From: an uncultured Bacteroidales bacterium
GTDB taxonomy: Bacteria; Bacteroidota; Bacteroidia; Bacteroidales; UBA4417
Reading direction: 5' to 3'
Assembly: GCA_903879715.1 (NCBI GenBank)
Contig: CAIRMR010000071.1
Span: 1-64,000, forward strand
Length of the DNA: 64,000 nt
The position numbers and the translations under genes were made by a program. Numbering within the stretch: the stretch's first letter is position 1; every line of letters begins with the position of its first letter. The notes beneath the pieces were generated by a model that worked only from the letters and a program-made list of their open reading frames with translations, was not told where the DNA came from and did no database searches. Below are positions 1-64,000 of the stretch, one piece after another.

Positions 1-288
1 CGATTTAATTTTAATTTTAAATTTACCGACTCTGATGCAGGGCCTACATGGGGATTCAATGTTTTTTGCCTAGCCAGCGCAAGGTTATCATGGGTGTCGG
101 GGTAGCCGTTGAGCAGCTTTTTGCACTGTATATTCCCTTTTCAGTTATCCGGGGATTATGTGGTGGCAGACTTTGAACAACAATTTATTCCTATACTTGC
201 CAGAACGGCGGCCGTTAGTGGCAAGCGTGTCGCCGCAGAATCAACCTCATAATTACGACTGAAAATAATTTCATAAGTGCTTATTTTG
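1..288. other. left edge, no gene recognised
   Basis: No convincing gene is visible before the GNAT-like gene. A minus-strand frame stays open from about position 140 to the window edge but has an in-frame stop just before it and no usable start. It could be the tail of something decayed. Nothing in it is recognisable. Confidence 0.4.
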
Positions 289-296
289 TATCTTTG
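289..296 (+). promoter_or_regulatory. -7 box (TATCTTTG) for GNAT-like gene
   Basis: TATCTTTG fits the Bacteroidota TAnnTTTG -7 consensus and ends five bases before the ATG at 301. The transcription start would fall at about the start codon, which suggests a leaderless or nearly leaderless mRNA. No clear -33 TTG is present. Confidence 0.4.
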
Positions 297-300
297 TTTA

Positions 301-828
301 ATGAAAACGCCAGAGAAAATAGGACTTGATTTTGAGGTTGACAAACTGACCAATTCCATCGAAAATATTATTACAGGAGACAGTTTTGCAACAGATATCA
401 CAATTATTTCAATTTCGGACCTCAAGACAGTTATCAAGAAAAACGGCTGGCAATTTGACTGGAAATTAGAATTAAAACAACCTGAAAGAGATGTCTACAA
501 GCTGACTATTGTGAATAATCAATCTGTTGTTCAAGGACTAATAAGCCTAGAAGTAAAGTCCGATCATGTTTATATGCACCTGCTTGAAAGTGCGCCTTTT
601 AACAAGGGAAAAACCAAAGTGTATGCTGGTGTTCCTGGTAATTTAGTTGCTTTCGCTTGTAAACTTGCTTTTCAACGAGGACATGAAGGCAATGTGTCCT
701 TTTTCTCTAAAACACAATTAGTTCAACACTATATTGAAACTTTAGGGGCTGTGCACATAGGCGGACGAATTATGATAATTGATACTAATGCAGCATTAAA
801 ACTCATCAATAAATATTTTCCCAAATGA
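301..828 (+). CDS. GNAT-like acetyltransferase-fold protein
   Basis: Protein of 175 residues. The ATG at 301 is preferred over one 24 bases upstream because the -7 promoter box lies between them. The middle and C-terminal part (ISLEVKSDHVYMHLLESAP, then VYAGVPGNLVAFACKLAF and a GAVHIGGRIMIID end) has the strand-helix order of a GNAT acyl-CoA-dependent acyltransferase: a central beta-strand, a glycine-bearing pyrophosphate loop, a helix, then a closing strand. The exact substrate is unknown. Its stop codon overlaps the start of a 56-residue partner gene, so the two are translationally coupled. The pair could be a metabolic enzyme with a helper, or a toxin-antitoxin-like unit. The fold is an inference from pattern, not from a search. 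Confidence 0.6.
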   Translation: MKTPEKIGLDFEVDKLTNSIENIITGDSFATDITIISISDLKTVIKKNGWQFDWKLELKQPERDVYKLTIVNNQSVVQGLISLEVKSDHVYMHLLESAPFNKGKTKVYAGVPGNLVAFACKLAFQRGHEGNVSFFSKTQLVQHYIETLGAVHIGGRIMIIDTNAALKLINKYFPK

Positions 829-995
829 AAAATAAATCAAAAGAACTAGATGTGGATTTTATTGGTGGCGAAAATCCTATGACAAAGGAAGAAGAAAAAA
901 CTATCAGCGAATTTATAAAAGCTCAGAAATTGCTTAGGGTTAAGAAACAAATTCGAACCAATAAGACATCCCGACGGAGTAAGAGTATAGCTTAA
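825..995 (+). CDS. small hypothetical protein coupled to GNAT-like gene
   Basis: A 56-residue protein whose ATG overlaps the upstream stop codon (ATGA). The N-terminal half is acidic (KELDVDFIGGENPMTKEEEK). A helix-forming middle (ISEFIKAQKLLRVKKQ) follows, then a basic tail ending TSRRSKSIA. There is no signal peptide, cysteine or membrane segment. The size, charge split and four-base overlap resemble antitoxin-like or adaptor partners. I do not recognise the family with certainty. The overlap and normal codon use argue that it is a real gene. Confidence 0.6.
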   Translation: MKNKSKELDVDFIGGENPMTKEEEKTISEFIKAQKLLRVKKQIRTNKTSRRSKSIA

Positions 996-1091
996 TTCCG
1001 TTCGTTTCCTTTCAGAGAAAATAACGCCTGCCACTAATAAATAGGAATATGAGCAGCACGCAGTGCCCAGCGATTATTCCTGGTTGAACTA

Positions 1092-1134
1092 CATTTCGAC
1101 AAGCTCAATGCATCGCATTTCGACAAGCTCAATG
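1092..1134. repeat. tandem 19-base repeat, two copies
   Basis: CATTTCGACAAGCTCAATG occurs at 1092-1110 and again at 1116-1134, separated by five bases. The core TTCGACAAGCTCA resembles dispersed intergenic repeats of Bacteroidota. A related TTCGACTCCGCTCA core lies inside the hairpin at 50984-51009. No coding potential. Confidence 0.7.
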
Positions 1135-1176
1135 TAAGACATCCCGGTTAAATTCTGAAGAAAATAGTTTTTTTCT

Positions 1177-1605
1177 CTATGTACTTTCCGTCACATTTGA
1201 AATGCTATACATTGAATAACAATAAGATAACATTAATATATGAAATGGTAAAACCTCCACATCAGCAATGGAATGATACCATGATGTATGGTTTGAGTGA
1301 TGTTCCATATGGGTAATAAAGACTATCGGTTTTTTACCATTGTAGACAAATTTGCCGGCAATATTATTTTCCGGAACTTTGAGATTAAGCATCCGTTGGA
1401 ATTTTACCAGTACACCTGTCATCCCAAATCCGGAAGTTATAAGCATATCACCAGGCCCCGCATTTACATGCTCTTTAATAATGTGCTGTGCCTGGTGATA
1501 TGCCTTTGTCATCAACTGACCGCTTTCGCAGGTTTCGGCATGGGTATTGGCTACCCAAGGCCCTATGACATTCGATATTGCAAAAAAGGCATAACAACCT
1601 GGCTG
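1177..1605 (-). pseudogene. class V aminotransferase fragment
   Basis: The minus strand encodes the N-terminal third of a PLP-dependent class V aminotransferase of the cysteine desulfurase / isopenicillin epimerase type. Recognisable pieces are GPWVANTHAETCESG, TKAYHQAQHIIKEHVNAG, GDMLITSGFGMTGVLVKFQR and IVFITHMEHHSNHTSWYHS, ending with IADVEVLP at about 1240. Family members are normally 400-550 residues. The PLP-lysine half is missing and the reading frame ends in unrelated sequence (to 1177). Codons upstream of GPW stay open without a family-like start methionine. This is therefore a truncated remnant and presumably not functional. Confidence 0.8.
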
Positions 1606-1811
1606 GCGAGTTTGTAATGTGTACCGCTAAATTTGCCCACTGATCCCAGCAGCTGCGTGTTTATATCTACTGCGCATAGTAAAACCTTCTTCCCGGCATG
1701 CGTTTCTGAATGCCCGTCAGTACAAAGGAATATCAGGTTTGTGTGCCCGGCCAAAGTGTAAGAACAAGATCCGGCTATTTCGTTTTTTAAAAATCTGTAA
1801 AAAGGTAGCTT
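1606..1811. other. intergenic, possibly decayed coding sequence
   Basis: A 63-codon minus-strand frame at 1563-1754 (GKKVLLCAVDINTQLLGS) crosses this stretch in a different frame from the aminotransferase remnant. I cannot assign it. It may be more of the same decay. No promoter or terminator is evident. Confidence 0.3.
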
Positions 1812-2597
1812 TTATGTATTTACCATGTTGCCATCCATGATTTTTACATACACCTCACGACTAAAAAGATAAAGCCTGGCAGGACTATGAGCTACGCCAA
1901 CCTCTTTTTCATTTAAGGGTATCAGGTATTTCATACTCGCAAACTTTTTCCTGAAATTGCGTTTATCGAATGTTTTACCCAATATTACTTCATAAAGTTT
2001 TTGCATTTGTGAAAGTGTAAACTTCTCTGGCAGGAGATCGAAAGCGATAGGTTGGCTCAACAGTTCAAGCCGGAGATGTTCAAGTGCTCCTTTTAAAATT
2101 TCCATATGATCCATCACCAGGTCAATTACTTCATTAACCGGGCAGAATTTTACATTGTCATTTATAATCAGTTTTGTGCTGTTTAGTTCTGCCATATTAA
2201 GAAGCGAGTAATAGGCAATGGTAATTATATGTTCTTCAGTGCGGTCATTCTGCCGGAGCCATTCCAGGTCGTGTTCGTTTCTTTTAAGCCGGTTAGGTGA
2301 ACCAAAACTCCTGAATTGTTTCAGTTTTAAGTTGCTCAGACCCGTTTCTTCATGAAGGATTCGCCCGGCAGCATCGTCCAGGTCCTCATACATTCGTATT
2401 AAATCACCCGGAAGTTTAAGGTCGTGATAAACAATGCCTTCTTTTGTAAAATCCCTGTCAATCAGCAATACATTCAGATTTGTTAAGTCAAATCCGAATA
2501 CTACACAATCGACCGAAACATTAGGAATTAGCCCTGTTTGCATACATTGGATTTTGAAATCAACGGGTACTAGGTCAGAAAGATAAAAATTAATCAA
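1812..2597 (-). CDS. Nudix-domain / winged-helix transcriptional regulator (NrtR/AraR type)
   Basis: Protein of 261 residues. The N-terminal half is a Nudix domain (VSVDCVVFGFDLTNLNVLLI) whose box is degenerate: the usual REUxEExGU reads RILHEETGL, with Ile in place of the first catalytic Glu. That fits a sugar-nucleotide or sugar sensor better than a hydrolase. The C-terminal part (FTLSQMQKLYEVILGKTFDKRNFRKKF) is the winged helix found in NrtR-type regulators and in the Bacteroides arabinose regulator AraR. The start could instead be the Met at 2541, closer to the family norm. A -7 box at 2651-2658 supports transcription from just upstream. It lies near the glycosidase locus but on the opposite strand, so a role in controlling that locus is only a guess. 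Confidence 0.85.
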   Translation of the reverse strand: MINFYLSDLVPVDFKIQCMQTGLIPNVSVDCVVFGFDLTNLNVLLIDRDFTKEGIVYHDLKLPGDLIRMYEDLDDAAGRILHEETGLSNLKLKQFRSFGSPNRLKRNEHDLEWLRQNDRTEEHIITIAYYSLLNMAELNSTKLIINDNVKFCPVNEVIDLVMDHMEILKGALEHLRLELLSQPIAFDLLPEKFTLSQMQKLYEVILGKTFDKRNFRKKFASMKYLIPLNEKEVGVAHSPARLYLFSREVYVKIMDGNMVNT

Positions 2598-2650
2598 AGT
2601 GTCATCAGGAATAATTTATTTTTCCCCTGTACACGAATGATTCATAGTTA

Positions 2651-2658
2651 CAAAGGTA
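2651..2658 (-). promoter_or_regulatory. -7 box (TACCTTTG) for Nudix regulator
   Basis: The minus strand reads TACCTTTG, matching TAnnTTTG, about 55 bases upstream of the annotated start. No clear -33 TTG at the expected spacing. Confidence 0.4.
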
Positions 2659-2861
2659 CATGGTTCTGATAATTATCTTTGATAAAACAATCGGTTCTTA
2701 TAAAGCAGGTTATGATACCGGTATTCTTCCATGTAAAAGAGGTGAATGATTTGGATGGATTGTGCTTTTTCTGTGGTAGGCGACAACATATATATTCTGA
2801 AAATGCTTTGACATGACATCCTGGAAATCGCGCAGCATGATATAATTTTAGAACCTTCTTT

Positions 2862-3440
2862 CTACAATGCACCCGCCCGCACCCTGCTAAGCGATTCAGG
2901 TGTCATCAAAAGGTATGAGGCAATGTGATTGATAGAAGCGCGTTTAGCTGCCTGTGGAAATTCTGTTAAAAAACGATTGTACCGCTCCCTTGCTGTTTCA
3001 AATCTCCAGGAGTCTGCTTTTTCCTGTGATATACAAAGTGAATCCTCTAACATTTTACGCAGAAAGCTTGCCAGCAGACTGTATTTTTCAGTAAGTTCCA
3101 AAAGTTTTGAATATGGAATCAAATAGATTACTCCGTTTTCGAGCGCTTCAACGATAAGTCTCGTTGGTTCCTGCCTGAAGAGGCTTAATATACATACAGC
3201 ACATTGTTTTTCATTTGCAAAATGTTCTGTAATATCGTGCTTTCCTTTGAAATAAAACTGGCGCAGCATGCCAGATTCTATATAGTAGAAATCTGATGCA
3301 ATCATTCCTTCTCTTAATATAATCTCACCTTTATGGACTTCTTTTCTCTTAAGTATAGATGCTAATACTTCAACTTCTTCTTGTGGAAGGGGGAGAATGA
3401 TTTCGGTAAGGCTTTTAGCTACTGCAAGTTCTTCATTCAT
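2862..3440 (-). CDS. Crp/Fnr family transcriptional regulator
   Basis: Protein of 192 residues, the usual length for Bacteroidota Crp-like regulators. Residues about 20-125 form a cyclic-nucleotide-binding fold (KGEIILREGMIASDFYYIES, GMLRQFYF), but the canonical cAMP phosphate-binding cassette is absent, so the effector is unknown. The C-terminal 50 residues are a helix-turn-helix ending in the typical HIASYLLMTPESLSRVR recognition element. A -7 box sits 31 bases before the ATG. It is transcribed away from the GH3 gene, and the 155-base gap between them could hold shared control sites, but none is obvious. Confidence 0.9.
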   Translation of the reverse strand: MNEELAVAKSLTEIILPLPQEEVEVLASILKRKEVHKGEIILREGMIASDFYYIESGMLRQFYFKGKHDITEHFANEKQCAVCILSLFRQEPTRLIVEALENGVIYLIPYSKLLELTEKYSLLASFLRKMLEDSLCISQEKADSWRFETARERYNRFLTEFPQAAKRASINHIASYLLMTPESLSRVRAGAL

Positions 3441-3470
3441 TTCTCTATACTATTTTCAGAAGTCTAATTA

Positions 3471-3478
3471 CAAAGATA
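3471..3478 (-). promoter_or_regulatory. -7 box (TATCTTTG) for Crp/Fnr gene
   Basis: The minus strand reads TATCTTTG about 31 bases upstream of the start codon at 3440, the expected place for a short leader. Confidence 0.45.
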
Positions 3479-3595
3479 TCATTTTTAACCATGAAAGAAA
3501 TAACTGGATACAGATGCATTTTCTGATATAGATCAATTGAAAGAATTTGAGTAACATATAATTTAGACGCATCAAAAAAATAGCCCCAAACTACA

Positions 3596-5935
3596 ATGAA
3601 ACAAAGACTTTATATTGATATCCTACTCACTGCTGCGATTTTTGCAATTTTGCCAAAGGGTACTTTCGCTCAAATTGTCCCGCAGCTGGGAAAGGCTTCT
3701 ATTGGTGACGTTATAAAAGCGCTGTCAATCGAAGAGAAGGCTCATATTTTAACCGGAACCGGAATGCCGGGTTTTGGTGGAGATATGGCCGTAATAGGCG
3801 AAACCAGTTCCTTGGTTCCGGGTGCTGCGGGTACAACCTATCCTTTGCCACGATTAGGTATTCCGGCAATCGTTCTGGCTGACGGACCTGCCGGTTTACG
3901 GATTACTCCAATCCGCAAGGGTGATAAAAATACGTATTACTGTACAGGATTTCCAGTTGGCACCGTTTTGGCTTCGACCTGGAACACACAATTGGTGGAA
4001 GAAGTTGGTAAAGCCATGGGCAACGAGGCGTTGGAATATGGCGCCGATGTACTTTTAGCTCCTGCCCTTAATATTCACCGTAACCCGCTTTGCGGCCGTA
4101 ACTTCGAGTATTATTCCGAAGATCCTGTAATATCGGGAAAAATTGCTGCTGCCATGATCAAAGGAGTTCAAAGCAACGGTGTTGGAGTTTCTGTTAAGCA
4201 TTTTGCCGCCAACAACCAGGAAACAAACCGCATGAGTAATGACGTTCGGGTTTCGGCCAGGGCCATGCGCGAGATTTATCTGAAAGGTTTTGAAATCGCG
4301 GTTAAAGAGGCGCAACCCTGGACAGTAATGAGTTCGTACAACCATATCAATGGCACCTACACATCAGAAAGCAAGGATTTGTTAACCAGTATTTTACGGA
4401 ACGAATGGGGCTTTTCCGGGTTGGTTATGACCGACTGGTTTGGCGGCAGCAGTGCCGTGAAAGGAGTTGAGGCTGGCAACGATTTATTCGAACCTGGTCT
4501 ACCCAAGCAGTATGATGAACTGGTTGCTGCCATGAAAAGCGGAAAACTCTTAATGGATAATGTGGATGCCAGTATTCAGAGAGTTCTGGAACTTGTTCTG
4601 CGTTCACCACGTTTTAAAGGATACAAATACTCCAACAAGCCTGACCTGGTAGCTCATGCAGCAATTACTAGGCAATCAGCCGCTGAGGGAATTATTCTTC
4701 TAAAGAACAGTGGCGAAGCGCTTCCACTTCAGGCTTCAATTAAGAAAGTTGCTGCTTTTGGCATAACCTCCTACGATTTTATAGCGGGCGGAACAGGTTC
4801 GGGCGATGTAAATAAAGCCTACACGGTTTCATTAACCGACGGGCTCAAAAATGCAGGCTACAAAACCAGCAAGGAGATTGCGGAAGCTTACGCAGAACAC
4901 ATGGCTGCTGAAGCTGCAAAAGTTAAACCTGACGATGATCCATTAGCGAAGTTTCTGCCAAAAGCACGGCCTGATGAGTTTATTCCTTCTGCTGAAATGC
5001 TTGCCATAGCAGTAAAAACAAATGATGTGGCCATTATAACCATCGGCAGAATATCGGGTGAGTTTATCGACAGAAAACTGGAGAGAGACTTCAATCTTTC
5101 AGAAAACGAACAGGGACTTATCATCGCTGTTTGCAACGCGTTTCAGGGGGCAGGCAAAAAAGTTATCGTGATTCTGAACACAGGTGGCGTTATTGAAACG
5201 GCCAGCTGGAAATCAAAACCTGATGCCATCCTGCTTGCAGGCCAGGCCGGACAGGAAGGTGGCAACACGGTTGCTGATGCTCTTTCGGGTAAAGTTAATC
5301 CTTCGGGGAAACTAACAGATACCTATCCTGTCAATGCTTCAGATGCATGGTCGACAGAGAATTTCCCTATCGGGAAAAATGAAAAATTCAGCATGACCTC
5401 GCTGGGTGGTAAAAACGGTGAAGTTCAGAACGAGGTTCGGAATGTAGATTATACCGTATACGCGGAGGGTATTTTTGTAGGCTACCGGTTTTTCGATACC
5501 TATAAAGTTCCTATTTCTTACCCATTTGGATATGGACTATCTTATACTACCTTTGTTTACAGCAAAGCAAACCTCTCGGAAAACAACGGGGTGTATACTG
5601 CAACTATTGAAGTTAAAAACACCGGGAAATACGCGGGGAAAGAAATTGTACAACTTTATGTTGCCGCTCCTTCAGTAAAATACACCGAAAAACCGGCGAA
5701 AGAACTTAAGGCTTTTGCCAAAACCGCTGAACTTAAACCGGGTGAAAGCACCACCGTAACCCTGAATTTCTCAAAGAAAGACATCGCTTCTTTCAACACC
5801 CTGGAACTGGCATGGATAACAGATGCCGGTAAATACCAGGCAATTGTTGGCGCATCTTCCGCAGATATCAAGGCTGAATTGCCTTTTGAAATCACTATAA
5901 CCCAAGTCGTCGAAAAAGTTCATAAAGCCTTTTAA
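3596..5935 (+). CDS. glycoside hydrolase family 3 beta-glucosidase-like enzyme
   Basis: A 779-residue secreted enzyme with a Sec signal peptide ending at about FAQ (residue 26) and no lipobox cysteine, so probably periplasmic. The order is that of full-length GH3 proteins: N-terminal TIM barrel (ADGPAGLR, VKHFAANNQETNR), a C-terminal alpha/beta domain (GIILLKNSGEALPL, GRISGEFIDR) and an Fn3-like domain (GKEIVQLYVAAPSVKYTEKP). The nucleophile is predicted to be Asp280 in VMTDW. It is the first gene of the glycosidase cluster, with 184 bases to the GH42-type gene. It likely trims beta-linked oligosaccharides from their non-reducing end. The specific linkage cannot be read from sequence. Confidence 0.93.
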   Translation: MKQRLYIDILLTAAIFAILPKGTFAQIVPQLGKASIGDVIKALSIEEKAHILTGTGMPGFGGDMAVIGETSSLVPGAAGTTYPLPRLGIPAIVLADGPAGLRITPIRKGDKNTYYCTGFPVGTVLASTWNTQLVEEVGKAMGNEALEYGADVLLAPALNIHRNPLCGRNFEYYSEDPVISGKIAAAMIKGVQSNGVGVSVKHFAANNQETNRMSNDVRVSARAMREIYLKGFEIAVKEAQPWTVMSSYNHINGTYTSESKDLLTSILRNEWGFSGLVMTDWFGGSSAVKGVEAGNDLFEPGLPKQYDELVAAMKSGKLLMDNVDASIQRVLELVLRSPRFKGYKYSNKPDLVAHAAITRQSAAEGIILLKNSGEALPLQASIKKVAAFGITSYDFIAGGTGSGDVNKAYTVSLTDGLKNAGYKTSKEIAEAYAEHMAAEAAKVKPDDDPLAKFLPKARPDEFIPSAEMLAIAVKTNDVAIITIGRISGEFIDRKLERDFNLSENEQGLIIAVCNAFQGAGKKVIVILNTGGVIETASWKSKPDAILLAGQAGQEGGNTVADALSGKVNPSGKLTDTYPVNASDAWSTENFPIGKNEKFSMTSLGGKNGEVQNEVRNVDYTVYAEGIFVGYRFFDTYKVPISYPFGYGLSYTTFVYSKANLSENNGVYTATIEVKNTGKYAGKEIVQLYVAAPSVKYTEKPAKELKAFAKTAELKPGESTTVTLNFSKKDIASFNTLELAWITDAGKYQAIVGASSADIKAELPFEITITQVVEKVHKAF

Positions 5936-6119
5936 TACATGTTTTCTGGATGTCTCATTAAATATGCCTTTTCTGTTTTAGTTGCATCCTAAATAAAATA
6001 GATTTGAGATTCACCTGTAAATGCACCGTTTATGCAATTATAGAAAATTACTGAGTAGCCTGACTAAAAACACGAAAAATTCTTAGTGATCCATTGGGAA
6101 TAATTAGAAATAATCTATC

Positions 6120-8198
6120 ATGAGAAAATATTTCATTCTTTTTCTTCTTCTTCCTATGATGCAGGCTGTTATTGCACAGCAGGCAGGAGTACACCAGCTT
6201 CTTTATGGCGTAGCATATTACGATGAATACATGCCTTACGATCGCCTGGATAAGGATGTCCAAATGATGAAAGAGGCTGGTATCAATGTGGTTCGAATTG
6301 CCGAATCAACATGGAGTACCGTCGAACCGCAGGATGGGGTTTATGATTTTTCTCATATCGACAGGGTGTTAAATGCCATGGATAAAGCCGGAATAAAGGT
6401 AATTGTCGGAACGCCGACCTATGCGGTTCCAACATGGCTGGTAAAAAAATATCCTGATGTTTTAGCCATCACTCCACAAGGGCAAAACCAATACGGACCC
6501 AGGCAGAACATGGACATTTCGAATAAAAATTACAGGTTTTATGCCGAGCGGGTGATCAGGAAAATAATGGAGCATGTTAAAGACCATCCGGCGATTATCG
6601 GTTACCAGGTTGATAATGAGACAAAAGCGTATAACACGGCAGGCCCCGAAGTACAAAAACTTTTTGTAGAATACATGAAGGCGAAGTTTGGTTCACTCGA
6701 AAGTATTAATAAAGCTTTCGGGCTTGATTACTGGAGCAACCGGATCAACAGCTGGGCCGATTTTCCATCCATGGACGGATCTATTAACGCAAGCCAGAAT
6801 GCCGAGTTCGCCAAGTTCCAGCGCAAACTGGTTACAGATTTTTTAAGCTGGCAGGCTGCCATTGTAAACGAATATAAAAAACCCGGGCAGTTTGTAACCC
6901 AGAATTTTGATTTTGAATGGCGCGGATTTTCTTTCGGCATACAGCCGGAAGTGGATCATTTTGCTGCTGCCAAAGCCCTGGATATTGCCGGGGTAGATAT
7001 TTACCATCCAACACAGGACGCGCTTACAGGAACCGAGATTTCCTTTGGTGGTGATGTTACCCGCTCAATGAAATCGGGCAAAAATTACCTGGTGATCGAA
7101 ACTGAAGCGCAGGGTTTTGCCGAATGGGTGCCTTATCCCGGGCAATTGCGTTTGCAAGCATTCAGTCACCTGGCATCGGGCGCAAATATGGTTGAATACT
7201 GGCATTGGCATTCCATACATAATTCAGTTGAAACCTATTGGAAAGGACTTTTGAGCCATGATTTTGAGCCTAACCCAACCTATGATGAAGCAAAAACCAT
7301 AGGTAAAGATTTTCAGAAACTTAGCCCTCAGTTGGTTAATCTCAAAATTACGAATAACGTTGCGATTCTTTTCAGCAACGAAGCCTTGTCGGGATTTAAC
7401 CAGTTTAAATTTGGCTGGGGCAGCAAGGTAGGCTACAATGATATTCTTCGCGGTATGTATGATGCCCTTTACAGGATGAATGTTGGCGTTGATTTTGTTG
7501 ATCCTTCGTGTACGAATATAGAAGATTACAAACTCCTGGTCGTGCCGGCCTTATACGCAGCACCCGACAGTTTACTGGAACGTTTAAACCTTTTTGTGAA
7601 AAACGGCGGACATATTGTATATACTTTTAAAAGTGGTTTTTCGGATCAGAATGTAAAGGTAAGAACCAGCCGCCAGCCGGGAATTATCAGCGAAGCATGT
7701 GGAATAACTTACAGCCAGTTCACCGTTCCGCAAAATGTATCTTTAAAAGGCGACCCCTTTCAGGTAGGTAGTGAAAACAACAAACTGAATACCTGGATGG
7801 AATTAATTACTCCAACCACTGCGAAAGTACTTGCTTATTACGATCATCCGGTTTGGGGAAAATACGCGGCTATTACTCAAAACAGTTTTGGGAAAGGCTC
7901 GGCCACATATATTGGCTGCATAACAAGTAGTATTGTGATGGAAAAAATATTGGCCGGTGAAGTGAAAAATGCAGGTTTATGGGGTGACGATCAGAAGTTA
8001 TATTTCCCCATCATTACCAAAAAGGGAGTTAATGAACAGGGAAAAACTGTGCATTACTTTTTCAATTACTCTTCGGCACCAGCCGATGTCAGCTACACGT
8101 TTAAAAGCGGTCGCGAATTGTTGCTCAATAAAGCAGTGAATAAAAACAGTATGGTAGCGCTGGAACCCTGGGGTATCAGCATCATTGAAGAACAATAA
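6120..8198 (+). CDS. GH42-type beta-galactosidase-like enzyme
   Basis: A 692-residue protein with a signal peptide ending at about VIAQQ. Residues 28-390 form a GH42-like (beta/alpha)8 barrel that opens with YGVAYYDEYMP and the helix DVQMMKEAGINVVRIAESTW. The predicted acid/base is Glu167 in QVDNE and the nucleophile is Glu327 in VIETEAQ. A trimerisation-like alpha/beta domain follows (LVVPALYAAPDSLLERLN, NGGHIVYTFKSG), then a small C-terminal beta domain. Secreted GH42 homologues in Bacteroidota act on beta-galactosides or related beta-linked sugars. Here it sits between GH3 and GH30 genes, so it probably helps to break down the same glycan. Confidence 0.88.
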   Translation: MRKYFILFLLLPMMQAVIAQQAGVHQLLYGVAYYDEYMPYDRLDKDVQMMKEAGINVVRIAESTWSTVEPQDGVYDFSHIDRVLNAMDKAGIKVIVGTPTYAVPTWLVKKYPDVLAITPQGQNQYGPRQNMDISNKNYRFYAERVIRKIMEHVKDHPAIIGYQVDNETKAYNTAGPEVQKLFVEYMKAKFGSLESINKAFGLDYWSNRINSWADFPSMDGSINASQNAEFAKFQRKLVTDFLSWQAAIVNEYKKPGQFVTQNFDFEWRGFSFGIQPEVDHFAAAKALDIAGVDIYHPTQDALTGTEISFGGDVTRSMKSGKNYLVIETEAQGFAEWVPYPGQLRLQAFSHLASGANMVEYWHWHSIHNSVETYWKGLLSHDFEPNPTYDEAKTIGKDFQKLSPQLVNLKITNNVAILFSNEALSGFNQFKFGWGSKVGYNDILRGMYDALYRMNVGVDFVDPSCTNIEDYKLLVVPALYAAPDSLLERLNLFVKNGGHIVYTFKSGFSDQNVKVRTSRQPGIISEACGITYSQFTVPQNVSLKGDPFQVGSENNKLNTWMELITPTTAKVLAYYDHPVWGKYAAITQNSFGKGSATYIGCITSSIVMEKILAGEVKNAGLWGDDQKLYFPIITKKGVNEQGKTVHYFFNYSSAPADVSYTFKSGRELLLNKAVNKNSMVALEPWGISIIEEQ

Positions 8199-8270
8199 AA
8201 ACTGCGCCTTCTTAAGATAAGTCACCTGTAATTTGGGAACGTTCAATTTTAAAACAAAATCAGAAAAAAG

Positions 8271-9722
8271 ATGAAGAAATTATTCGCATTCCAGGTACTG
8301 ATGATACTAACAATATCATTACTCGCACAAACCAAAGTTGAATGGGTATCAACCTCGCAGCAGGAGCAATGGGAAGAGCAGAAAGGCTTAAAAATATCTG
8401 TACTATCCGGCAATGCAGATGTGGAAGTCCAGTTAAATCAGCCACAGCAAACAATGGAAGGCTTTGGAACCTGCTTTAACGAACTTGGCTGGACTTCGCT
8501 TGGTATTTTAAGCGCGAAAGACAGGGAAAGCATACTAAAAGAATTATTCGCTCCGGGTGTTGGGGCAAACTTTACCATTTGCCGCATGCCTGTCGGTGCT
8601 AACGATTTCTCGCGCAACTGGTATTCGTACAATGAAACGGATGGTGATTTCGAAATGAAGCATTTCAGCATTGCAAATGATAAGGAAACGCTCATTCCTT
8701 TTATAAAAAATGCGCAGAAATACAATTCGTCTCTTAAGATCTGGGCTTCTCCATGGTCGCCGCCAACATGGATGAAATACAATAAACATTACGCATCCAA
8801 AAGTTTGCTTGGCAATACTGACTTCAAATCCGAAGAATGGGGGATGGATTTTACCGGGATCAGCAACGGTCTAAAACCGGATAACGAAGGCAAAGAAGGA
8901 ACCGATATGTTTATCCAGGAAGAAAAATACTATAAAGCGTATGCTTTATACTTCAGTAAATTTATTCAGGCATACAAGGAACAAAATATTAATGTAAAAA
9001 TGGTAATGCCTCAGAATGAATTTAATTCAGCGCAGGTTTTTCCAAGTTGTACCTGGACAGCAAAAGGCCTTTCAAAATTCATCAGTTACCTGGGTCCCGA
9101 AATGCAGAAAATGGGTGTGGATCTGTTTTTCGGAACCGTTGAACGTGCAAACGAAAAGCTTACAGATTCAGTTTTAACCGACCCTCAAAGCGGCAAATAC
9201 ATTGAGGGAGTCGGGTTTCAATGGGCGGGCAAAGGAGCTATTGCTGCTATTCATCAGCAATTCCCTGCACTTACATTATACCAGAGCGAACAGGAATGCG
9301 GCAATGGGAAAAACGACTGGAAATATTGTACCTATGCCTGGAGTTTAATGCAGCATTATTTGAAAAATGGCACCAATGCCTATTTATATTGGAATACATC
9401 ATTAAAACAGGGCGGTATCAGTACGTGGGGCTGGAAGCAGAATTCACTGGTTAGTGTCGATACGGTAAATAAAACGTATAAATACAATTACGAATATTAT
9501 TTAATGAAACACCTGAGCCATTTTGTTAAGCCCGGAGCAAAAAGACTAAATACATCCGGCTCATTTGATAATTTACTCGCATTTGTGAATCCGGATAAAA
9601 GTATTGTTGTTGTTGCACAAAACGAGGGTAATGTCGAAAAGAAAATACTTATTAAGGTTGGAGACAAAACAATTGCGCCTTTGTTAAAACCAGATTCATT
9701 TAATACATTCCTGATAAAGTAA
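8271..9722 (+). CDS. glycoside hydrolase family 30 enzyme
   Basis: A 483-residue protein with a signal peptide cleaved after about SLLAQ. The GH30 barrel starts at TMEGFGTCFNELGW. Substrate-cleft signatures include WASPWSPPTWMK. The acid/base is predicted to be Glu250 in MPQNEF and the nucleophile Glu340 (QSEQEC; Glu342 is the alternative). A C-terminal beta domain closes the protein (SIVVVAQNEGNVEKKI). GH30 members with SusCD pairs often attack beta-1,6-glucan or related beta-glycans, and GH30 plus GH3 is a known combination for that. The subfamily cannot be decided here. The gene is 72 bases after the GH42-type gene, so probably co-transcribed. Confidence 0.9.
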   Translation: MKKLFAFQVLMILTISLLAQTKVEWVSTSQQEQWEEQKGLKISVLSGNADVEVQLNQPQQTMEGFGTCFNELGWTSLGILSAKDRESILKELFAPGVGANFTICRMPVGANDFSRNWYSYNETDGDFEMKHFSIANDKETLIPFIKNAQKYNSSLKIWASPWSPPTWMKYNKHYASKSLLGNTDFKSEEWGMDFTGISNGLKPDNEGKEGTDMFIQEEKYYKAYALYFSKFIQAYKEQNINVKMVMPQNEFNSAQVFPSCTWTAKGLSKFISYLGPEMQKMGVDLFFGTVERANEKLTDSVLTDPQSGKYIEGVGFQWAGKGAIAAIHQQFPALTLYQSEQECGNGKNDWKYCTYAWSLMQHYLKNGTNAYLYWNTSLKQGGISTWGWKQNSLVSVDTVNKTYKYNYEYYLMKHLSHFVKPGAKRLNTSGSFDNLLAFVNPDKSIVVVAQNEGNVEKKILIKVGDKTIAPLLKPDSFNTFLIK

Positions 9723-10930
9723 AATCCATACTTTGTGCTGTGTCACTATCTGTCCCAGAAAATATCCTTTTATCGTGAAGAGATAGTTATGCATGCAACA
9801 TTAATGGAAATAACTGGGAAATTAAACGTTCTAAACTAAAAGCCGATTTGAGCTTGTACAGGTAATTGTAAAAATCCGAATGCAATTTATGAAAGAATGA
9901 AACCATCATAAACTTCAAATGTTTAGTGGCTTTACCTGAATATTTGCCTTTTGTAAAAATGCGACAGAATATTTTCGGGTCGATGATTCATAACCATGAT
10001 TGCATAAAACTATGTTTTATTTAAACTAGAAACGAAAAAAAAATAAACGCAAAATTTCAATAAATGTAATGAATGATAGTATGTTGCAGATCATCATGAA
10101 GGGTGGAGCTGAGAATCAGGCATTGAAAAACGGGAAAACAAGGCTTTCTTGACTGAATCCTGCGGAAATATTTTTGATAAAAAGGTGCTGCTGTTTCTCG
10201 GCAGCAACAGATAGTTAATTGCATCTAATTCTGAGCTATACAAAAACAGTTGCTTTATCTGTTTTTTTAAAAAATCAGTTCGGAAGTTGCCGGAAACAAG
10301 TGATGGAATTATTTTGAAGTCCTGAAAAGGATAAAAAAAATATTTAATTGGCGTAATAATACATATTAATTTCATAATAGTACATTTTATTTTGTGCCAT
10401 TTATATATATTTTTGTATTTACAAACTGCAATATGATTTATTAATTTTGGTTTGGGTAAGCTTGGTTAAAGTGTATTAGTCCTATTCATTTAGCCTGTCA
10501 TATTCCAAAACAGATTGCAGTTTCTTTTTTGAGATCCATTACAGGTAAACTATGTAAATGTGATGAATCAAAAAAAACACCAGAGACAGGATAATTAATT
10601 TATCGGGTCAGAGGTAATGCATATCCCAATCGCATTGAATTAATCAGGCCTGAAAAGTTCAAATCGATCTAATTTAAATGAATAACATCGTGAAATATTC
10701 CGATGCGTTTAAGTTGTTTCTCTGACCATCACTTCCACTTATCACTTTTCTTACCATCATTTTTTCCTTAAGTAAAATAGCTTAGAAAACAGCCTAAGGT
10801 ATTTGCTTTTATAAATGATTGTTCAGTCTTAAAAGGATTTTTGTTTTTCCTGAAATTACCTTGAAATACCATCACCATCATAATTAACCATAATTAAAAC
10901 CAATTACTAACCCTAACAATCAAATCCATT
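9723..10930. other. 1.2 kb gap between GH30 gene and susC
   Basis: The stretch is AT-rich and mostly non-coding. It includes a weak inverted repeat just after the GH30 stop (ACTATCT near 9744, AGATAGT near 9781), a minus-strand 93-codon frame described separately, and one TATTTTTG box at 10408-10415 without a good -33 partner. A long susC leader or regulator-binding region is plausible. No riboswitch or tRNA is seen. Confidence 0.5.
10094..10375 (-). CDS. hypothetical protein or gene remnant in the PUL gap
   Basis: A 93-residue frame with protein-like composition (LFLYSSELDAINYLLLPRN, FLSKIFPQDSVKKALFSRF) and codon use like its neighbours, in otherwise non-coding DNA. There is no signal peptide or known motif. 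It may be a small gene or the tail of a decayed one. I do not recognise it, and chance cannot be excluded. Confidence 0.3.
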   Translation of the reverse strand: MKLICIITPIKYFFYPFQDFKIIPSLVSGNFRTDFLKKQIKQLFLYSSELDAINYLLLPRNSSTFLSKIFPQDSVKKALFSRFSMPDSQLHPS

Positions 10931-13900
10931 ATGAAGAAAAATCTCTACAATTACATGCACTATGGCAGAAAAGCCAGGATGCTGATGCTTACCGGCATTT
11001 TGTGGCTGAGTGCAATCTCACTTGCTTTTGCGCAGCAAACGAATACCGTAACCGGTGTTGTTTACGACGAAAGCAACGCTACTTTACCCGGTGCAACTAT
11101 TATGGTAAAGGGTACTACTATTGGATCTCTCTCTGATATTGAAGGGAAATTTACCCTCCAGGCACCAGCGAACGCAACAACACTTGTTGTATCTTTTATC
11201 GGTATGGTATCCCAGGAAATAGCCATTACCAAAGAACCGGTGAAAGTTATACTCCTCTCAGCTGCTACCGACCTCGAACAGGTTGTTGTAGTTGGATATG
11301 GTGTGAAGAAGAAAAGTCTTGTTACCGGTTCTATTTCGTCAGTAAAAGCAAAAGATTTGCAGTCCACCTCATCTTCAAGAGCTGACCAGGCTATACAGGG
11401 AAAAACTGCCGGTGTTATGGTACTGCCTACATCAGGCTCACCGGGTGCAGGTTCCAAAATCAGGATCAGGGGAACCAACTCAAACTCCAATTCAAACCCA
11501 TTGTATATAGTTGATGGAATGAAAACAGGAGATATTAACAACATTGATCCGGGTGATATTGAATCACTGGAAGTGTTGAAAGATGCCGCATCATCCGCTA
11601 TTTATGGAACAGAAGGTGCCAACGGAGTTATTCTGATTACCACAAAATCAGGTAAGTCGGGTAAAGGCGTGGTAACGTATGATTTCCAGATGGGTACACA
11701 AAGTGTCAGGACGGATATGAAATTAATGGATGCCACTCAATACAAACAATGGATGAGTGAAGCCGGAGCGACAACTTCGGACCGTTTCGGTGCAAATACA
11801 GATTGGTTAAGTGAGACTTTCCAGTCGGCTCCCATGCAAAAACACCATTTATCCTTTTCGGGTGGCAACGATAAAACCACCTATATGCTTTCAGGATCTT
11901 ATCTTACACAGGATGGTATCGTTGGTGGAAATAAAGCCAATTACTCCAGGTACACTACAAGGTTGAATCTGAAAAGCGATGTGAAAAAATGGCTTGAAGT
12001 CGGCGGTAATTTCAGCTATAGTCATTCAAATCAAAAAAATGTAAACCAGGACGACGAGTACAGAAGTTTGGTAAACAGCGCTTTGTTGATCGACCCATTA
12101 ACACCAGTAACATATTCAGGTACTCCTATTCATGTACAGACTCTATTAGATGCCGGAAAAGTAATAGTAAAAGATGGTAGCGGCAATTATTATGGATTGA
12201 CCGAAAATGTATCAGGTGAAATGTCGAATCCGCTGGCAACCCTTACCACTTTCCACAATACAACAGAACAGGATAAACTTATGGGAACCGGTTACGCTAC
12301 GATTAAGCCTTTCAAAGGTTTGACAGTAACCTCGCGAATTGGTATTGATCTGACCTATCAGAATCAACACCTCTGGAGCCCGATTTATTATTTCTCAACG
12401 GAAAATCAAAATCCAACAACCTATGTACAGGATGTCCTGAATAAATACAATACATGGTTATGGGAAAATTTCGCCACTTACGCTAAAGAAATTGGCGATC
12501 ACTCATTTTCCGTAATGGCTGGATATTCTGCTCAGGAGTATACAGGTCCTGAAGCAGGTCAAAACGCTTATACTCTCTATTCATCACCCATGGTAGCTGA
12601 AGGAGATCAATATGCCTATCAGGGGAAAACAACATCTGATCTTTTTGACAGAACTGGTGGATATATCGTAAAAAACACCATGGCTTCGATGTTTGGACGT
12701 CTTTCATACAGCTACAAGGGTAAATACTTATTGGAAGGTTCTATTCGTAGGGATGGTGCCAGCGTTTTTCCAACCGATTCAAAATATGCCACATTCCCTG
12801 CAGTATCTGCAGGATGGGTTATTAACAAAGAAAACTTCTTCTCTGACATCAAACTGGTTTCTTACTTAAAAGTCAGGGCAAGCTGGGGTGCAAACGGAAG
12901 TAAATCAAACCTTCCCGGTAACGAGGACAAAGAGTTATGGACACTTGCCGGTATCAAATACCCGGATGCTACAGGCACATATCAATCTGGCGCTCAAATT
13001 GCTAAATTGGTCAATAAGAGCCTGATATGGGAACGAACTGAAATGGCGGATATAGGTGTTGATGTAAGGTTGTTAAATAACAAAATCACTTTCACAGCTG
13101 ACTGGTACAACAAAAAAACCAAGAACCTGATTGCGCTGGGTACTTTCCCTGCATCAACCGGTGGAGGTATGCCTTATGTTAACGCAGGAACTGTCAACAA
13201 TAAAGGTTTAGAGTTTGAACTAGGATACAGAAACGAAGACAATGAATTCAAATACGGAGCCAGTCTGAACCTTTCTACATTGAAAAACGAAGTAACCCAG
13301 TTAGATGTTAATGCCCCGGTTCCCGGTGCTAATGTTCGCGGGTATTATTTAACCTATTTCGAACAAGGTCAGCCTATCTGGTATTTCAAAGGGTACAAAA
13401 CTGATGGTATATTTGATGATAAAGCACAAGCTGATGCATACAATACCAAATACGGTACTACTTTCGTAGCAGGTGATCCCATTGTTGCAGATGTAAATGG
13501 TGATAGTAAAATTTCACCATCAGATCAGACAAAAATTGGTAGTCCTCATCCTTCCTTAATATATGGAGGCAACATTTCGATGGGATACAAAGGGTTTGAT
13601 TTCAGCCTCGCTTTCCAGGGTGTTTCAGGCAATGATATTTTCATGGGCTGGTATCGCACCGATAGAGCCTTGTCGAATAAACCTGCCTATATGTTTGACG
13701 GCAGATGGACACCGACCAATACAGGCGCCAGCTTACCAAGGGCGGAAAACAGCAGCGATTATATTTACCGTAGCGACCTGATGATTTCCAATGGCTCCTA
13801 CATGAGGATAAAGCAAATCCAGCTGGGTTATACATTGGCTAACTCAATTACTTCGAAATTCGGAGTTAGTTCCCTCAGGGCATATATCTCCCTCGACGAT

Positions 13901-14032
13901 TATTTTACAATTACCAAATACAAAGGACTTGATCCTGAAGCTGGCAGTAACAATAATATGAGCCAGGGAGTGGATAGGGGATTGTATCCAATTGCTGCCA
14001 AGATGTTGTTTGGCCTCTCAGCTAGTTTCTAA
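10931..14032 (+). CDS. susC: SusC/RagA-type TonB-dependent outer-membrane transporter
   Basis: A 1033-residue protein that imports oligosaccharides across the outer membrane using TonB energy. A signal peptide ends at about SLAFAQQ. A carboxypeptidase-like regulatory domain follows at residues 37-110 (VTGVVYDESNATLPGATI, GSLSDIEGKFTL). The TonB-dependent plug spans residues 118-235 (VVVVGYGVKKKSLVTGSI, IRIRGTNS, PLYIVDGM, GANGVILITTKSG). The rest is a 22-strand barrel ending in FGLSASF with a terminal Phe. No long STN/anti-sigma extension is present, so it is not an obvious transducing receptor. SusD starts 19 bases after its stop, so they form an operon. Confidence 0.96.
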   Translation: MKKNLYNYMHYGRKARMLMLTGILWLSAISLAFAQQTNTVTGVVYDESNATLPGATIMVKGTTIGSLSDIEGKFTLQAPANATTLVVSFIGMVSQEIAITKEPVKVILLSAATDLEQVVVVGYGVKKKSLVTGSISSVKAKDLQSTSSSRADQAIQGKTAGVMVLPTSGSPGAGSKIRIRGTNSNSNSNPLYIVDGMKTGDINNIDPGDIESLEVLKDAASSAIYGTEGANGVILITTKSGKSGKGVVTYDFQMGTQSVRTDMKLMDATQYKQWMSEAGATTSDRFGANTDWLSETFQSAPMQKHHLSFSGGNDKTTYMLSGSYLTQDGIVGGNKANYSRYTTRLNLKSDVKKWLEVGGNFSYSHSNQKNVNQDDEYRSLVNSALLIDPLTPVTYSGTPIHVQTLLDAGKVIVKDGSGNYYGLTENVSGEMSNPLATLTTFHNTTEQDKLMGTGYATIKPFKGLTVTSRIGIDLTYQNQHLWSPIYYFSTENQNPTTYVQDVLNKYNTWLWENFATYAKEIGDHSFSVMAGYSAQEYTGPEAGQNAYTLYSSPMVAEGDQYAYQGKTTSDLFDRTGGYIVKNTMASMFGRLSYSYKGKYLLEGSIRRDGASVFPTDSKYATFPAVSAGWVINKENFFSDIKLVSYLKVRASWGANGSKSNLPGNEDKELWTLAGIKYPDATGTYQSGAQIAKLVNKSLIWERTEMADIGVDVRLLNNKITFTADWYNKKTKNLIALGTFPASTGGGMPYVNAGTVNNKGLEFELGYRNEDNEFKYGASLNLSTLKNEVTQLDVNAPVPGANVRGYYLTYFEQGQPIWYFKGYKTDGIFDDKAQADAYNTKYGTTFVAGDPIVADVNGDSKISPSDQTKIGSPHPSLIYGGNISMGYKGFDFSLAFQGVSGNDIFMGWYRTDRALSNKPAYMFDGRWTPTNTGASLPRAENSSDYIYRSDLMISNGSYMRIKQIQLGYTLANSITSKFGVSSLRAYISLDDYFTITKYKGLDPEAGSNNNMSQGVDRGLYPIAAKMLFGLSASF

Positions 14033-14050
14033 TCTAAAAAACGAAAAATC

Positions 14051-15604
14051 ATGAAAAAAATAATATATAGCATTCTGCTTATACTTGTATTTGCCGCTTG
14101 CAAGAAAGAATTTTTAGAAGTCGCACCCGTTGGACAACTTTCCAGCGACAACTTCCTCAAAAATGACAATGATGTGAAATTAGCGGTCATTGGGGTTTAT
14201 AACAAAATCCAGATGAATAATTCAAATGCGTGGAACAGCGCGTATTTTATAAAAAACCTGCCGGCTGATGACACTAAAAGCGGTGGCCCAAATGCAGGTG
14301 ATCAACCTCAATATACAAACTTGAATAAATTTAACATTACTTCCGAAAATATCGGTATTACAGCTATCTGGAAAGCCTATTACAGTACGATCAGTTCCTG
14401 TAATACCGTTATTACCAATGTTGGCGCAAATGCTGATGCTACAGCCGGGATGAAGACCATGGTAGGAGAAGCAAAAGCGTTGAGAGCTTTTACATACCTC
14501 GACCTGGTTGTCATGTTTGGTGGGGTCCCGCTAATGATTGTAAATCCTGCTTCAACAGCGGAATTTAATCAGCCTCGCGCAACTGTGGAAGAAGTGTATG
14601 CCCAGATTGAAACTGATTTAAAAGATGCAATAGCTGTATTGCCTGTAAAGAGCGCCTATGCTGCTGTTGATAAGTTCAGATTTTCAAAAGGTACTGCACA
14701 AGCACTGTTAGGCAAAGCATACCTGTATGAAAAGAAATATTCGGATGCTGCTACTGTTTTAGGTGCATGTATTTCCAGCAATGAGTATCAACTTGAACCG
14801 GATTATACCACCATCTGGTCTAAGGAGCATGAATTTGGAATTGAATCTGTTTTTGAAGTATCCTACACTTCACAGGAAAATTATGGCTGGGGTAATTTCC
14901 CATGGGGCAGCAATAACGCTGAAAGCAATATTGAACTGCAGCTTGAAGCGCCACGTGCTGACGGTGATGGTTCTTTTGACTTTTCTAACATGGATCTTGC
15001 GAAGCTGGATTTGTCCGGTGGATGGGGAGCTAACCTGCCTTCGAAAAAAATCGGTGATCTTTTATACTCCAATCCCGCTGATAAACGGATAAAAGGAACA
15101 GTTGTTAATGAAGCTGGATATTTTGCTGCCGGTGGGAAATACCAGGCAGGTGAATATCCTTATGACTATGAAGGCTACCTCAGGCTGAAATATGCTTGTA
15201 AGGCTTCCGAAACGACCACTACCGGTCAGCCCGAATTAAATTACGGAACCAATTACAGGATAATCCGTTATGCCGATGTTTTATTGATGGCAGCTGAAGC
15301 ATATAATAAAAGCAGTAATGATGCTGCTGCCCAGGCTGAACTCAAAAAAATAACCGACAGGGCCGGAATAAATGAGCATACCGAAGCAGGAACAGCACTT
15401 TTTGATCAGATTGTGATCGAAAGAGCAAAAGAACTGTGTTTCGAAGGCAACCGTTACTGGGATTTAGTTCGTTGGGGCCTGGCTGATCAGGAAATGAAAA
15501 CTATAGGCTTTCTTAAAGGTAAACACGAATTATTTCCTATTCCTTTAACGGAGATTCTGTCGAATACAGCAATGGGAGAAGCAGCTCAAAATCCTGGATA
15601 CTAA
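14051..15604 (+). CDS. susD: SusD/RagB-type surface glycan-binding lipoprotein
   Basis: A 517-residue lipoprotein. The N-terminus carries a lipobox ending in FAAC (Cys about 17) followed by KKEFLEV, typical of surface SusD proteins. TPR-like helices occur through the middle (GTAQALLGKAYLYEKKYSDA). The conserved RagB/SusD C-terminal signature is present (IVIERAKELCFEGNRYWDLV, then HELFPIPLTEI). It caps the SusC barrel and binds the glycan before import. It is followed by a long hairpin that probably ends the operon. Confidence 0.96.
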   Translation: MKKIIYSILLILVFAACKKEFLEVAPVGQLSSDNFLKNDNDVKLAVIGVYNKIQMNNSNAWNSAYFIKNLPADDTKSGGPNAGDQPQYTNLNKFNITSENIGITAIWKAYYSTISSCNTVITNVGANADATAGMKTMVGEAKALRAFTYLDLVVMFGGVPLMIVNPASTAEFNQPRATVEEVYAQIETDLKDAIAVLPVKSAYAAVDKFRFSKGTAQALLGKAYLYEKKYSDAATVLGACISSNEYQLEPDYTTIWSKEHEFGIESVFEVSYTSQENYGWGNFPWGSNNAESNIELQLEAPRADGDGSFDFSNMDLAKLDLSGGWGANLPSKKIGDLLYSNPADKRIKGTVVNEAGYFAAGGKYQAGEYPYDYEGYLRLKYACKASETTTTGQPELNYGTNYRIIRYADVLLMAAEAYNKSSNDAAAQAELKKITDRAGINEHTEAGTALFDQIVIERAKELCFEGNRYWDLVRWGLADQEMKTIGFLKGKHELFPIPLTEILSNTAMGEAAQNPGY

Positions 15605-15623
15605 ATTTTCCAGGCAAATTATT

Positions 15624-15738
15624 AAAAAGGAGGTTGACAGGGTAACCTATTAGATTTAACTAAAGGGTTATTTGATTTGGTGATCTAAACAATTGGTTGG
15701 TTGGCTGATCAGGTTGCCCTGTTCAGCCTCCTTTTTAA
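15624..15738 (+). terminator. long-arm hairpin after susD
   Basis: The left arm at 15624-15647 (AAAAAGGAGGTTGACAGGG...) pairs with the right arm at 15712-15738 (...CCCTGTTCAGCCTCCTTTTT). Two differences between the arms are G-U wobble pairs and one base is bulged, as expected for a structure kept at the RNA level. The loop is about 64 bases. A T-run follows the right arm. Confidence 0.7.
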
Positions 15739-15832
15739 TTAAGAATTCTATAGATTTAAAGCACGCAAAACTAATTTGCCCGGGTTAAAAATCAGACAAT
15801 ACATCTTAAAAAAAACCCCCACCTTCCTTTCT

Positions 15833-15873
15833 AAAAAAAAACAGAGCTGTAACTTGTTGAATTACAGCTCTGT
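15833..15873 (-). terminator. intrinsic terminator of tRNA-Arg
   Basis: A perfect 12-base stem (ACAGAGCTGTAA at 15841-15852 with its complement at 15862-15873) is followed on the minus strand by a run of nine U. It lies just downstream of the tRNA. Confidence 0.85.
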
Positions 15874-15887
15874 TTTATGCGTAAAAG

Positions 15888-15959
15888 TGACCCCATCGGG
15901 ATTCGAACCCAAATCTTCAGAACCGGAATCTGAAATTCTATCCATTGAACTATGGGGCC
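15888..15959 (-). tRNA. tRNA-Arg (anticodon CCG)
   Basis: A 72-base tRNA on the minus strand without an encoded CCA. The acceptor stem GGCCCCA pairs with TGGGGTC, discriminator A. The D arm contains AGTTCAATGGAT. The anticodon stem TCAGA/TCTGA encloses loop TTCCGGT, giving anticodon CCG (reads CGG). The T arm is GGGTTCGAATCCC. Confidence 0.93.
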
Positions 15960-15975
15960 ATAGCTTATTGGTTTG

Positions 15976-15983
15976 CAAAAGTA
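15976..15983 (-). promoter_or_regulatory. -7 box (TACTTTTG) for tRNA-Arg
   Basis: The minus strand reads TACTTTTG 16 bases before the mature tRNA 5' end, matching TAnnTTTG. Confidence 0.45.
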
Positions 15984-16140
15984 ACTATATTTTGGGATAT
16001 TTCGCTATTAAGCCGATGGGAATCGGGAGAAGTGGGTGAAAACTGATTTTTAGCTTTTTTTTACGATTTAGCAGTTTTTTCCGGGCTTTATTCTGAACAC
16101 TAATAATAGCGCGATATGATAGCAAGCTGGTAAAAACGTT

Positions 16141-16722
16141 TTATTGAGATTTCAAATATTTTCTTTTAGCATAATAAATATAACCATACGAACATGCCGC
16201 CCCAATAAATGCTCCACCCAAAACATCGGATGGAAAATGAACTCCCAGGTACATACGCGAATACCCTACCAGGCTTGCCCATATCAGGACAGGAACAGTA
16301 ATCAGCCATTTACGATAAACCAGTATCATTGCCACAGCAAACGAAAAGGCGTCGGCGGTATGTCCCGAAGGGAACGACGGACTTCCACCAACACTGAGTT
16401 TATGTATAAATGAATACACTTCGTATGGCCTGGGTGTATCGAATACGTATTTCAACATATTTGCCAGGATAGCCGAAATGGCAACCGGGATAAGGATTGA
16501 AACAGCTTCATGGCGTAACTGTATAATTTTTTTCTGAAAGGAAAAAAGTAACAGGATAACAGGCACCCCAAAAGCTATTGCAGCGGCTGAATTCGTAATA
16601 AAAATAAAAACAGGATCAAATACCGGAATCCTGTTTTCGAAGATTGCTTTAAGTATTCCAATATCTGTATTATGCAAACTCTGCATCAATGATAATAAGG
16701 AAGTACTGCTGAAATAAGCCAT
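16141..16722 (-). CDS. PAP2-family membrane phosphatase
   Basis: A 193-residue integral membrane protein with about five to six helices and the three PAP2 phosphatase motifs intact: KYVFDTPRP (residues 91-99), PSGH (118-121) and SRMYLGVHFPSD (155-166), with His121 and His162 as catalytic residues. Such proteins dephosphorylate lipid phosphates, for example undecaprenyl pyrophosphate or phosphatidate. The specific substrate is not evident. It stands alone, with a bidirectional hairpin upstream at 16864-16896. Confidence 0.9.
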   Translation of the reverse strand: MAYFSSTSLLSLMQSLHNTDIGILKAIFENRIPVFDPVFIFITNSAAAIAFGVPVILLLFSFQKKIIQLRHEAVSILIPVAISAILANMLKYVFDTPRPYEVYSFIHKLSVGGSPSFPSGHTADAFSFAVAMILVYRKWLITVPVLIWASLVGYSRMYLGVHFPSDVLGGAFIGAACSYGYIYYAKRKYLKSQ

Positions 16723-16863
16723 ATTGTAAACTTCGATGAAAGAGGTTGAGCAAGTTAATCTTTTATTTCTGCTGCTGTAAAATTAATTCTATCAACGGGA
16801 TAATCATTATCAAACCAAAATAAAAGTTCAAATCCACTAATTTTTTTAGATCTGGTTGAAATA

Positions 16864-16896
16864 AAAAACTCTCTGATGGTGAACCAGAGAGTTTTT
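16864..16896. terminator. bidirectional hairpin terminator
   Basis: AAAAACTCTCTG (16864-16875) and CAGAGAGTTTTT (16885-16896) form a perfect 12-base stem with A and T runs on both flanks. It follows the minus-strand YceI gene and would end its transcription before the PAP2 gene. Confidence 0.75.
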
Positions 16897-16995
16897 CAAG
16901 GGTGTAGGCCCCGGGCATTCAATTTCAGGATTACTCCTGTTGTAACCGGAACAAGGCCCTGGTTACCCGGCACAGCGGATAGATATGTGGAGGAA

Positions 16996-17550
16996 TTAAC
17001 TCCCTAGTTTGTCGAGTGAAATGTTTACATCAACCTGTATCGCTTCAGAAATATTTTTTATAACAGCTTTTGGAATTGTGATGTTGTAATCTTTTGGCGA
17101 CACATTGAAACCAGCTTTGCCCAGAATTTTTCCGCCTTTAACCTCAAGCGTGCCGTTTATTTTAACCTTGTTGGTAACACCATGCATCGATAAATCACCT
17201 TCTGCCACAACTTTATAAACACCGTCTTTTGCCAGGTTTACATCCTTGATGTTGGTTATTTTCCCGTTAAACGTCGAGTTCTGAAATTTATCCGATTCCA
17301 TATAATTCTCGTTAAAATGCTCCTGCATCAGGGCTTTTTCGAATTCGAAACCTTGTATCAGAACTTTAAAAACAAAATTGCCTGTAGCGAAATCAAGTGC
17401 GCTGTTAACCTGGCGGTTTATAGCATCAATTTTTTCCATTGGCGTGTCGGAAAAGAATTTTATAGTTCCGCTCTTAGTCATAAATTTCTGGGCATTTGCC
17501 ATGCCGGCGGTAAAAATAATAATTGCCAAAACTGTTGCGATTCTTTTCAT
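16996..17550 (-). CDS. YceI-family secreted protein (copy 1)
   Basis: A 184-residue protein with a signal peptide ending at about GMANAQ. The body is a YceI/lipocalin-like barrel (SGTIKFFSDTPMEKIDAINR, FEFEKALMQEHFNENYMES, GDLSMHGVTNKVKINGTLEV). YceI proteins bind isoprenoid or other hydrophobic ligands in the periplasm. It has the same length and plan as the YceI protein at 22130-22684. The small lipoprotein gene lies 36 bases upstream and may share its transcript. Confidence 0.88.
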   Translation of the reverse strand: MKRIATVLAIIIFTAGMANAQKFMTKSGTIKFFSDTPMEKIDAINRQVNSALDFATGNFVFKVLIQGFEFEKALMQEHFNENYMESDKFQNSTFNGKITNIKDVNLAKDGVYKVVAEGDLSMHGVTNKVKINGTLEVKGGKILGKAGFNVSPKDYNITIPKAVIKNISEAIQVDVNISLDKLGS

Positions 17551-17586
17551 TGTGTTTCGTTTTACAGGGAATTAAGTTATCGTTAA

Positions 17587-18045
17587 TTATTTTCCGAATC
17601 GGAGTATTTCATTTGATGCAACGTTATCATCGCGTAACCAGATTTCAGTTGCTGTAATTTTGTCAGTCAGCCATTTGTGACTCAGGTGATCCATTTGTTT
17701 GTTGCCTGTTATGTTGATTGTCAGCTTATTAAATTTGTCATCAGTAGCATCATTGCCACTGTCATCAGTGCTGGCGCTTCCCTGTGCCAGCGCCCAGGTG
17801 CCGGAAATTGAGGTATCAGTAAATACCGCAACTAACGTGCCATCCGTATTAAATTTAAATTTATAACCTGAATAATCCGAAGTTTCGTCAACTCCGCTAT
17901 CAGTGTATTGAGTAACAGTCCAATCACTTTGGGCAACCATATTTTTTTGGGTGGTAAGATCTGCGGCCGGATCGGAAGTAGAATCGTTTTTTGAACAGGA
18001 GGCAAATAATATTGCCAGGGCAGGAAGTAGGAATAATGCGTTCAT
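17587..18045 (-). CDS. lipocalin-like small lipoprotein
   Basis: A 152-residue protein when started at the Met at 18045, which places a lipobox (LAILFASC) at the right distance. A longer frame from 18195 has no sensible signal peptide. The body has WTVTQYTDSGVDETSDYSGY, FNTDGTLVAVF and SGTWAL, the pattern of a lipocalin-like eight-strand barrel common in Bacteroidota lipoproteins. Function unknown. It precedes the YceI gene, and both may handle hydrophobic ligands. Confidence 0.75.
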   Translation of the reverse strand: MNALFLLPALAILFASCSKNDSTSDPAADLTTQKNMVAQSDWTVTQYTDSGVDETSDYSGYKFKFNTDGTLVAVFTDTSISGTWALAQGSASTDDSGNDATDDKFNKLTINITGNKQMDHLSHKWLTDKITATEIWLRDDNVASNEILRFGK

Positions 18046-18338
18046 AATTTTTGTTTTAGATGTTAATTGTTTGATGAAGCAAAGTAACAACCAATATGAA
18101 AGGTGAAAAACTAAAGATGGATGAACCGGAATTTTTGCCAAACGAACTGGTAAAAACCGGTGTTCTATTGAAAAACCGAAAATTGAATATAACAACCTGC
18201 CAACCCGATTTAGCTAATTTCAATATGTAAGCCGAATATTCGAAACACGAATATTATAACTTTATCTGAAAGCTGTATGTAACAATAATTTAAACTGATG
18301 AATCAAAAACAGGTATCTGGATACTGCAAAAGCGAATT

Positions 18339-19118
18339 CTATTTCCCGGCAAGCCATTCCTTAAAATCGCCCGAGCGCTCGGTACTCGAAATGGATTCGA
18401 GTATGCATGGGGGATTCAGCGTGATTTTGATACGCGATTTGCTGTAGGAAATCATTTTTTCAATGGCATGATAGCTGATTACGAACTTGCGGTTAATCCT
18501 GAAAAACAATTCCGGGTCAACACGCATTTCCAGGTGATCTAACGTAAAATCAACGGGATAGGTTTTTCCCTCTTTCAGGGTCATGAATACTATTTTCTCA
18601 TCCGAATAAAAATAGGCAACATCTTTTATTTCAATGGCTTTAATAACTTCGCCATAGCGTACAATAAGTCTTTTCATATAATTGGGCTTGTGCAAACCCA
18701 GTGCCATTGCCAGTTTGCCAATATCCAGTTTGGCAATATCAATTTTTGTTTCGCCTTCTTTATGTTGTAGTTTATGGTACTTATTTAAACTTTCGGCCAG
18801 GTTTTCTTTATTGATCGGCTTCAGCAAATAGTCAATACTGTTTACCTTAAAGGCCTGTATAGCGTATTGGTCATAAGCTGTAGTGAAAATTACGGGGCAA
18901 TTCACTTCAATTTCCTCAAAAATACGGAAACTCAGTCCATCCGAAAGGTTAACATCCAGAAACATAAGGTCGGGCTCGCCATGCAATTCGAGCCATTTTA
19001 CCGTTTGCGAAATGCTTTCGTGTATAGCGAGCACTTCGATGGATGGATTTATCTCAATGAGCAATTTCTGCAGCCGGCGCGCGGTTGCTGATTCGTCTTC
19101 AATTATTAATACATTCAT
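18339..19118 (-). CDS. LytTR-family response regulator
   Basis: A 259-residue protein. The receiver domain (residues 1-120) has acidic residues ED at 7-8, the phospho-acceptor Asp55 in MFLDVNLSDG, Thr in FTTAYDQYA and Lys in YLLKPI. A linker leads to a C-terminal LytTR DNA-binding domain (IKDVAYFYSDEKIVFMTL, FFRINRKFVISYHAIEKM). Its ATG overlaps the sensor kinase stop by four bases, so the pair is translationally coupled. Target genes are unknown; the flanking YceI and lipoprotein genes are candidates. Confidence 0.93.
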   Translation of the reverse strand: MNVLIIEDESATARRLQKLLIEINPSIEVLAIHESISQTVKWLELHGEPDLMFLDVNLSDGLSFRIFEEIEVNCPVIFTTAYDQYAIQAFKVNSIDYLLKPINKENLAESLNKYHKLQHKEGETKIDIAKLDIGKLAMALGLHKPNYMKRLIVRYGEVIKAIEIKDVAYFYSDEKIVFMTLKEGKTYPVDFTLDHLEMRVDPELFFRINRKFVISYHAIEKMISYSKSRIKITLNPPCILESISSTERSGDFKEWLAGK

Positions 19119-22009
19119 TTTTCTGCGAATATTAAAGGTAATTGTATCGTAAACTGCTCGTTTTCAGATGAGATCTGAATTTCGCCAAACCCCAGTAATG
19201 CATAGCGTTTTTGGATGTTTGTTATCCCGATTCCAGTTGAAGGTTCTTTGTCTTTTTTGCGTTGCATATTGTTGGTAATAGTAATATGCTTATCATCAGT
19301 AAATATTTTCACTGAAAGGGGCAGTTCGGCTGATATTACATTGTGCTTTATAGCGTTTTCCACTAACATTTGTAAAACCATCGGCGGTATAAGTGAGTGG
19401 AGCATCTTTTCATTTACTGCTATTTCCAGATGAAGGTTTTGACCATAGCGTTGCTTTTGCAGGTAATAATAAGTATCGATGAGTTTGAGCTCTTCGTTTA
19501 ACGGAATTAAATCCTTCTCACGGTATTCGAGTATATTCCTGAAAAATTGCGATAGTTTTTCAACATATTCAATAGCCACTTCTTTATCTTCGTCAATAAT
19601 GGATATTAATGTACTGAAACTGTTGAACAGGAAGTGCGGATTAACCTGGCTCCTCAGTGTTTGGAGCTGGAACATCAATTTTTCGCGTTCGATTTCATCG
19701 CGTTGCTTCAGCCTTTTTTCCCGCATATCAATTATCAGATATACAACCAGAATAATGATAAATATCGATGCCAGGATAAACCAGGTGGATTTCCAGAAAG
19801 GCTTTTCGATAGTGAACGTATAGGATTTTACATCGTTAAGAGTAAAATTCCCTTTTATTGATGCTCTTACTTCAAAAGTGTATTTCCCGGGCGGTAGATT
19901 TGAGTAGGTTACCAGGTTGTTTCGGGTGTCGATCCAGTCGAGATCGAATCCCTTAAGCCTGATCTGGTATTTTACTAGTTCCGGCTCAATATACCAGAAA
20001 GCGTTGAAATGGAATGAGATATGATTCTGATTATACGAAAACTCGTGGATTCCGATGTAATTTTCCTTGCTCAGGAATACGGAAACCTTGTTCAGTTTCA
20101 GTGAGGGTTGCCGCTTAACTACATCTTCAGGAATCTGCAGCCTGATCAGCCCGTTTTGAGTTCCCAGCCATGCTGCACCGCTTCCTTCGAGGATGCAAAC
20201 GTTAAGGTCAGGATTTATTTCTGATAAACCAACGCCCTTACTGAAATATAAAAATGCATTCGTGCGGGTATCCAGGATATCAACCCCGTTGTTGTGAATA
20301 ATAAGTAAATGATGGTTTTTATCCGCCAGTAAACCTGTAATATGAATATCGCTTAATCCATTTTCAAGGGTATAGTTTTTCAGCGATTTCCCGTCGAAAC
20401 GATAAATCCCTGCATTTGCTGTACTGAACCAGATGTGGTTGTCACTATCTTCAGTTATTGAATAAACTATATTGCTTTTTAGTCCTTGCTTTTTATCGAA
20501 ACTGGTGAACTTACCTTTTTCAAGCACCGAAATACCTTTTCCGTCAGTGCCAAACCAAATCCTGTTTCGTGAATCGATGAAGACTGAATAAATATAGTTA
20601 TTGCCCGAGAAGTGCTGGTCGCCGTAATTGCTGAACGAAATTTTTGCGTTGTTGGTAAACGGATCACCTGAAATATTACAGTAATATGCTCCGCCAAGCG
20701 TTGCAAGCCATATTTGATTGCCTTTGCCGGTTAATGAAAGGATATTGCCGTTTGAAAGGCCGTCGCTTTCATTGAAGACTTTTGTTCGCCCGGATTTCGG
20801 ATCAATACAAAACAAACCGCTGCCAAAAGTTCCGGCCCAAATATATCCATGTTCATCCTCGTAAAGGCTGATGATATGTGTTTGTTTGTTTAAAGGTAAT
20901 TTTACAGCAATTGTTTGTTTGCTTTGCCGGTTGATAGTGAATAAGCCTTCATCGTTACTGAACCAGATATTTCCTTCACGGTTAAGAAGTAAACTATGAA
21001 TATTCTTTCCCGTTGTCTGCCCAAATTCTGCGTATTGAATCAAATCGTGTCCCAATGACAGGAGCAACTGGCTGCCCGAGGCAACCCAGTAGTTTCCCTG
21101 TGTGTCGGCATATAAATGGCTGATGCGTGATATGTCCAGGTTATCAGAAGTGTTATAAATCCCATTAATGTTACCTGTGGCTGTTTCAAGGCTGATAATT
21201 CCGTTTCGTTCAGAAGAAAGCCACAACCAGCCTTTACCGGTAACAATATCATTCACCGGACCGAACTGCCACTTTTCAGAAGCTCTGGGCACAGATACTT
21301 TTAACGTCTTTTGGTCAACCGCACATATTCCTGCATCCTGCATGCCGGCCCATACATTTGTACCATCAGTTTTAAGGCTAAGTACTATGTTATCCGGCAA
21401 TCCTTCGTTCGTAGTTATCTTCCGGACATTTTTTTTACCACTCGCAATGTTGCATATAGAAATTCCACCATCCGTCGCTGTCCATATTCTGCCTTCATCG
21501 TCGGCAATAACCGTATAGCAGTAATTGTCAGTTAACCCATCATCAGAATTAATATTATAAATGTGTTTTCCGTTGTAATAATAAACGCCTTCGCCATAAG
21601 TTGAAAACCATAAGTTTCCTGATTTATCAGATGCAAATCCCGTAATTGCTACCTTAGGATTGCCTTCCTCAGGATTAAATAACCGCAAACTGTCGCTGTC
21701 CAATTGGTAGATGTTGCCATTACGCGTTCCTATCCACAAAACCTTTTCGGTGTCCATAAATAAAGCTGAAACCTGCAAAGGCGCCTGTTTCTCAATTCCA
21801 TGAAAGAAGACAAAATCATTTCCATCGAACTGGTAAAGTCCTTTGCCGGTACCAATCCACATATAACTGTTATCCCCCTGGTACAGGCATGTGACAGAGG
21901 TTTGTTGCATTTCATCCGGCATCCTGAAGCTTCTGAAATATGCTTTCTGCCCGGAAACACCGGTAACAAGCATAAAAAAGGCAAACAGTAGGAGTAGGGC
22001 TTTTATCAT
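19115..22009 (-). CDS. Reg_prop/Y_Y_Y sensor with LytS-type histidine kinase
   Basis: A 964-residue protein with a signal peptide (ending at about GVSGQ). Residues 30-640 are Reg_prop propeller repeats of the pattern D..G.lW.GT..G (IWFGTDGKGISVLEKG, HIWFSTANAGIYRFDG). A Y_Y_Y domain follows (LPPGKYTFEVRAS), then one membrane helix at about 735-758. The cytoplasmic LytS-type kinase has His792 in QVNPHFLFNS, an N-box VENAIKHN and a G-box GIGITNIQKR. The periplasmic part is like that of hybrid two-component sensors of glycan loci, but here the output is a separate LytTR regulator. Confidence 0.93.
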   Translation of the reverse strand: MIKALLLLFAFFMLVTGVSGQKAYFRSFRMPDEMQQTSVTCLYQGDNSYMWIGTGKGLYQFDGNDFVFFHGIEKQAPLQVSALFMDTEKVLWIGTRNGNIYQLDSDSLRLFNPEEGNPKVAITGFASDKSGNLWFSTYGEGVYYYNGKHIYNINSDDGLTDNYCYTVIADDEGRIWTATDGGISICNIASGKKNVRKITTNEGLPDNIVLSLKTDGTNVWAGMQDAGICAVDQKTLKVSVPRASEKWQFGPVNDIVTGKGWLWLSSERNGIISLETATGNINGIYNTSDNLDISRISHLYADTQGNYWVASGSQLLLSLGHDLIQYAEFGQTTGKNIHSLLLNREGNIWFSNDEGLFTINRQSKQTIAVKLPLNKQTHIISLYEDEHGYIWAGTFGSGLFCIDPKSGRTKVFNESDGLSNGNILSLTGKGNQIWLATLGGAYYCNISGDPFTNNAKISFSNYGDQHFSGNNYIYSVFIDSRNRIWFGTDGKGISVLEKGKFTSFDKKQGLKSNIVYSITEDSDNHIWFSTANAGIYRFDGKSLKNYTLENGLSDIHITGLLADKNHHLLIIHNNGVDILDTRTNAFLYFSKGVGLSEINPDLNVCILEGSGAAWLGTQNGLIRLQIPEDVVKRQPSLKLNKVSVFLSKENYIGIHEFSYNQNHISFHFNAFWYIEPELVKYQIRLKGFDLDWIDTRNNLVTYSNLPPGKYTFEVRASIKGNFTLNDVKSYTFTIEKPFWKSTWFILASIFIIILVVYLIIDMREKRLKQRDEIEREKLMFQLQTLRSQVNPHFLFNSFSTLISIIDEDKEVAIEYVEKLSQFFRNILEYREKDLIPLNEELKLIDTYYYLQKQRYGQNLHLEIAVNEKMLHSLIPPMVLQMLVENAIKHNVISAELPLSVKIFTDDKHITITNNMQRKKDKEPSTGIGITNIQKRYALLGFGEIQISSENEQFTIQLPLIFAEK

Positions 22010-22129
22010 TGTGGACTTTCTGTGTTCTTAGCTCTTTTCTTGGTAATTAAGTTTTGCAGTAGTTTCACTAATAATATGGGTCAATATAGGGGAAAGCTTT
22101 TCAGATGTAAATCCAAAGCATATTATAAA

Positions 22130-22684
22130 TTACTTTTTATTTTCAAACTCTACGGTTACATCAACTTTTATCTCCTCTGCGATTTTTTGAAAAACCACTT
22201 TCGGAATTGTAATATTATGATCCTTCAGTAAAACGGTGAACGCAGTTTCAGCATAAATCACACCTTCCAAAATTCGCAGCTGGATTTTAATAATGCGTTC
22301 CTGCTCAACTCCGTGTAAGTTTAACTTCCCTTTTGCCCGAACGGTATAAATACCATTCTTTAACAAATCAAGTTGTTCAATAATTTTACCTTCAAATGTT
22401 GAAACAGGGTAGGCTTTAGCCTCAATATAGTTTTCGTAGAAATGTTCCTGTTGCAGAGGGCTGTTAAATCCCTTAAATGATTCGGTAGGAATAGAAAATG
22501 CAAAAGTCCGTTTATCAGCGTCGATTACACCCTGAAGCTTTGCCGATGAAGCTTTTATAAGCTCAAGCGGGGCGTCCGACAAAAAGGAAACCTTACTTTT
22601 CCTGGCACGCAATACATTTTGCTGGGCATGAGTTTCACCAGTTACCAGGAACAGCAAAATAATTCCGATCAGGACTTTTATCAT
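22130..22684 (-). CDS. YceI-family secreted protein (copy 2)
   Basis: A 184-residue protein from the Met at 22684; the longer frame to 22813 adds 43 residues without signal features. A signal peptide ends at about GETHAQQ. The barrel (KSKVSFLSDAPLELIKASSA, FKGFNSPLQQEHFYENYIE, GKLNLHGVEQERIIKIQL) parallels the copy at 16996-17550 residue for residue in layout, including the end HNITIPKVVFQKIAEEIKVD. The two copies flank the two-component system, so the ligand and the sensor may be connected. A divergent MFS gene lies upstream. Confidence 0.88.
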   Translation of the reverse strand: MIKVLIGIILLFLVTGETHAQQNVLRARKSKVSFLSDAPLELIKASSAKLQGVIDADKRTFAFSIPTESFKGFNSPLQQEHFYENYIEAKAYPVSTFEGKIIEQLDLLKNGIYTVRAKGKLNLHGVEQERIIKIQLRILEGVIYAETAFTVLLKDHNITIPKVVFQKIAEEIKVDVTVEFENKK

Positions 22685-22789
22685 TCTTTTATTGTTTAGT
22701 AAACAAACTAAAAACAAACGATTTTGTTTATTCTTTGACGTGAGCAATTCAGTTTTTAAGCCATCATTTCCAGTTGTAAAGTATTCGCA

Positions 22790-22797
22790 CAAAGGTA
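22790..22797 (-). promoter_or_regulatory. -7 box (TACCTTTG) for YceI copy 2
   Basis: The minus strand reads TACCTTTG 105 bases upstream of the YceI start, back to back with a plus-strand box at 22823-22830. Confidence 0.4.
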
Positions 22798-22822
22798 CAC
22801 TGCCGCCCGACAAATGAATTAT

Positions 22823-22830
22823 TATCTTTG
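22823..22830 (+). promoter_or_regulatory. -7 box (TATCTTTG) for MFS gene
   Basis: TATCTTTG lies 77 bases upstream of the MFS start. It forms a divergent pair with the box at 22790-22797. Confidence 0.4.
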
Positions 22831-22907
22831 TTGCCTTAATCCAATGCCACCAGAATAGTTAACATTCACAAATATACATTTAATCTGACGATTCGAAACA
22901 AGCCAGG

Positions 22908-24089
22908 ATGTCTCAAACAAACAACTCAATTTTCAAAGGTAATTTTGTACTGGTATTTTTGGCCAGTTTACTGGTTTTTACAGCATTTTATATCATGCTG
23001 CCAACACTTCCCGTTTTTCTGACACGGCAACTGCACATTGACGAAGGGCAAACCGGTCTTATCCTGGCCGTGTATACCCTGGCAGCTTTACTTATCAGGC
23101 CTTTTACAGGTTTTTTAATCGACAGGTATGGACGTAAAGTGTTTTACATCCCTTCATTATTTCTTTTTGCCGCTATATTTGTTGGCTATCCTCTTGCAGG
23201 GGCTTTTGCTTTAATTCTTATTGTCCGTTTTGCGCATGGATTGGTATGGGGTGTTGCTACCACAACAGGAAGTACTCTTATAGTAGATATTGTTCCTGCT
23301 GAACGACGCGGTGAAGGTATTGGTTTGTATGGCCTTGCCATGACAATCCCAATGGCCATGGGTCCGTTTACTGGTCTGCAACTCACTCAGAATAATAACT
23401 ATACACTTATGTTTTTATTTGCCGGAGCCCTGGCTTTTGCAGGATTTTTGCTCACCTTGTTCATTAAATACCCCGTGGTTCCCCTTGCGGGCAAAACAAC
23501 ATTTTCATTTCGCAACCTGCTGGAATCATCATCTTTACCTGTTACGTTAAACCTGCTGCTTATAAATATCAGTTACGGAGGACTGGTTTCGTTTGTTTCG
23601 CTGTATGCGTTGAAAACAGGGATAGGAAATACCGGCCTGTTTTTTATTGTTTTTGCAAGCGGAATAGCGTTGGCCCGTATTTATATGGGAAAGATTTTCG
23701 ACCGTCATGGTCCGAAAGCACTTTCGGTTACAGGTATTCTTTTACTTGCAATCGGAAACCTAATACTTGGGCTCATAATTAATACAAGCGGCTTTATGAT
23801 TGCAGGATTCCTTTTAGGGATAGGAAGCGGTGTTGTCTTTCCCACGTTTCAGGCCATGGTAAACAATCTTGTTCCGGCGCAACGTCGTGGCGCAGCCAAC
23901 TCCACGCTTTTCTCAGGCCTTGATCTGGGTATCGGGCTGGGAATGTTAATCACAGGATTCCTTGCACATGCCATCGGTCTGCCTCATACATATCTTATAT
24001 TTGGAGGTTTGAATGTACTTGCGCTTTTATATTTTCTCTTCATTTCCCTGGCACATTATCAGAAGTTGCTCCTAAAAGGAATCCGCTAA
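22908..24089 (+). CDS. MFS transporter
   Basis: A 393-residue membrane protein with about 12 helices. The loop 2-3 signature is RPFTGFLIDRYGRKVFY, and it recurs in the second half as ARIYMGKIFDRHGPKAL, the normal MFS duplication. The loop between helices 4 and 5 has VPAERRGEGIGLYGL, and the symmetric position has VPAQRRGAANSTLFSG, as in drug or sugar efflux-type MFS proteins. Substrate unknown. It is divergent from the YceI gene. Confidence 0.9.
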   Translation: MSQTNNSIFKGNFVLVFLASLLVFTAFYIMLPTLPVFLTRQLHIDEGQTGLILAVYTLAALLIRPFTGFLIDRYGRKVFYIPSLFLFAAIFVGYPLAGAFALILIVRFAHGLVWGVATTTGSTLIVDIVPAERRGEGIGLYGLAMTIPMAMGPFTGLQLTQNNNYTLMFLFAGALAFAGFLLTLFIKYPVVPLAGKTTFSFRNLLESSSLPVTLNLLLINISYGGLVSFVSLYALKTGIGNTGLFFIVFASGIALARIYMGKIFDRHGPKALSVTGILLLAIGNLILGLIINTSGFMIAGFLLGIGSGVVFPTFQAMVNNLVPAQRRGAANSTLFSGLDLGIGLGMLITGFLAHAIGLPHTYLIFGGLNVLALLYFLFISLAHYQKLLLKGIR

Positions 24090-24283
24090 AGCAATTATAT
24101 TAAACCGTGCTAAGTGCATACTGTGAAAACAGTTTCCACAAAGGATTTTGTAGCTTAAGGGCTGTAATAATTTCAGTTTCCTGTTAAAGAGAGGATGGTT
24201 TCAGAATAATAATCTTTTAAGCATTGTTTGTAAATATATTTTGTAACTTCGCGCTCCGTTAAGGATAAAAAAACGGGTAGTTT

Positions 24284-24291
24284 TATATTTG
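24284..24291 (+). promoter_or_regulatory. -7 box (TATATTTG) for tRNA-Ser
   Basis: TATATTTG ends nine bases before the mature tRNA 5' end, so transcription would start at or just before the first tRNA base. Confidence 0.55.
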
Positions 24292-24300
24292 AAATTAACT

Positions 24301-24389
24301 GGAGAGGTGGCCGAGTTGGTCGATGGCGCACGCCTGGAAAGTGTGTATACCCCAAAAGGGTATCATGGGTTCGAATCCCATCCTCTCCG
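24301..24389 (+). tRNA. tRNA-Ser (anticodon GGA)
   Basis: An 89-base tRNA with the long variable arm of serine tRNAs. The acceptor GGAGAGG pairs with CCTCTCC, discriminator G. The anticodon stem CACGC/GTGTG encloses loop CTGGAAA, giving anticodon GGA (reads TCC/TCT). The variable arm is TACCCCAAAAGGGTA and the T arm GGGTTCGAATCCC. CCA is not encoded. Confidence 0.95.
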
Positions 24390-24451
24390 CTTATTTTTTT
24401 TTCACTCTGGATTGATCAATTCCCTGAAATCAAAATCCATACTCCGGCTTT

Positions 24452-25279
24452 ATGAAAAAAGTTATTGCTTTCGTGTCATTAGCATTACTGCTGACTATCG
24501 GATTCCCCAATTTTGTGTTCGCTCAAAATAAAGTTGCAACTACCGATTCGAATGCCGCGGCACAGGTTGATACGGCTACACAGCTTGATAATGCTGATGC
24601 TCAGGTATCAGAAGCTGATGAGGCACCTTTTGAAGAAACACAATCCTTTCACCAGGTTCTGAAGAATAAATTTATTGAAGGCGGTCCGGGTTGGATGGCG
24701 CCTATTTTGCTTTGCCTTATTATTGGTTTGGGTCTCTGCATCGAAAGAGTTATCTATTTAAACCTTTCGACAACCAATACAACCAAATTGCTTGATAAAG
24801 TTGAAAGTGAACTTCAGGCTAACGGTATAAGTGCTGCTAAAGAAGTTTGTAAAAATACCCGTGGTCCGGTGGCTTCTATCTTTTTCCAGGGATTAGACAG
24901 GTATAACGAAGGCCTTGATATAGTTGAAAAATCAATAATTTCCTACGGCGGTGTTATGATGGCACGCCTGGAGACAAACCTTTCGTGGATAACACTTTTT
25001 ATCGCTCTGGCGCCTATGCTGGGATTCCTTGGAACTGTTGTTGGTATGGTTCAGGCCTTTGACGCTATTGAAGTGGCGGGTGATATTTCGCCAACGGTTG
25101 TAGCCGGAGGTATGAAAGTTGCTCTTCTCACAACGGTATTTGGTCTGATCGTAGCAATCATACTGCAGGTTATTTATAACTACCTGGTTTCTAAAGTTGA
25201 ATCCATTGTAAACACCATGGAAGATTCCGCGATCAGTTTTATGGATATACTGGTTAAAAACAAAAACGCTAAAAGCTAG
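24452..25279 (+). CDS. exbB: ExbB/TolQ/MotA-type proton channel
   Basis: A 275-residue inner-membrane protein. It begins with a cleavable-looking signal (FPNFVFAQ) and an acidic linker, as in many Bacteroidota ExbB proteins. Three transmembrane segments follow, at about residues 77-97, 175-197 and 218-240. The family signature LAPMLGFLGTVVGMVQAF forms the second helix, and the third helix contains VVAGGMKVALLTTVFGLIV. With ExbD and TonB it harvests the proton gradient to drive SusC-type receptors. It heads a four-gene operon. Confidence 0.93.
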   Translation: MKKVIAFVSLALLLTIGFPNFVFAQNKVATTDSNAAAQVDTATQLDNADAQVSEADEAPFEETQSFHQVLKNKFIEGGPGWMAPILLCLIIGLGLCIERVIYLNLSTTNTTKLLDKVESELQANGISAAKEVCKNTRGPVASIFFQGLDRYNEGLDIVEKSIISYGGVMMARLETNLSWITLFIALAPMLGFLGTVVGMVQAFDAIEVAGDISPTVVAGGMKVALLTTVFGLIVAIILQVIYNYLVSKVESIVNTMEDSAISFMDILVKNKNAKS

Positions 25280-25284
25280 TCACT

Positions 25285-25614
25285 ATGGATACTCTGATCA
25301 ATATTGGTCTGATTGTGGCTTATATTATGCTTTTTGCGGCCATTGCCGGACTGGTGATATTCCCGCTAATTTCTTTGATACGGGGAAACTTAAAGAATCC
25401 AAAAGGTGTTTTGATAAGCATTGCCATTCTTGCCGGTATAATTTTGCTGGCATACGTTGTTTCCCCTGCCCAACAAGGTGAGTTTTATACCAAAATGAAT
25501 ATATCGGCCCAGGCTTCCAAACTTATCGGGGCCGGCCTTTTAAGTACTTACTTTATAGCTGCTGCTTTTATTCTGATAACGTTGTACACTATTGCAATAA
25601 AATGGTTTAGATAG
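25285..25614 (+). CDS. small three-helix membrane protein of the exbBD operon
   Basis: A 109-residue hydrophobic protein with three predicted helices (about residues 6-28, 44-62 and 84-104) and a short polar loop (YTKMNISAQASKLIG). It starts six bases after exbB and ends 20 bases before exbD. Proteins of this size commonly sit at this place in Bacteroidota TonB-energising operons. Its role is unknown; a scaffold or regulator of the ExbBD motor is a reasonable guess. Confidence 0.8.
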   Translation: MDTLINIGLIVAYIMLFAAIAGLVIFPLISLIRGNLKNPKGVLISIAILAGIILLAYVVSPAQQGEFYTKMNISAQASKLIGAGLLSTYFIAAAFILITLYTIAIKWFR

Positions 25615-25633
25615 AATAGTAATCTTTGTTGTT

Positions 25634-26206
25634 ATGCTAAAACGTACACCGGAACTAAATACGGCATCCATGGCAGATATTTCATTTCTGTTGCTTACCT
25701 TCTTCCTTCTCACTTCATCCATTGACACTGACCAGGGGATTACCAGGAAACTGCCTCCGCCACAGCCAAAAGACCAGAAAGCGATTGATATCAAAGACCG
25801 TAACGTTTTAAAGGTACTAGTCAACAAGAGTGATAATCTTCTAGTGCAAGGTAAGCCTATTAATATCAGGGAGCTTAAAGAGGCTGCGAAATTGTTTCTG
25901 GCCAATCCTGGCCGCAGGGTAGATTATCCTGAAATGGAAGAAAAAACAATACCGGGACTCGGTAAAATTTCGGTATCAAAAGGTGTTATTTCGCTGAAAA
26001 ATGATCGCGGCACTTCATACGAGACCTATATTCAGGTTCAGAATGAACTGACAGCCGCTATCAACGAACTTCGTAACGAACTGTCGAAACAAAAATTTGG
26101 TGTTGCGTTTAAAGACCTGAAAAACCCAGGGTACATTGATGCCATTTCGAAAGCAGTACCTGTTTCGATTTCTGAAGCTGAACCTGAAAATATCGGAGGG
26201 AACTAA
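25634..26206 (+). CDS. exbD: ExbD/TolR-family protein (first copy)
   Basis: A 190-residue protein with a short cytoplasmic N-terminus (KRTPELNTASMADISFL), one transmembrane helix at about 12-32 carrying the essential Asp, and a periplasmic domain. The usual ExbD periplasmic fold ends with ELRNELSKQKFGVAF. The periplasmic domain is longer than in the second copy, with a low-complexity insertion. A membrane-bound heterodimer with the second ExbD is likely. Confidence 0.92.
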   Translation: MLKRTPELNTASMADISFLLLTFFLLTSSIDTDQGITRKLPPPQPKDQKAIDIKDRNVLKVLVNKSDNLLVQGKPINIRELKEAAKLFLANPGRRVDYPEMEEKTIPGLGKISVSKGVISLKNDRGTSYETYIQVQNELTAAINELRNELSKQKFGVAFKDLKNPGYIDAISKAVPVSISEAEPENIGGN

Positions 26207-26207
26207 T

Positions 26208-26678
26208 ATGGCCCGATTTAAAAAAGCTGGCGGTAGGACTGTTCCCGGTATCAATACCGGCTCAATGTCAGATATTATTTTCATGTTCCTCTTCTTCTTC
26301 ATGGTTATAACAACTATTCGAAGTTCAAGCCTTCTGGTAAAGATCGCGCCACCTAAAGCAAGCGAAGTACAGAAACTGGAAAAAAAATCGCTGGTCAGCT
26401 TCATTTATATAGGCAAACCCATCAAAGCTTCATTAGGAACCGAATCACGTATACAGCTTAATGATTCATACGCAACTGTGGGCTCCATACAGGCATTTGT
26501 CGTGGCCGAAAGGCAGTCGCGTAACGAATTCGATCGTAAAGTTTTAACCACCTCACTTAAAGTAGATGCCGAAACAAAAATGGGTATTGTTACTGATGTG
26601 AAACAAGAACTTCGTAAAGCAGGGGCTTATAAAATCAATTACTCAACCCACAAAAGAGATGCTTTTACAACGCGATAA
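26208..26678 (+). CDS. exbD: ExbD/TolR-family protein (second copy)
   Basis: A 156-residue protein. The start at 26208 follows the previous stop by one base; a longer frame from 26136 only reads into the preceding gene. N-terminal GINTGSMSDIIFMFLFFFMV holds the transmembrane helix with the conserved Asp. The periplasmic end has SLKVDAETKMGIVTDVKQEL. Two unlike exbD genes in tandem are normal in this phylum. A terminator follows at 26706. Confidence 0.93.
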   Translation: MARFKKAGGRTVPGINTGSMSDIIFMFLFFFMVITTIRSSSLLVKIAPPKASEVQKLEKKSLVSFIYIGKPIKASLGTESRIQLNDSYATVGSIQAFVVAERQSRNEFDRKVLTTSLKVDAETKMGIVTDVKQELRKAGAYKINYSTHKRDAFTTR

Positions 26679-26705
26679 GAGCTGAATCTTACTTGTATCC
26701 TTTTG

Positions 26706-26732
26706 AGATCGTATTTTAGCGATCTTTTTTTG
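26706..26732 (+). terminator. terminator of exbBD operon
   Basis: AGATCG (26706-26711) and CGATCT (26720-26725) form a six-base stem followed by a run of seven T. Confidence 0.75.
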
Positions 26733-27688
26733 TCTGGTTGTACACGACATTTCACAAGGTTCGTTCAAAGTATTGGTGACAGTTATTTCATTTGTGAATG
26801 GATTTGGGGAAATCTGAATCGTATGCGCATAAATAGCAGGTTCATTTATTCCAACCGGATCACCTGAAGGGATGCGTTTGTAGTATATTTCATAGTTCCT
26901 CGCGCATATACTGCCATACCAATTACACAACTGAACCGGAAATTGCGACAAGGATACACGGATATAACTTAACTGGTAAGCTGTATTTCTGTTCCCCAGC
27001 TCAGTCCTCCGTCTGTAGAGCTTTTGCAGTAGATTTCAACTTTTGGTGGATCGCGGGTGTCGGTCCATGCAATATGAACAGTTGAACCGGATAATGCGAC
27101 ACTTGGAAACATTGAATTGCCTGGGTCATTTGTACGCCTGGAATCTGCGCTCCAGGTTGTACCTCCATCGGTTGATCGTTTGTAATAGGTGTGGAAGTTT
27201 CCATCGCGATCATCATGCCATACCAAATGAACAACGGAGCCGTATGCAGCAATGCATGGATACCTTGAAACATGCGTGTTATTCGTCATTCGTATTACTT
27301 CTCCCCATCTTATGCCTCCATGGGTTGAGCGTTTGTATTACATTTCGTAATGTCCATCGCGCAGTTCCTGCCATACAGTATGCACAACCGAACCTGAAAT
27401 TGTTATACATGGGTCGTATGAATATTCGGAATTTGTCAGCCGTGTATCTTCGCCCCAAGATAGTCCGGCATCTGTTGATTGTTTGAAGTGTATTTCATGG
27501 TTTCCGCCACGCTGGTCATTCCAAACAGCAAGCGCCGTATCGCCGCTAGCGGCTACGCACCATGCATTATTCAGCGAAGTATTGGAGGGTGAAGGGTTGT
27601 TGGTTAGTCGCACATCCGGCTACCATTGGGCTTGTGAAATAAGTACTCCCAACAAAAAGATCGAAGGAAATCGTAGATGTTTTTTCAT
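26733..27688 (-). pseudogene. decayed Asp-box (BNR) secreted protein, T9SS family
   Basis: The gene began at 27688 with a signal peptide (KKHLRFPSIFLLGVLISQAQ) like its neighbours. Trp22 is followed by TAG at 27620-27622, where the paralogues have Gln (QAQWQPD). A second in-frame stop (TAA, 27338-27340) replaces a Tyr of the EIYYKRS motif. A third lies at 26969-26971, after which a frameshift moves the rest (NYEIYYKRIPSGDPVG) to another frame. Four Asp boxes remain (STDAGLSWG, STHGGIRWG, STDGGTTWS, STDGGLSWG). The start of the sorting tail (ISPNPFTNEITVTN) is present but cut off near 26760. The gene is clearly dead. Confidence 0.9.
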
Positions 27689-27738
27689 ATGGCTTTGGGT
27701 TTAATTTGTTTATTTCAATATTCAATGGTTTTATAGCT

Positions 27739-28016
27739 TTATGAATTTTTGTGCGTCTGTCCTTTTTTTACTTTAAAAATATATATCCCGGCAGGGAAAT
27801 CAGAAGTTGGAATACAAAGCTCAGGAGTTGGATTTAAAATTTTAAAATGATATATTTGTTTTCCACAGATATCGGTGATGCTAAGTTCAGTTATATTCTC
27901 CAAACTCCTGACTTTAATTCCGGTACTTGCCGGATTCGGGAAAACAATAAACTGCAAACCCGATGAAGACAACTCTTTTAGTCCAACCTCACTGTTTGCC
28001 AGTTTGCGTTTGTAGT
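27739..28016 (-). pseudogene. orphan T9SS sorting tail of a BNR paralogue
   Basis: About 90 residues that match only the C-terminus of the two intact BNR proteins: YKRKLANSEVGLKELSSSG, FIVFPNPASTGIKVRSLENI, then GIYIFKVKKGQ. The homology begins exactly at the stop codon of the Ycf48-like gene at 28017. The propeller part of this copy has been lost or replaced. A Met (MSSSGLQF-type frame at 27972) permits translation but there is no signal peptide, so export is not expected. The very end is altered (THKNS instead of a KFVKR-type end). Confidence 0.85.
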
Positions 28017-29261
28017 TTAAGGAAGAAGTGTCATTTTCTTCGTTGCTATATACTCGCCTGCCTGCAACCGGTAAAAATATGTCCCGGATTGCCTGTTGTT
28101 ATGAAAAATCACCTCATAATCGCCAGCCTGCTGTTTTTCGTTCACAAGTTGAGCCACTTGTTGCCCTAATGTGTTGTAAACCGTCAGTTTTACAACCGAA
28201 GAGCGGGGGAGTTGGTACCGGATGATCGTGGAAGGATTGAATGGGTTAGGATAATTCTGATCCAATGAAAATACCGGGCCGGTAACTGCCTCTGAAACGG
28301 ACGTGGTACCAGGCTTTTTATATTGATACAATGTTCCTCCCGATCCGGTTATCCATCCGTGATCAGCATCCGGAAACGACACGCTGTATAAAAACGCATC
28401 GCCTATGTCTGTGTGAATTGTCCACGTCACGCCACCATCACCGGAGCGAAAAATAGCCCCAAATGAACCAACGGCCCATCCGTCACTTTCAGTAAACAAA
28501 ACACCGTTGCTGCCGTCGCTTGTTGATTCAGGAATCCAGGTGTTTCCTCCGTCACCGGTCCTGAGCACCGCACCGGAAATTGCTGCCCAGCCTTGATTGG
28601 CATCCCTGAAGAAAAGATCACTGATTCCGTATGTATCCCGGCCGAAAGCTGTTGGAGTAACTACTACCGACCAGCTCGCGCCGCCATCGTTGGTTCTCAG
28701 CACCGATGCAAAATCGCCACCTGCCCAACCATCACTGGTAGTCGCAAAAAAGACAGTTTTCAGATTTATTGTTGTGCCGCTTGTTTGTTTGGCCCATGAA
28801 ACTCCACCATCGGTTGTGCGGTAGATCGTTCCATTATCGCCTACGACCCACCCGTTATTGACATCCTTAAAAAAAACATCACTCAATAAATTATAGGGGA
28901 AGGTAGGTGACGGACCCGGTGTCTGTGTTTTCCACGTTGTTCCCCCGTCTGTAGTATGCTTGATAATGATAGATCCATCAGCCACCCATGCATTGTTCTT
29001 ATCCACAGCCGAGATACCCATTATATCGCCGTAAAAACCCGTCGACTGCGTCACAAACGACAACCCGCCATCAGTTGTTTTCAAAATATTATTTTTTGTA
29101 GATCCACCGGCTCCACCAGCTACCCATCCATAGGTTGAATCAATAAAGCAAGAACACCATAGGTTCATGGTCGTGTTCGTGTTTATCTTCTCCCAGGTTT
29201 GGGCATGTAAAAAGTGAGTTCCTAATAAAATGATTGTAGCAATGAGTAGATGTTTTATCAT
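28017..29261 (-). CDS. Ycf48/BNR-like secreted propeller protein with T9SS tail
   Basis: A 414-residue protein with a signal peptide ending at about FLHAQ. Six Asp-box blades of the pattern TxDGGxxW (TTDGGLSFV, TTDGGTTWK, TTDGGVSWA, TNDGGASWS, TGDGGNTWI, SGDGGVTWT), with WVAGG/WVVGD blade ends, give a Ycf48/HCF136-like beta-propeller. The last 90 residues are a type A T9SS sorting domain (NYPNPFNPSTIIRYQLPRSS, TYFYRLQAGEYIATKKMTLL) of a different subtype from the BNR neighbours. It is predicted to be exported and anchored at the cell surface. It interrupts the BNR tandem array. Confidence 0.88.
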   Translation of the reverse strand: MIKHLLIATIILLGTHFLHAQTWEKINTNTTMNLWCSCFIDSTYGWVAGGAGGSTKNNILKTTDGGLSFVTQSTGFYGDIMGISAVDKNNAWVADGSIIIKHTTDGGTTWKTQTPGPSPTFPYNLLSDVFFKDVNNGWVVGDNGTIYRTTDGGVSWAKQTSGTTINLKTVFFATTSDGWAGGDFASVLRTNDGGASWSVVVTPTAFGRDTYGISDLFFRDANQGWAAISGAVLRTGDGGNTWIPESTSDGSNGVLFTESDGWAVGSFGAIFRSGDGGVTWTIHTDIGDAFLYSVSFPDADHGWITGSGGTLYQYKKPGTTSVSEAVTGPVFSLDQNYPNPFNPSTIIRYQLPRSSVVKLTVYNTLGQQVAQLVNEKQQAGDYEVIFHNNRQSGTYFYRLQAGEYIATKKMTLLP

Positions 29262-29303
29262 TCTGTTTGAATTTTAACTTGTTTATTTGAATGCTCAATG
29301 GCT

Positions 29304-30725
29304 TTATCGTTTTACGAATTTCTGAACGCTTATACTGTTTCCTTTTTTTGCTTTTATAAAATATATTCCTACGGGGAACCCTGTGGTTGGAATACTGATT
29401 TCCTGTCTAGGATTCGCAATTTTTGACTGATAAATTTCTTTTCCATGGATATCGGTAATGCCAAGTTCGTTTATATTTTCCAAACTGCGGACTTTAATTT
29501 CATTTCTTGCAGGATTAGGGAAAACACTAAACTGAAAACCAGAAGAATTCAATTCTTTAAGCCCAACTTCACCATTTGTCGGGTTGCGTTTGTAGTATAT
29601 CTCATTGTTCCCATCACGGTTTTCCTGCCATATTACATGTACTCCCGACTTGGATGCCGTGATAAAGGGATAAAAAGAAACTGATGCATTGTTTGTTAAG
29701 CGGGTTACTGTTTCCCAGCTTTGTCCCCCATCCTGCGATCGGTTGTAGTATATTTCAAAGTTTCCTTCATGGTTATCAGTCCAAACGACATGCACACCTG
29801 AACCCGACACGGAGACGGAAGGATTATATATAGTAACACCAAAATTCGTTAGTTGTGAATCGGGGTTCCATGTTATGCCTCCATCTGCTGAATATTTGTG
29901 GAATATTTCATAGCTTGTTCCTGTGTTATTGCGATTGTCTCTGAATGCAACATGCACATCTGATCCTGAAACAGACAGAGAAGGAGAATCTGAATATGCG
30001 ACATCATTAATTGTTAATGGTATATCTTCTCCCCAGGTCAAACCTCCGTCAGATGAGCGTTTATAATAAACTCCGGGATGTAACCCACGTCCATCTGTCC
30101 ACACCACATGCACAATAGGACCCGATGCAGATACCGAAAGATTCCATGTACCACCCAGAAGCGTTTCGGTTCCCCAGTTCATTCCTCCGTCAGTTGAGCG
30201 GATATAATATCCTCCCGGGCTACTTCCACGGTTATCGTTCCATGTTATAATCACAAGTAAACCTGAAACTGACACACAAGGATTCTGAGAAATTGCCGGG
30301 TCGTTTGTAAGCCTCGTATCTGTTCCCCAAGTTGTTCCGGCGTCCGATGAGCGGTTGTAATATATTTCCTTGTTCCCGCTGCCGTCACGATCATCATCCC
30401 AAACTATAATCACAATTGAGCCGGATATTGATATGGAAGGATTTGATGAAAAATAGACATTATTTGAAATCCGTGTGTCCGCTCCCCAACTTAATCCTCC
30501 ATCCGTTGAACGTTTGTAGAATATTTCATAGTTTCCACCGGTTCGATTGTCGCTCCATACCACATGCACTGTATCCCCGCTGGATGCAATACACCGTGCA
30601 TTTGAATAGGCTGTTGTGGCTGACAGGCCAGGGTCATTGGTCAATCGTATATCAGGCTGCCATTGGGCATGTGAAATAAGAGCTGGCAGTAATAAGATTG
30701 AAGTAAACAGTAGATTTTTCTTCAT
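29304..30725 (-). CDS. secreted Asp-box (sialidase-like) protein with T9SS tail, copy A
   Basis: A 473-residue protein with a signal peptide ending at about ISHAQ. Six Asp boxes (STDGGLSWG, SSDAGTTWG, STDGGMNWG, SSDGGLTWG, SADGGITWN, SQDGGQSWE) alternate with VSGSxVHVVWxDNR strands, giving a six-bladed sialidase-like propeller. No arginine triad typical of a catalytic sialidase can be asserted. Binding or adhesion may be its role. The T9SS domain runs from about 395 (FSVFPNPARNEIKVRSLENI to SVQKFVKR). It is a paralogue of the 30767-32176 gene. Confidence 0.88.
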   Translation of the reverse strand: MKKNLLFTSILLLPALISHAQWQPDIRLTNDPGLSATTAYSNARCIASSGDTVHVVWSDNRTGGNYEIFYKRSTDGGLSWGADTRISNNVYFSSNPSISISGSIVIIVWDDDRDGSGNKEIYYNRSSDAGTTWGTDTRLTNDPAISQNPCVSVSGLLVIITWNDNRGSSPGGYYIRSTDGGMNWGTETLLGGTWNLSVSASGPIVHVVWTDGRGLHPGVYYKRSSDGGLTWGEDIPLTINDVAYSDSPSLSVSGSDVHVAFRDNRNNTGTSYEIFHKYSADGGITWNPDSQLTNFGVTIYNPSVSVSGSGVHVVWTDNHEGNFEIYYNRSQDGGQSWETVTRLTNNASVSFYPFITASKSGVHVIWQENRDGNNEIYYKRNPTNGEVGLKELNSSGFQFSVFPNPARNEIKVRSLENINELGITDIHGKEIYQSKIANPRQEISIPTTGFPVGIYFIKAKKGNSISVQKFVKR

Positions 30726-30766
30726 ATCGTTCAGGCTTTGAATTGGTAATTTTGATACTCTATGGT

Positions 30767-32176
30767 TTATAACTTAATGAATTTCTGCCCGCTTATCCTA
30801 TTCCCATTTTTCAGTTGGATAAAGTATATCCCGGCAGGTAAATCAGAAACAGGAATACGAATATCCAACGTTGAATTTAAACCAACAGAATGAAAAATTT
30901 CCTTTCCATAGTTATCAGTAATGGTAAGCTCGCTGATGTTTTCTATACTCCGTATCTTAATTTCATTGCTTGCCGGATTTGGGAAAATGGTAAACTGCAT
31001 ACCAGAAGAAGACAACTCTTTTAGCCCAACTTCACTGTTTGTAGGGTTGCATTTGTAGTAAATATCAGAGCCATCCCGGGTGTCAGTCCAAACAACATGC
31101 AATGCCCGGGCGGAGGCTGAGATATATGGATGCATTGATAGCGCAGCGTTATTGGTTAGTCTCGTATCGGCTCCCCAACCTAGTCCTCCGTCTTTTGAAC
31201 CTTTGTAGTATATTTCGTAATTCCCTTCACGGTTGTCATCCCAAACCACATGCACATCTGAACCAGATGCCGCAATAGATGAAAATAAGGAGGAAGAAGT
31301 GTAATTTGTAGTCAGCCTGGTATCGGTTTCCCAGGTTAAGCCACTGTCAGCAGAATGTTTATAGTATATCTCATATTTTAAGCTGTTGCGTGAGTCGAGC
31401 CATGCAACATGAACTGATGATCCCGAAACGGAGAGAGAAGGTGAATTTGTAATAACATTGTCAATAGAAAGCAGTTTACCGGCTTCCCAGGTTAATCCGC
31501 CGTCTGCTGAGCGTTTATAGCTTGTTTTGCCCAGGGCATTCCATACCACATGTACCACTGAACCGGATACGGATACAGATGGGCTGCCTCCAGGTTCTAT
31601 CAGCTTTATATCAGAGCCCCAGCTTATTCCTCCATCTGTTGAGCGTTTGTAGTAACTCTTGGTAGTGACCTCACGGTAGTCGTCCCACACCACAACCACA
31701 AGATTACCGGAAACCGACACTGAAGGACTGTCTGATTGTGCAGGATCATTTGTAAGCCTTGTATCTGTGCCCCAGTTTGTGCCTCCATCTGTTGAACGGC
31801 TGTAATATATCTCATAGTTATTGTTAGAGATAGCATCGCGTTTATCGGACCAGACAATCATCACAACTGAACCGGATACGGATATGGAAGGTGCTGTTGA
31901 AGTGAAAACGTTATTCGAAATCCGTTTATCCGGGCTCCAACTCAAGCCGCCATCAACCGAGCGTTTATAATATATTTCATTGCTGGCGCCATCACGGTTA
32001 TCCTTCCATACCACATGCACTGTATCTCCGTTTGAAACGATACAATGTGCATTTGGCAAGCCATCCATTTGAGAACTGCCCGGGTCATTGGTCAGAGGAA
32101 TATCCGGTTGCCATTGGGCTTGCGAAATAAAAGCTGCAAGCAAAAGCATTGAAGTAAATAGAAGATGTTTTTTCAT
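30767..32176 (-). CDS. secreted Asp-box (sialidase-like) protein with T9SS tail, copy B
   Basis: A 469-residue paralogue of copy A with the same plan: signal peptide ending at about ISQAQ, then WQPDIPLTNDPG. Six Asp boxes follow (SVDGGLSWS, STDGGTNWG, STDGGISWG, SADGGLTWE, SADSGLTWE, SKDGGLGWG). The linker SEVGLKELSSSG is almost identical to copy A, and the sorting domain ends SGQKFIKL. The spacers after copies A and B also resemble each other, so gene and spacer were duplicated as one unit. Confidence 0.88.
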   Translation of the reverse strand: MKKHLLFTSMLLLAAFISQAQWQPDIPLTNDPGSSQMDGLPNAHCIVSNGDTVHVVWKDNRDGASNEIYYKRSVDGGLSWSPDKRISNNVFTSTAPSISVSGSVVMIVWSDKRDAISNNNYEIYYSRSTDGGTNWGTDTRLTNDPAQSDSPSVSVSGNLVVVVWDDYREVTTKSYYKRSTDGGISWGSDIKLIEPGGSPSVSVSGSVVHVVWNALGKTSYKRSADGGLTWEAGKLLSIDNVITNSPSLSVSGSSVHVAWLDSRNSLKYEIYYKHSADSGLTWETDTRLTTNYTSSSLFSSIAASGSDVHVVWDDNREGNYEIYYKGSKDGGLGWGADTRLTNNAALSMHPYISASARALHVVWTDTRDGSDIYYKCNPTNSEVGLKELSSSGMQFTIFPNPASNEIKIRSIENISELTITDNYGKEIFHSVGLNSTLDIRIPVSDLPAGIYFIQLKNGNRISGQKFIKL

Positions 32177-32397
32177 ACTTTATAAGTTTAACATTTGATT
32201 CGGAGGGCCTGCCCAAACGAGTATAATTTTTAAAAATCTGGCAGTTTTTGTTGAGTCTTCCCAGTAGTATAGTTATAAAAAGGCAATATTTTACTCAAGC
32301 GCGTTAAAAGGATTTCTATCACCCTTCAACAATAATAATCCAGCTATTTCTTATCCTAATATTGTTGTGATTGAAATTGTGTGTTGTTTCAATTTTA

Positions 32398-32707
32398 CTA
32401 AACAATGATTTTCTTAGAGAAACACTATTCTCCGTCAAAGAGCTTTACAATATAAACTCCCGGTGACAGATTTTTAATATTCATTTTCTTTTCGGAAGTG
32501 AAGGAAGCGGGCTCATTGAATATACTTTTCCCGGAGAGAGTATATATTTCGACCAAACCTTTCGTAACTACTCCCGGTTTTAACATTATCTTTTGAGATA
32601 TAATCAGCCGAATTAAAAGAATTGTTCGGTTCCTGTTTCGCAGACTGAGCATTACTAATCAAGCCGGCAAACAATAAGAAGAATAGAATTGTAAGTTTTT
32701 TCATCAT
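32398..32707 (-). pseudogene. frameshifted small T9SS-secreted protein
   Basis: The minus strand starts with a good signal peptide (KKLTILFFLLFAGLISNAQS), then goes out of frame about 45 residues later. The downstream frame carries a sorting-domain pattern, VEIYTLSGKSIFN and NIKNLSPGVYIVKLFDGE. That is followed by a TAG and a final FSKKIIV. Both a frameshift and a late stop separate pieces that belong together. The spacing suggests an original protein of about 100 residues, mostly signal peptide and sorting tail. Confidence 0.7.
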
Positions 32708-33023
32708 AGGTTTTTAAATATTGTTAATACTGCTACTTGAAGCCCTTGCTTTGTCAACTCCGGATTATTGCGGAATGCTAAAAAATAATAATGCCATTAT
32801 ACAAAAATACAAATAAAGATAATTGTATATATGATTTAACCGAAATTTGGTTTCAGATCTGGATTAGCTAATGACATAAATGCAACTTGAAATTGAAAAA
32901 AGCATAATGGCCGAGGTGGTTTACATTGAAGCAATGGCAAATTATGGCATCATCAGCACAAAGTAACACATAACCTATCTAACCTTTTTATGTATTTAAG
33001 AGCAACTGTCTGCCGAGTTCATT
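32708..33023. other. intergenic, nothing recognised
   Basis: An AT-rich stretch between the broken T9SS gene and the LytTR remnant. I see no further gene, hairpin terminator or promoter with confidence. Confidence 0.5.
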
Positions 33024-33176
33024 ATGCTAAAACATAAATCCTGTCTGCCAGCAATTTCAGCCATTCAAACAATTGATGGCAATGAAGTTATTACTGGTTC
33101 GATGCGTCTTCCGTTAAGCAAAAATTACCGTAATGAAGTGATGAGCCGGATTGATTCCATGTTTATAAAGCGGTAA
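33024..33176 (+). pseudogene. C-terminal remnant of a LytTR DNA-binding domain
   Basis: Fifty codons that read HKSCLPAISAIQTIDGNEVI and MRLPLSKNYRNEVMSRIDS, the last two strands and final helix of a LytTR domain (compare the HKSxLV..I..I.GNxI..g...lPiSksYr pattern of the family). The receiver and the first half of the DNA-binding domain are missing. A short RVH triplet just upstream, in another frame, may be more of it. It is presumably non-functional. Confidence 0.65.
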
Positions 33177-33243
33177 TCTAAAGTACTGACTCCATTCATT
33201 CAGCGAATCGATAAATGAGTAACGTCTTAGTTCAAAACAGCTT

Positions 33244-34536
33244 TTAATCGAATACTACCTTAACATTTTCCTTCTTATACTTAACTTTTAGCCAATCGGC
33301 AATCCGCTGTTTGTCATTTTTGGAAACAGGTTTGCTGAACGAGAGCACAGCAAGCAAAATAACGCTATCCGATGTGGATGGCCGGGAATATGTTTCGCTG
33401 ATTGCAGCGTTTTTCAATGCAGGATATAAAACCTGTAATTCGTTTACCGACTGCCCATTAAAGTCCTTTGCCTGCCTGATGCTATCCAGTTCTTCAGTTG
33501 CTTTTTTCAATTCAACGCTGGTGCTGCTTAGTACTGATTTCAGGTTCTGGCTCAATTGGTTTTCTCCCTTAAGCCATGCGAAACCCTGTATAATGCTCAA
33601 CTGAGCTTTGCCAAAACCGGATTCAGCTAGCTTTTTTTGCAGGGAATTAATTTCAGTATCTGAAATTCCATCTCCAACATAGGTTAAAACTATAGTTCTC
33701 TTAGCCGGATCAATCACTTTTTTAAGGAGAAAATCATTTTCAAACCGGCCTTCTTTTTCAATGAACTCAGTCACACTTTTTTCAAACCTGTTTTCCTGTA
33801 CCATAATATAACCCAGGTAAATACTGGGGACAAGAGTTAAAATAATTATGGCGGTTATACTATGCCTGGCCCGGGCTTCGGATTTTTTGTCGAGGAAGTT
33901 TACAAAAGGAAATTTCAGGAAACGTACGGTTAGAAATGTTGCCAACGCAATAAAAACGGTATTAATAGTAAACAGGTAGAAAGCACCGAAAAAGAAATTC
34001 CACTGTAAGGTTGCTATGCCATAACCTGCTGTGCACAGCGGAGGCATCAAAGCCGTGGCAATGGCAACACCGGGTATTACATTTCCTTTCATTTTACTTG
34101 ATACAGCCAGTACTCCGGCCAGCCCGCCAAAAAATGCTATCAGCACATCATAAATATTTGGTGCTGTGCGCGCCAGAAGTTCGGAATGTGCATCACTGAT
34201 CGGTGTTACCAGAAAATATAAGGTTGAAGTTGTGAGACCAACCCCGATAGCAAATGAAAAATTGGAAACCGACCGGCGAAGCAAAGCCAGATCGTTTATT
34301 CCGATCCCTAATCCCATTCCCATAATCGGGCCCATCAAGGGCGAAATAAGCATAGCGCCGATGATCACAGCTGTTGAATTTACATTCAGCCCCAGCGAAG
34401 CAATAAATATGGCAAAGATTAAAATCCAAAGGTTAGTTCCCCGGAATATAATTCCATTGCTGATAGTCTCAATTACAGAGGATGCTTCTTCCTTTTCATT
34501 TTTAAGCCTGAAATGGTCGATGAGATTGTTTGTCAT
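33244..34536 (-). CDS. DUF389-family membrane protein
   Basis: A 430-residue protein. Residues 35-225 hold six to seven hydrophobic helices with the DUF389 signature (STAVIIGAMLISPLMGPIMG, GIATALMPPLCTAGYGIA, FGGLAGVLAVSS). A hydrophilic C-terminal half follows (VIDPAKRTIVLTYVGDGISD) that may fold in the cytoplasm or periplasm. The function of the family is unknown. It is a stand-alone gene. Confidence 0.9.
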   Translation of the reverse strand: MTNNLIDHFRLKNEKEEASSVIETISNGIIFRGTNLWILIFAIFIASLGLNVNSTAVIIGAMLISPLMGPIMGMGLGIGINDLALLRRSVSNFSFAIGVGLTTSTLYFLVTPISDAHSELLARTAPNIYDVLIAFFGGLAGVLAVSSKMKGNVIPGVAIATALMPPLCTAGYGIATLQWNFFFGAFYLFTINTVFIALATFLTVRFLKFPFVNFLDKKSEARARHSITAIIILTLVPSIYLGYIMVQENRFEKSVTEFIEKEGRFENDFLLKKVIDPAKRTIVLTYVGDGISDTEINSLQKKLAESGFGKAQLSIIQGFAWLKGENQLSQNLKSVLSSTSVELKKATEELDSIRQAKDFNGQSVNELQVLYPALKNAAISETYSRPSTSDSVILLAVLSFSKPVSKNDKQRIADWLKVKYKKENVKVVFD

Positions 34537-34926
34537 AATGAATTAATTAGTAGTACTGATTGCAAAGATAGGCTGAAGTGATAGCGTAATGATTCGTAAA
34601 TGTAACGTATTATAACAAAGCCAATATAGTTTTATGCTGAAAACGGTATAAATTTCCACTTGAATCAAGACCCAAATTCCGAGCTCCAAATTCCAAATTC
34701 CAAGTGGGAATAGAGATGTCTTGGATCTTGAGATTTTAACTTGGATCTTGCCTGCCTGACTGCATCAGCAGGCTGGGTTCTTTTTTAAATACCCTACTCT
34801 AAATGTTATTACCTGGTTTTTATGCCAGCCATGCAAAAGTATCAGAATTAGAAATTGTATTTCAACTCTTTACTTTTCAGGCAGTTATAATGGCAGTTAA
34901 AATTAAAAATAATCCGTCCAACACCA
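34537..34926. repeat. intergenic repeats (AAATTCCAA and CTTGGATCTTG arms)
   Basis: From about 34664 the plus strand has C-rich tandem words (CCAAATTCCAAATTCCAAG), and about 15 bases later G-rich partners (CTTGGATCTTGAGATTTTAA). Together they form a loose inverted repeat. GCCTGC (34750-34755) and GCAGGC (34768-34773) form another short hairpin. The same words occur at 54400-54440. No gene. Confidence 0.55.
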
Positions 34927-37473
34927 TTACAATATATACTTCGGTGGCGGATCTGAAATCCCTTTGGACAAATAATTCATAACCATCCTCAACTCTCCAT
35001 AGCTAACCGCATCACCCAAAACAGCTTTGGCTTCCGATAAAGTTGAGTTTTCAGTTTTAACAAAGTGTGCTTTAATCATTTCGAGTTTTTCAACGGGTAA
35101 GAGCTTTAAAATATCCAGCTCGCCGCTTGCAACAAACCTGGCCAGGTGACTTTCGATAGTTGAAACTGTGAACGAACGTTCCTTTGCAATTTCTTCAATC
35201 GTCTTACCTTCCATAAACATATCAAAACTTAAGCGTTGCGTTTGTCCTTTTGGCTTTTGCTTTGAAACCGGTTCTTCTTCCTGCAGTTCGGTTTCTTCGT
35301 CGGGCAATTCAACATCTATTTTATTGAGGTGGTTTTCCTGTAAATAGTTGCGGATTATCCGGATAAGATCATCGCCGTATTTCTGAACCTTTTTCTTCCC
35401 AAAACCCTTAATGTCTTTCAATTCCTTCATGGTAACCGGAAGCAGTTCCGTCAGATCATACATGGTTTTTTGCGGAAGCACCATGTAGATCGGGAGATCT
35501 TCTTCTTCGGCCATGGCGGCACGCCAGCTTTTTATTTCCTGTAAAAGCCCGGTTTCCGATTTCCCTCCCAACAAACTTACAGTTTTCGGTTTTGCTTCCG
35601 GTTTAAGCTGGATTTTTTCGATGGTGGCTTTGGCTTTAGCACCAAGGTAATTTTTAACGGTAAATCCATCAGCCATGCACGCTTTGAAACAGGTAGTTTT
35701 AATAAAAGCTTCCTGGTAAAAATTTTCAAAACTATCTTTCAATAGTTTCCGGATGGCTTTGTTATCGGTTTCTATATCCAGGTTTTGCAGAACCTTGCAG
35801 ATATGCTGATCGGTTTTTTCGGCAAACCAGGCACTTTCTTTTTTGATGCGCTCCTGCAAGGCTTCATGGCCTTCTATCATTGGATCAGTTGCCAGGAACT
35901 GTCCGATCTGCGGTTTAAATTTATCGGAAACGCCAATAAGTTCGGTAGTCATGGCGTTGTGCATAGTCATAAATGCTTCGGCAATTGCAGGCAATAAAAC
36001 GTTGGCGTTTTCTTTTATCAGTTTCTGGCATTGGTAAAAACGACGTTGAATTACAGAGAAATCAAGCAGTTCAACAAGCAAGGTCTGCTGGTAAGCAATC
36101 CGGGAAGCTAACAGTTCTTTTTCACCGGGTTGGTTCAGTTCGGCTTCGGTCGAAAAGCCTTTAACGCTCATATCGCTTTTAATGCTTACCTGCGCAATGG
36201 GCGAACTCAGAACCATTCCTTCAAAAGTTTTGCATCGGCTCAGCGCTACGTAAACCTGTCCGTGGGCAAAAGCGGCATTGGCATCAATAATTGCTTTCTC
36301 AAAAGTTAAACCCTGGCTTTTATGGATAGTAATGGCCCAGGCTAGTTTAAGCGGATATTGCGTAAACTTACCAATCGGAGTTTCTGAAATTTCCTTGGTT
36401 TCCTCGTTAATGGTGTATTTGCTGTTGGTCCATTCAGCCGGTACCACCTGAATTACGCCATAATCGCCATCGCATTTTACAAAAATTACATCGTCCTCGA
36501 AACTGGTTATCTTGCCGATTTTCCCATTGTAAAACAGCTTGTCGCGCGAAATATCGTTCTTCACAAACATTACCTGCGCCCCTACTTTCAGAACCAGTTC
36601 AAAATCAGTCGGATAACTGTATTCGGGAAATTCACCTTCAACCTGGGCCGTAAAATTATGCTTTGAGTTTTGCAGATCCGTCAGCTTCTTTTCGTTAATA
36701 GCCTGCGACTGGTAATTATGCGTGGTTAGCGTAATGTAGCCTTCATCGTTACCGGGATTAAATCCGGGGATGTATCTTTTGTTGAGGTCATCCAACGACT
36801 GTTGGTCAATGTTATTATCACGCACTTTATTCAGCAGCCTGATAAAAACATCATCACTCTGGCGGTAAATATGTTTCAGTTCAATGGTTGTGAAAGCTGT
36901 TTTCTGCAAAGCCCGGCTTCCGAAAAAGAATATTGTATCGTAATACGGCCGGAGCAAATCCCATTCATCGTCTTTGGCAACCGGAGCAAGTTGCTGTAAA
37001 TCGCCGATCATCAGCAACTGAACACCGCCAAAAGGTTTGTTCCGGTCTTTAAATCTGCGCAGCACTTCGTCAATCGCATCCAGCAAATCTGCCCTCACCA
37101 TGCTGATTTCATCAATCACCAGCAGATCCAGGCTTTTCATGATATTGATCTTCTCACGGCTGAAACGCTGCGAACGGTCGAAAGCGCTTTTCGGAGATTC
37201 ACCCGGAGAATTATGTTGCTGCGAAGCCTGTTCGGGAATATGTGGCCCGAAATGCATCTGGAAAAAAGAGTGAATGGTAACGCCCCCGGCATTGATGGCA
37301 GCTACACCGGTTGGAGCAACCACAATCATACGTTTGGGCGAAATGATTTTCAGGTTACGCAAAAAGGTGGTTTTGCCCGTTCCCGCCTTGCCCGTTAAAA
37401 ACAGGTTGGTATTGGTCTGCTCAACAAAGTCGAAAGCCAGTTGTAGCTGGGGATTCGGGATTTCCTGGATCAT
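34927..37473 (-). CDS. PIF1-like helicase with HRDC and helix-turn-helix tail
   Basis: An 848-residue SF1B helicase. Walker A is GKAGTGKTT at residues 28-36 and Walker B is DLLVIDEISMV. Later motifs are GDLQQLAPV, AWAITIHKSQGLTFEKAIID and VYVALSRCKTFEGMVL. After the ATPase come an HRDC-like domain (VTMKELKDIKGFGKKKVQKY), an acidic linker and a C-terminal helix-turn-helix (TIEEIAKERSFTVSTIESHL). This layout is standard for Bacteroidota PIF1-type helicases, which act in genome maintenance. Stand-alone gene. Confidence 0.92.
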   Translation of the reverse strand: MIQEIPNPQLQLAFDFVEQTNTNLFLTGKAGTGKTTFLRNLKIISPKRMIVVAPTGVAAINAGGVTIHSFFQMHFGPHIPEQASQQHNSPGESPKSAFDRSQRFSREKINIMKSLDLLVIDEISMVRADLLDAIDEVLRRFKDRNKPFGGVQLLMIGDLQQLAPVAKDDEWDLLRPYYDTIFFFGSRALQKTAFTTIELKHIYRQSDDVFIRLLNKVRDNNIDQQSLDDLNKRYIPGFNPGNDEGYITLTTHNYQSQAINEKKLTDLQNSKHNFTAQVEGEFPEYSYPTDFELVLKVGAQVMFVKNDISRDKLFYNGKIGKITSFEDDVIFVKCDGDYGVIQVVPAEWTNSKYTINEETKEISETPIGKFTQYPLKLAWAITIHKSQGLTFEKAIIDANAAFAHGQVYVALSRCKTFEGMVLSSPIAQVSIKSDMSVKGFSTEAELNQPGEKELLASRIAYQQTLLVELLDFSVIQRRFYQCQKLIKENANVLLPAIAEAFMTMHNAMTTELIGVSDKFKPQIGQFLATDPMIEGHEALQERIKKESAWFAEKTDQHICKVLQNLDIETDNKAIRKLLKDSFENFYQEAFIKTTCFKACMADGFTVKNYLGAKAKATIEKIQLKPEAKPKTVSLLGGKSETGLLQEIKSWRAAMAEEEDLPIYMVLPQKTMYDLTELLPVTMKELKDIKGFGKKKVQKYGDDLIRIIRNYLQENHLNKIDVELPDEETELQEEEPVSKQKPKGQTQRLSFDMFMEGKTIEEIAKERSFTVSTIESHLARFVASGELDILKLLPVEKLEMIKAHFVKTENSTLSEAKAVLGDAVSYGELRMVMNYLSKGISDPPPKYIL

Positions 37474-37544
37474 AATGGCATTTACAAAATTTTCACGATA
37501 CCAAAAATAGGAATAAGTTTATAAATTAAACTTCCACATTTTTA

Positions 37545-37625
37545 TAAGCTTTGCGCTCTTTGCACTTTCTTTGCGTTTAATATTTTACCGCAAGGACGCA
37601 AGGTGTAAAAAAAGACGCAAAATAT
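37545..37625. repeat. CTTTGCG / CGCAAGG inverted-repeat cluster
   Basis: Words such as CTTTGCGCTCTTTGCAC and CTTTGCG on the left face CGCAAGGACGCAAGG and GACGCAAA on the right, about 20 bases apart, in the gap between the helicase and M28 peptidase genes. This makes an imperfect hairpin. No gene. Confidence 0.5.
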
Positions 37626-37651
37626 GAACCTACTACACAAGTTTCTGTGAG

Positions 37652-39232
37652 TTATTTATTGAGTGGTTTTTCTTCAACTTTCTCCGGCGAATAATACACA
37701 TCCTTCGCCAGCATATGATCCAGGTTCGCAACTCCCAGTACCACAATTGCCGTTACAATGGAAGTATGTTCCTGGTATTCAGGAATACTCTTGTTGTATA
37801 GATCACGTTCGGTATGCCATATTTCGCCATAATTAAAATTGTAGCCTTTGGTGTCTTCGGTTCCGAAAGTCATGGTGGGAACACCTTCAACGGCAAACGG
37901 ACCGCTGTCGGTTCCCCATGCGGCTTTAGGTTTTGGCCTGGATTCAAGTTTTTTGATTGTAAACGGGAAATCAGGATTAATGCTGCTCAAAGGTTCGCAG
38001 ATTTTTTCCAGATCGTCCTTCCAGGCATCAGGCACACTTAAACTGTTAGCAACTGTTGGTCCACCGTCGCGGTTAAACATATTCGAGATTTTAGCGAGTT
38101 TTTCCGGATTTCGTTTCACCCAGCTTTTCGATCCAAGCAAACCAAACTCTTCCCCTGCCCATAAACAAGCCATAATTGTCCGTTTGGGTTTTCCCCCGGC
38201 TTTCATAATCATACGGGCAGCTTCCATAGTTGGAGTTGCTCCCGAACCATCATCAACGCCACCGGTTCCGACATCGTAGGCATCAAGGTGTCCGCCCATA
38301 ATCACATATTCGTCGGGATATTTTGTGCCGGGAATAATTCCGATCACATTGTAATATTTTATCGGACCGGGTTTAAAATGGTTGCGGATATCAAATTCGA
38401 GGAAGAAATTCCTGCGCTCCTTCGCCAGTTGCTCGACAATGGCAAACTGATGTTCATCCAGTTTTATGTCAGGAAGGGTTGGAAGGGTTTCAAATGTCAT
38501 ACTGTCAATGTTAATCCTGTCGTACAGTACGCGGATAGGAACCGGTGCCGATTGTATAATACCAAGTATTCCGGCATCTTTCATCTGTTTGTAAAACAAA
38601 GCAGGTTCATCAGCCAAAGGTAAAAGTTCTTTTTTAACACCCTCTTTACCTGCTTTTCTGTTTTCGGCTTCTATTTCGCTGTTTTTCTTACGGATATCAA
38701 TATTCGCTGCTACCAGCGAATCTCTTCTGTGGTTAGCTTTATCTGAATAATCAACCGGCCAGCCATCGCTTTTCCCGGTTATAAGCACCCATGCGCCTTT
38801 CAGGCGGCCTTTCATACGATCGAATTCTTCCTGCGTTTTAGGTTCCGGCAGGACGTGACCGGTTTGTAATCCTTTGGTTCCGGATGTGTATGATGGTGTA
38901 GCGAAATGCAGATCCATGCCGTTTTCTGCCAGCAGTTTCCCAAACCATGGACCGCGGTTAAAGCCAACCGGTATGGTTCCGGCTTCATCCATCTGAACCT
39001 GCATGCCCCATTCTTTGAATTTAGATGCAGCCCATTCGGCGGAGTTTTCATAGGCATCTGAACCTATCAGTCGCCCTCCAAACCTGTTACTTAGCACATC
39101 CAGGTGCTGCATGGTTTGGTTATCGGTTTTGCCGATTTCGATGATTTTTTTTACTACATCTTTTTGGGCAAAGGTTGAACACGCCGTCAGAATGAGGCCG
39201 CATAAGAGTATGAGTGTGCAAAGTTTTCGCAT
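37652..39232 (-). CDS. M28-family metallopeptidase
   Basis: A 526-residue protein with a signal peptide; a lipobox-like LILTAC at the start may instead lipidate it. The zinc peptidase domain has His315 in GGHLDAYD, Asp327 in GGVDDGSGAT and the Glu361-Glu362 pair in CLWAGEEFGLLG. A PA-like insert lies at about residues 110-240. It resembles the aminopeptidase/carboxypeptidase branch of M28 and is expected to trim peptides in the periplasm. No obvious operon. Confidence 0.92.
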   Translation of the reverse strand: MRKLCTLILLCGLILTACSTFAQKDVVKKIIEIGKTDNQTMQHLDVLSNRFGGRLIGSDAYENSAEWAASKFKEWGMQVQMDEAGTIPVGFNRGPWFGKLLAENGMDLHFATPSYTSGTKGLQTGHVLPEPKTQEEFDRMKGRLKGAWVLITGKSDGWPVDYSDKANHRRDSLVAANIDIRKKNSEIEAENRKAGKEGVKKELLPLADEPALFYKQMKDAGILGIIQSAPVPIRVLYDRINIDSMTFETLPTLPDIKLDEHQFAIVEQLAKERRNFFLEFDIRNHFKPGPIKYYNVIGIIPGTKYPDEYVIMGGHLDAYDVGTGGVDDGSGATPTMEAARMIMKAGGKPKRTIMACLWAGEEFGLLGSKSWVKRNPEKLAKISNMFNRDGGPTVANSLSVPDAWKDDLEKICEPLSSINPDFPFTIKKLESRPKPKAAWGTDSGPFAVEGVPTMTFGTEDTKGYNFNYGEIWHTERDLYNKSIPEYQEHTSIVTAIVVLGVANLDHMLAKDVYYSPEKVEEKPLNK

Positions 39233-39320
39233 TGTAAAGTCTCCCTGGATAAGTGTAGTTGATTGCTATTTTGAATAGTGCAAAAGAAAAGATTTTTTCT
39301 ATGCAAAATGGGTTTTATTA

Positions 39321-40697
39321 TCAGGAGAACCATTTGAGAAAAAACTTCAAGTTCTTCATTTTATTCCTGTAAGGCGCATAACGAACCGGCAGGTCGAGCC
39401 AGTTATATCTTGTAGTAATTCCTTTTTCAAACGTAAACGTATCGAATGAATGTTTTCCATGATAAGCGCCGACGCCACTATGGCCTACGCCGCCAAAAGG
39501 CAGACGGTGGTTGGCAAAATGAACAATAGTGTCATTAATTGTTCCTCCACCAAATGAATGATTTGCAATTACGCGTTTTATGAATTTTACATGATTTGAG
39601 AAAACATATAAAGCCAGGGATTTCTCATAGGAGCCGATAATAGTGTTCAGTTCATCCTCGGTTTTGTAACTTAGGATCGGTAAAATCGGCCCGAAAATCT
39701 CGTGTTTCATTACCTGGCTGTCACGATGGGGATTGTCGAGCAGGGTTGGCGAGAAATAGAGGTCGCTGATATCAGTTACTCCACCCAAAAGCACCTTTTC
39801 ACCGATAAGGAGTTGTTGCAAAGTTTTGAAATTATGAGAATTGATAATCCTTGCATAATCAGGCGATTGCTGAGCATTTTCGCCATAAATGAGTGCGATT
39901 TCTTTTTTGCACTCTTCTACAAAATCATTCTTAACACTTTCGTGAACCAGCACATAGTCGGGAGCGATGCAGGTTTGCCCGCAATTAATAAATTTGCCCC
40001 AGATAATCCGTTTCGCAGCTAGCCTGAGAACAGCCGTTTCGTCAACGATGCAGGGATTTTTCCCACCTAATTCAAGCGTGGTTGGAGTGAGATTTTCGGC
40101 GGCAGATTTGGCAACAATTTTGCCGACAGCAATACTTCCTGTAAAGAAAATATAATCCCAGCGCTCGCGAAGCAGCCTGGCGGCAACGGCAACTTCACCT
40201 TCGATAACCGTTACATGTCCGGGATCAAAAACCGCAGCAACAATTTCCGCAACAACCCTGCTTGTATGAACCGAATGTTCCGAAGGTTTTATCACAACGG
40301 TATTCCCGGCAGCAATGGCTCCGATCAAAGGTGAAAAAACAAGTTGAAAAGGATAATTCCAGGGCGCAATAATCAACACGGTTCCATAAGGTTCCCTGTA
40401 AATCCGGTTTGTTGATGGGAAATTAACCAGCACCGGTCTTACATACCGCGACTTTGCCCAGTAGTTCACTTTCCGGATCGCCAGTTTGAGTTCATTGATA
40501 ACAATCCCGGTTTCAGTCATCACGCTCTCGAATTCAGGTTTCCTGAAATCGTCGTACATAGCCTTGGCTATATCCTTTTCGCGTTTCACCAACTCTTCCA
40601 GCAGGCGTTTCAGGCTGGCTTTGCGGTACGCAATATCTTTAGTTTTTTTACTTTTAAAAAAATCTTTCTGACGATCAATAATAATCTGGACTTCCAT
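39321..40697 (-). CDS. aldehyde dehydrogenase (class 3 / fatty-aldehyde type)
   Basis: A 458-residue NAD(P)-dependent aldehyde dehydrogenase. IIAPWNYPFQLVFSPLIGAI lines the cofactor site, LELGGKNPCI contains the general-base Glu, and FINCGQTCIAPDYVL holds the catalytic Cys243. The short length and C-terminus (GITTRYNWLDLPVRYAPYRN) are those of class 3 or fatty aldehyde dehydrogenases. It is 129 bases downstream of the GMC oxidoreductase on the same strand. Together they could oxidise an alcohol to an acid in two steps. Confidence 0.92.
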   Translation of the reverse strand: MEVQIIIDRQKDFFKSKKTKDIAYRKASLKRLLEELVKREKDIAKAMYDDFRKPEFESVMTETGIVINELKLAIRKVNYWAKSRYVRPVLVNFPSTNRIYREPYGTVLIIAPWNYPFQLVFSPLIGAIAAGNTVVIKPSEHSVHTSRVVAEIVAAVFDPGHVTVIEGEVAVAARLLRERWDYIFFTGSIAVGKIVAKSAAENLTPTTLELGGKNPCIVDETAVLRLAAKRIIWGKFINCGQTCIAPDYVLVHESVKNDFVEECKKEIALIYGENAQQSPDYARIINSHNFKTLQQLLIGEKVLLGGVTDISDLYFSPTLLDNPHRDSQVMKHEIFGPILPILSYKTEDELNTIIGSYEKSLALYVFSNHVKFIKRVIANHSFGGGTINDTIVHFANHRLPFGGVGHSGVGAYHGKHSFDTFTFEKGITTRYNWLDLPVRYAPYRNKMKNLKFFLKWFS

Positions 40698-40826
40698 TTT
40701 ATGCTTTAATGTTACTCAGGTAATATTTGTTCTTGTTTCAAAATTATGCTTGCCGGAATTAAATGCTTCTCAATTTTCCGGCAATAAAAATCGGTGATTA
40801 TCCGTTCCTTCCGTGTCATCCGCGTT

Positions 40827-42392
40827 CTATCCTTTTTCAGGCACTTTACTCATTCCTCTTTCGGAAATTGCCGTTATGGTTAAAGATGGATTTACTCCCG
40901 GATTGGCCGAAATCATGGAACCATCGAAAACAAACATGTTTTCATACCCGAAAACCTTATTATTGCTGTCGATAACTCCTTCCTGAATGGTTTTGCCCAT
41001 ACAGGCGCCGCCTAAAATATGAGCCGTTGAAGGAATTCCGGCAAAAACTTCGTTCACCATAATCTGAGGTTTGCCTTTTATTATGTCGGAAAAAATATGT
41101 GCAACCCTGTGGGCTTCAGGAATAAACGGGGTAGGAGCTTTGCCTTTTTCAATCCGCGATATAGTTCCGAAAATTCCTTTCCGGAGCTTTAAGGTGCTGT
41201 CGATATGCTGCATAAAAAGCAGAACGGTACTGCTGCGCCCAAAATCGCGGACAAAAAATACTTTCAGCCAGGCTAAAGGAGCGGTAAAAGGTAAGATGAT
41301 AAGTTTAAATATCCGCAAAAACGGATTTTTCGCACTTACCATAGGTAGCATGGTAATCCGCCAGAAACCTGATCCTTCGCCATAACGGCAAGGTTCGAGG
41401 TGGCTATTTTCGTCCATTTCGAGAATGGAGCCAATTGCAATTCCTTTGTGCAGTTCAAGATTTTTATCGGTGGTGGTGGTGTAAATCAGCGCTTCATTAT
41501 TGGTGCGTATCATATCGCCAACCCGCGGACTTAAACCTGCAAGTGTGGTTTTTTTTAATTTCAGTAACAATGGAATTGTACCCATTACCCCGCCGGCAAA
41601 TATTACTCCCTTGCTTTTTATGATTTGCGTCCTGGCAAAATAGATTGTCGATTTACGGAAACTGATTTGGTATCCTTCATTTTCATTTCCTCCAACAGGT
41701 TTTATGGAGGTAACTTCGTTTTCGGCTATAATTTCTGCGCCAAGCTGTTGTGCCAGGTGGAGGTAATTTTTGTCCAGGGTATTTTTAGCGTTGTGGCGGC
41801 AGCCAGTCATGCACGCTCCGCAATTTATGCAGCCTGTGCGGTCGGGACCTTTACCGTTAAAATAGGGATCTTTTATTGTAACATCTGGTTCGCCAAAGTA
41901 AACGGCTGCAATAGTTGGCCCAAAGTGATCAGCTTTCCCAATCTGATGAGCCAGTTTCTGCATGGCGCGGTCACTTTCGGCCAGCACCGGGTTAACCGAG
42001 GCTCCAAGCATTTTCCAGGCTGTATCATAAAAAGGGGCAAGTTCTTCTTCCCAGTTTTCAAGTCCGGCCCATGATCCTTTCGAAAAGAAAGGGGATTTGG
42101 GTTTTGGAAGCGTATTGGCATAAACAAGTGATCCTCCGCCAACTCCAACCCCACTTAATGCACTAATATGCCGTAGAAAGTTCAGTTTTTGAATGCCAAA
42201 GCATTTTAATGCCGGTATCCAGAGCCATTTTCGCAGGTCCCAGTTTGTTTTGGCAAAATCGGTACTTTCAAACCATTTCCCCTTTTCAATAACCAGTACT
42301 GAATAACCTTTTTCGGCTAACCGTAGCGCAGAAACAGAACCTCCAAATCCTGAACCGATAATAACGTAATCGTAGTTTTCTTTTAGTTGCAT
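40827..42392 (-). CDS. GMC oxidoreductase with four-cysteine motif
   Basis: A 521-residue flavoprotein. An N-terminal FAD-binding Rossmann motif (IIGSGFGGSVSALRLAEKG) is followed by the GMC signature GVGVGGGSLVYANTLP. A cysteine cluster CINCGACMTGC (Cys188, 191, 194, 198) is reminiscent of a 4Fe-4S site and also occurs in cholesterol-oxidase-like GMC proteins (CxxCxxCxxGCRHxAKNT). The C-terminal GMC domain ends with a FDGSMISANPGVNPSLTITA helix. It oxidises an alcohol, possibly a sterol-like or long-chain one. The substrate is unknown. Confidence 0.88.
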   Translation of the reverse strand: MQLKENYDYVIIGSGFGGSVSALRLAEKGYSVLVIEKGKWFESTDFAKTNWDLRKWLWIPALKCFGIQKLNFLRHISALSGVGVGGGSLVYANTLPKPKSPFFSKGSWAGLENWEEELAPFYDTAWKMLGASVNPVLAESDRAMQKLAHQIGKADHFGPTIAAVYFGEPDVTIKDPYFNGKGPDRTGCINCGACMTGCRHNAKNTLDKNYLHLAQQLGAEIIAENEVTSIKPVGGNENEGYQISFRKSTIYFARTQIIKSKGVIFAGGVMGTIPLLLKLKKTTLAGLSPRVGDMIRTNNEALIYTTTTDKNLELHKGIAIGSILEMDENSHLEPCRYGEGSGFWRITMLPMVSAKNPFLRIFKLIILPFTAPLAWLKVFFVRDFGRSSTVLLFMQHIDSTLKLRKGIFGTISRIEKGKAPTPFIPEAHRVAHIFSDIIKGKPQIMVNEVFAGIPSTAHILGGACMGKTIQEGVIDSNNKVFGYENMFVFDGSMISANPGVNPSLTITAISERGMSKVPEKG

Positions 42393-42511
42393 GTAGATAT
42401 TGTTCTAATCCAGGTTTGTATTATGGCAAAAATACTGTTTTATTGACAGGTTTCGGCTGTTCTGATTTCGATTGATCAAATGTTCAATTATTCAATTTGT
42501 TTATCATCCTT

Positions 42512-42533
42512 GAGACGCGAGGCATCGCGTCTC
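42512..42533. repeat. perfect GAGACGCGA palindrome
   Basis: GAGACGCGA (42512-42520) and TCGCGTCTC (42525-42533) form a nine-base stem with a four-base loop. It sits in the gap between the GMC and GNAT genes and is GC-rich against an AT-rich background, as dispersed repeat elements are. Confidence 0.75.
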
Positions 42534-42556
42534 TACGGCATGAAAAATTAAACAAA

Positions 42557-43060
42557 TTAATCCTTTGCCATTTCAACCAGCGTTTCTCCTGTAACCCTGT
42601 ACACCGTCCAATCTTCCAACGCTTTTGCGCCCAATCCTTTATAAAAACTAATGGATGGTTCGTTCCAGTCGAGGCAAGCCCATTCCAGTCGGCCGCAATC
42701 CCGATCAACGGCAAGTTTCGCAAGGTGTTTTAACATGGTTTTACCAAAACCCTTTCCCCGCATTTCAGGGATGATATACAAATCTTCAAGGTAAATGCCG
42801 GCTTGCCCTAAAAAGGTTGAATAGTTGTAGAAAAATAATGCAAAACCTACTGGTTCACCTCCCAATTCACCTATAAACACTTCAGCCATTTTTTGTTTAA
42901 ACAAGGTGTTTTGAAGTTTCTCCTCGGTAGCAACTACTTCGTGGCTGAGCTTTTCATATTCTCCCAATCCTTTAATAAACTGAAGGATAAGTTTAACATC
43001 GCTTTCTTCGGCCGGGCGGATTTTGAACTGTTTAGTTAATGATTGGTCTGATTTATTCAT
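42557..43060 (-). CDS. GNAT acetyltransferase, diamine/polyamine type
   Basis: A 167-residue enzyme. The GNAT A motif is EDLYIIPEMRGKGFGKTMLK (acetyl-CoA binding, R/QxxGxG/A). The C-terminal WACLDWNEPSISFYKGLGAK and DWTVYRV are those of spermidine/spermine N1-acetyltransferase-like enzymes. Likely activity is acetylation of a diamine or a related primary amine. Ends close to a palindrome; no clear operon partner. Confidence 0.9.
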   Translation of the reverse strand: MNKSDQSLTKQFKIRPAEESDVKLILQFIKGLGEYEKLSHEVVATEEKLQNTLFKQKMAEVFIGELGGEPVGFALFFYNYSTFLGQAGIYLEDLYIIPEMRGKGFGKTMLKHLAKLAVDRDCGRLEWACLDWNEPSISFYKGLGAKALEDWTVYRVTGETLVEMAKD

Positions 43061-43085
43061 AGCGTTTAAATACTTCTTAATTAGT

Positions 43086-44078
43086 TCAATTGCTTTTGTT
43101 AATAAGGTTTATGATAACTTTTATCATCGTTTCTTTTTCTTCAGGTCTACTTACTGCAATCATTAATGTTAATGCAACCAAAGCATTGTCAGCAATTCTT
43201 TTTTGTCGGTTCTCTTTATATAATATCTCATTTTTTTCTAGAAAGAAGAGAAACAGAAATGCTGCAATTCTTTTATTCCCATCAGTAAATGAATGATTTT
43301 TAGTCACAAAGTATAGCAGGTAAGCAGCCTTTTCTTCAATACTCGGATATAAATCTTTGCCATCAAATGTTTGATAAATCGTTGAGATAGAGCTTATAAA
43401 AGATTCATCTTTTTGACGACCAAACAAATCGCTGTTTGGAAACTTTTCTTTTACAAATTGAATTTGGCTGATGGCTTCTTCGTACGTTAATTTATAAATT
43501 TCTTTCTCTGATATTCCTGAAACTTCAAGTGTTTGATAATCATACTGATCAAGTATGTCTAACGCATAAGAATAATCCCTGATGATGTTTAAAAGTCCGA
43601 TACTTTCATCCCTGGTCAAATCACTGCTTTCTATAACCTCGCTCAGGATTTTTACTGACTTTTGAAGTTCATTTAATTGTTTATTTTGAAGAGCTAATCT
43701 CTTTTCATTTAAAGCATATCCTTTTACCAGGTAATCTTTTAAGATTTGAGTTGCCCAAATACGAAACTGCACTCCTCTTTTTGAATTGACCCTATAACCT
43801 ATTGAAATTATCGCATCAAGATTATAGAATTTAATTTTTCGTTTAACACTTCGTTGCCCTTCCTTTTGAACTACCGAGAATTCCTCGGTAGTTGCAGTTT
43901 CCTCCAATTCTCCGGTTTCAAAGATGTTCTTTAAATGCAAGCCAATTGAGTCGGAATCTTTATCAAATAGTTCTGCCATTTGTTTTTGTGACAGCCAAAC
44001 GGTATCATTCTCCAGTTTTACCTGAATCTCTGTTTTTCCGTCTTCTAATTGAAAAATAGTAACTTCAGAAGCAGCCAT
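43086..44078 (-). CDS. RhuM-like protein with Fic/Doc domain
   Basis: A 330-residue two-domain protein. Residues 10-120 are a virulence-RhuM type domain (VKLENDTVWLSQKQMAELFD, then KIKFYNLDAIISIGYRVNS and FRIWATQILKDYLVKGY). Residues 230-310 are a Fic/Doc fold with the motif HSFTDGNKR (His262), matching HxFxxGNxR. This combination is known in Bacteroidota and probably transfers a nucleotide or phosphate to a target protein. No autoinhibitory S/TxxxE(G/N) segment is plain in the translation. No adjacent antitoxin gene is seen. Confidence 0.88.
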   Translation of the reverse strand: MAASEVTIFQLEDGKTEIQVKLENDTVWLSQKQMAELFDKDSDSIGLHLKNIFETGELEETATTEEFSVVQKEGQRSVKRKIKFYNLDAIISIGYRVNSKRGVQFRIWATQILKDYLVKGYALNEKRLALQNKQLNELQKSVKILSEVIESSDLTRDESIGLLNIIRDYSYALDILDQYDYQTLEVSGISEKEIYKLTYEEAISQIQFVKEKFPNSDLFGRQKDESFISSISTIYQTFDGKDLYPSIEEKAAYLLYFVTKNHSFTDGNKRIAAFLFLFFLEKNEILYKENRQKRIADNALVALTLMIAVSRPEEKETMIKVIINLINKSN

Positions 44079-44186
44079 AACTCATATTTCTTCAAAAATA
44101 GCGTTTTTTTTCAGAATCAAGGTTATTAGAGAAAGTCTTTGAACTTTCCCTGAAATACAAAATTCCTCCTTTATTCCTTCAATCCG

Positions 44187-44194
44187 TATCTTTG
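44187..44194 (+). promoter_or_regulatory. -7 box (TATCTTTG) for YgiQ gene
   Basis: TATCTTTG ends 19 bases before the start codon at 44214, matching TAnnTTTG with a short leader. Confidence 0.45.
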
Positions 44195-44213
44195 CAAAAA
44201 TTTTCATAACACG

Positions 44214-46055
44214 ATGGATCAACTTCCTCTTAAAGCCTGGCTTCCGATTACCCGTGACGAAATGCTTGCCCATGGCTGGGATGAAGTAGATGTTGTGATT
44301 ATTTCGGGCGATGCTTATGTGGATCACCCGGCATTTGGAACGGCTGTGATTGCAAGGGTTATCGAAAATGCTGGCTTTACCGTTGCCATTGTGCCTCAAC
44401 CAAACTGGAAAGACGATCTGCGCGATTTCCGGAAGTTCGGCAAACCAAGGCTTTGCTTCGCCGTTGCTGCCGGTAATATGGACAGCATGGTTAATCATTA
44501 TACAGCCGGCAAACGCCTGCGTTCCGATGATGCTTATACGCCGGGAGGGAAAGCAGGATTTCGTCCGGATTATGCTACGGTTGTTTATACACAAATTTTA
44601 AAAGAAATATATCCTGATGTTCCCGTAATAATAGGTGGCATCGAAGCCAGTATGCGGCGGCTTGCACATTACGATTACTGGTCGGATACGCTGAAGCCAT
44701 CCATCCTGATAGAAAGTGGTGCTGATCTGCTGGTTTACGGAATGGCTGAAAAAGGAATCGTGGCAGTTTTGAAAAGGCTGAACGAAAATCCTGAAGTGGG
44801 TTGGATTACAGATATCCCGCAAACCGGTTATGTTGTGCCCGAAGCAGCCGTTAAGGAATTTGACAACAAGGTAAATTCTATCACGCTTCCATCCTACACA
44901 GCTTGCCTGAAAGACAAAAAAGCCTTTGGCGAATCCTTTAAACATATTGAGCAGGAAAGCAATAAAGCTTCAGCGAAAAGGCTTATTCAGCATTCGGGTG
45001 ACAAAGCGGTGATCATTAATCCGCCTTTCCCGCTGATGAGTTCGAAAGAATTGGATGCTGTTTATGCTTTGCCTTACACCCGGCTTCCACACCCAAAATA
45101 CAAAAAGCGCGGCACAGTACCCGCTTATGAAATGATACGGCATTCGGTTACCATGCACCGCGGTTGTTTTGGCGGCTGCGCGTTTTGCACTTTAAGTGCT
45201 CACCAGGGGAAATTTATTTCGAGCCGTTCCGAGAAATCGATTCTTCACGAGGTAAAAGCCATAACCGAGATGCCCGATTTCAGCGGAAATGTTTCCGATC
45301 TGGGCGGTCCATCGGCCAATATGTATAAAATGCAGGGTTTTGATCTGGATATCTGCGAGAAATGCAAACGACCTTCGTGTATTTTCCCTTCCATCTGCAA
45401 TAACCTGAACACCGATCATAAACCACTCACCAGTTTGTACAAACAGGCAGCAGCTATTAAAGGCATCAAAAAAATCTATGTGGGAAGCGGCATCCGTTAC
45501 GATATGCTTATTGGCCGCAGTGCTGAAGATGATAAACGTTTCGGATTAACGGATTATACGCGAAACCTAATAAAAAACCATGTATCCGGCAGGCTGAAAG
45601 TTGCACCTGAACATACCAGCGATCATATTCTCAAAATAATGCGGAAGCCATCGTTTAAGTTATTTCACCAGTTTAAGCAGACGTTTGATAATCTGAATCG
45701 GGAAGAGGGACTTAAGCAGCAAATCATTCCTTATTTTATTTCGAGCCATCCCGGCAGTGAGCTCAATGATATGGCTCATTTAGCTTGTGAAACAAGAGAC
45801 CTTGGGTTTCAGCTCGAACAGGTTCAGGATTTTACGCCTACACCCTTAACCCTGGCAAGTGCCATATACTATTCGGGAATTCATCCATATACCGGAGAGC
45901 AGGTATTTACAGCCCGAAGCCGACAGGAAAAGGAAGATCAAAGGAAGTTTTTCTTTTGGTATAAACCCGAAAACCGGCAATGGATAAGGCAAACGCTGGC
46001 GAAAATGGGTGAGGCTGGTTTGGCGGATAGGCTACTGGCAGGTAAAGGACGGTAA
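44214..46055 (+). CDS. ygiQ: YgiQ-family radical SAM protein
   Basis: A 613-residue protein of the usual length. An N-terminal cobalamin-like/UPF0313 region (VDVVIISGDAYVDHPAFGTA) is followed by the radical SAM cluster HRGCFGGCAFCTLSAHQG, with Cys318, Cys322 and Cys325 in CxxxCxxC form. Further signatures are IYVGSGIRYDML and KVAPEHTSDHILKIM. The C-terminal DUF3362 part ends VFTARSRQEKEDQRKFFFWY. Function unknown, widespread in bacteria. A single-gene unit. Confidence 0.93.
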   Translation: MDQLPLKAWLPITRDEMLAHGWDEVDVVIISGDAYVDHPAFGTAVIARVIENAGFTVAIVPQPNWKDDLRDFRKFGKPRLCFAVAAGNMDSMVNHYTAGKRLRSDDAYTPGGKAGFRPDYATVVYTQILKEIYPDVPVIIGGIEASMRRLAHYDYWSDTLKPSILIESGADLLVYGMAEKGIVAVLKRLNENPEVGWITDIPQTGYVVPEAAVKEFDNKVNSITLPSYTACLKDKKAFGESFKHIEQESNKASAKRLIQHSGDKAVIINPPFPLMSSKELDAVYALPYTRLPHPKYKKRGTVPAYEMIRHSVTMHRGCFGGCAFCTLSAHQGKFISSRSEKSILHEVKAITEMPDFSGNVSDLGGPSANMYKMQGFDLDICEKCKRPSCIFPSICNNLNTDHKPLTSLYKQAAAIKGIKKIYVGSGIRYDMLIGRSAEDDKRFGLTDYTRNLIKNHVSGRLKVAPEHTSDHILKIMRKPSFKLFHQFKQTFDNLNREEGLKQQIIPYFISSHPGSELNDMAHLACETRDLGFQLEQVQDFTPTPLTLASAIYYSGIHPYTGEQVFTARSRQEKEDQRKFFFWYKPENRQWIRQTLAKMGEAGLADRLLAGKGR

Positions 46056-46102
46056 AGTATTTAAATTTATAATTTGAGCTTACCAAGGGCGGGGGCGATA
46101 AA

Positions 46103-46311
46103 ATGGAAGCTTTCCAGACTCCGGTACTTTTTAATTATATGTTTAATGTTATATGTTTTTCATTCCTTCATTTCCAGTAAGCAATAGCACCATTTAACAA
46201 ATAAAAAACACTAAACACATAATAAAAAATGAAAAAGTATTGATCCAAATCAAATATTCTTCACTAATAGCCGCGCCTCCATCATATCCGGAAACGCATA
46301 TTTCAAGCCTA
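46103..46311. repeat. partial duplicate of the ALDH 3' end and its downstream flank
   Basis: This block repeats 46357-46570, offset by 254 bases at its left part and 263 at its right part (nine extra bases in the right copy). It covers a 150-base spacer with TTAATTATATGTTTAATG and then the last 18 codons of the aldehyde dehydrogenase on the minus strand (DMMEARLLVKN), which diverge after that. It is therefore a truncated, decaying copy of the gene end. Both copies sit in the 457-base gap between ygiQ and the ALDH. Confidence 0.85.
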
Positions 46312-46512
46312 ACAACGCAGATAAGTAGTCTTAAATTCCTCAACAAAAATAAGGCGGTGGAAGCTTCCCAGACTCCGGTACTTTTTAATTATATGTTTAA
46401 TGTTATATGTTTTTCATTCCTTCATTTCCAATATTGCCAATAAGCAATAGCAACATTTAATAAATAAAAAACACTAAACACATAATAAGAAATGAAAAAG
46501 TATTGATCCAAA

Positions 46513-47940
46513 TCAACAATTCTTCACCAGCAGCCGTGCCTCCATCATATCCAGAATCGCATATTTCACTCCTTCCCGTCCTGATCCGGAATCTTTTATC
46601 CCACCATACGGCATATGATCGACCCTGAAATTAGGAACGTCATTTATTATAACACCCCCCACTTTTAATTGGTTAAACGCCAGGGTCATTTCATTGATAC
46701 TATCGGTAAAAACGCCGGCTTGCAAACCAAACCGCCCGGAATTCACACGACTGATGGCTTCGGCAAATGTGTCAACCGGTTCAATCACCACCACCGGTCC
46801 GAAAACCTCGGATGAACAAACCTGCATAAACTCTTTGGTAGCAGTGATGACGGTTGGCTGCATAAAGCTGCCCTCTTTTTTCCCTCCGGTTAGTATTTTT
46901 GCTCCGCCTTTCACCGCTTCGTTTACCCAGTTTTCAACCCTCACAGCATTAGCTTCATCTATCATAACGGCCATATCAGTCCCAGGATCTATTGGATTAC
47001 CTTGTTTAAGTAGCTTCACTTTTTCTACAAACTGTTCAGTAAATGATTCGAATAAATCATTCAAAACATAAATGCGTTGTGTATGAATGCAAACCTGGCC
47101 GGAATATGAAAAGCCACCGGCCACACACCTGGCAACAGCCACTTCGAGATCAGCGCCATGCGAAATAATTACGCCGGCATTGCCACCCAATTCGAGCACG
47201 ACTTTCTTGCGCCCGGCATCGCGTTTCATTTTCCATCCCACTTCGGGTGAACCGGTAAAGGAAAGAAGGCTGATGCGCTCATCAGTTACCAGTTTATTGC
47301 CGGTTTCCCTGTTCATGGGCAAAATGGAAACGGCTCCTTTGGGTAAAGCAGTTTTGTCAATAATCTGCGCCAACATCAATGTTGATAAGGGTGTGAGGCT
47401 CGAAGGTTTCAGAATTATCGGGCAACCGGCAGCAATTGCAGGGGCAATTTTGTGCACGGCGAGGTTAAGAGGGAAATTAAACGGCGCTATACCGGCTACG
47501 ATTCCAATAGGGAAATATTTTACAAATCCTTCTTTCCCGGCACCGGCTGGGGTCCAGTCGATGCTGAAATATTCAGCTGGCAGACGCTTGCTTTCTTCGG
47601 CAGCAACAGTAAATGTCTGGATAGAGCGATCTACTTCAGCCAGGGAGTAACGAATAGGTTTTCCTGATTCAAGCGTAATAAGTTCGGCAAATTTCTGCCG
47701 TAGTGAAAACAATTCCTCACTTATCTGTTTAAGTATATTGTACCGGTTATATGAAGGTGAATTCCGAAGTTCTTCAGCAACGTTTTCTGCTGCTTTTAGA
47801 GCCTGATCCAGTTCTGCTTCACCAGCCAGAAACGTAGTTGCTACCTCGCTCCAATCATACGGATTAGTGACCGGATGCTTTGCAGAAGTTGAAATAAATT
47901 TTCCGGCACAGTATATTTCGAAGGTTTTCGGTGCTGACAT
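46513..47940 (-). CDS. aldehyde dehydrogenase (GAPN / succinate-semialdehyde type)
   Basis: A 475-residue NAD(P)-dependent dehydrogenase. APFNFPLNLAVHKIAPAIAA holds the conserved Asn, FTGSPEVGWKM the Rossmann turn, LELGGNAGVI the general-base Glu, and FSYSGQVCIHTQRIYV the catalytic Cys284. The C-terminal NDVPNFRVDHMPYGGIKDSG is typical of class I/semialdehyde enzymes. The exact aldehyde is unknown. Its 3' end and flank are duplicated immediately downstream. Confidence 0.92.
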   Translation of the reverse strand: MSAPKTFEIYCAGKFISTSAKHPVTNPYDWSEVATTFLAGEAELDQALKAAENVAEELRNSPSYNRYNILKQISEELFSLRQKFAELITLESGKPIRYSLAEVDRSIQTFTVAAEESKRLPAEYFSIDWTPAGAGKEGFVKYFPIGIVAGIAPFNFPLNLAVHKIAPAIAAGCPIILKPSSLTPLSTLMLAQIIDKTALPKGAVSILPMNRETGNKLVTDERISLLSFTGSPEVGWKMKRDAGRKKVVLELGGNAGVIISHGADLEVAVARCVAGGFSYSGQVCIHTQRIYVLNDLFESFTEQFVEKVKLLKQGNPIDPGTDMAVMIDEANAVRVENWVNEAVKGGAKILTGGKKEGSFMQPTVITATKEFMQVCSSEVFGPVVVIEPVDTFAEAISRVNSGRFGLQAGVFTDSINEMTLAFNQLKVGGVIINDVPNFRVDHMPYGGIKDSGSGREGVKYAILDMMEARLLVKNC

Positions 47941-48155
47941 GGCTTAGCATTTATGGGATAAAGTTACAATTGAAAATGAAACTATCTGATTTGATTAAGA
48001 AATATCTTAGAATTGATGTAAGAGGTACGATTTGCGAGGTATTATTTACAATTTTATGTAATAAAATTCGGTCTGCATAAACTTTTAACGATTAACAAAT
48101 AACGATTAACCAATAACATCTGAATACCAAACTCCTAAACAACCTCTTTTAGTGC

Positions 48156-48163
48156 TATATTTG
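48156..48163 (+). promoter_or_regulatory. -7 box (TATATTTG) for YtxH operon
   Basis: TATATTTG ends 22 bases before the YtxH start codon, a normal leader for this phylum. Confidence 0.5.
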
Positions 48164-48185
48164 TTATTACCTAAGCACAAAGAAT

Positions 48186-48425
48186 ATGAGCAAAAACAAT
48201 AACAGCAAACTACTTATGGCTTTCCTTGCCGGTGCGGCAGTAGGCGCGGCCGTCGGGTATTATCTGAATTCCGATAAAAAAGATGAACTGGTTGAAGATC
48301 TGAAAGAAGGCGCTGCCAGCCTGAAACAAACTATTGAAGATGGTTTGGGAAAAGTGAAAGAATTTGTGGATGCTTTTACTGACGATGATTTCGAAACGGA
48401 AACGGATGTTCCAACCAAATCCTGA
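48186..48425 (+). CDS. YtxH-domain protein
   Basis: A 79-residue protein. A glycine/alanine-rich transmembrane segment (MAFLAGAAVGAAVGYYLNS) precedes a charged amphipathic helix (ELVEDLKEGAASLKQTIEDG) of the YtxH type. Such proteins are small, membrane-bound and often stress-induced. It heads a three-gene envelope operon and is four bases from the next start. Confidence 0.88.
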   Translation: MSKNNNSKLLMAFLAGAAVGAAVGYYLNSDKKDELVEDLKEGAASLKQTIEDGLGKVKEFVDAFTDDDFETETDVPTKS

Positions 48426-48429
48426 TACC

Positions 48430-48798
48430 ATGATAGAAAAATCTCCTGTAATCAGTGAGCTAAGGCAACTTATCACTGAATATTTTGATGCCCGGCTCAA
48501 GCTTATAAAACTTGAAACTTTTGAGAAAATCGCAAAGGTAACCGCTGTTCTGTTTTCTTCATTGGTTGTGGCATTGCTGGGTTTCTTCCTTTTATTTTTC
48601 CTCAGTATGAGCCTGGGCTTTTACCTTGGTAAGGTTTTCGAGAGTATGGCCCTGGGATTCCTTGCCGTGACCGGGTTATATTTAATCCTGTTTGTGCTGG
48701 TGCTGTTTATGAAAAAAGATCTGATGGAAAACTTTCTTATCGAACGTATTATCGGTGAACTAACGAAGAAGGAGGATGACGATGAGCAGGCAGGTTAA
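48430..48798 (+). CDS. phage-holin-like / actinobacterial-holin superfamily membrane protein
   Basis: A 122-residue protein from the ATG at 48430; the longer frame starts with TTG inside the previous gene. An amphipathic N-terminus (ELRQLITEYFDARLKLIKLE) leads to two hydrophobic helices (VLFSSLVVALLGFFLLFFLS, ALGFLAVTGLYLILFVLVLF), then a charged tail. This is the usual partner of YtxH in Bacteroidota. Despite the family name it is not evidence of a phage. Role unknown. Confidence 0.8.
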   Translation: MIEKSPVISELRQLITEYFDARLKLIKLETFEKIAKVTAVLFSSLVVALLGFFLLFFLSMSLGFYLGKVFESMALGFLAVTGLYLILFVLVLFMKKDLMENFLIERIIGELTKKEDDDEQAG

Positions 48799-49102
48799 TA
48801 AAATCAGCAACCTGGAGAAACTAATCCGGGAAAAACATGAGTTGCAGACTTTTTGCACATCGCAGGAAAAGCTGATCAGTCTTAAATTCGATGAGTTAAG
48901 AAAGAATTTCCCGGAAATAATCACGAATGAAATCCTGCCTTATTCCCAGGAAAGGAACAATAAAATCCTTTCGATACTCGATATTGCAAACGAAATTATT
49001 TTCCGTTTTCTGCCGCCTCGTTTTCGGAACAGCATGCTGACACGGATAGCGTTGAAGATAATACAGGTATTTGTGATACGGGGATTCAGGAAGAAGGATT
49101 AA
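48782..49102 (+). CDS. hypothetical cytoplasmic protein of the YtxH operon
   Basis: A 106-residue protein with no signal peptide or membrane segment. It overlaps the end of the holin-like gene by 17 bases. The start at 48782 is preferred because a purine-rich AAGGAGG lies at the right distance. The sequence is mostly helix (KISNLEKLIREKHELQTFC, EIITNEILPYSQERNNKILS) with a basic end FVIRGFRKKD. It is likely to bind the membrane partners. No known motif. Confidence 0.75.
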   Translation: MSRQVNKISNLEKLIREKHELQTFCTSQEKLISLKFDELRKNFPEIITNEILPYSQERNNKILSILDIANEIIFRFLPPRFRNSMLTRIALKIIQVFVIRGFRKKD

Positions 49103-49164
49103 TAGTGAATAACGAAAAGTGAAGAGTGAAAATCATACTAATTTAGACTATTTTCCCTTAAATG

Positions 49165-49179
49165 TTCCCAATATGGGAA
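49165..49179. promoter_or_regulatory. palindromic operator upstream of higBA
   Basis: TTCCCA (49165-49170) and TGGGAA (49174-49179) form an inverted repeat with an ATA spacer. It lies just before the -7 box and covers the -33 region, a suitable place for HigA autorepression. A further half-site (TTCCCAAT) follows at about 49198. Confidence 0.65.
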
Positions 49180-49187
49180 TTATTGTT

Positions 49188-49195
49188 TAATTTTG
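49188..49195 (+). promoter_or_regulatory. -7 box (TAATTTTG) for higBA
   Basis: TAATTTTG ends 18 bases before the HigB ATG at 49214 and lies next to the palindromic operator. Confidence 0.55.
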
Positions 49196-49213
49196 CATTC
49201 CCAATTAAATTCT

Positions 49214-49510
49214 ATGGAAAGGATATTTGCAAAAGGGACACTTAGAAACTTTTGGGAAATACATCCGGATTCTGAACAATACCTGAAGACCTGGTATGAT
49301 ACAGCAATGAATTCTGATTGGAAAAATCCAAATGAAGTTAAGCAGACCTATGTAAATGCAAGTATTCTGAAAGACAGTAGAATTGTATTTAACATTAAAG
49401 GAAATTCCTGCAGACTGGTGGCAAAATTCAATTTCGAGAAACGATGGATTTTTATCCGGTTTATTGGAACCCATGCAGATTACGATAAGATTGATGCAAA
49501 CACTATTTAA
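49214..49510 (+). CDS. higB: HigB-type mRNA-interferase toxin
   Basis: A 98-residue protein from the ATG at 49214; the frame opening at 49193 lies in the promoter. It has the HigB pattern AKGTLRNFWEIHPDSEQYLK, then RIVFNIKGNSCRLVAKFNF and WIFIRFIGTHADYDKIDA. HigB cleaves mRNA on the ribosome and is neutralised by HigA, encoded 11 bases downstream. The toxin-first gene order is usual for this type. Cells carrying only the toxin would be expected to stop growing. Confidence 0.9.
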   Translation: MERIFAKGTLRNFWEIHPDSEQYLKTWYDTAMNSDWKNPNEVKQTYVNASILKDSRIVFNIKGNSCRLVAKFNFEKRWIFIRFIGTHADYDKIDANTI

Positions 49511-49521
49511 AAGCACAAGTC

Positions 49522-49890
49522 ATGGACATAAAACCAATAAAATCAGAAACCGACTATAACCTGGCTCTAAAAAGACTAGAAACCATTTTTAATGCAGAAA
49601 CAGGAACGATTGAAAGCGATGAAGCAGATGTATTAGGACTGTTGATTGATGAATATGAGAAAAAACATTTCCCTATTGAAGCGCCTGACCCTATTGAAGC
49701 CATTAAAATAAGAATGGAAGAAATGCACTTAAAGCAAAATGACCTGATAAATGAACTTGGCGGGAAAAACAGAGTTTCAGAAATATTAAACAGGAAGCGT
49801 AAATTAACTGTTGAAATGATCAGAAATTTAACAATTAAGCTGAACCTTTCCCCTGAACTCCTGATTAATGATTATCAATTGACACGTTAA
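49522..49890 (+). CDS. higA: HigA-type antitoxin with helix-turn-helix
   Basis: A 122-residue protein. The N-terminal half is acidic and flexible (EAETGTIESDEADVLGLLI-like region) for toxin binding. The C-terminal half is an XRE-type helix-turn-helix (RMEEMHLKQNDLINELGGKN, RVSEILNRKRKLTVEMIRN). It would repress its own promoter through the palindrome at 49165-49179. It pairs with the HigB gene. Confidence 0.9.
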   Translation: MDIKPIKSETDYNLALKRLETIFNAETGTIESDEADVLGLLIDEYEKKHFPIEAPDPIEAIKIRMEEMHLKQNDLINELGGKNRVSEILNRKRKLTVEMIRNLTIKLNLSPELLINDYQLTR

Positions 49891-50244
49891 GAGGATTCCA
49901 ATTGGCTGTTGTGAAATACTGCATTATACTCAGCGTGAAAAAATATAAATAAAGAACATACAAGTTGTATGCGGAGTATTGAACTACTTTGAACTTTGAG
50001 TATACAAGTAACCCCAAACCCCAAGGGGCTTAAAACGCAGACAAGTATTTGAACATGTATACTTTTAAAACTTTGAACAACTTTGAACCTTGAACTTTCT
50101 GAACCCCTTCCCTAACCCCCAACCCCTAAAGCCTAAATCCTTTATAATTACTTGCAAATTCCATTTTTTATTCCCGAATTGGAAACATTATAAAAAAAAG
50201 TTGTAAAATTTTGACCTACATGCATTTTCGTATCATATTTTTCG
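49891..50244. other. intergenic with hairpin and C-rich words
   Basis: A perfect palindrome CATACAAGTTGTATG lies at 49957-49971 (seven-base arms, one-base centre) after higA. Words related to CTTTGAAC recur several times at 49985-50095. A C-rich, G-poor stretch follows (CCCTAACCCCCAACCCCTAA near 50110-50130). The promoter of rplU follows at 50245. No gene seen. Confidence 0.55.
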
Positions 50245-50252
50245 TAATTTTG
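50245..50252 (+). promoter_or_regulatory. -7 box (TAATTTTG) for rplU-rpmA
   Basis: TAATTTTG lies 38 bases before the rplU start codon. The leader that follows (GCGCTCC) also occurs near tRNA-Ser at 24261. Confidence 0.55.
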
Positions 50253-50289
50253 CGCTCCATTTAACGGACAAAACACACAATATTCAAAA

Positions 50290-50601
50290 ATGATCGCGAT
50301 AGTAGATATAGCCGGGCAACAGTTTAAAGTTGCAAAAGATCAGAAGTTTTATGTGAACCGCCTCAAAGGAGAAGCAGGTTCGATAGTTGAATTCAATGAA
50401 GTACTTCTTTTAGATAACGAAGGCACTGTAACCATTGGCACACCGCTTGTTGAAGGCGCAAAAGTATCGGCAACCATACTGGCTCACCTGCGTGGCGACA
50501 AAGTAAAAATCTTCAAGAAAAAACGTCGTAAAGGATACCAGAAGGAAAGTGGCCACCGCCAGAACCTGACCCAGGTAAAAATCGAAGCGATAAACGCATA
50601 A
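50290..50601 (+). CDS. rplU: 50S ribosomal protein L21
   Basis: A 103-residue protein of the usual length. MIAIVDIAGQQFKVAKDQKF and the KVKIFKKKRRKGYQKESGHR basic loop are the L21 signatures. It binds 23S rRNA in the large subunit. It forms the standard rplU-rpmA pair with L27, 31 bases downstream. Confidence 0.97.
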   Translation: MIAIVDIAGQQFKVAKDQKFYVNRLKGEAGSIVEFNEVLLLDNEGTVTIGTPLVEGAKVSATILAHLRGDKVKIFKKKRRKGYQKESGHRQNLTQVKIEAINA

Positions 50602-50632
50602 TTTTAATTGTAACTCATAATATTCAAAAGAT

Positions 50633-50896
50633 ATGGCTCACAAAAAAGGTGCCGGTAGTTCATCAAACGGACGCGAATCACATTCCAAGCGTCTCGGTGT
50701 GAAAATCTATGGCGGACAATTCGCCCAGGCCGGTAACATTATTATCAGACAGCGTGGCACAGTTCACAACCCAGGCCTCAACGTAGGACTTGGAAAAGAT
50801 CATACCATCTTCGCTCTATGCGACGGATTGGTTCAATTCAAGAAACGCGCGAACGACAAATCATACGTTTCTGTTCATCCTATTCAGGGCGAATAA
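50633..50896 (+). CDS. rpmA: 50S ribosomal protein L27
   Basis: An 87-residue protein. [20 protein letters not shown] and [20 protein letters not shown] are diagnostic. The flexible N-terminal end reaches toward the peptidyl transferase centre. No N-terminal prepeptide before MAHKKG, unlike Firmicutes. A terminator follows within 45 bases. Confidence 0.97.
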
Positions 50897-50940
50897 GCGC
50901 ATTGGCAGTTTTTACTGCTGTTCAACTCACTTATATGAAG

Positions 50941-50977
50941 TCTCCTGGTGGTTTACGTCAGGAGATTTTTTATTTTT
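50941..50977 (+). terminator. intrinsic terminator after rpmA
   Basis: TCTCCTG (50941-50947) and CAGGAGA (50959-50965) form a seven-base stem followed by TTTTTATTTTT. Confidence 0.8.
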
Positions 50978-50983
50978 GCAGTC

Positions 50984-51009
50984 GGACACTTCGACTCCGC
51001 TCAGTGTCC
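50984..51009. repeat. GGACACT...AGTGTCC hairpin with TTCGACTCCGCTCA core
   Basis: GGACACT (50984-50990) and AGTGTCC (51003-51009) form a seven-base stem around a TCGACTCCGCTC loop. The core is related to the TTCGACAAGCTCA repeats at 1092-1134. Confidence 0.6.
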
Positions 51010-51109
51010 TGGTTAATGCGGAACTTAGTACAAGGAATCCGAAACCAAAATCGTCAAATATTGAACACTGTTTTTACGAATAGAATCAGAACCATAAAAT
51101 AGTAAACCA

Positions 51110-52381
51110 ATGCTCGAATTATCCCTTTTACGCGAAAATGCTGAACTTGTCATCGAACGTCTCGCCATTAAACGTGTGGATGCACGCGAAACGGTAAAAA
51201 AAATCCTTGAAGCAGATTTAAACCGTCGCGAAACCCAGAAACTGCTGGATGATAACCTGGCTGAATCGAACCAGATAGCCCGCGAAGTTGGGAATCTTTT
51301 CAAAGAAGGCCGCCAGCAGGAAGCCAACGAACTAAAAGCCCGTTCAGCAGAACTCAAAATTGCAGCGCGCGATCTGAGCGAAAAACTCGACGCATTGCAG
51401 AAAGAACAAAATGATCTGCTCGTCACCTTGCCTAACCTTCCGCATCCTGAAACGCCACTTGGACATTTACCGGAACATAATGTTACCATTTACAGCGAAG
51501 GTGAAATTCCTGATCTGGGCGAAAATGCTCTTCCTCATTGGGAACTGACCTCCAAATATGACATTATCGATTTTGAACTGGGCGTAAAACTAACCGGTGC
51601 CGGTTTCCCTGTCTATAAAGGACAAGGTGCAAGACTGCAGCGCGCCCTGATCAATTTCTTTGTGAACGAAGGCGTTGACGCAGGTTACCTCGAAATACAG
51701 CCGCCACTTATGGTAAACGAGGCTTCTGCCTATGCTACAGGTCAGCTACCTGACAAAGACAGCCAGATGTATCATGCCGACCTGGATAATTTTTACCTGA
51801 TACCGACCGCCGAAGTTCCTGTTACCAATATTTACCGCGACCTGTTGCTCAAAGAAACCGATTTCCCGATTAAAAACGTAGCGTATTCGCAATGTTTCCG
51901 CCGTGAAGCCGGTTCGTATGGCAAAGATGTAAGAGGTTTAAACCGTTTACATCAGTTTGATAAAGTTGAAATTGTACAGATTCAGCATCCGGATCGTTCC
52001 TACGCCGCATTGGAAGATATGAAAGCTCATGTAACCAGCCTGGTCCGCAAACTGGAATTACCTTTCAGGATTCTGAGACTTTGTGGTGGCGATATGAGTT
52101 TCACCTCCGCACTAACTTATGATTTCGAAGTTTTCTCTGCAGCACAGAAACGTTGGTTAGAAGTTAGTTCGGTTTCCAATTTTGAGTCGTTCCAGGCCAA
52201 CCGTATGAAACTGCGCTTTAAAGATAACACAGGCAAAACACGTCTTGCTCATACTTTGAACGGAAGTGCACTCGCTTTACCACGTATCGTTGCAGCTTTA
52301 CTTGAAAATAATCAGACCCCGGAAGGAATAAGGATTCCGAAAGCACTTGTGCCTTATACGGGATTTGAGTGGATTAAGTAG
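51110..52381 (+). CDS. serS: seryl-tRNA synthetase
   Basis: A 423-residue class II synthetase. The N-terminal coiled-coil arm (residues 28-105, rich in Glu/Lys/Leu) contacts the long variable arm of tRNA-Ser. Motif 2 is FRREAGSYGKDVRGLNRLHQ and motif 3 is GSALALPRIVAALLEN. QPPLMVNEASAYATGQLPDK is also typical. It charges serine tRNAs such as the GGA isoacceptor at 24301-24389. It follows the ribosomal pair but has its own leader. Confidence 0.96.
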   Translation: MLELSLLRENAELVIERLAIKRVDARETVKKILEADLNRRETQKLLDDNLAESNQIAREVGNLFKEGRQQEANELKARSAELKIAARDLSEKLDALQKEQNDLLVTLPNLPHPETPLGHLPEHNVTIYSEGEIPDLGENALPHWELTSKYDIIDFELGVKLTGAGFPVYKGQGARLQRALINFFVNEGVDAGYLEIQPPLMVNEASAYATGQLPDKDSQMYHADLDNFYLIPTAEVPVTNIYRDLLLKETDFPIKNVAYSQCFRREAGSYGKDVRGLNRLHQFDKVEIVQIQHPDRSYAALEDMKAHVTSLVRKLELPFRILRLCGGDMSFTSALTYDFEVFSAAQKRWLEVSSVSNFESFQANRMKLRFKDNTGKTRLAHTLNGSALALPRIVAALLENNQTPEGIRIPKALVPYTGFEWIK

Positions 52382-52431
52382 TCAGGATTTTAAATCCTGA
52401 ACTCCGTGGAGCGGGATTGCAAATCCCGCTC
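52382..52431. repeat. paired hairpins after serS
   Basis: The first is TCAGGATTT-T-AAATCCTGA (52382-52400). The second is GAGCGGGATT-GCA-AATCCCGCTC (52409-52431). Stems are nine and ten bases with tiny loops, and both carry the shared core GGATT/AATCC. The pair looks like a REP- or BIME-like intergenic unit. It may also end serS transcription. Confidence 0.75.
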
Positions 52432-52554
52432 AGCCCAAATCCCTTCCAACTGAGTGGATAAAATAATGCCGGATGTGGGAATTCGGATGTGTAATCTCAA
52501 AGTCGCCCAGTCGCCCCTCGCCTTGTCGCCCATCGATCCTATAAACAATAAGCT

Positions 52555-54387
52555 ATGAAGCCTAAACTTCTCCATCTGTTGATATTAACAGGCTTGCTGA
52601 TAGCAGTTTGCCCGGGCAAACTTATGGCTCAACAAACGGAGGAGCAACTTGGTGCTCAATACTATAACAACAGGGAGTTGGATAAAGCACTGGCTACTTT
52701 TGAGGTTCTGTTCAGTAAAAATCCCAGCCAGTTCAATTACCTCTATTACATCAATACGCTTTTTGAGTTAAAAGATTTTGATAAAGCTGAAAAAATTATA
52801 AAGAAGCAATTGAAAGCAAACCCGAATGATCCGCGTTACCAGGTGGATCTGGGTTATCTCTTTATCATGCAGGGAGAAATTACCAAAGGCCGAAAGATAT
52901 ATGAAAACTGCCTGAAAGACCTTCAGCCCGACAAGATGCAGATTTACAATCTTTCTTATGCTTTCAGCAATCGCAGAGAGACTGATTATGTCATTCGCAC
53001 TTACCTTCGCGGCCGTGCTGTACTAAATGATCATTCAGCATTCGCCTTTGAGCTGGCCTATACGTATGAAGCCTTGGGAAGCACGGAGCTAATGATTGAC
53101 GAATACCTGAATCTCCTGATTTCAAATCCGCAGCAAATGACGTTAGTTCAAAACCGGCTACAGGCATGGCTGAACGATGATGTGGATAATACTAAAAACG
53201 ATACCTATCGTAAAGTTCTTCTGAAAAAATCACAGCAAAATCCGGATGAAATACTGTACAATGAATTAATGCTCTGGCATTCCATACAACAGAAAGATTT
53301 CCCGTTTGCGATCCTCCAGGCTAAGGCACTTGACCGCAGATATGGCGAAAACGGACAACGGATTTTTGACCTGGCAGCACTTTGTGTGAGCAACGAAAAT
53401 TATGATGCGGCTATTGAAGGATACAACTATATCATTCAGAAAAAAGCTAATAAGGATATGATGATGAGGAGCCGGATCGAGCTGATCAACACACAATTCG
53501 TTCAATATCAAAAAACATATTCTCAGGATAAAAATCATTTGCTTTTACTGAAGCAGGAATATATCCAGTTGCTCGATGAACTGGGCAAAACTCCTTTTAC
53601 AATCCCCTTAATCCTTAATCTGGCTCATTTACAGGCATTTTACCTGGGAGAAACAGACGCAGCTGTAGCTCTTTTATTGCAAGCCATCAGCATTCCAAAT
53701 GTTCTTCTGACCATCCAGGCCGGATGCAAACTCGAACTGGCTGATATTTACCTGTTTTCGGGGGAGCAATGGGAAGCAACTTTGTTGTATTCCCAGGTTG
53801 AAAAGACATTTAAAAATGAGCCGCTTGGACATGAAGCCAAGTTCCGTAATGCAAAATTGTCGTTTTATATCGGCGAATTCGGCTGGGCTTTGGCACAACT
53901 TGATGTGCTTAAAGCGGCAACCTCCAAGCTGATTGCAAATGACGCACTGGAACTTTCGCTGTTGGTCAGTGACAATATTGAAGAAGACAGTTTAACAGTA
54001 CCTCTGAGTATGTATGCAAAAGCTGATCTGCTTGAATTCCGTAACCGCGATTCCGATGCCCTGGCAGTTCTGGATTCGATTAGTGTACTTTATCCGATGC
54101 ATTCAATTGCTGATAATGTACTTTTCAAGAAAGCTGAAATCTTTTCAAAAAACGGGAAATTTGACCTTGCCGCAACCAATTATTCCGAAATTATTGAAAA
54201 ATATCCTTACGATTTGCTGGCCGATGATGCCATGTACAACCTGGCCGGACTTTACGAAAACCAGCTGAGCAACAAAGGAAAAGCTATGGAATTGTATGAA
54301 AAAATTCTGACTCAGTTCCCTGGAAGCCTCTATGTGGTTGATGCGCGTAAACATTTCAGGACTCTGAGGAATGATGCTGTGAATTAG
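52555..54387 (+). CDS. secreted tetratricopeptide-repeat protein
   Basis: A 610-residue protein with a signal peptide ending at about GKLMAQ. TPR-like helix pairs run through it (DKALATFEVLFSKNPSQFNY, DKAEKIIKKQLKANPNDPRY, FDLAATNYSEIIEKYPYDLL, KAMELYEKILTQFPGSLYVV). It probably serves as a periplasmic scaffold. Bacteroidota proteins of this kind are of unknown role. No enzyme domain is visible. It precedes rsmA with a C-rich spacer. Confidence 0.85.
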   Translation: MKPKLLHLLILTGLLIAVCPGKLMAQQTEEQLGAQYYNNRELDKALATFEVLFSKNPSQFNYLYYINTLFELKDFDKAEKIIKKQLKANPNDPRYQVDLGYLFIMQGEITKGRKIYENCLKDLQPDKMQIYNLSYAFSNRRETDYVIRTYLRGRAVLNDHSAFAFELAYTYEALGSTELMIDEYLNLLISNPQQMTLVQNRLQAWLNDDVDNTKNDTYRKVLLKKSQQNPDEILYNELMLWHSIQQKDFPFAILQAKALDRRYGENGQRIFDLAALCVSNENYDAAIEGYNYIIQKKANKDMMMRSRIELINTQFVQYQKTYSQDKNHLLLLKQEYIQLLDELGKTPFTIPLILNLAHLQAFYLGETDAAVALLLQAISIPNVLLTIQAGCKLELADIYLFSGEQWEATLLYSQVEKTFKNEPLGHEAKFRNAKLSFYIGEFGWALAQLDVLKAATSKLIANDALELSLLVSDNIEEDSLTVPLSMYAKADLLEFRNRDSDALAVLDSISVLYPMHSIADNVLFKKAEIFSKNGKFDLAATNYSEIIEKYPYDLLADDAMYNLAGLYENQLSNKGKAMELYEKILTQFPGSLYVVDARKHFRTLRNDAVN

Positions 54388-54538
54388 GCGGTTTTTAAAA
54401 TCCAAGTCTCAAAATCCAAGTCTCAAATTTCAAGATCCAAATTCGAAGCAATACACATTAAAATTATCACTCCCTCGCCCCATCTCCCACTCTCCCTTTC
54501 ACCCTAAAGCCCAACCCCTAATCCCCAAATCCTCCACC
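54388..54538. repeat. G-poor, C-rich leader with CAAGTCTCAAA words
   Basis: This 151-base gap has very few G on the plus strand. CAAAATCCAAGTCTCAAA-type words at 54400-54440 echo those at 34664-34760. A pyrimidine-rich tail (CTAAAGCCCAACCCCTAATC) echoes 50105-50140 and leads directly into the TTG start of rsmA. It may be an intergenic repeat and not a leader signal. Confidence 0.5.
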
Positions 54539-55318
54539 TTGTACGAAGTAAGAGCAAAAAAACACCTTGGACAGCATTTTCTGAAAGATGAAAATATTGC
54601 ATCCCGAATAGCTGAAAGTCTTTCCCCATCAGCTAAACAAGTTCTTGAGGTTGGACCCGGAACAGGTGTGCTGACTAAATATTTACTGAAGAAGAATTTT
54701 GATAAGTTCGTAGCCGTTGAAATTGACCGGGAGTCGGCGGCATTCCTACGTGCCAATTATCCACAACTCGGCGATGGGCTTATTGAAGCAGATATGCTCC
54801 GGATGGATATTGCTGGTTTGTTTGAAGGACAATTTTCCGTAATCGGAAACTTCCCATACAATATTTCGAGCCAGATTTTATTTCGTGTACTCGAAAATCA
54901 CGACCAGGTTAATGAAGCGGTTGGAATGTTTCAGAAAGAAGTAGCAGTGCGGATTGCTGCGCCTCCGGGCAAGAAAGATTATGGCATTCTGAGTGTTTTG
55001 CTCCAGGCATGGTATGATATTGAATATCTTTTTACCGTAGATCCCAGCGTTTTTTCACCGCCACCTAAAGTACAATCGGCTGTAATACGCTTACAACGAA
55101 ACAATACCACAGATTTGGGTTGTAGCGAAAAATTGCTTTTACAGGTTGTAAAAACGGCTTTCAATCAGCGAAGGAAAACCTTGCATAACGCGTTAAAACC
55201 TTTGGGAGATTATAATGGTGAATTCGCCGGAAAACGTGCTGAACAGCTCAGTGTTGCTCAGTTTGTAAGTCTTACCAATGTAATGGAAGATATTATTGCG
55301 TCAACTGGCACGGTATAG
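54539..55318 (+). CDS. rsmA: 16S rRNA dimethyladenosine transferase RsmA/KsgA
   Basis: A 259-residue methyltransferase. It dimethylates two adjacent adenines in helix 45 of 16S rRNA. The SAM-binding motif is LEVGPGTGVLTKYLLKKN and the NxPY-type motif is GNFPYNISSQILF. FSPPPKVQSAVIRL and AFNQRRKTLHNALK are conserved. The start is taken as TTG at 54539, because VRAKKHLGQHFLKDEN must be included and no ATG lies upstream in frame. Confidence 0.94.
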   Translation: MYEVRAKKHLGQHFLKDENIASRIAESLSPSAKQVLEVGPGTGVLTKYLLKKNFDKFVAVEIDRESAAFLRANYPQLGDGLIEADMLRMDIAGLFEGQFSVIGNFPYNISSQILFRVLENHDQVNEAVGMFQKEVAVRIAAPPGKKDYGILSVLLQAWYDIEYLFTVDPSVFSPPPKVQSAVIRLQRNNTTDLGCSEKLLLQVVKTAFNQRRKTLHNALKPLGDYNGEFAGKRAEQLSVAQFVSLTNVMEDIIASTGTV

Positions 55319-55599
55319 TTTTGTCACACATAAATAGTCATAGTTGCTGAAATTTGTTTTATAAATATCAGGCTACAATAAATTTCCACTTCCTGGTAAG
55401 GTGAATAATTCTCAACTGGAAATAGGAAATCAAATCAATCAGCCTCTAAAAAAATAGTGACATGAAACGAGCCATGCCAATAAATTGTCACACAGAGCGA
55501 TGATTATCTCCATGGCGAACCTTTAGCTCACGAACACCATTAAAAATAAGCAAGATGTGAGTAGTTCCATTTGACCCGTAAAAATTAAAAAATAAACAC
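55319..55599. other. intergenic, nothing recognised
   Basis: A 281-base gap with AT-rich sequence and no convincing promoter box, hairpin or gene. Confidence 0.5.
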
Positions 55600-56277
55600 A
55601 TGAAAATATGTAAATATGGCATCATATTAAACGGGCTCAGGAAGGAAGATCTGGAGTTTGTGCGCGAAAAACGCAATGCAAAAGAAGCACTCTCTTCCGA
55701 AGAAACACACATCGAGATTACCCCCGAGATGCAGCTTGAGTGGTTCGAAAGTGTCGATAATTTTGAGAATTTTTATTATATAATTGAATATAAAGGCGTC
55801 AGAATAGGAATGCTGAACAACAAGAAAGTAGATTGGACAGCCCGTACTTCCGAGTCCAGCCTCTTTCTATGGGACGATTCATTCACTGGCACTATTGTTC
55901 CATCCTTAGCCGCACTTTGTTTGATTGAAATCGGCTTTTATTACCTCAACTGGAATGTTTGCTACATCAGGGTACACAGCGACAATCCCAAAGCGGTTAA
56001 AAATGCAGAAAGCCTTGGCTACGAGCTTACCGAAGGCAAGGAATCTGTCGAAAACCATTTATACTACCTCACCCGTGAATTATTTGAAACGAATGCACAA
56101 ACAATCCTGATGGAAGCTAAGGCATTTGTTGAATCTGAATATAATGATGGCTATCTCTTACTCGAACCATCTGATTACGAATCAGGCATTGCGCAAAAAA
56201 TCGAAACCTTTTTTACTGAAAACGGAATTAACCTCCATAGGAAAGGGAAAGCAGGAAGCAGAATGTATTTCAGATAG
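55600..56277 (+). CDS. GNAT-family acetyltransferase with extra C-terminal domain
   Basis: A 225-residue protein. Residues 10-165 are GNAT-like: ILNGLRKEDLEFVREKRNAK at the start, then YYIIEYKGVRIGMLNNKKVD and the closing NVCYIRVHSDNPKAVKNAES with SLGYEL. The RxxGxG loop is replaced by a less typical IVPSLAALCLIEIGFYYLNW helix, as in ribosomal or sugar N-acetyltransferases that are not RimI-like. About 60 residues follow (EAKAFVESEYNDGYLLLEPS), not part of the fold. Substrate unknown. It is convergent with the large propeller gene. Confidence 0.75.
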   Translation: MKICKYGIILNGLRKEDLEFVREKRNAKEALSSEETHIEITPEMQLEWFESVDNFENFYYIIEYKGVRIGMLNNKKVDWTARTSESSLFLWDDSFTGTIVPSLAALCLIEIGFYYLNWNVCYIRVHSDNPKAVKNAESLGYELTEGKESVENHLYYLTRELFETNAQTILMEAKAFVESEYNDGYLLLEPSDYESGIAQKIETFFTENGINLHRKGKAGSRMYFR

Positions 56278-56281
56278 TTAA

Positions 56282-56458
56282 GTGTCTGCACACCCGAAGG
56301 GTGTCTGACACTGGTAAGGATAATGCTGAACTGAAAATCCAACTCTACCTCCGGAAAATTCATATTCCCTAAAGTAAAACTACCCATTTTTAACCCCAAA
56401 AAAAAGGTTAACATGGGTAGTTCAATGTGTGTCAGACACCCTTTGGGTGTGCAGACAC
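56282..56458. repeat. nested inverted repeat between convergent genes
   Basis: The outer arms are 30 bases each, at 56282-56311 and 56429-56458, with one mismatch. Each begins or ends in GTGTCTGCACACCC and its complement, and each has its own small CACACCC/GGGTGT hairpin. Inside, CTACCCAT...TTAACC (56380-56395) and GGTTAACATGGGTAG (56406-56420) form a second inverted repeat with an A-rich loop. The whole unit fills the gap between two gene ends. It could be a bidirectional terminator or a MITE-like element. Confidence 0.85.
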
Positions 56459-56459
56459 A

Positions 56460-59400
56460 CTATTTATTCCAAACCGGTAATCTTCCAGGAGTAACAGGTG
56501 CTCCCAACTTCTCAACTTCCTTTTCGAGTTGTATAATATCAGTTTCACCTATTCGCTTTACCTGCTCATAAACCGGTGGGAATTCAACCATCAGGATATC
56601 ATAAGCATCCTGCTGCATCTGAGTCGGAGCACCGGTCGATCCCCAATGGGCCCAGACCATTTTCGAAAGACGGTTATTGAGTGTAACCGGAGCAGGAGGA
56701 TTTTCCTCATCGCTTGGCCTGTTGCTGTTGTTATTGAACTTTAATTTTACATCTTCCAGTTGTTTTGCAACTTTACTGATGCGAGTCCGCAATTCGGTAT
56801 TCGCACCGGGAACAGCATTTAGAGCTATCAGCAGTGCATACATCCTTTGTAAAAGATCCTCCGAATAATTTTCAGTACCCTGCATCACGCGTGAAAGTTC
56901 AGCTACTTTCTTCTGGAAATCAGCAACTGCAGCCTTATCAGCAGCCGGTAAAGTGGTGTTATTTAACGTTACAGCGTTAAACTCAACCGGACCAGCCAGT
57001 TGTTTTACAGTATCACGAACGGTAATTGAAAGGCTAACCTTATATTTGCCTGGCATTACAGGAATTCCGCTGTGGGATGCAGCAAAAGGATCATACTTTT
57101 CTTTTTCATCAACAGTTGACCTGTCCAGGTAACGCAAATCCCAGTTTATACGGTTAATTCCGGTTGACGGAGCTTTATTGATGCGGCAGATCTCGTTTTC
57201 GGATCCGTCGGCAATAATGAAGGTGAGATATGCCGGAACTTCTTCGCGTTCGGCGCGTAAATCAGCATCGGATGGCTGGGGAATGCGTTCGCTTTTTTCG
57301 AAAAGTTTCGTTTCGCGATCGTGGCGCATATCCTTCAACGTTTTAGGCGCATCTTTCAGATAGTAAGTAAAAACCGCCCCAAAATCAGGGTTCTTTGCAA
57401 CAAAATAAGTAGAGCCTTGTCCGTATTTTGTATCTGATGGAATATACATCAACGCGTCTTTTACAGCGAAAATATAAGCATCTTTCTGCAGTAATTCTTT
57501 GGTAACCGAACGCAGAGGCGAATAGTCGTCCATGATATAAAAACCACGTCCAAAAGTAGCAACCGCAAGGTCACTTTCACGTTTCTGAATCGCAATATCG
57601 CGAACCGGAATTGAAGGCATTCCACCCGACAGTTTAACCCAGATTTTCCCTCCGTCGTTGCTGAAATAGAAACTGAATTCGGTACCCACAAAAAGCAGGT
57701 CGGGATTGATAAAATCCTGCTGAATGCTGTGCACAGTTTCGTCTTTTGGAAGATTTGATGAGATGGAGGACCAGGAGTGACCTTTGTCACTGCTCTTCAA
57801 CAAATACGGTTTGAAATCATCGCGTAAGATATTATCAAAGGAAGCAAAAACTACATTTTCGTCGAAACGGGAAGCCATAATATCGCTTACATACGTGTTT
57901 TCCGGAACGCCTTCGAACTTGTCTGTCTTTGACCAGGTTTTGCCACCGTCATTGCTGGATTGTATCACACCATCATCAGTTCCTATATAAAGAATGTTTT
58001 CCTTTACAGGTGATTCATCCATTGAAACTATTGTACCATAAAGTGAAGTAGAAATATCTTTTACAACTGCATCATAACTCCAGTATTTGCCCATAACGGG
58101 CCAGGTATTTCGGTCAATCTGGGCGGTAAGGTCTTCGCTTATCACCTGCCAGGTATTTCCGCGGTCGTCGCTGCGGAAAACTTTATTAGCAGCACAATAA
58201 AGACGGGTTGGAGAATGTGGGCTTAGGATAAGCGGTGTGTTCCAGTTCCAGCGGTACGAAAGTTCGTCTTTGCGTGGCTCAGGCCTGATATCAATGGCTT
58301 CCTGGCTTTTGCGGTCGTAACGGACCATACCACCGTATTGTGATTCGGAATAAACTATATTCGGATCAAGCGGGTCAATCTGCGACCAGAAACCATCGCC
58401 TCCGCAGGTAACAAACCAATCGTCGCTTACTACTCCCGATCCGCTGATAGTGCGGGACGGACCGCCAAAACTGTTGTTGTCCTGTGTACCGCCATAAACA
58501 TAATAGAACGGTGCCGAATTATCAACCTGCACACGATATAACTGTGTTACCGGAAGATTTGATTTAAATACATATTCTTTACCCCCATCAAATGATTCAT
58601 AAATACCACCATCGCCGCCAATAAAAATATGCTGTGTATCAGAAGGGTCAATCCATATAGCATGATCATCCACATGACGTTTGTTATTCCCTATTGGTTT
58701 CCAGGTTTTGCCGCCATCTTCGGTAAACTGCGAGACAGTTTCTGCTGAATATACCTTATTTACATCCTTCGGGTCACAATATATTTCATTGTAATATTGG
58801 CCCTGGGCAGCATGATCGCTTATTTTCTGCCAGCTGGCACCACGATTTGTACTGCGGTAAAATCCACTTGCATCACCGGCAGCTTCTATAATTGCAAAAA
58901 TATAATCAGGATTTACAGGCGAAATTGCCATCCCGATTCCACCCATATCGCCGCCAGGCAGACCACTTTTCAGTTTATCCCAGCTTTCGCCTGCATTGGT
59001 CGATTTGTAAATTGCAGTTTCGGGACCTCCTCCAATTTTGGTGAATACATGTCGGCGCCTTTGTTCGCTGCTGGCATACATTACATCAGGATTTCGCGGA
59101 TCGATCAGGATGTTGTTTACACCTGTATTTTCACTAATCTCAAGTACTTTCTTCCAGGTTTTGCCGCCATCAATGGTTTTATACATTCCGCGATCACCAC
59201 CCGGTCCCCAGGCTGATCCTTCGGCAGCAACAAAAACGATATCGCTGTTTCGGGGATCAATTACTATTTTGCCAACGTGCTCTGAGGCTTTCAATCCCAT
59301 ATTCTTCCACGACTTTCCGCCGTCATTGCTTTTGTAAACACCGTCGCCATATCCCAATGCCCGCTGGTGATTATTTTCGCCGGTTCCAACCCAAACTACA

Positions 59401-59837
59401 TTTGTGTTGTTCGGATCGATAACTACTACACCTATGGAATACGATTTCTGCCCGTCGAAAACCGGCTCGAATGTAGTTCCGTTATTGACAGTTTTCCAAA
59501 CATGCCCCGAAGCTACTGCAACATACCATTCGCTGTGATTGTTAGGATTTACTGCAAAATCGGCAATACGGCCCGAAGTAAAAGCCGGACCGATGGAACG
59601 CCATTTTAATCCTCCGAACGTAGATGATTTCAGGGAATCTGACTTAATTTCCAGCTTTGCAGATTCCTTTTTGGAAGACTCTTTTTTTGCTGGCTCCTTC
59701 TTTGAGGATTCCTTTTTCACAGTTTCCTTTTTTCCTTTAGCTTTCTGTGCCACAGCGTCAGTGCCTGCGAACAGTACAACAGCAAAAATCAGGGTTGCTA
59801 TTATGCCATCAAACAGATTAATAGAGTGTTTTTTCAT
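56460..59837 (-). CDS. large sortilin/VPS10-like propeller protein
   Basis: A 1125-residue protein when started at the second Met (59837); the first in-frame Met at 59843 adds two residues. After a signal peptide (VVLFAGTDAVAQ) comes a Lys-Glu-Ser tandem (KKESSKKEPAKKESSKKES), then about 700 residues of Asp-box repeats in a double propeller (KSNDGGKSWKNMGL, KTIDGGKTWKKVLE, RSTNRGASWQKISD, ESFDGGKEYVFKSN). The C-terminal part (INRINWDLRYLDRS, KQLEDVKLKFNNN) is helical. Similar proteins are annotated as WD40/YVTN/BNR or sortilin-like glycosyl hydrolases. No T9SS tail is seen. Role unknown. Confidence 0.88.
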   Translation of the reverse strand: MKKHSINLFDGIIATLIFAVVLFAGTDAVAQKAKGKKETVKKESSKKEPAKKESSKKESAKLEIKSDSLKSSTFGGLKWRSIGPAFTSGRIADFAVNPNNHSEWYVAVASGHVWKTVNNGTTFEPVFDGQKSYSIGVVVIDPNNTNVVWVGTGENNHQRALGYGDGVYKSNDGGKSWKNMGLKASEHVGKIVIDPRNSDIVFVAAEGSAWGPGGDRGMYKTIDGGKTWKKVLEISENTGVNNILIDPRNPDVMYASSEQRRRHVFTKIGGGPETAIYKSTNAGESWDKLKSGLPGGDMGGIGMAISPVNPDYIFAIIEAAGDASGFYRSTNRGASWQKISDHAAQGQYYNEIYCDPKDVNKVYSAETVSQFTEDGGKTWKPIGNNKRHVDDHAIWIDPSDTQHIFIGGDGGIYESFDGGKEYVFKSNLPVTQLYRVQVDNSAPFYYVYGGTQDNNSFGGPSRTISGSGVVSDDWFVTCGGDGFWSQIDPLDPNIVYSESQYGGMVRYDRKSQEAIDIRPEPRKDELSYRWNWNTPLILSPHSPTRLYCAANKVFRSDDRGNTWQVISEDLTAQIDRNTWPVMGKYWSYDAVVKDISTSLYGTIVSMDESPVKENILYIGTDDGVIQSSNDGGKTWSKTDKFEGVPENTYVSDIMASRFDENVVFASFDNILRDDFKPYLLKSSDKGHSWSSISSNLPKDETVHSIQQDFINPDLLFVGTEFSFYFSNDGGKIWVKLSGGMPSIPVRDIAIQKRESDLAVATFGRGFYIMDDYSPLRSVTKELLQKDAYIFAVKDALMYIPSDTKYGQGSTYFVAKNPDFGAVFTYYLKDAPKTLKDMRHDRETKLFEKSERIPQPSDADLRAEREEVPAYLTFIIADGSENEICRINKAPSTGINRINWDLRYLDRSTVDEKEKYDPFAASHSGIPVMPGKYKVSLSITVRDTVKQLAGPVEFNAVTLNNTTLPAADKAAVADFQKKVAELSRVMQGTENYSEDLLQRMYALLIALNAVPGANTELRTRISKVAKQLEDVKLKFNNNSNRPSDEENPPAPVTLNNRLSKMVWAHWGSTGAPTQMQQDAYDILMVEFPPVYEQVKRIGETDIIQLEKEVEKLGAPVTPGRLPVWNK

Positions 59838-60014
59838 ATGCAATTTTGGTTTGGTTTATTGGGGATTCAGTCTTTTTTACCCGAAAACTTGTTGAAGCCG
59901 GTTAATTGTAAACAAAGATGAAATTTTATTCATTACCAAAGCCCGGAAAGCCATTGAATTATGTATAAGCGCTTGTGGAATCGGTGAAATCATCATAAAA
60001 TCTGTTAAAACACA

Positions 60015-60045
60015 TTTGCTGTACAACTATATTCTCCTATATTTG
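60015..60045 (+). promoter_or_regulatory. full Bacteroidota promoter for the OM-barrel gene
   Basis: TTTG at 60015-60018 is separated by exactly 19 bases from TATATTTG at 60038-60045. This is the best -33/-7 match in the window. The start codon is 82 bases further on. Confidence 0.75.
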
Positions 60046-60127
60046 ACACTATATTGAAACTTGAATTATTTAAGCCTGTTTTAACTCTGTTTATTCTTTA
60101 TTCACCAATTTATAAACTTATAATTCT

Positions 60128-61630
60128 ATGAGTATAAAAAAGAGCAATCTGATTGCGCTCCTGCTTATTTCAATGGCTGTATTCTCTTTACAATCTTCCG
60201 TTGCACAAAACACATCTTTTACGCTTTCGGACTACAGGAATCCGAAATACTTTTACCAAACTCTGGACCTGAATTTCGGACTTAACAACTCTTCAAATAT
60301 TCAAAAAAACGACAACTCCTCTAATTTTTACAACCTGAAGAGCCATATGTTAGCAGCAAATGCTCAGGCAAATTATTCAATTTATGCAAATTCACGCAAA
60401 TCGCAAAGTGAGTTTTTTGCGTATTTAAACGGCAGTTTCGTTTCCAACGGACTACACAATCTATCCGAACTTACCAACAGCGAGTCGAGACAAAGTTATT
60501 TCTCGAATAATCAAACTTTTTCTTTCGGGGGATTGAAAAGGTTTTATAATGATAAACGGAATTATTTCGAAATCGGAGGTTCATTTTCAAATAGTCATTC
60601 CGGCAATTTGACTAAAAATAAATCGTTGAACAATGATATTATAACCTTTCAAACAAAAGGCAACGTAAGAAGTTTTTATTCTAACTCAAATGTGGTATTG
60701 CACATTGGGAAAGGAAGAATCGAGCAGGTTCAGGATGCACGCATGGCATTCTATTTAATTGAAGATTTGAACCAGTTAAACCGGGATAAACGCCCGGCCT
60801 CTGAGGATGATGTGCTTGAGTTGGCTAAACTTATAACCTCGCTGAAGTACAAACGCTTTTTCGATAACAGGCTGCGAAAAATAGCCGAAATCACGGCCAT
60901 TGATTCTTTTATGCAGCAAAAAGGAATAGTAAGCTCTGCTGATGCCACCTATTTTACCTCGTTAAACGATAACTGGGACTTTGCAAATAACCCGGTAAGG
61001 AACAGCGGTTGGCGCATTTTCACTGGTGTTGAGGGTGGTTTTGGTTATAATTATAGCAAAAATCAGGCTGAATACATGATTCCATCTCAAAGCACTCAAG
61101 ATCAATCGTATGCTAACAATCGGCTAAATGTTTTCTTAGTTGCAGGTTTGGATTACGAAAAACCTATTAACCTTAAATGGCAGAATTCCGCATCCATAAA
61201 GGCACAGTTTGGTTCCTGGACAACGAAATCAATCAACACGGCTTTAGGTGCAGCAGATGTTAATACTTACATCGGTGAATCTCCAATAATGGGCCTGAGT
61301 GCCAGCTACGGATTTGGGTATTACCCAAACTCCAGAACCTGGTTAACTGCAGATTGGGCTCTTTCATCAGGCTATAATAAGCAATTTACAGGGACATCAA
61401 AAAGTGATAAGGAAAACTCAACAAATAGCTTCATAATCTATACGGGGCCAAGTGCTCATGCCTATTATTATTTATCTGAAAAACTCAGGCTGAGTATAAA
61501 CTTTACCGGTTATCTTCAACTCAATAATGATAATTATATAATTAATATCCCTGAAAATTCAGATAATAATCAGACTAAAACAACGTGGGATTTTCACCTG
61601 GATGCTTCAATTACCTATAGTTTGTTTTAA
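60128..61630 (+). CDS. putative outer-membrane beta-barrel protein
   Basis: A 500-residue protein with a signal peptide ending at about SSVAQN. Alternating polar and aromatic strands run through it (FGGLKRFYNDKRNYFEIGGS, YLSEKLRLSINFTGYLQLN), and it ends DASITYSLF with a terminal Phe, as outer-membrane barrels do. A helical insert of about 80 residues (QVQDARMAFYLIEDLNQLNR, ELAKLITSLKYKRFFDNRLR) lies in the middle. Family unknown. It has its own strong promoter. It stands directly before the sigma / anti-sigma pair and could be its cargo or its target. Confidence 0.8.
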   Translation: MSIKKSNLIALLLISMAVFSLQSSVAQNTSFTLSDYRNPKYFYQTLDLNFGLNNSSNIQKNDNSSNFYNLKSHMLAANAQANYSIYANSRKSQSEFFAYLNGSFVSNGLHNLSELTNSESRQSYFSNNQTFSFGGLKRFYNDKRNYFEIGGSFSNSHSGNLTKNKSLNNDIITFQTKGNVRSFYSNSNVVLHIGKGRIEQVQDARMAFYLIEDLNQLNRDKRPASEDDVLELAKLITSLKYKRFFDNRLRKIAEITAIDSFMQQKGIVSSADATYFTSLNDNWDFANNPVRNSGWRIFTGVEGGFGYNYSKNQAEYMIPSQSTQDQSYANNRLNVFLVAGLDYEKPINLKWQNSASIKAQFGSWTTKSINTALGAADVNTYIGESPIMGLSASYGFGYYPNSRTWLTADWALSSGYNKQFTGTSKSDKENSTNSFIIYTGPSAHAYYYLSEKLRLSINFTGYLQLNNDNYIINIPENSDNNQTKTTWDFHLDASITYSLF

Positions 61631-61694
61631 ACCACCCTGGTTCTAAAAAAAATCAGGTAATACTTAGTACAGATAGAGCTCAAAGTATTTGAAA

Positions 61695-61745
61695 AAAGGG
61701 AATTATTCAGCGCGATGCAACCATTTCTCTGTAATAGTTCCCTTT
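61695..61745 (+). terminator. possible hairpin after OM-barrel gene
   Basis: AAAGGGAATTATT (61695-61707) pairs with AATAGTTCCCTTT (61733-61745) with one G-U pair and a 25-base loop. No long U-run follows, so the terminator role is uncertain. Confidence 0.45.
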
Positions 61746-61812
61746 ACTGTCAGAACACTGAAACTGGCGAAGCCGTAAAGCAAAGGGGCTGCAAAAATGG
61801 CGATTTAAGTAT

Positions 61813-61820
61813 TACTTTTG
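61813..61820 (+). promoter_or_regulatory. -7 box (TACTTTTG) for ECF sigma gene
   Basis: TACTTTTG matches TAnnTTTG and ends 23 bases before the TTG start at 61844. It may be used by the housekeeping sigma factor. An autoregulated promoter was not identified. Confidence 0.45.
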
Positions 61821-61843
61821 TGAAAGGCTAAACATCTGATGGA

Positions 61844-62404
61844 TTGAGGAACGTTGTACAACTGATTTCCGGGAATAAGAGCGATATTGAGCGGGACCTC
61901 GTGCGGGGTTGCACCCGTAACGATCGCATTGCCCAGCGTGACCTTTATCATAAGTATTGCGATGCCATGTTCACCATTGCTTACCGCATTGTAAGCAACC
62001 GTGATGATGCCCACGACGCCCTGCAGGATGCCTTTATACAAGTATTCCGCGATATAGGGCAGTACAGGTTCGATTCAACCTTAGGCGCATGGATCAAGAC
62101 CATTGTTGTACGCACTTCGCTGAAACAGCTTTCGAAAAACCGTAAACTGGCTTTTGTCGATTTGGATGAAACAAAAAGCAATGAAATGATACTGATCCCT
62201 GATACGCTGAACAGTGAATACCTCGAAAAGATAATCCTTTCGTTACCCGATGGATACAGAACGGTTTTCCTGCTTACCGAGGTTGAAGGCTACAGCCATG
62301 AAGAGACTGCCAAAATGCTCGGCATTTCAACAGGAACTTCAAAATCGCAATTGCATCACGCAAAGAAAATGCTTAAGAACCGGCTTTCCGCATTGAATGA
62401 CTGA
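61844..62404 (+). CDS. ECF-type RNA polymerase sigma factor
   Basis: A 186-residue sigma-70 family factor. The N-terminal region 2 (LYHKYCDAMFTIAYRIVSNR, DDAHDALQDAFIQVFRDIGQ) binds the -10 element and core RNA polymerase. Region 4 (LPDGYRTVFLLTEVEGYSHE, ETAKMLGISTGTSKSQLHHA) binds the -35 element. There is no ATG before CDAM, so the start is taken as TTG at 61844; the ATG at 61839 hits a stop after one codon. The next gene, encoding a membrane-spanning anti-sigma-like protein, starts five bases after its stop. The two form an operon. Confidence 0.93.
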   Translation: MRNVVQLISGNKSDIERDLVRGCTRNDRIAQRDLYHKYCDAMFTIAYRIVSNRDDAHDALQDAFIQVFRDIGQYRFDSTLGAWIKTIVVRTSLKQLSKNRKLAFVDLDETKSNEMILIPDTLNSEYLEKIILSLPDGYRTVFLLTEVEGYSHEETAKMLGISTGTSKSQLHHAKKMLKNRLSALND

Positions 62405-62409
62405 TAAAC

Positions 62410-63966
62410 ATGGACGAAAATAAAAACCATAGTATTAACAGGCTGAGCGAACAGCTGCCATCACATTCTCCGGATAAGGAGACATGGCAGCGCCTTTCGG
62501 ACAAGCTGGATAGTATGGATTCAGAAACTGCTTATTATGAAAAGCTTCAGGGACTTCCGGTTCATTCGCCTTACGAAGAGACCTGGAACCTGATTTATAC
62601 GAGACTTAACCGTATCGCTTATTATAAAACCGGTATCCGTATAGCTTTATCGGCTGCGGCCGGGCTGTTGTTATTCTTCACAGTTTCACGTATTTCGGAT
62701 CAGTATCAAAATAAGCCAGACAGAGTGCTGCAAATTGCCAGCCAGGAAAAACAGCCAAAACTTCCCGGAAAATCAAATTCAGGTATTATCGTTGAAACAA
62801 ACTTGGCAACAAAGGAAACGGAAACGAGAAAACCAATTCGCAATTACAGGAATAATCCTGCTGACTTTAACCTGGCGGCTAAAAGTCCTGTCGTACAAGA
62901 TGCTTTAACTTCAAAGAATGAATCTGCCAAAGAACTTTCAATCACTGATATCATTGGCATTTCTAAAGGAAGTCGGAAGCCCGGACAAGTTGTTACTGGT
63001 TCGGAAGTTGCAATTACAGAAACCGCTAATCAGAAATTAACACAAGTTGTAGCAGAATCAGTAGCTGCAAATCCGAAAAAAGGAAATATCATGATCCCAA
63101 AAACTTCGGATTATGAAACCACTTTGAATACCGAAAAGAGTGCAGTACTTGCAACTCAAAATACTTTTATTCGGGATAGTATTCTTCCCGCTACAGAAAT
63201 AATAAATTCAGAAAATGAAATTAAATCAATTTTATTCCGGAAAGAGCAGTATGCTGCAACCGCACCCGTTTTAAAATATAACGCTCCGGTTGATGTTAAA
63301 CCAGCCAGCAATGAAAACTATTTTGCGCTGGCAATGAATTACCTGCCCGAAAACATAGATAACGGCACAAAAAATTCTCTTTTTCACAATGTAGACCTTA
63401 CTGCCAGCTATAACAAGGAAAAAATGAGGTTCAATACCAGCTTAGGAATGGCTTACAATGAAGAACAAATAGAGTTTAACGTGAACTACGACATCAATAC
63501 ACCTGTAACCGCTTTTGGAGAGGGAGGCAAACTGGATACGCTAAGTTATAGCCTGGCAGATATGAATTCGCAATATACCGGGAATGAAAAACACCAGTAC
63601 TTTACCTATAACCTCGGCCTTGGCAGGAAACTCTTCAGTTCCGGGAAGTTTTCGACATGGGTCAATCTTGGGGCCGGTTTTGGTATCCTGCTTAATAATT
63701 CTGACCTGATCGCATCTACAGAAAGTTCAGTTAAGAGCCAGTTCAATGTATTAAATGTCAGTGTCAATAGTTCGAAACCAGTTTATAATGATATAAATGT
63801 GAACGTTGTTACCGCAATAGATTTTAATTATAAAATCCTCAACAGATTAAGCATTACCTTCACTCCTACGAGCCGATGGTATTTAAAACCGGTCCTTTCG
63901 TTGGAAAGCCAGTCTACGGATAAACTTACCCTCGGGTTTAAGACCGGTATGAAATTCGACTTTTAA
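62410..63966 (+). CDS. dual membrane-spanning anti-sigma-like protein (Dma type)
   Basis: A 518-residue protein. Residues 1-70 are predicted cytoplasmic and contain two copies of one motif: LPSHSPDKETW (16-26) and LPVHSPYEETW (49-59), each followed by a leucine-rich helix. No HxxxCxxC zinc motif is present. Residues 75-94 are a single transmembrane helix (IALSAAAGLLLFFTVS). Residues 97-295 are a polar, low-complexity, probably disordered linker rich in Lys, Thr, Ser, Glu and Asn. Residues 300-518 show alternating amphipathic strands (YFTYNLGLGRKLFS, FSTWVNLGAGFGILLNNSD, LTLGFKTGMKFDF) and a final Phe, as in an 8-strand outer-membrane barrel. It therefore may cross both membranes, holding the sigma factor in the cytoplasm. 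The barrel is inferred by eye. Confidence 0.8.
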   Translation: MDENKNHSINRLSEQLPSHSPDKETWQRLSDKLDSMDSETAYYEKLQGLPVHSPYEETWNLIYTRLNRIAYYKTGIRIALSAAAGLLLFFTVSRISDQYQNKPDRVLQIASQEKQPKLPGKSNSGIIVETNLATKETETRKPIRNYRNNPADFNLAAKSPVVQDALTSKNESAKELSITDIIGISKGSRKPGQVVTGSEVAITETANQKLTQVVAESVAANPKKGNIMIPKTSDYETTLNTEKSAVLATQNTFIRDSILPATEIINSENEIKSILFRKEQYAATAPVLKYNAPVDVKPASNENYFALAMNYLPENIDNGTKNSLFHNVDLTASYNKEKMRFNTSLGMAYNEEQIEFNVNYDINTPVTAFGEGGKLDTLSYSLADMNSQYTGNEKHQYFTYNLGLGRKLFSSGKFSTWVNLGAGFGILLNNSDLIASTESSVKSQFNVLNVSVNSSKPVYNDINVNVVTAIDFNYKILNRLSITFTPTSRWYLKPVLSLESQSTDKLTLGFKTGMKFDF

Positions 63967-64000
63967 TCAGATTATTCTCTTTCACTGAGTACAAAAACTC

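Follow-up and report, generated by a model that had tools for sequence, protein, structure and literature searches.

Sequence layout, together with a chain of profile matches to Bacteroides and Parabacteroides proteins of the same layout, supports the reading of a two-gene operon from an uncultured Bacteroidales bacterium as a Dma-like dual-membrane anti-sigma system. The operon lies in the window (the whole 64,000-nt stretch of DNA that was analysed) and consists of an ECF sigma factor gene followed, after a gap of 5 nt, by a dma-like gene for a predicted anti-sigma protein (Table 1). The original prediction had placed a sigma gene and a 518-residue second gene here; both open reading frames were found in place, and Pfam recognised sigma regions 2 and 4 in the first.

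Table 1 Features of the sigma/dma-like operon and its upstream region, in window coordinates
Feature	Coordinates	Strand	Details and basis
Predicted autoregulatory ECF-type promoter	61715..61746	+	Consensus ATRCAACC-N15-YYCCCTTTA; genus alignment, genome matches
Housekeeping-like -7 box TACTTTTG, second predicted sigma-gene promoter	61813..61820	+	Consensus TAnnTTTG
ECF sigma factor gene	61844..62404	+	186 aa, TTG start; Pfam Sigma70_r2 and Sigma70_r4_2 above cut-off; sigma tree
Predicted anti-sigma (dma-like) gene	62410..63966	+	518 aa, ATG start; open reading frame, alignment and profile evidence
Residues 1-73, cytoplasmic head, predicted sigma-binding domain	62410..62628	+	Tandem motif LPxHSPxxxTW...L, invariant residues
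Residues 74-94, single inner-membrane helix	62629..62691	+	Hydropathy and flanking charge
Residues 95-302, unconserved linker, predicted periplasmic tether	62692..63315	+	Conservation measured on residues 99-302
Residues 303-518, predicted outer-membrane beta-barrel, C-terminal Phe	63316..63963	+	Profile matches, hydropathy alternation

Gene order and distribution of the operon

The dma-like protein is present in all 15 other genomes of the genus, with G002 contributing a 36-residue match at a contig end. A sigma open reading frame lies immediately 5′ of its gene in 14 of the 15; in the fifteenth (G014), a contig break precedes dma, and a matching sigma gene sits near the end of another contig. 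TTG occupies the equivalent start position of the sigma gene in 11 of 15 aligned genus rows. Among 44 genomes sampled from other families of the order, the dma-like protein had one match, on its N-terminal side. A phylum sample yielded matches in 6 of 296 genomes besides the window's own (E 1e-5), all on the N-terminal side and in frames of 208–319 residues. The window protein matched no Pfam family and gave only chance-level matches in NCBIfam, and a search of a plasmid collection with this protein and a relative with a single head motif as queries returned no matches. One own-genome profile match (G000:C3, E 0.001) was set aside: the protein has 474 residues, a helix around residue 229 and no barrel that could be seen. 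Its gene adjoins another sigma gene of the same genome.

The neighbours of the operon are a gene for a 500-residue protein without a Pfam match and a Usp gene. FecR-type anti-sigma factors work with TonB-dependent transducers; such systems, too, relay an outer-membrane event to an ECF sigma factor, but need two proteins to do so. A Pfam scan of the dma-like protein and its neighbours showed neither a FecR domain nor an adjacent transducer gene, in agreement with the proposal of a signal path that needs no FecR/TonB receptor. In this genome, partners of FecR-like size (348–405 residues, helix start 88–118) occur behind five further sigma genes (L062, L069, L070, L072 and L079), but not behind that of the window.

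Conserved ends and a variable linker

The two copies of the head motif span residues 16–34 and 49–67, spaced 33 residues apart. In an alignment of 15 full proteins (A1; the window's protein and 14 genus relatives, leaving out G002), L16, P17, H19, W26, L33 and D34 are invariant in all 15, as are L49, P50, W59, I62 and R65 in the second copy. Kyte–Doolittle hydropathy places the sole hydrophobic segment at residues 74–92, close to the single helix expected at about 75–94, and reveals no extra inner-membrane helices. The net charge is +3 ahead of the helix and 0 behind it, which fits a head that lies inside.

Mean pairwise identity in A1 is 49% for the head and 56% for the C-terminal half, and drops to 17% across linker residues 99–302. 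Gaps make up 49% of the linker, which ranges from 129 to 204 residues in length. Disorder-promoting residues account for 75% of it, modestly more than in the head (66%) or the C-terminal half (62%). The window's own linker, at 204 residues, corresponds to the roughly 200 residues first proposed. A conserved head and C-terminal half with a variable stretch between them are the pattern of two functional ends joined by a spacer.

The C-terminal half as a predicted outer-membrane barrel

The last residue is F in 13 of the 15 proteins of A1 and L in the other 2. Family-mean hydropathy alternates in 81 sequence windows of the C-terminal half, compared with 26.1 ± 10.2 in shuffled sequences, and none of 1,000 shuffles reached 81. 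A profile of this half matches 11 of 11 relatives from the order that carry a single head motif (single-head relatives; i-E 5.4e-12 to 1.4e-18), and all four of these that were scanned pass the OMP_b-brl_2 (PF13568) cut-off in their C-terminal part. Three of four tandem-head proteins scanned from the order match OMP_b-brl_2 below the cut-off; among the 15 genus members, none scored over the cut-off for outer-membrane barrel families including OMP_b-brl_2.

In profile–profile comparison by hhalign, A1 aligned with the single-head relatives of the order (alignment A5) at a probability of 99.7 (E 2.1e-26), spanning residues 300–518. A5 in turn aligned with five named Bacteroidota proteins (A4) at a probability of 99.1 (E 8.2e-19). 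These five, two from B. finegoldii and one each from P. distasonis, P. massiliensis and Bernardetia, were taken from the best 20 of 164 sigma matches in the plasmid collection, and each is encoded directly 3′ of a sigma open reading frame. Compared directly with A4, the window family gave a weak match (65% probability, 93 columns), so the link runs through the intermediate single-head family. Four of the A4 records (B. finegoldii, both proteins, P. distasonis and Bernardetia) are annotated as outer-membrane beta-barrel or porin family proteins; three of these four pass the OMP_b-brl_2 cut-off and the fourth equals that of OMP_b-brl.

AlphaFold, given a three-sequence input, returned a pLDDT of 30.6 for the full-length protein and 28.4 for the C-terminal half alone, and a search of solved structures with the family profile gave no matches. 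The original prediction of a barrel-like C-terminal half ending in Phe is backed at the level of sequence by the homology chain to OMP_b-brl_2 proteins and by the hydropathy alternation. Homology to a periplasmic lipoprotein family, which would have counted against it, was not seen.

Three architectures and two sister clades of sigma factors

We examined 25 loci from the order closely (L037–L061). A tandem head and a barrel, each recognised by its profile, occur together in L037, L038, L040, L042, L046, L047 and L056; L044 was assigned to the same architecture on its head-profile match and a 477-residue frame ending in Phe. In L048, L050–L055, L057–L059 and L061, the barrel is combined with a head that the tandem-head profile misses and that shows a single motif by eye; P35 and W40 are invariant in their alignment (A5). 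The third architecture, a tandem head without a barrel in frames of 188–294 residues, is found in L039, L041, L043 (the same gene as L017), L045, L049 and L060. A separate secreted protein adjoins four of these short-tailed relatives (L039, L041, L045 and L060).

We built a sigma tree of 58 rows, whose input included 18 of the 24 other region-4 matches of this genome; four own-genome rows and the single-head L059 were dropped because their sigma match was too short, and long branches lead to several of the remaining own-genome rows. The sigma factors of single-head and Bacteroidota loci form one clade (15 rows, 100/98) and those of tandem-head loci, including the window's, form another (29 rows, 99/91). 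Together the two make up a joint group of 44 rows (100/98), apart from 14 other sigma factors of this genome. In this tree the window's sigma factor is therefore in a sister clade to the sampled Bacteroidota factors and not among them. Owing to this position, the assignment stays Dma-like, short of strict ECF21/Dma membership. Of the forms without a barrel, most branch off outside the group of tandem-head barrel loci (95/92; forks are open), and L017 falls inside it. This pattern indicates that the barrel either joined the tandem head independently or was lost several times.

A promoter-like motif upstream of the sigma gene

The sequence CAACC-N15-YYCCCTTTA occurs with the same spacing 5′ of the sigma gene in 12 of 15 aligned genus rows; L026 has a partial motif, and L014 and L015 have none at this position. 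Closer to the sigma gene, the TACTTTTG box is kept in 11 of the 15 rows; its consensus, TAnnTTTG, is that given for the housekeeping -7 box in the available text of PMC9723704.

In the 6.07-Mb genome, exact GCAACC-N15-YYCCCTTT occurs at two sites, before the sigma gene and before a serpin gene, compared with none for the reversed control. At one mismatch the same genome holds 4 sites against 5 for the control, which is no enrichment. Across the genus, sites with at most one mismatch number 76, compared with 19 for the reversed control; merging identical sites left 68 distinct ones, and nine inside longer frames were left out of clustering. At up to four mismatches, the motif was found at 0 of 56 open-reading-frame starts around other sigma genes of the genome and at 0 of 44 in the window. 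Random stretches from the serpin loci carried it at up to three mismatches in 40 of 2,000 cases, a background that includes the sites under test. A one-mismatch match at window position 22306 was taken as chance.

Beyond the genus, the motif precedes the sigma gene at up to three mismatches in 11 of 14 tandem-head loci from other families of the order (present in L037–L043, L045, L047, L056 and L060; absent from L044, L046 and L049) and in one of six phylum-sample loci (L087). None of 11 single-head stretches reaching upstream of sigma has a site with fewer than four mismatches (best 4; the sigma frame was recognised by script in 8 of the 11), and none of the five Bacteroidota loci has one with fewer than five (best 5). 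Its presence in tandem-head loci but not in single-head or Bacteroidota loci is as expected if the motif tracks the sigma clade of the window. The exact full motif occurs at six sites in 295 genomes of the order, five of them at these loci or at predicted targets and the sixth in G061, compared with two for the reversed control; since some of these genomes also supplied the loci, the sample cannot count as independent. In L017/L043, L042, L047 and L056, another site lies in front of a gene for a secreted-type protein 3′ of the anti-sigma gene; the protein of L056 has a PKD domain. In L037, the additional site is before a gene for a small protein. We infer that ATRCAACC-N15-YYCCCTTTA is read by the window's sigma factor.

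A serpin as best-supported predicted target

The second exact site lies 25 nt before the serpin gene, which encodes the sole serpin found in the genome and has, by eye, a lipoprotein-like N-terminus. One serpin each is found in 11 of 16 genus genomes and none was seen in the other five. Taking the best site within 150 nt upstream over 17 specified positions, 9 of the 10 genus serpins with upstream DNA (all but L125) carry the motif at 0–3 mismatches: three sites have 0 mismatches, four have 1, one has 2 and one has 3. The exception, L126, has a best site with 5. In three species (loci L026, L028 and L029) the serpin gene is a direct neighbour of the operon; it lies immediately upstream of sigma and dma in G001, G004 and G006, with sites of 2, 0 and 1 mismatches, respectively.

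All four own-genome sites with at most one mismatch lie 18–97 nt 5′ of a gene. Besides the sigma and serpin genes, these are a gene for a 127-residue lipoprotein-like protein, followed by one for a 248-residue predicted outer-membrane protein, and an S46 peptidase gene, both behind sites of the one-mismatch class. Across the genus, recurrent site-bearing genes encode the sigma factor (11 genomes), a Gfo/Idh/MocA oxidoreductase (7) and the serpin (5; identical or merged sites left out). The outer-membrane protein recurs in 6 genomes directly and in 3 more as the second gene after the 127-residue one, the S46 peptidase and a surface-type protein in 4 each, and a TetR-like protein (below the Pfam cut-off) and a 209-residue protein in 3 each; eight genes occur once. 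The outer-membrane protein itself is present in 16 of 16 genus genomes and has a site with at most three mismatches directly before it in nine, to which G014, with an exact site 33 nt before the gene, adds a tenth. Recurrence across genomes may be partly due to relatedness. On these matches the serpin is the best-supported predicted target of the sigma factor; the lipoprotein/outer-membrane-protein pair and the S46 peptidase are less sure candidates. The likeliest role of the system would be envelope or protease defence.

Relation to known systems

The Dma name was reportedly founded in a 2024 PNAS paper, and the EcfO pair of Bacteroides fragilis is said to be that of Ndamukong 2013. Dma1, Dma2 and Dma3 of Bacteroides thetaiotaomicron, described with Das1 and Das2 in the accessible part of PMC13088901, have an N-terminal sigma-binding part, one helix, a long disordered tether and a C-terminal barrel. 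The window's system, likewise from Bacteroidota, has a sigma gene adjoining an anti-sigma gene whose product matches this published layout in all four parts. The likeness to B. thetaiotaomicron is by published description, the sequence comparison with Dma-type proteins having used B. finegoldii and other relatives. Together with the upstream sigma gene in 14 of 15 genomes, the barrel homology chain, the one helix and the unconserved linker, it agrees with the Dma-like reading put forward originally. Unlike the Dma/Das systems, the window's protein carries its head motif twice, its sigma factor belongs to the sister clade and a serpin is among its predicted targets; in the available text, the emphasis for Dma/Das is on vesiculation and polysaccharide loci (PMC13088901).

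A second relative is the M0N98_03760/03761 pair of Phocaeicola vulgatus, whose anti-sigma factor is predicted to span the periplasm and to end in an outer-membrane barrel, and which is linked to an envelope stress response and partial protection from antibacterial toxins (PMC9308784, in part). The two systems share a periplasm-spanning, barrel-ended anti-sigma factor directly downstream of its own sigma gene, but the portion of PMC9308784 at hand names no serpin for the P. vulgatus pair. The Bacteroidaceae and Parabacteroides proteins that we examined have, by eye, a single head motif, whereas the window's head has two. The same portion calls EcfO and its partner similar to the P. vulgatus pair and responsive to oxidative stress (PMC9308784); the window's system resembles EcfO, by description, as an ECF sigma/anti-sigma pair. 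Loss of the anti-sigma factor frees the partner sigma factor in relatives, according to the available text of PMC9308784 and PMC13088901.

In the open-licence literature, we found no report linking a serpin to an anti-sigma factor in Bacteroidetes. Matches there for a serpin with an ECF sigma factor were, by title, judged unrelated, and among the matches listed for the motif core with ECF, none was on Bacteroidota by title. The available portions of PMC12611786, PMC12045153 and PMC12578637 held nothing relevant on sigma factors.

Proposed mechanism and alternative readings

We consider the following scheme quite probable; sigma binding, topology, trigger and release mechanism are inferred. In the cytoplasm, the tandem-motif head would bind and silence the sigma factor, with the helix fixing the protein in the inner membrane. 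The linker, with a contour length of ~70 nm, would span the periplasm and end in the barrel, which would act as the sensor in the outer membrane. If the barrel or linker were damaged or its assembly altered, the sigma factor would be freed, through proteolysis or lost tension, and would then drive transcription from promoters bearing the motif. Output would comprise the operon itself and the serpin lipoprotein and, less surely, the lipoprotein/outer-membrane-protein pair and the S46 peptidase. In this way tether and barrel would signal the condition of the outer membrane, and release would induce a few exported proteins, foremost among them the serpin.

Other readings of the protein fit less well. 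The C-terminal half could be a soluble periplasmic beta domain of an inner-membrane anti-sigma factor that touches a partner in the outer membrane. The lack of a confident barrel from AlphaFold and the same-head relatives with short tails and an adjoining secreted protein point in this direction; the homology to OMP_b-brl_2 proteins, the dyad alternation and the F or L at the C terminus of all 15 proteins argue against it, and we regard it as unlikely. That the gene encodes an ordinary outer-membrane protein behind a sigma gene, with a late signal peptide as its hydrophobic segment and no part in regulation, seems to us very improbable. The barrel family is common, and the four annotated public records name only outer-membrane barrel or porin proteins, but ~73 residues with invariant Trp and Pro motifs precede the helix, barrel-less proteins encoded next to sigma factors of this clade share the head, which would not be so for a signal region, and published relatives act as anti-sigma factors (PMC13088901 and PMC9308784, in their available parts).

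For the motif, the assignment to the window's sigma factor draws on autoregulation logic and co-occurrence only, which leaves room for another regulator that reads it, with the sigma/dma operon and the serpin as passive members of its regulon; the difference between tandem-head loci and the single-head and Bacteroidota loci speaks against such a regulator, to which we give little credence. As to the trigger, because the serpin is a predicted target, protease attack is an attractive special case: external or misdirected proteases at the cell surface would cut the exposed loops or the linker, and the freed sigma factor would make the serpin that blocks them. The standing of the serpin among the targets and its place next to the operon in three species, the S46 peptidase as a further candidate in four genomes, and a long unconserved linker as an obvious substrate all favour this idea. 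However, the oxidoreductase (seven genomes) and the TetR-like protein (three) do not suggest proteases, published relatives are tied to toxins, envelope stress and vesiculation in the accessible text of PMC9308784 and PMC13088901, and no serpin was seen in 5 of the 16 genus genomes, so that we treat it as a tentative possibility. More doubtful still is a broader conjecture, in which envelope-spanning anti-sigma factors arose more than once by placing different outer sensors on one kind of sigma-binding head, given that the tandem head of this clade is found both with a tethered barrel and, barrel-less, beside a separate secreted protein, and the window's version is an alarm for surface proteolysis with the tether or loops as trip-wire and the serpin as main output.

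Implications

As a Dma-like dual-membrane anti-sigma system, the window's operon belongs to a kind already known and is not categorically new. Its sequence sets it apart as a variant: in its sister clade the head motif is doubled, some cousins have no barrel, and the predicted regulon includes a serpin, a link that did not come up in our searches of the open-licence literature. Also new is a promoter-like motif before the sigma gene that is shared with the serpin. The examples known so far are from gut Bacteroides and their relatives, and the signal to which they respond is, to our knowledge, poorly understood. With its defined promoter motif, its few predicted targets and its natural relatives that lack the sensor, the sister clade makes sensor, tether and head separately testable. 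The predicted link to a serpin provides a concrete hypothesis for the signal that such proteins may sense.

Genes flanking the operon

Two genes border the operon of the ECF sigma factor and the Dma-like anti-sigma protein, one on each side (see table). The upstream gene encodes a 500-aa protein for which a Pfam search returned no family; by eye, its C-terminal end was visible in six genus relatives (L002, L003, L018, L019, L023 and L024). The downstream gene, which encodes a universal stress protein (Usp), comes after the operon in the window's contig; of the 14 genus relatives inspected with a 1.5-kb flank, 9 have it there too. The promoter motif predicted before the sigma gene (ATRCAACC-N15-YYCCCTTTA) was not found at one mismatch in the surroundings of the Usp gene in L032, the locus of the window's contig.

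Genes on either side of the operon
Gene	Coordinates	Position	Features
500-aa protein	60128-61630	Upstream of the sigma gene	Signal-like N-terminus, Phe at the C-terminus
Universal stress protein	L032:9205-9639 (contig C71 64204-64638), immediately outside the window	Downstream of the operon	Pfam Usp

Other anti-sigma architectures

Four tandem-head anti-sigma proteins (L039, L045, L049 and L060) have no barrel and carry a short tail behind the helix, which contains a C-x6-C pair and is coiled-coil-like at its end; our guess would be that these tails sense metal or redox state. Their genes adjoin a separate gene for a secreted-type protein. In the window's own genome, another sigma gene overlaps that of a 474-aa partner (L033, G000:C3), which, with repeated segments at its N-terminus and a helix around residue 229, is an anti-sigma type different from that of the operon.

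Related loci and the promoter motif

The Bacteroidota loci L222-L225 are PLSDB plasmid records from B. finegoldii, P. distasonis and P. massiliensis. Since genes such as nadC and queF are present in at least the B. finegoldii record (L223), these records may be chromosome contigs mislabelled as plasmids.

Elsewhere in the order, the exact full motif occurs at one site, L228 (G061:C200:2544-2575), in a genome in which the match seen is barrel-side only. The single-head locus L240 (G113:C192) has a perfect ATGCAACC -35-like half together with a -10-like half that differs from the motif. This combination of sequences hints that the tandem-head and single-head sigma clades may have a common -35 and distinct -10 elements.
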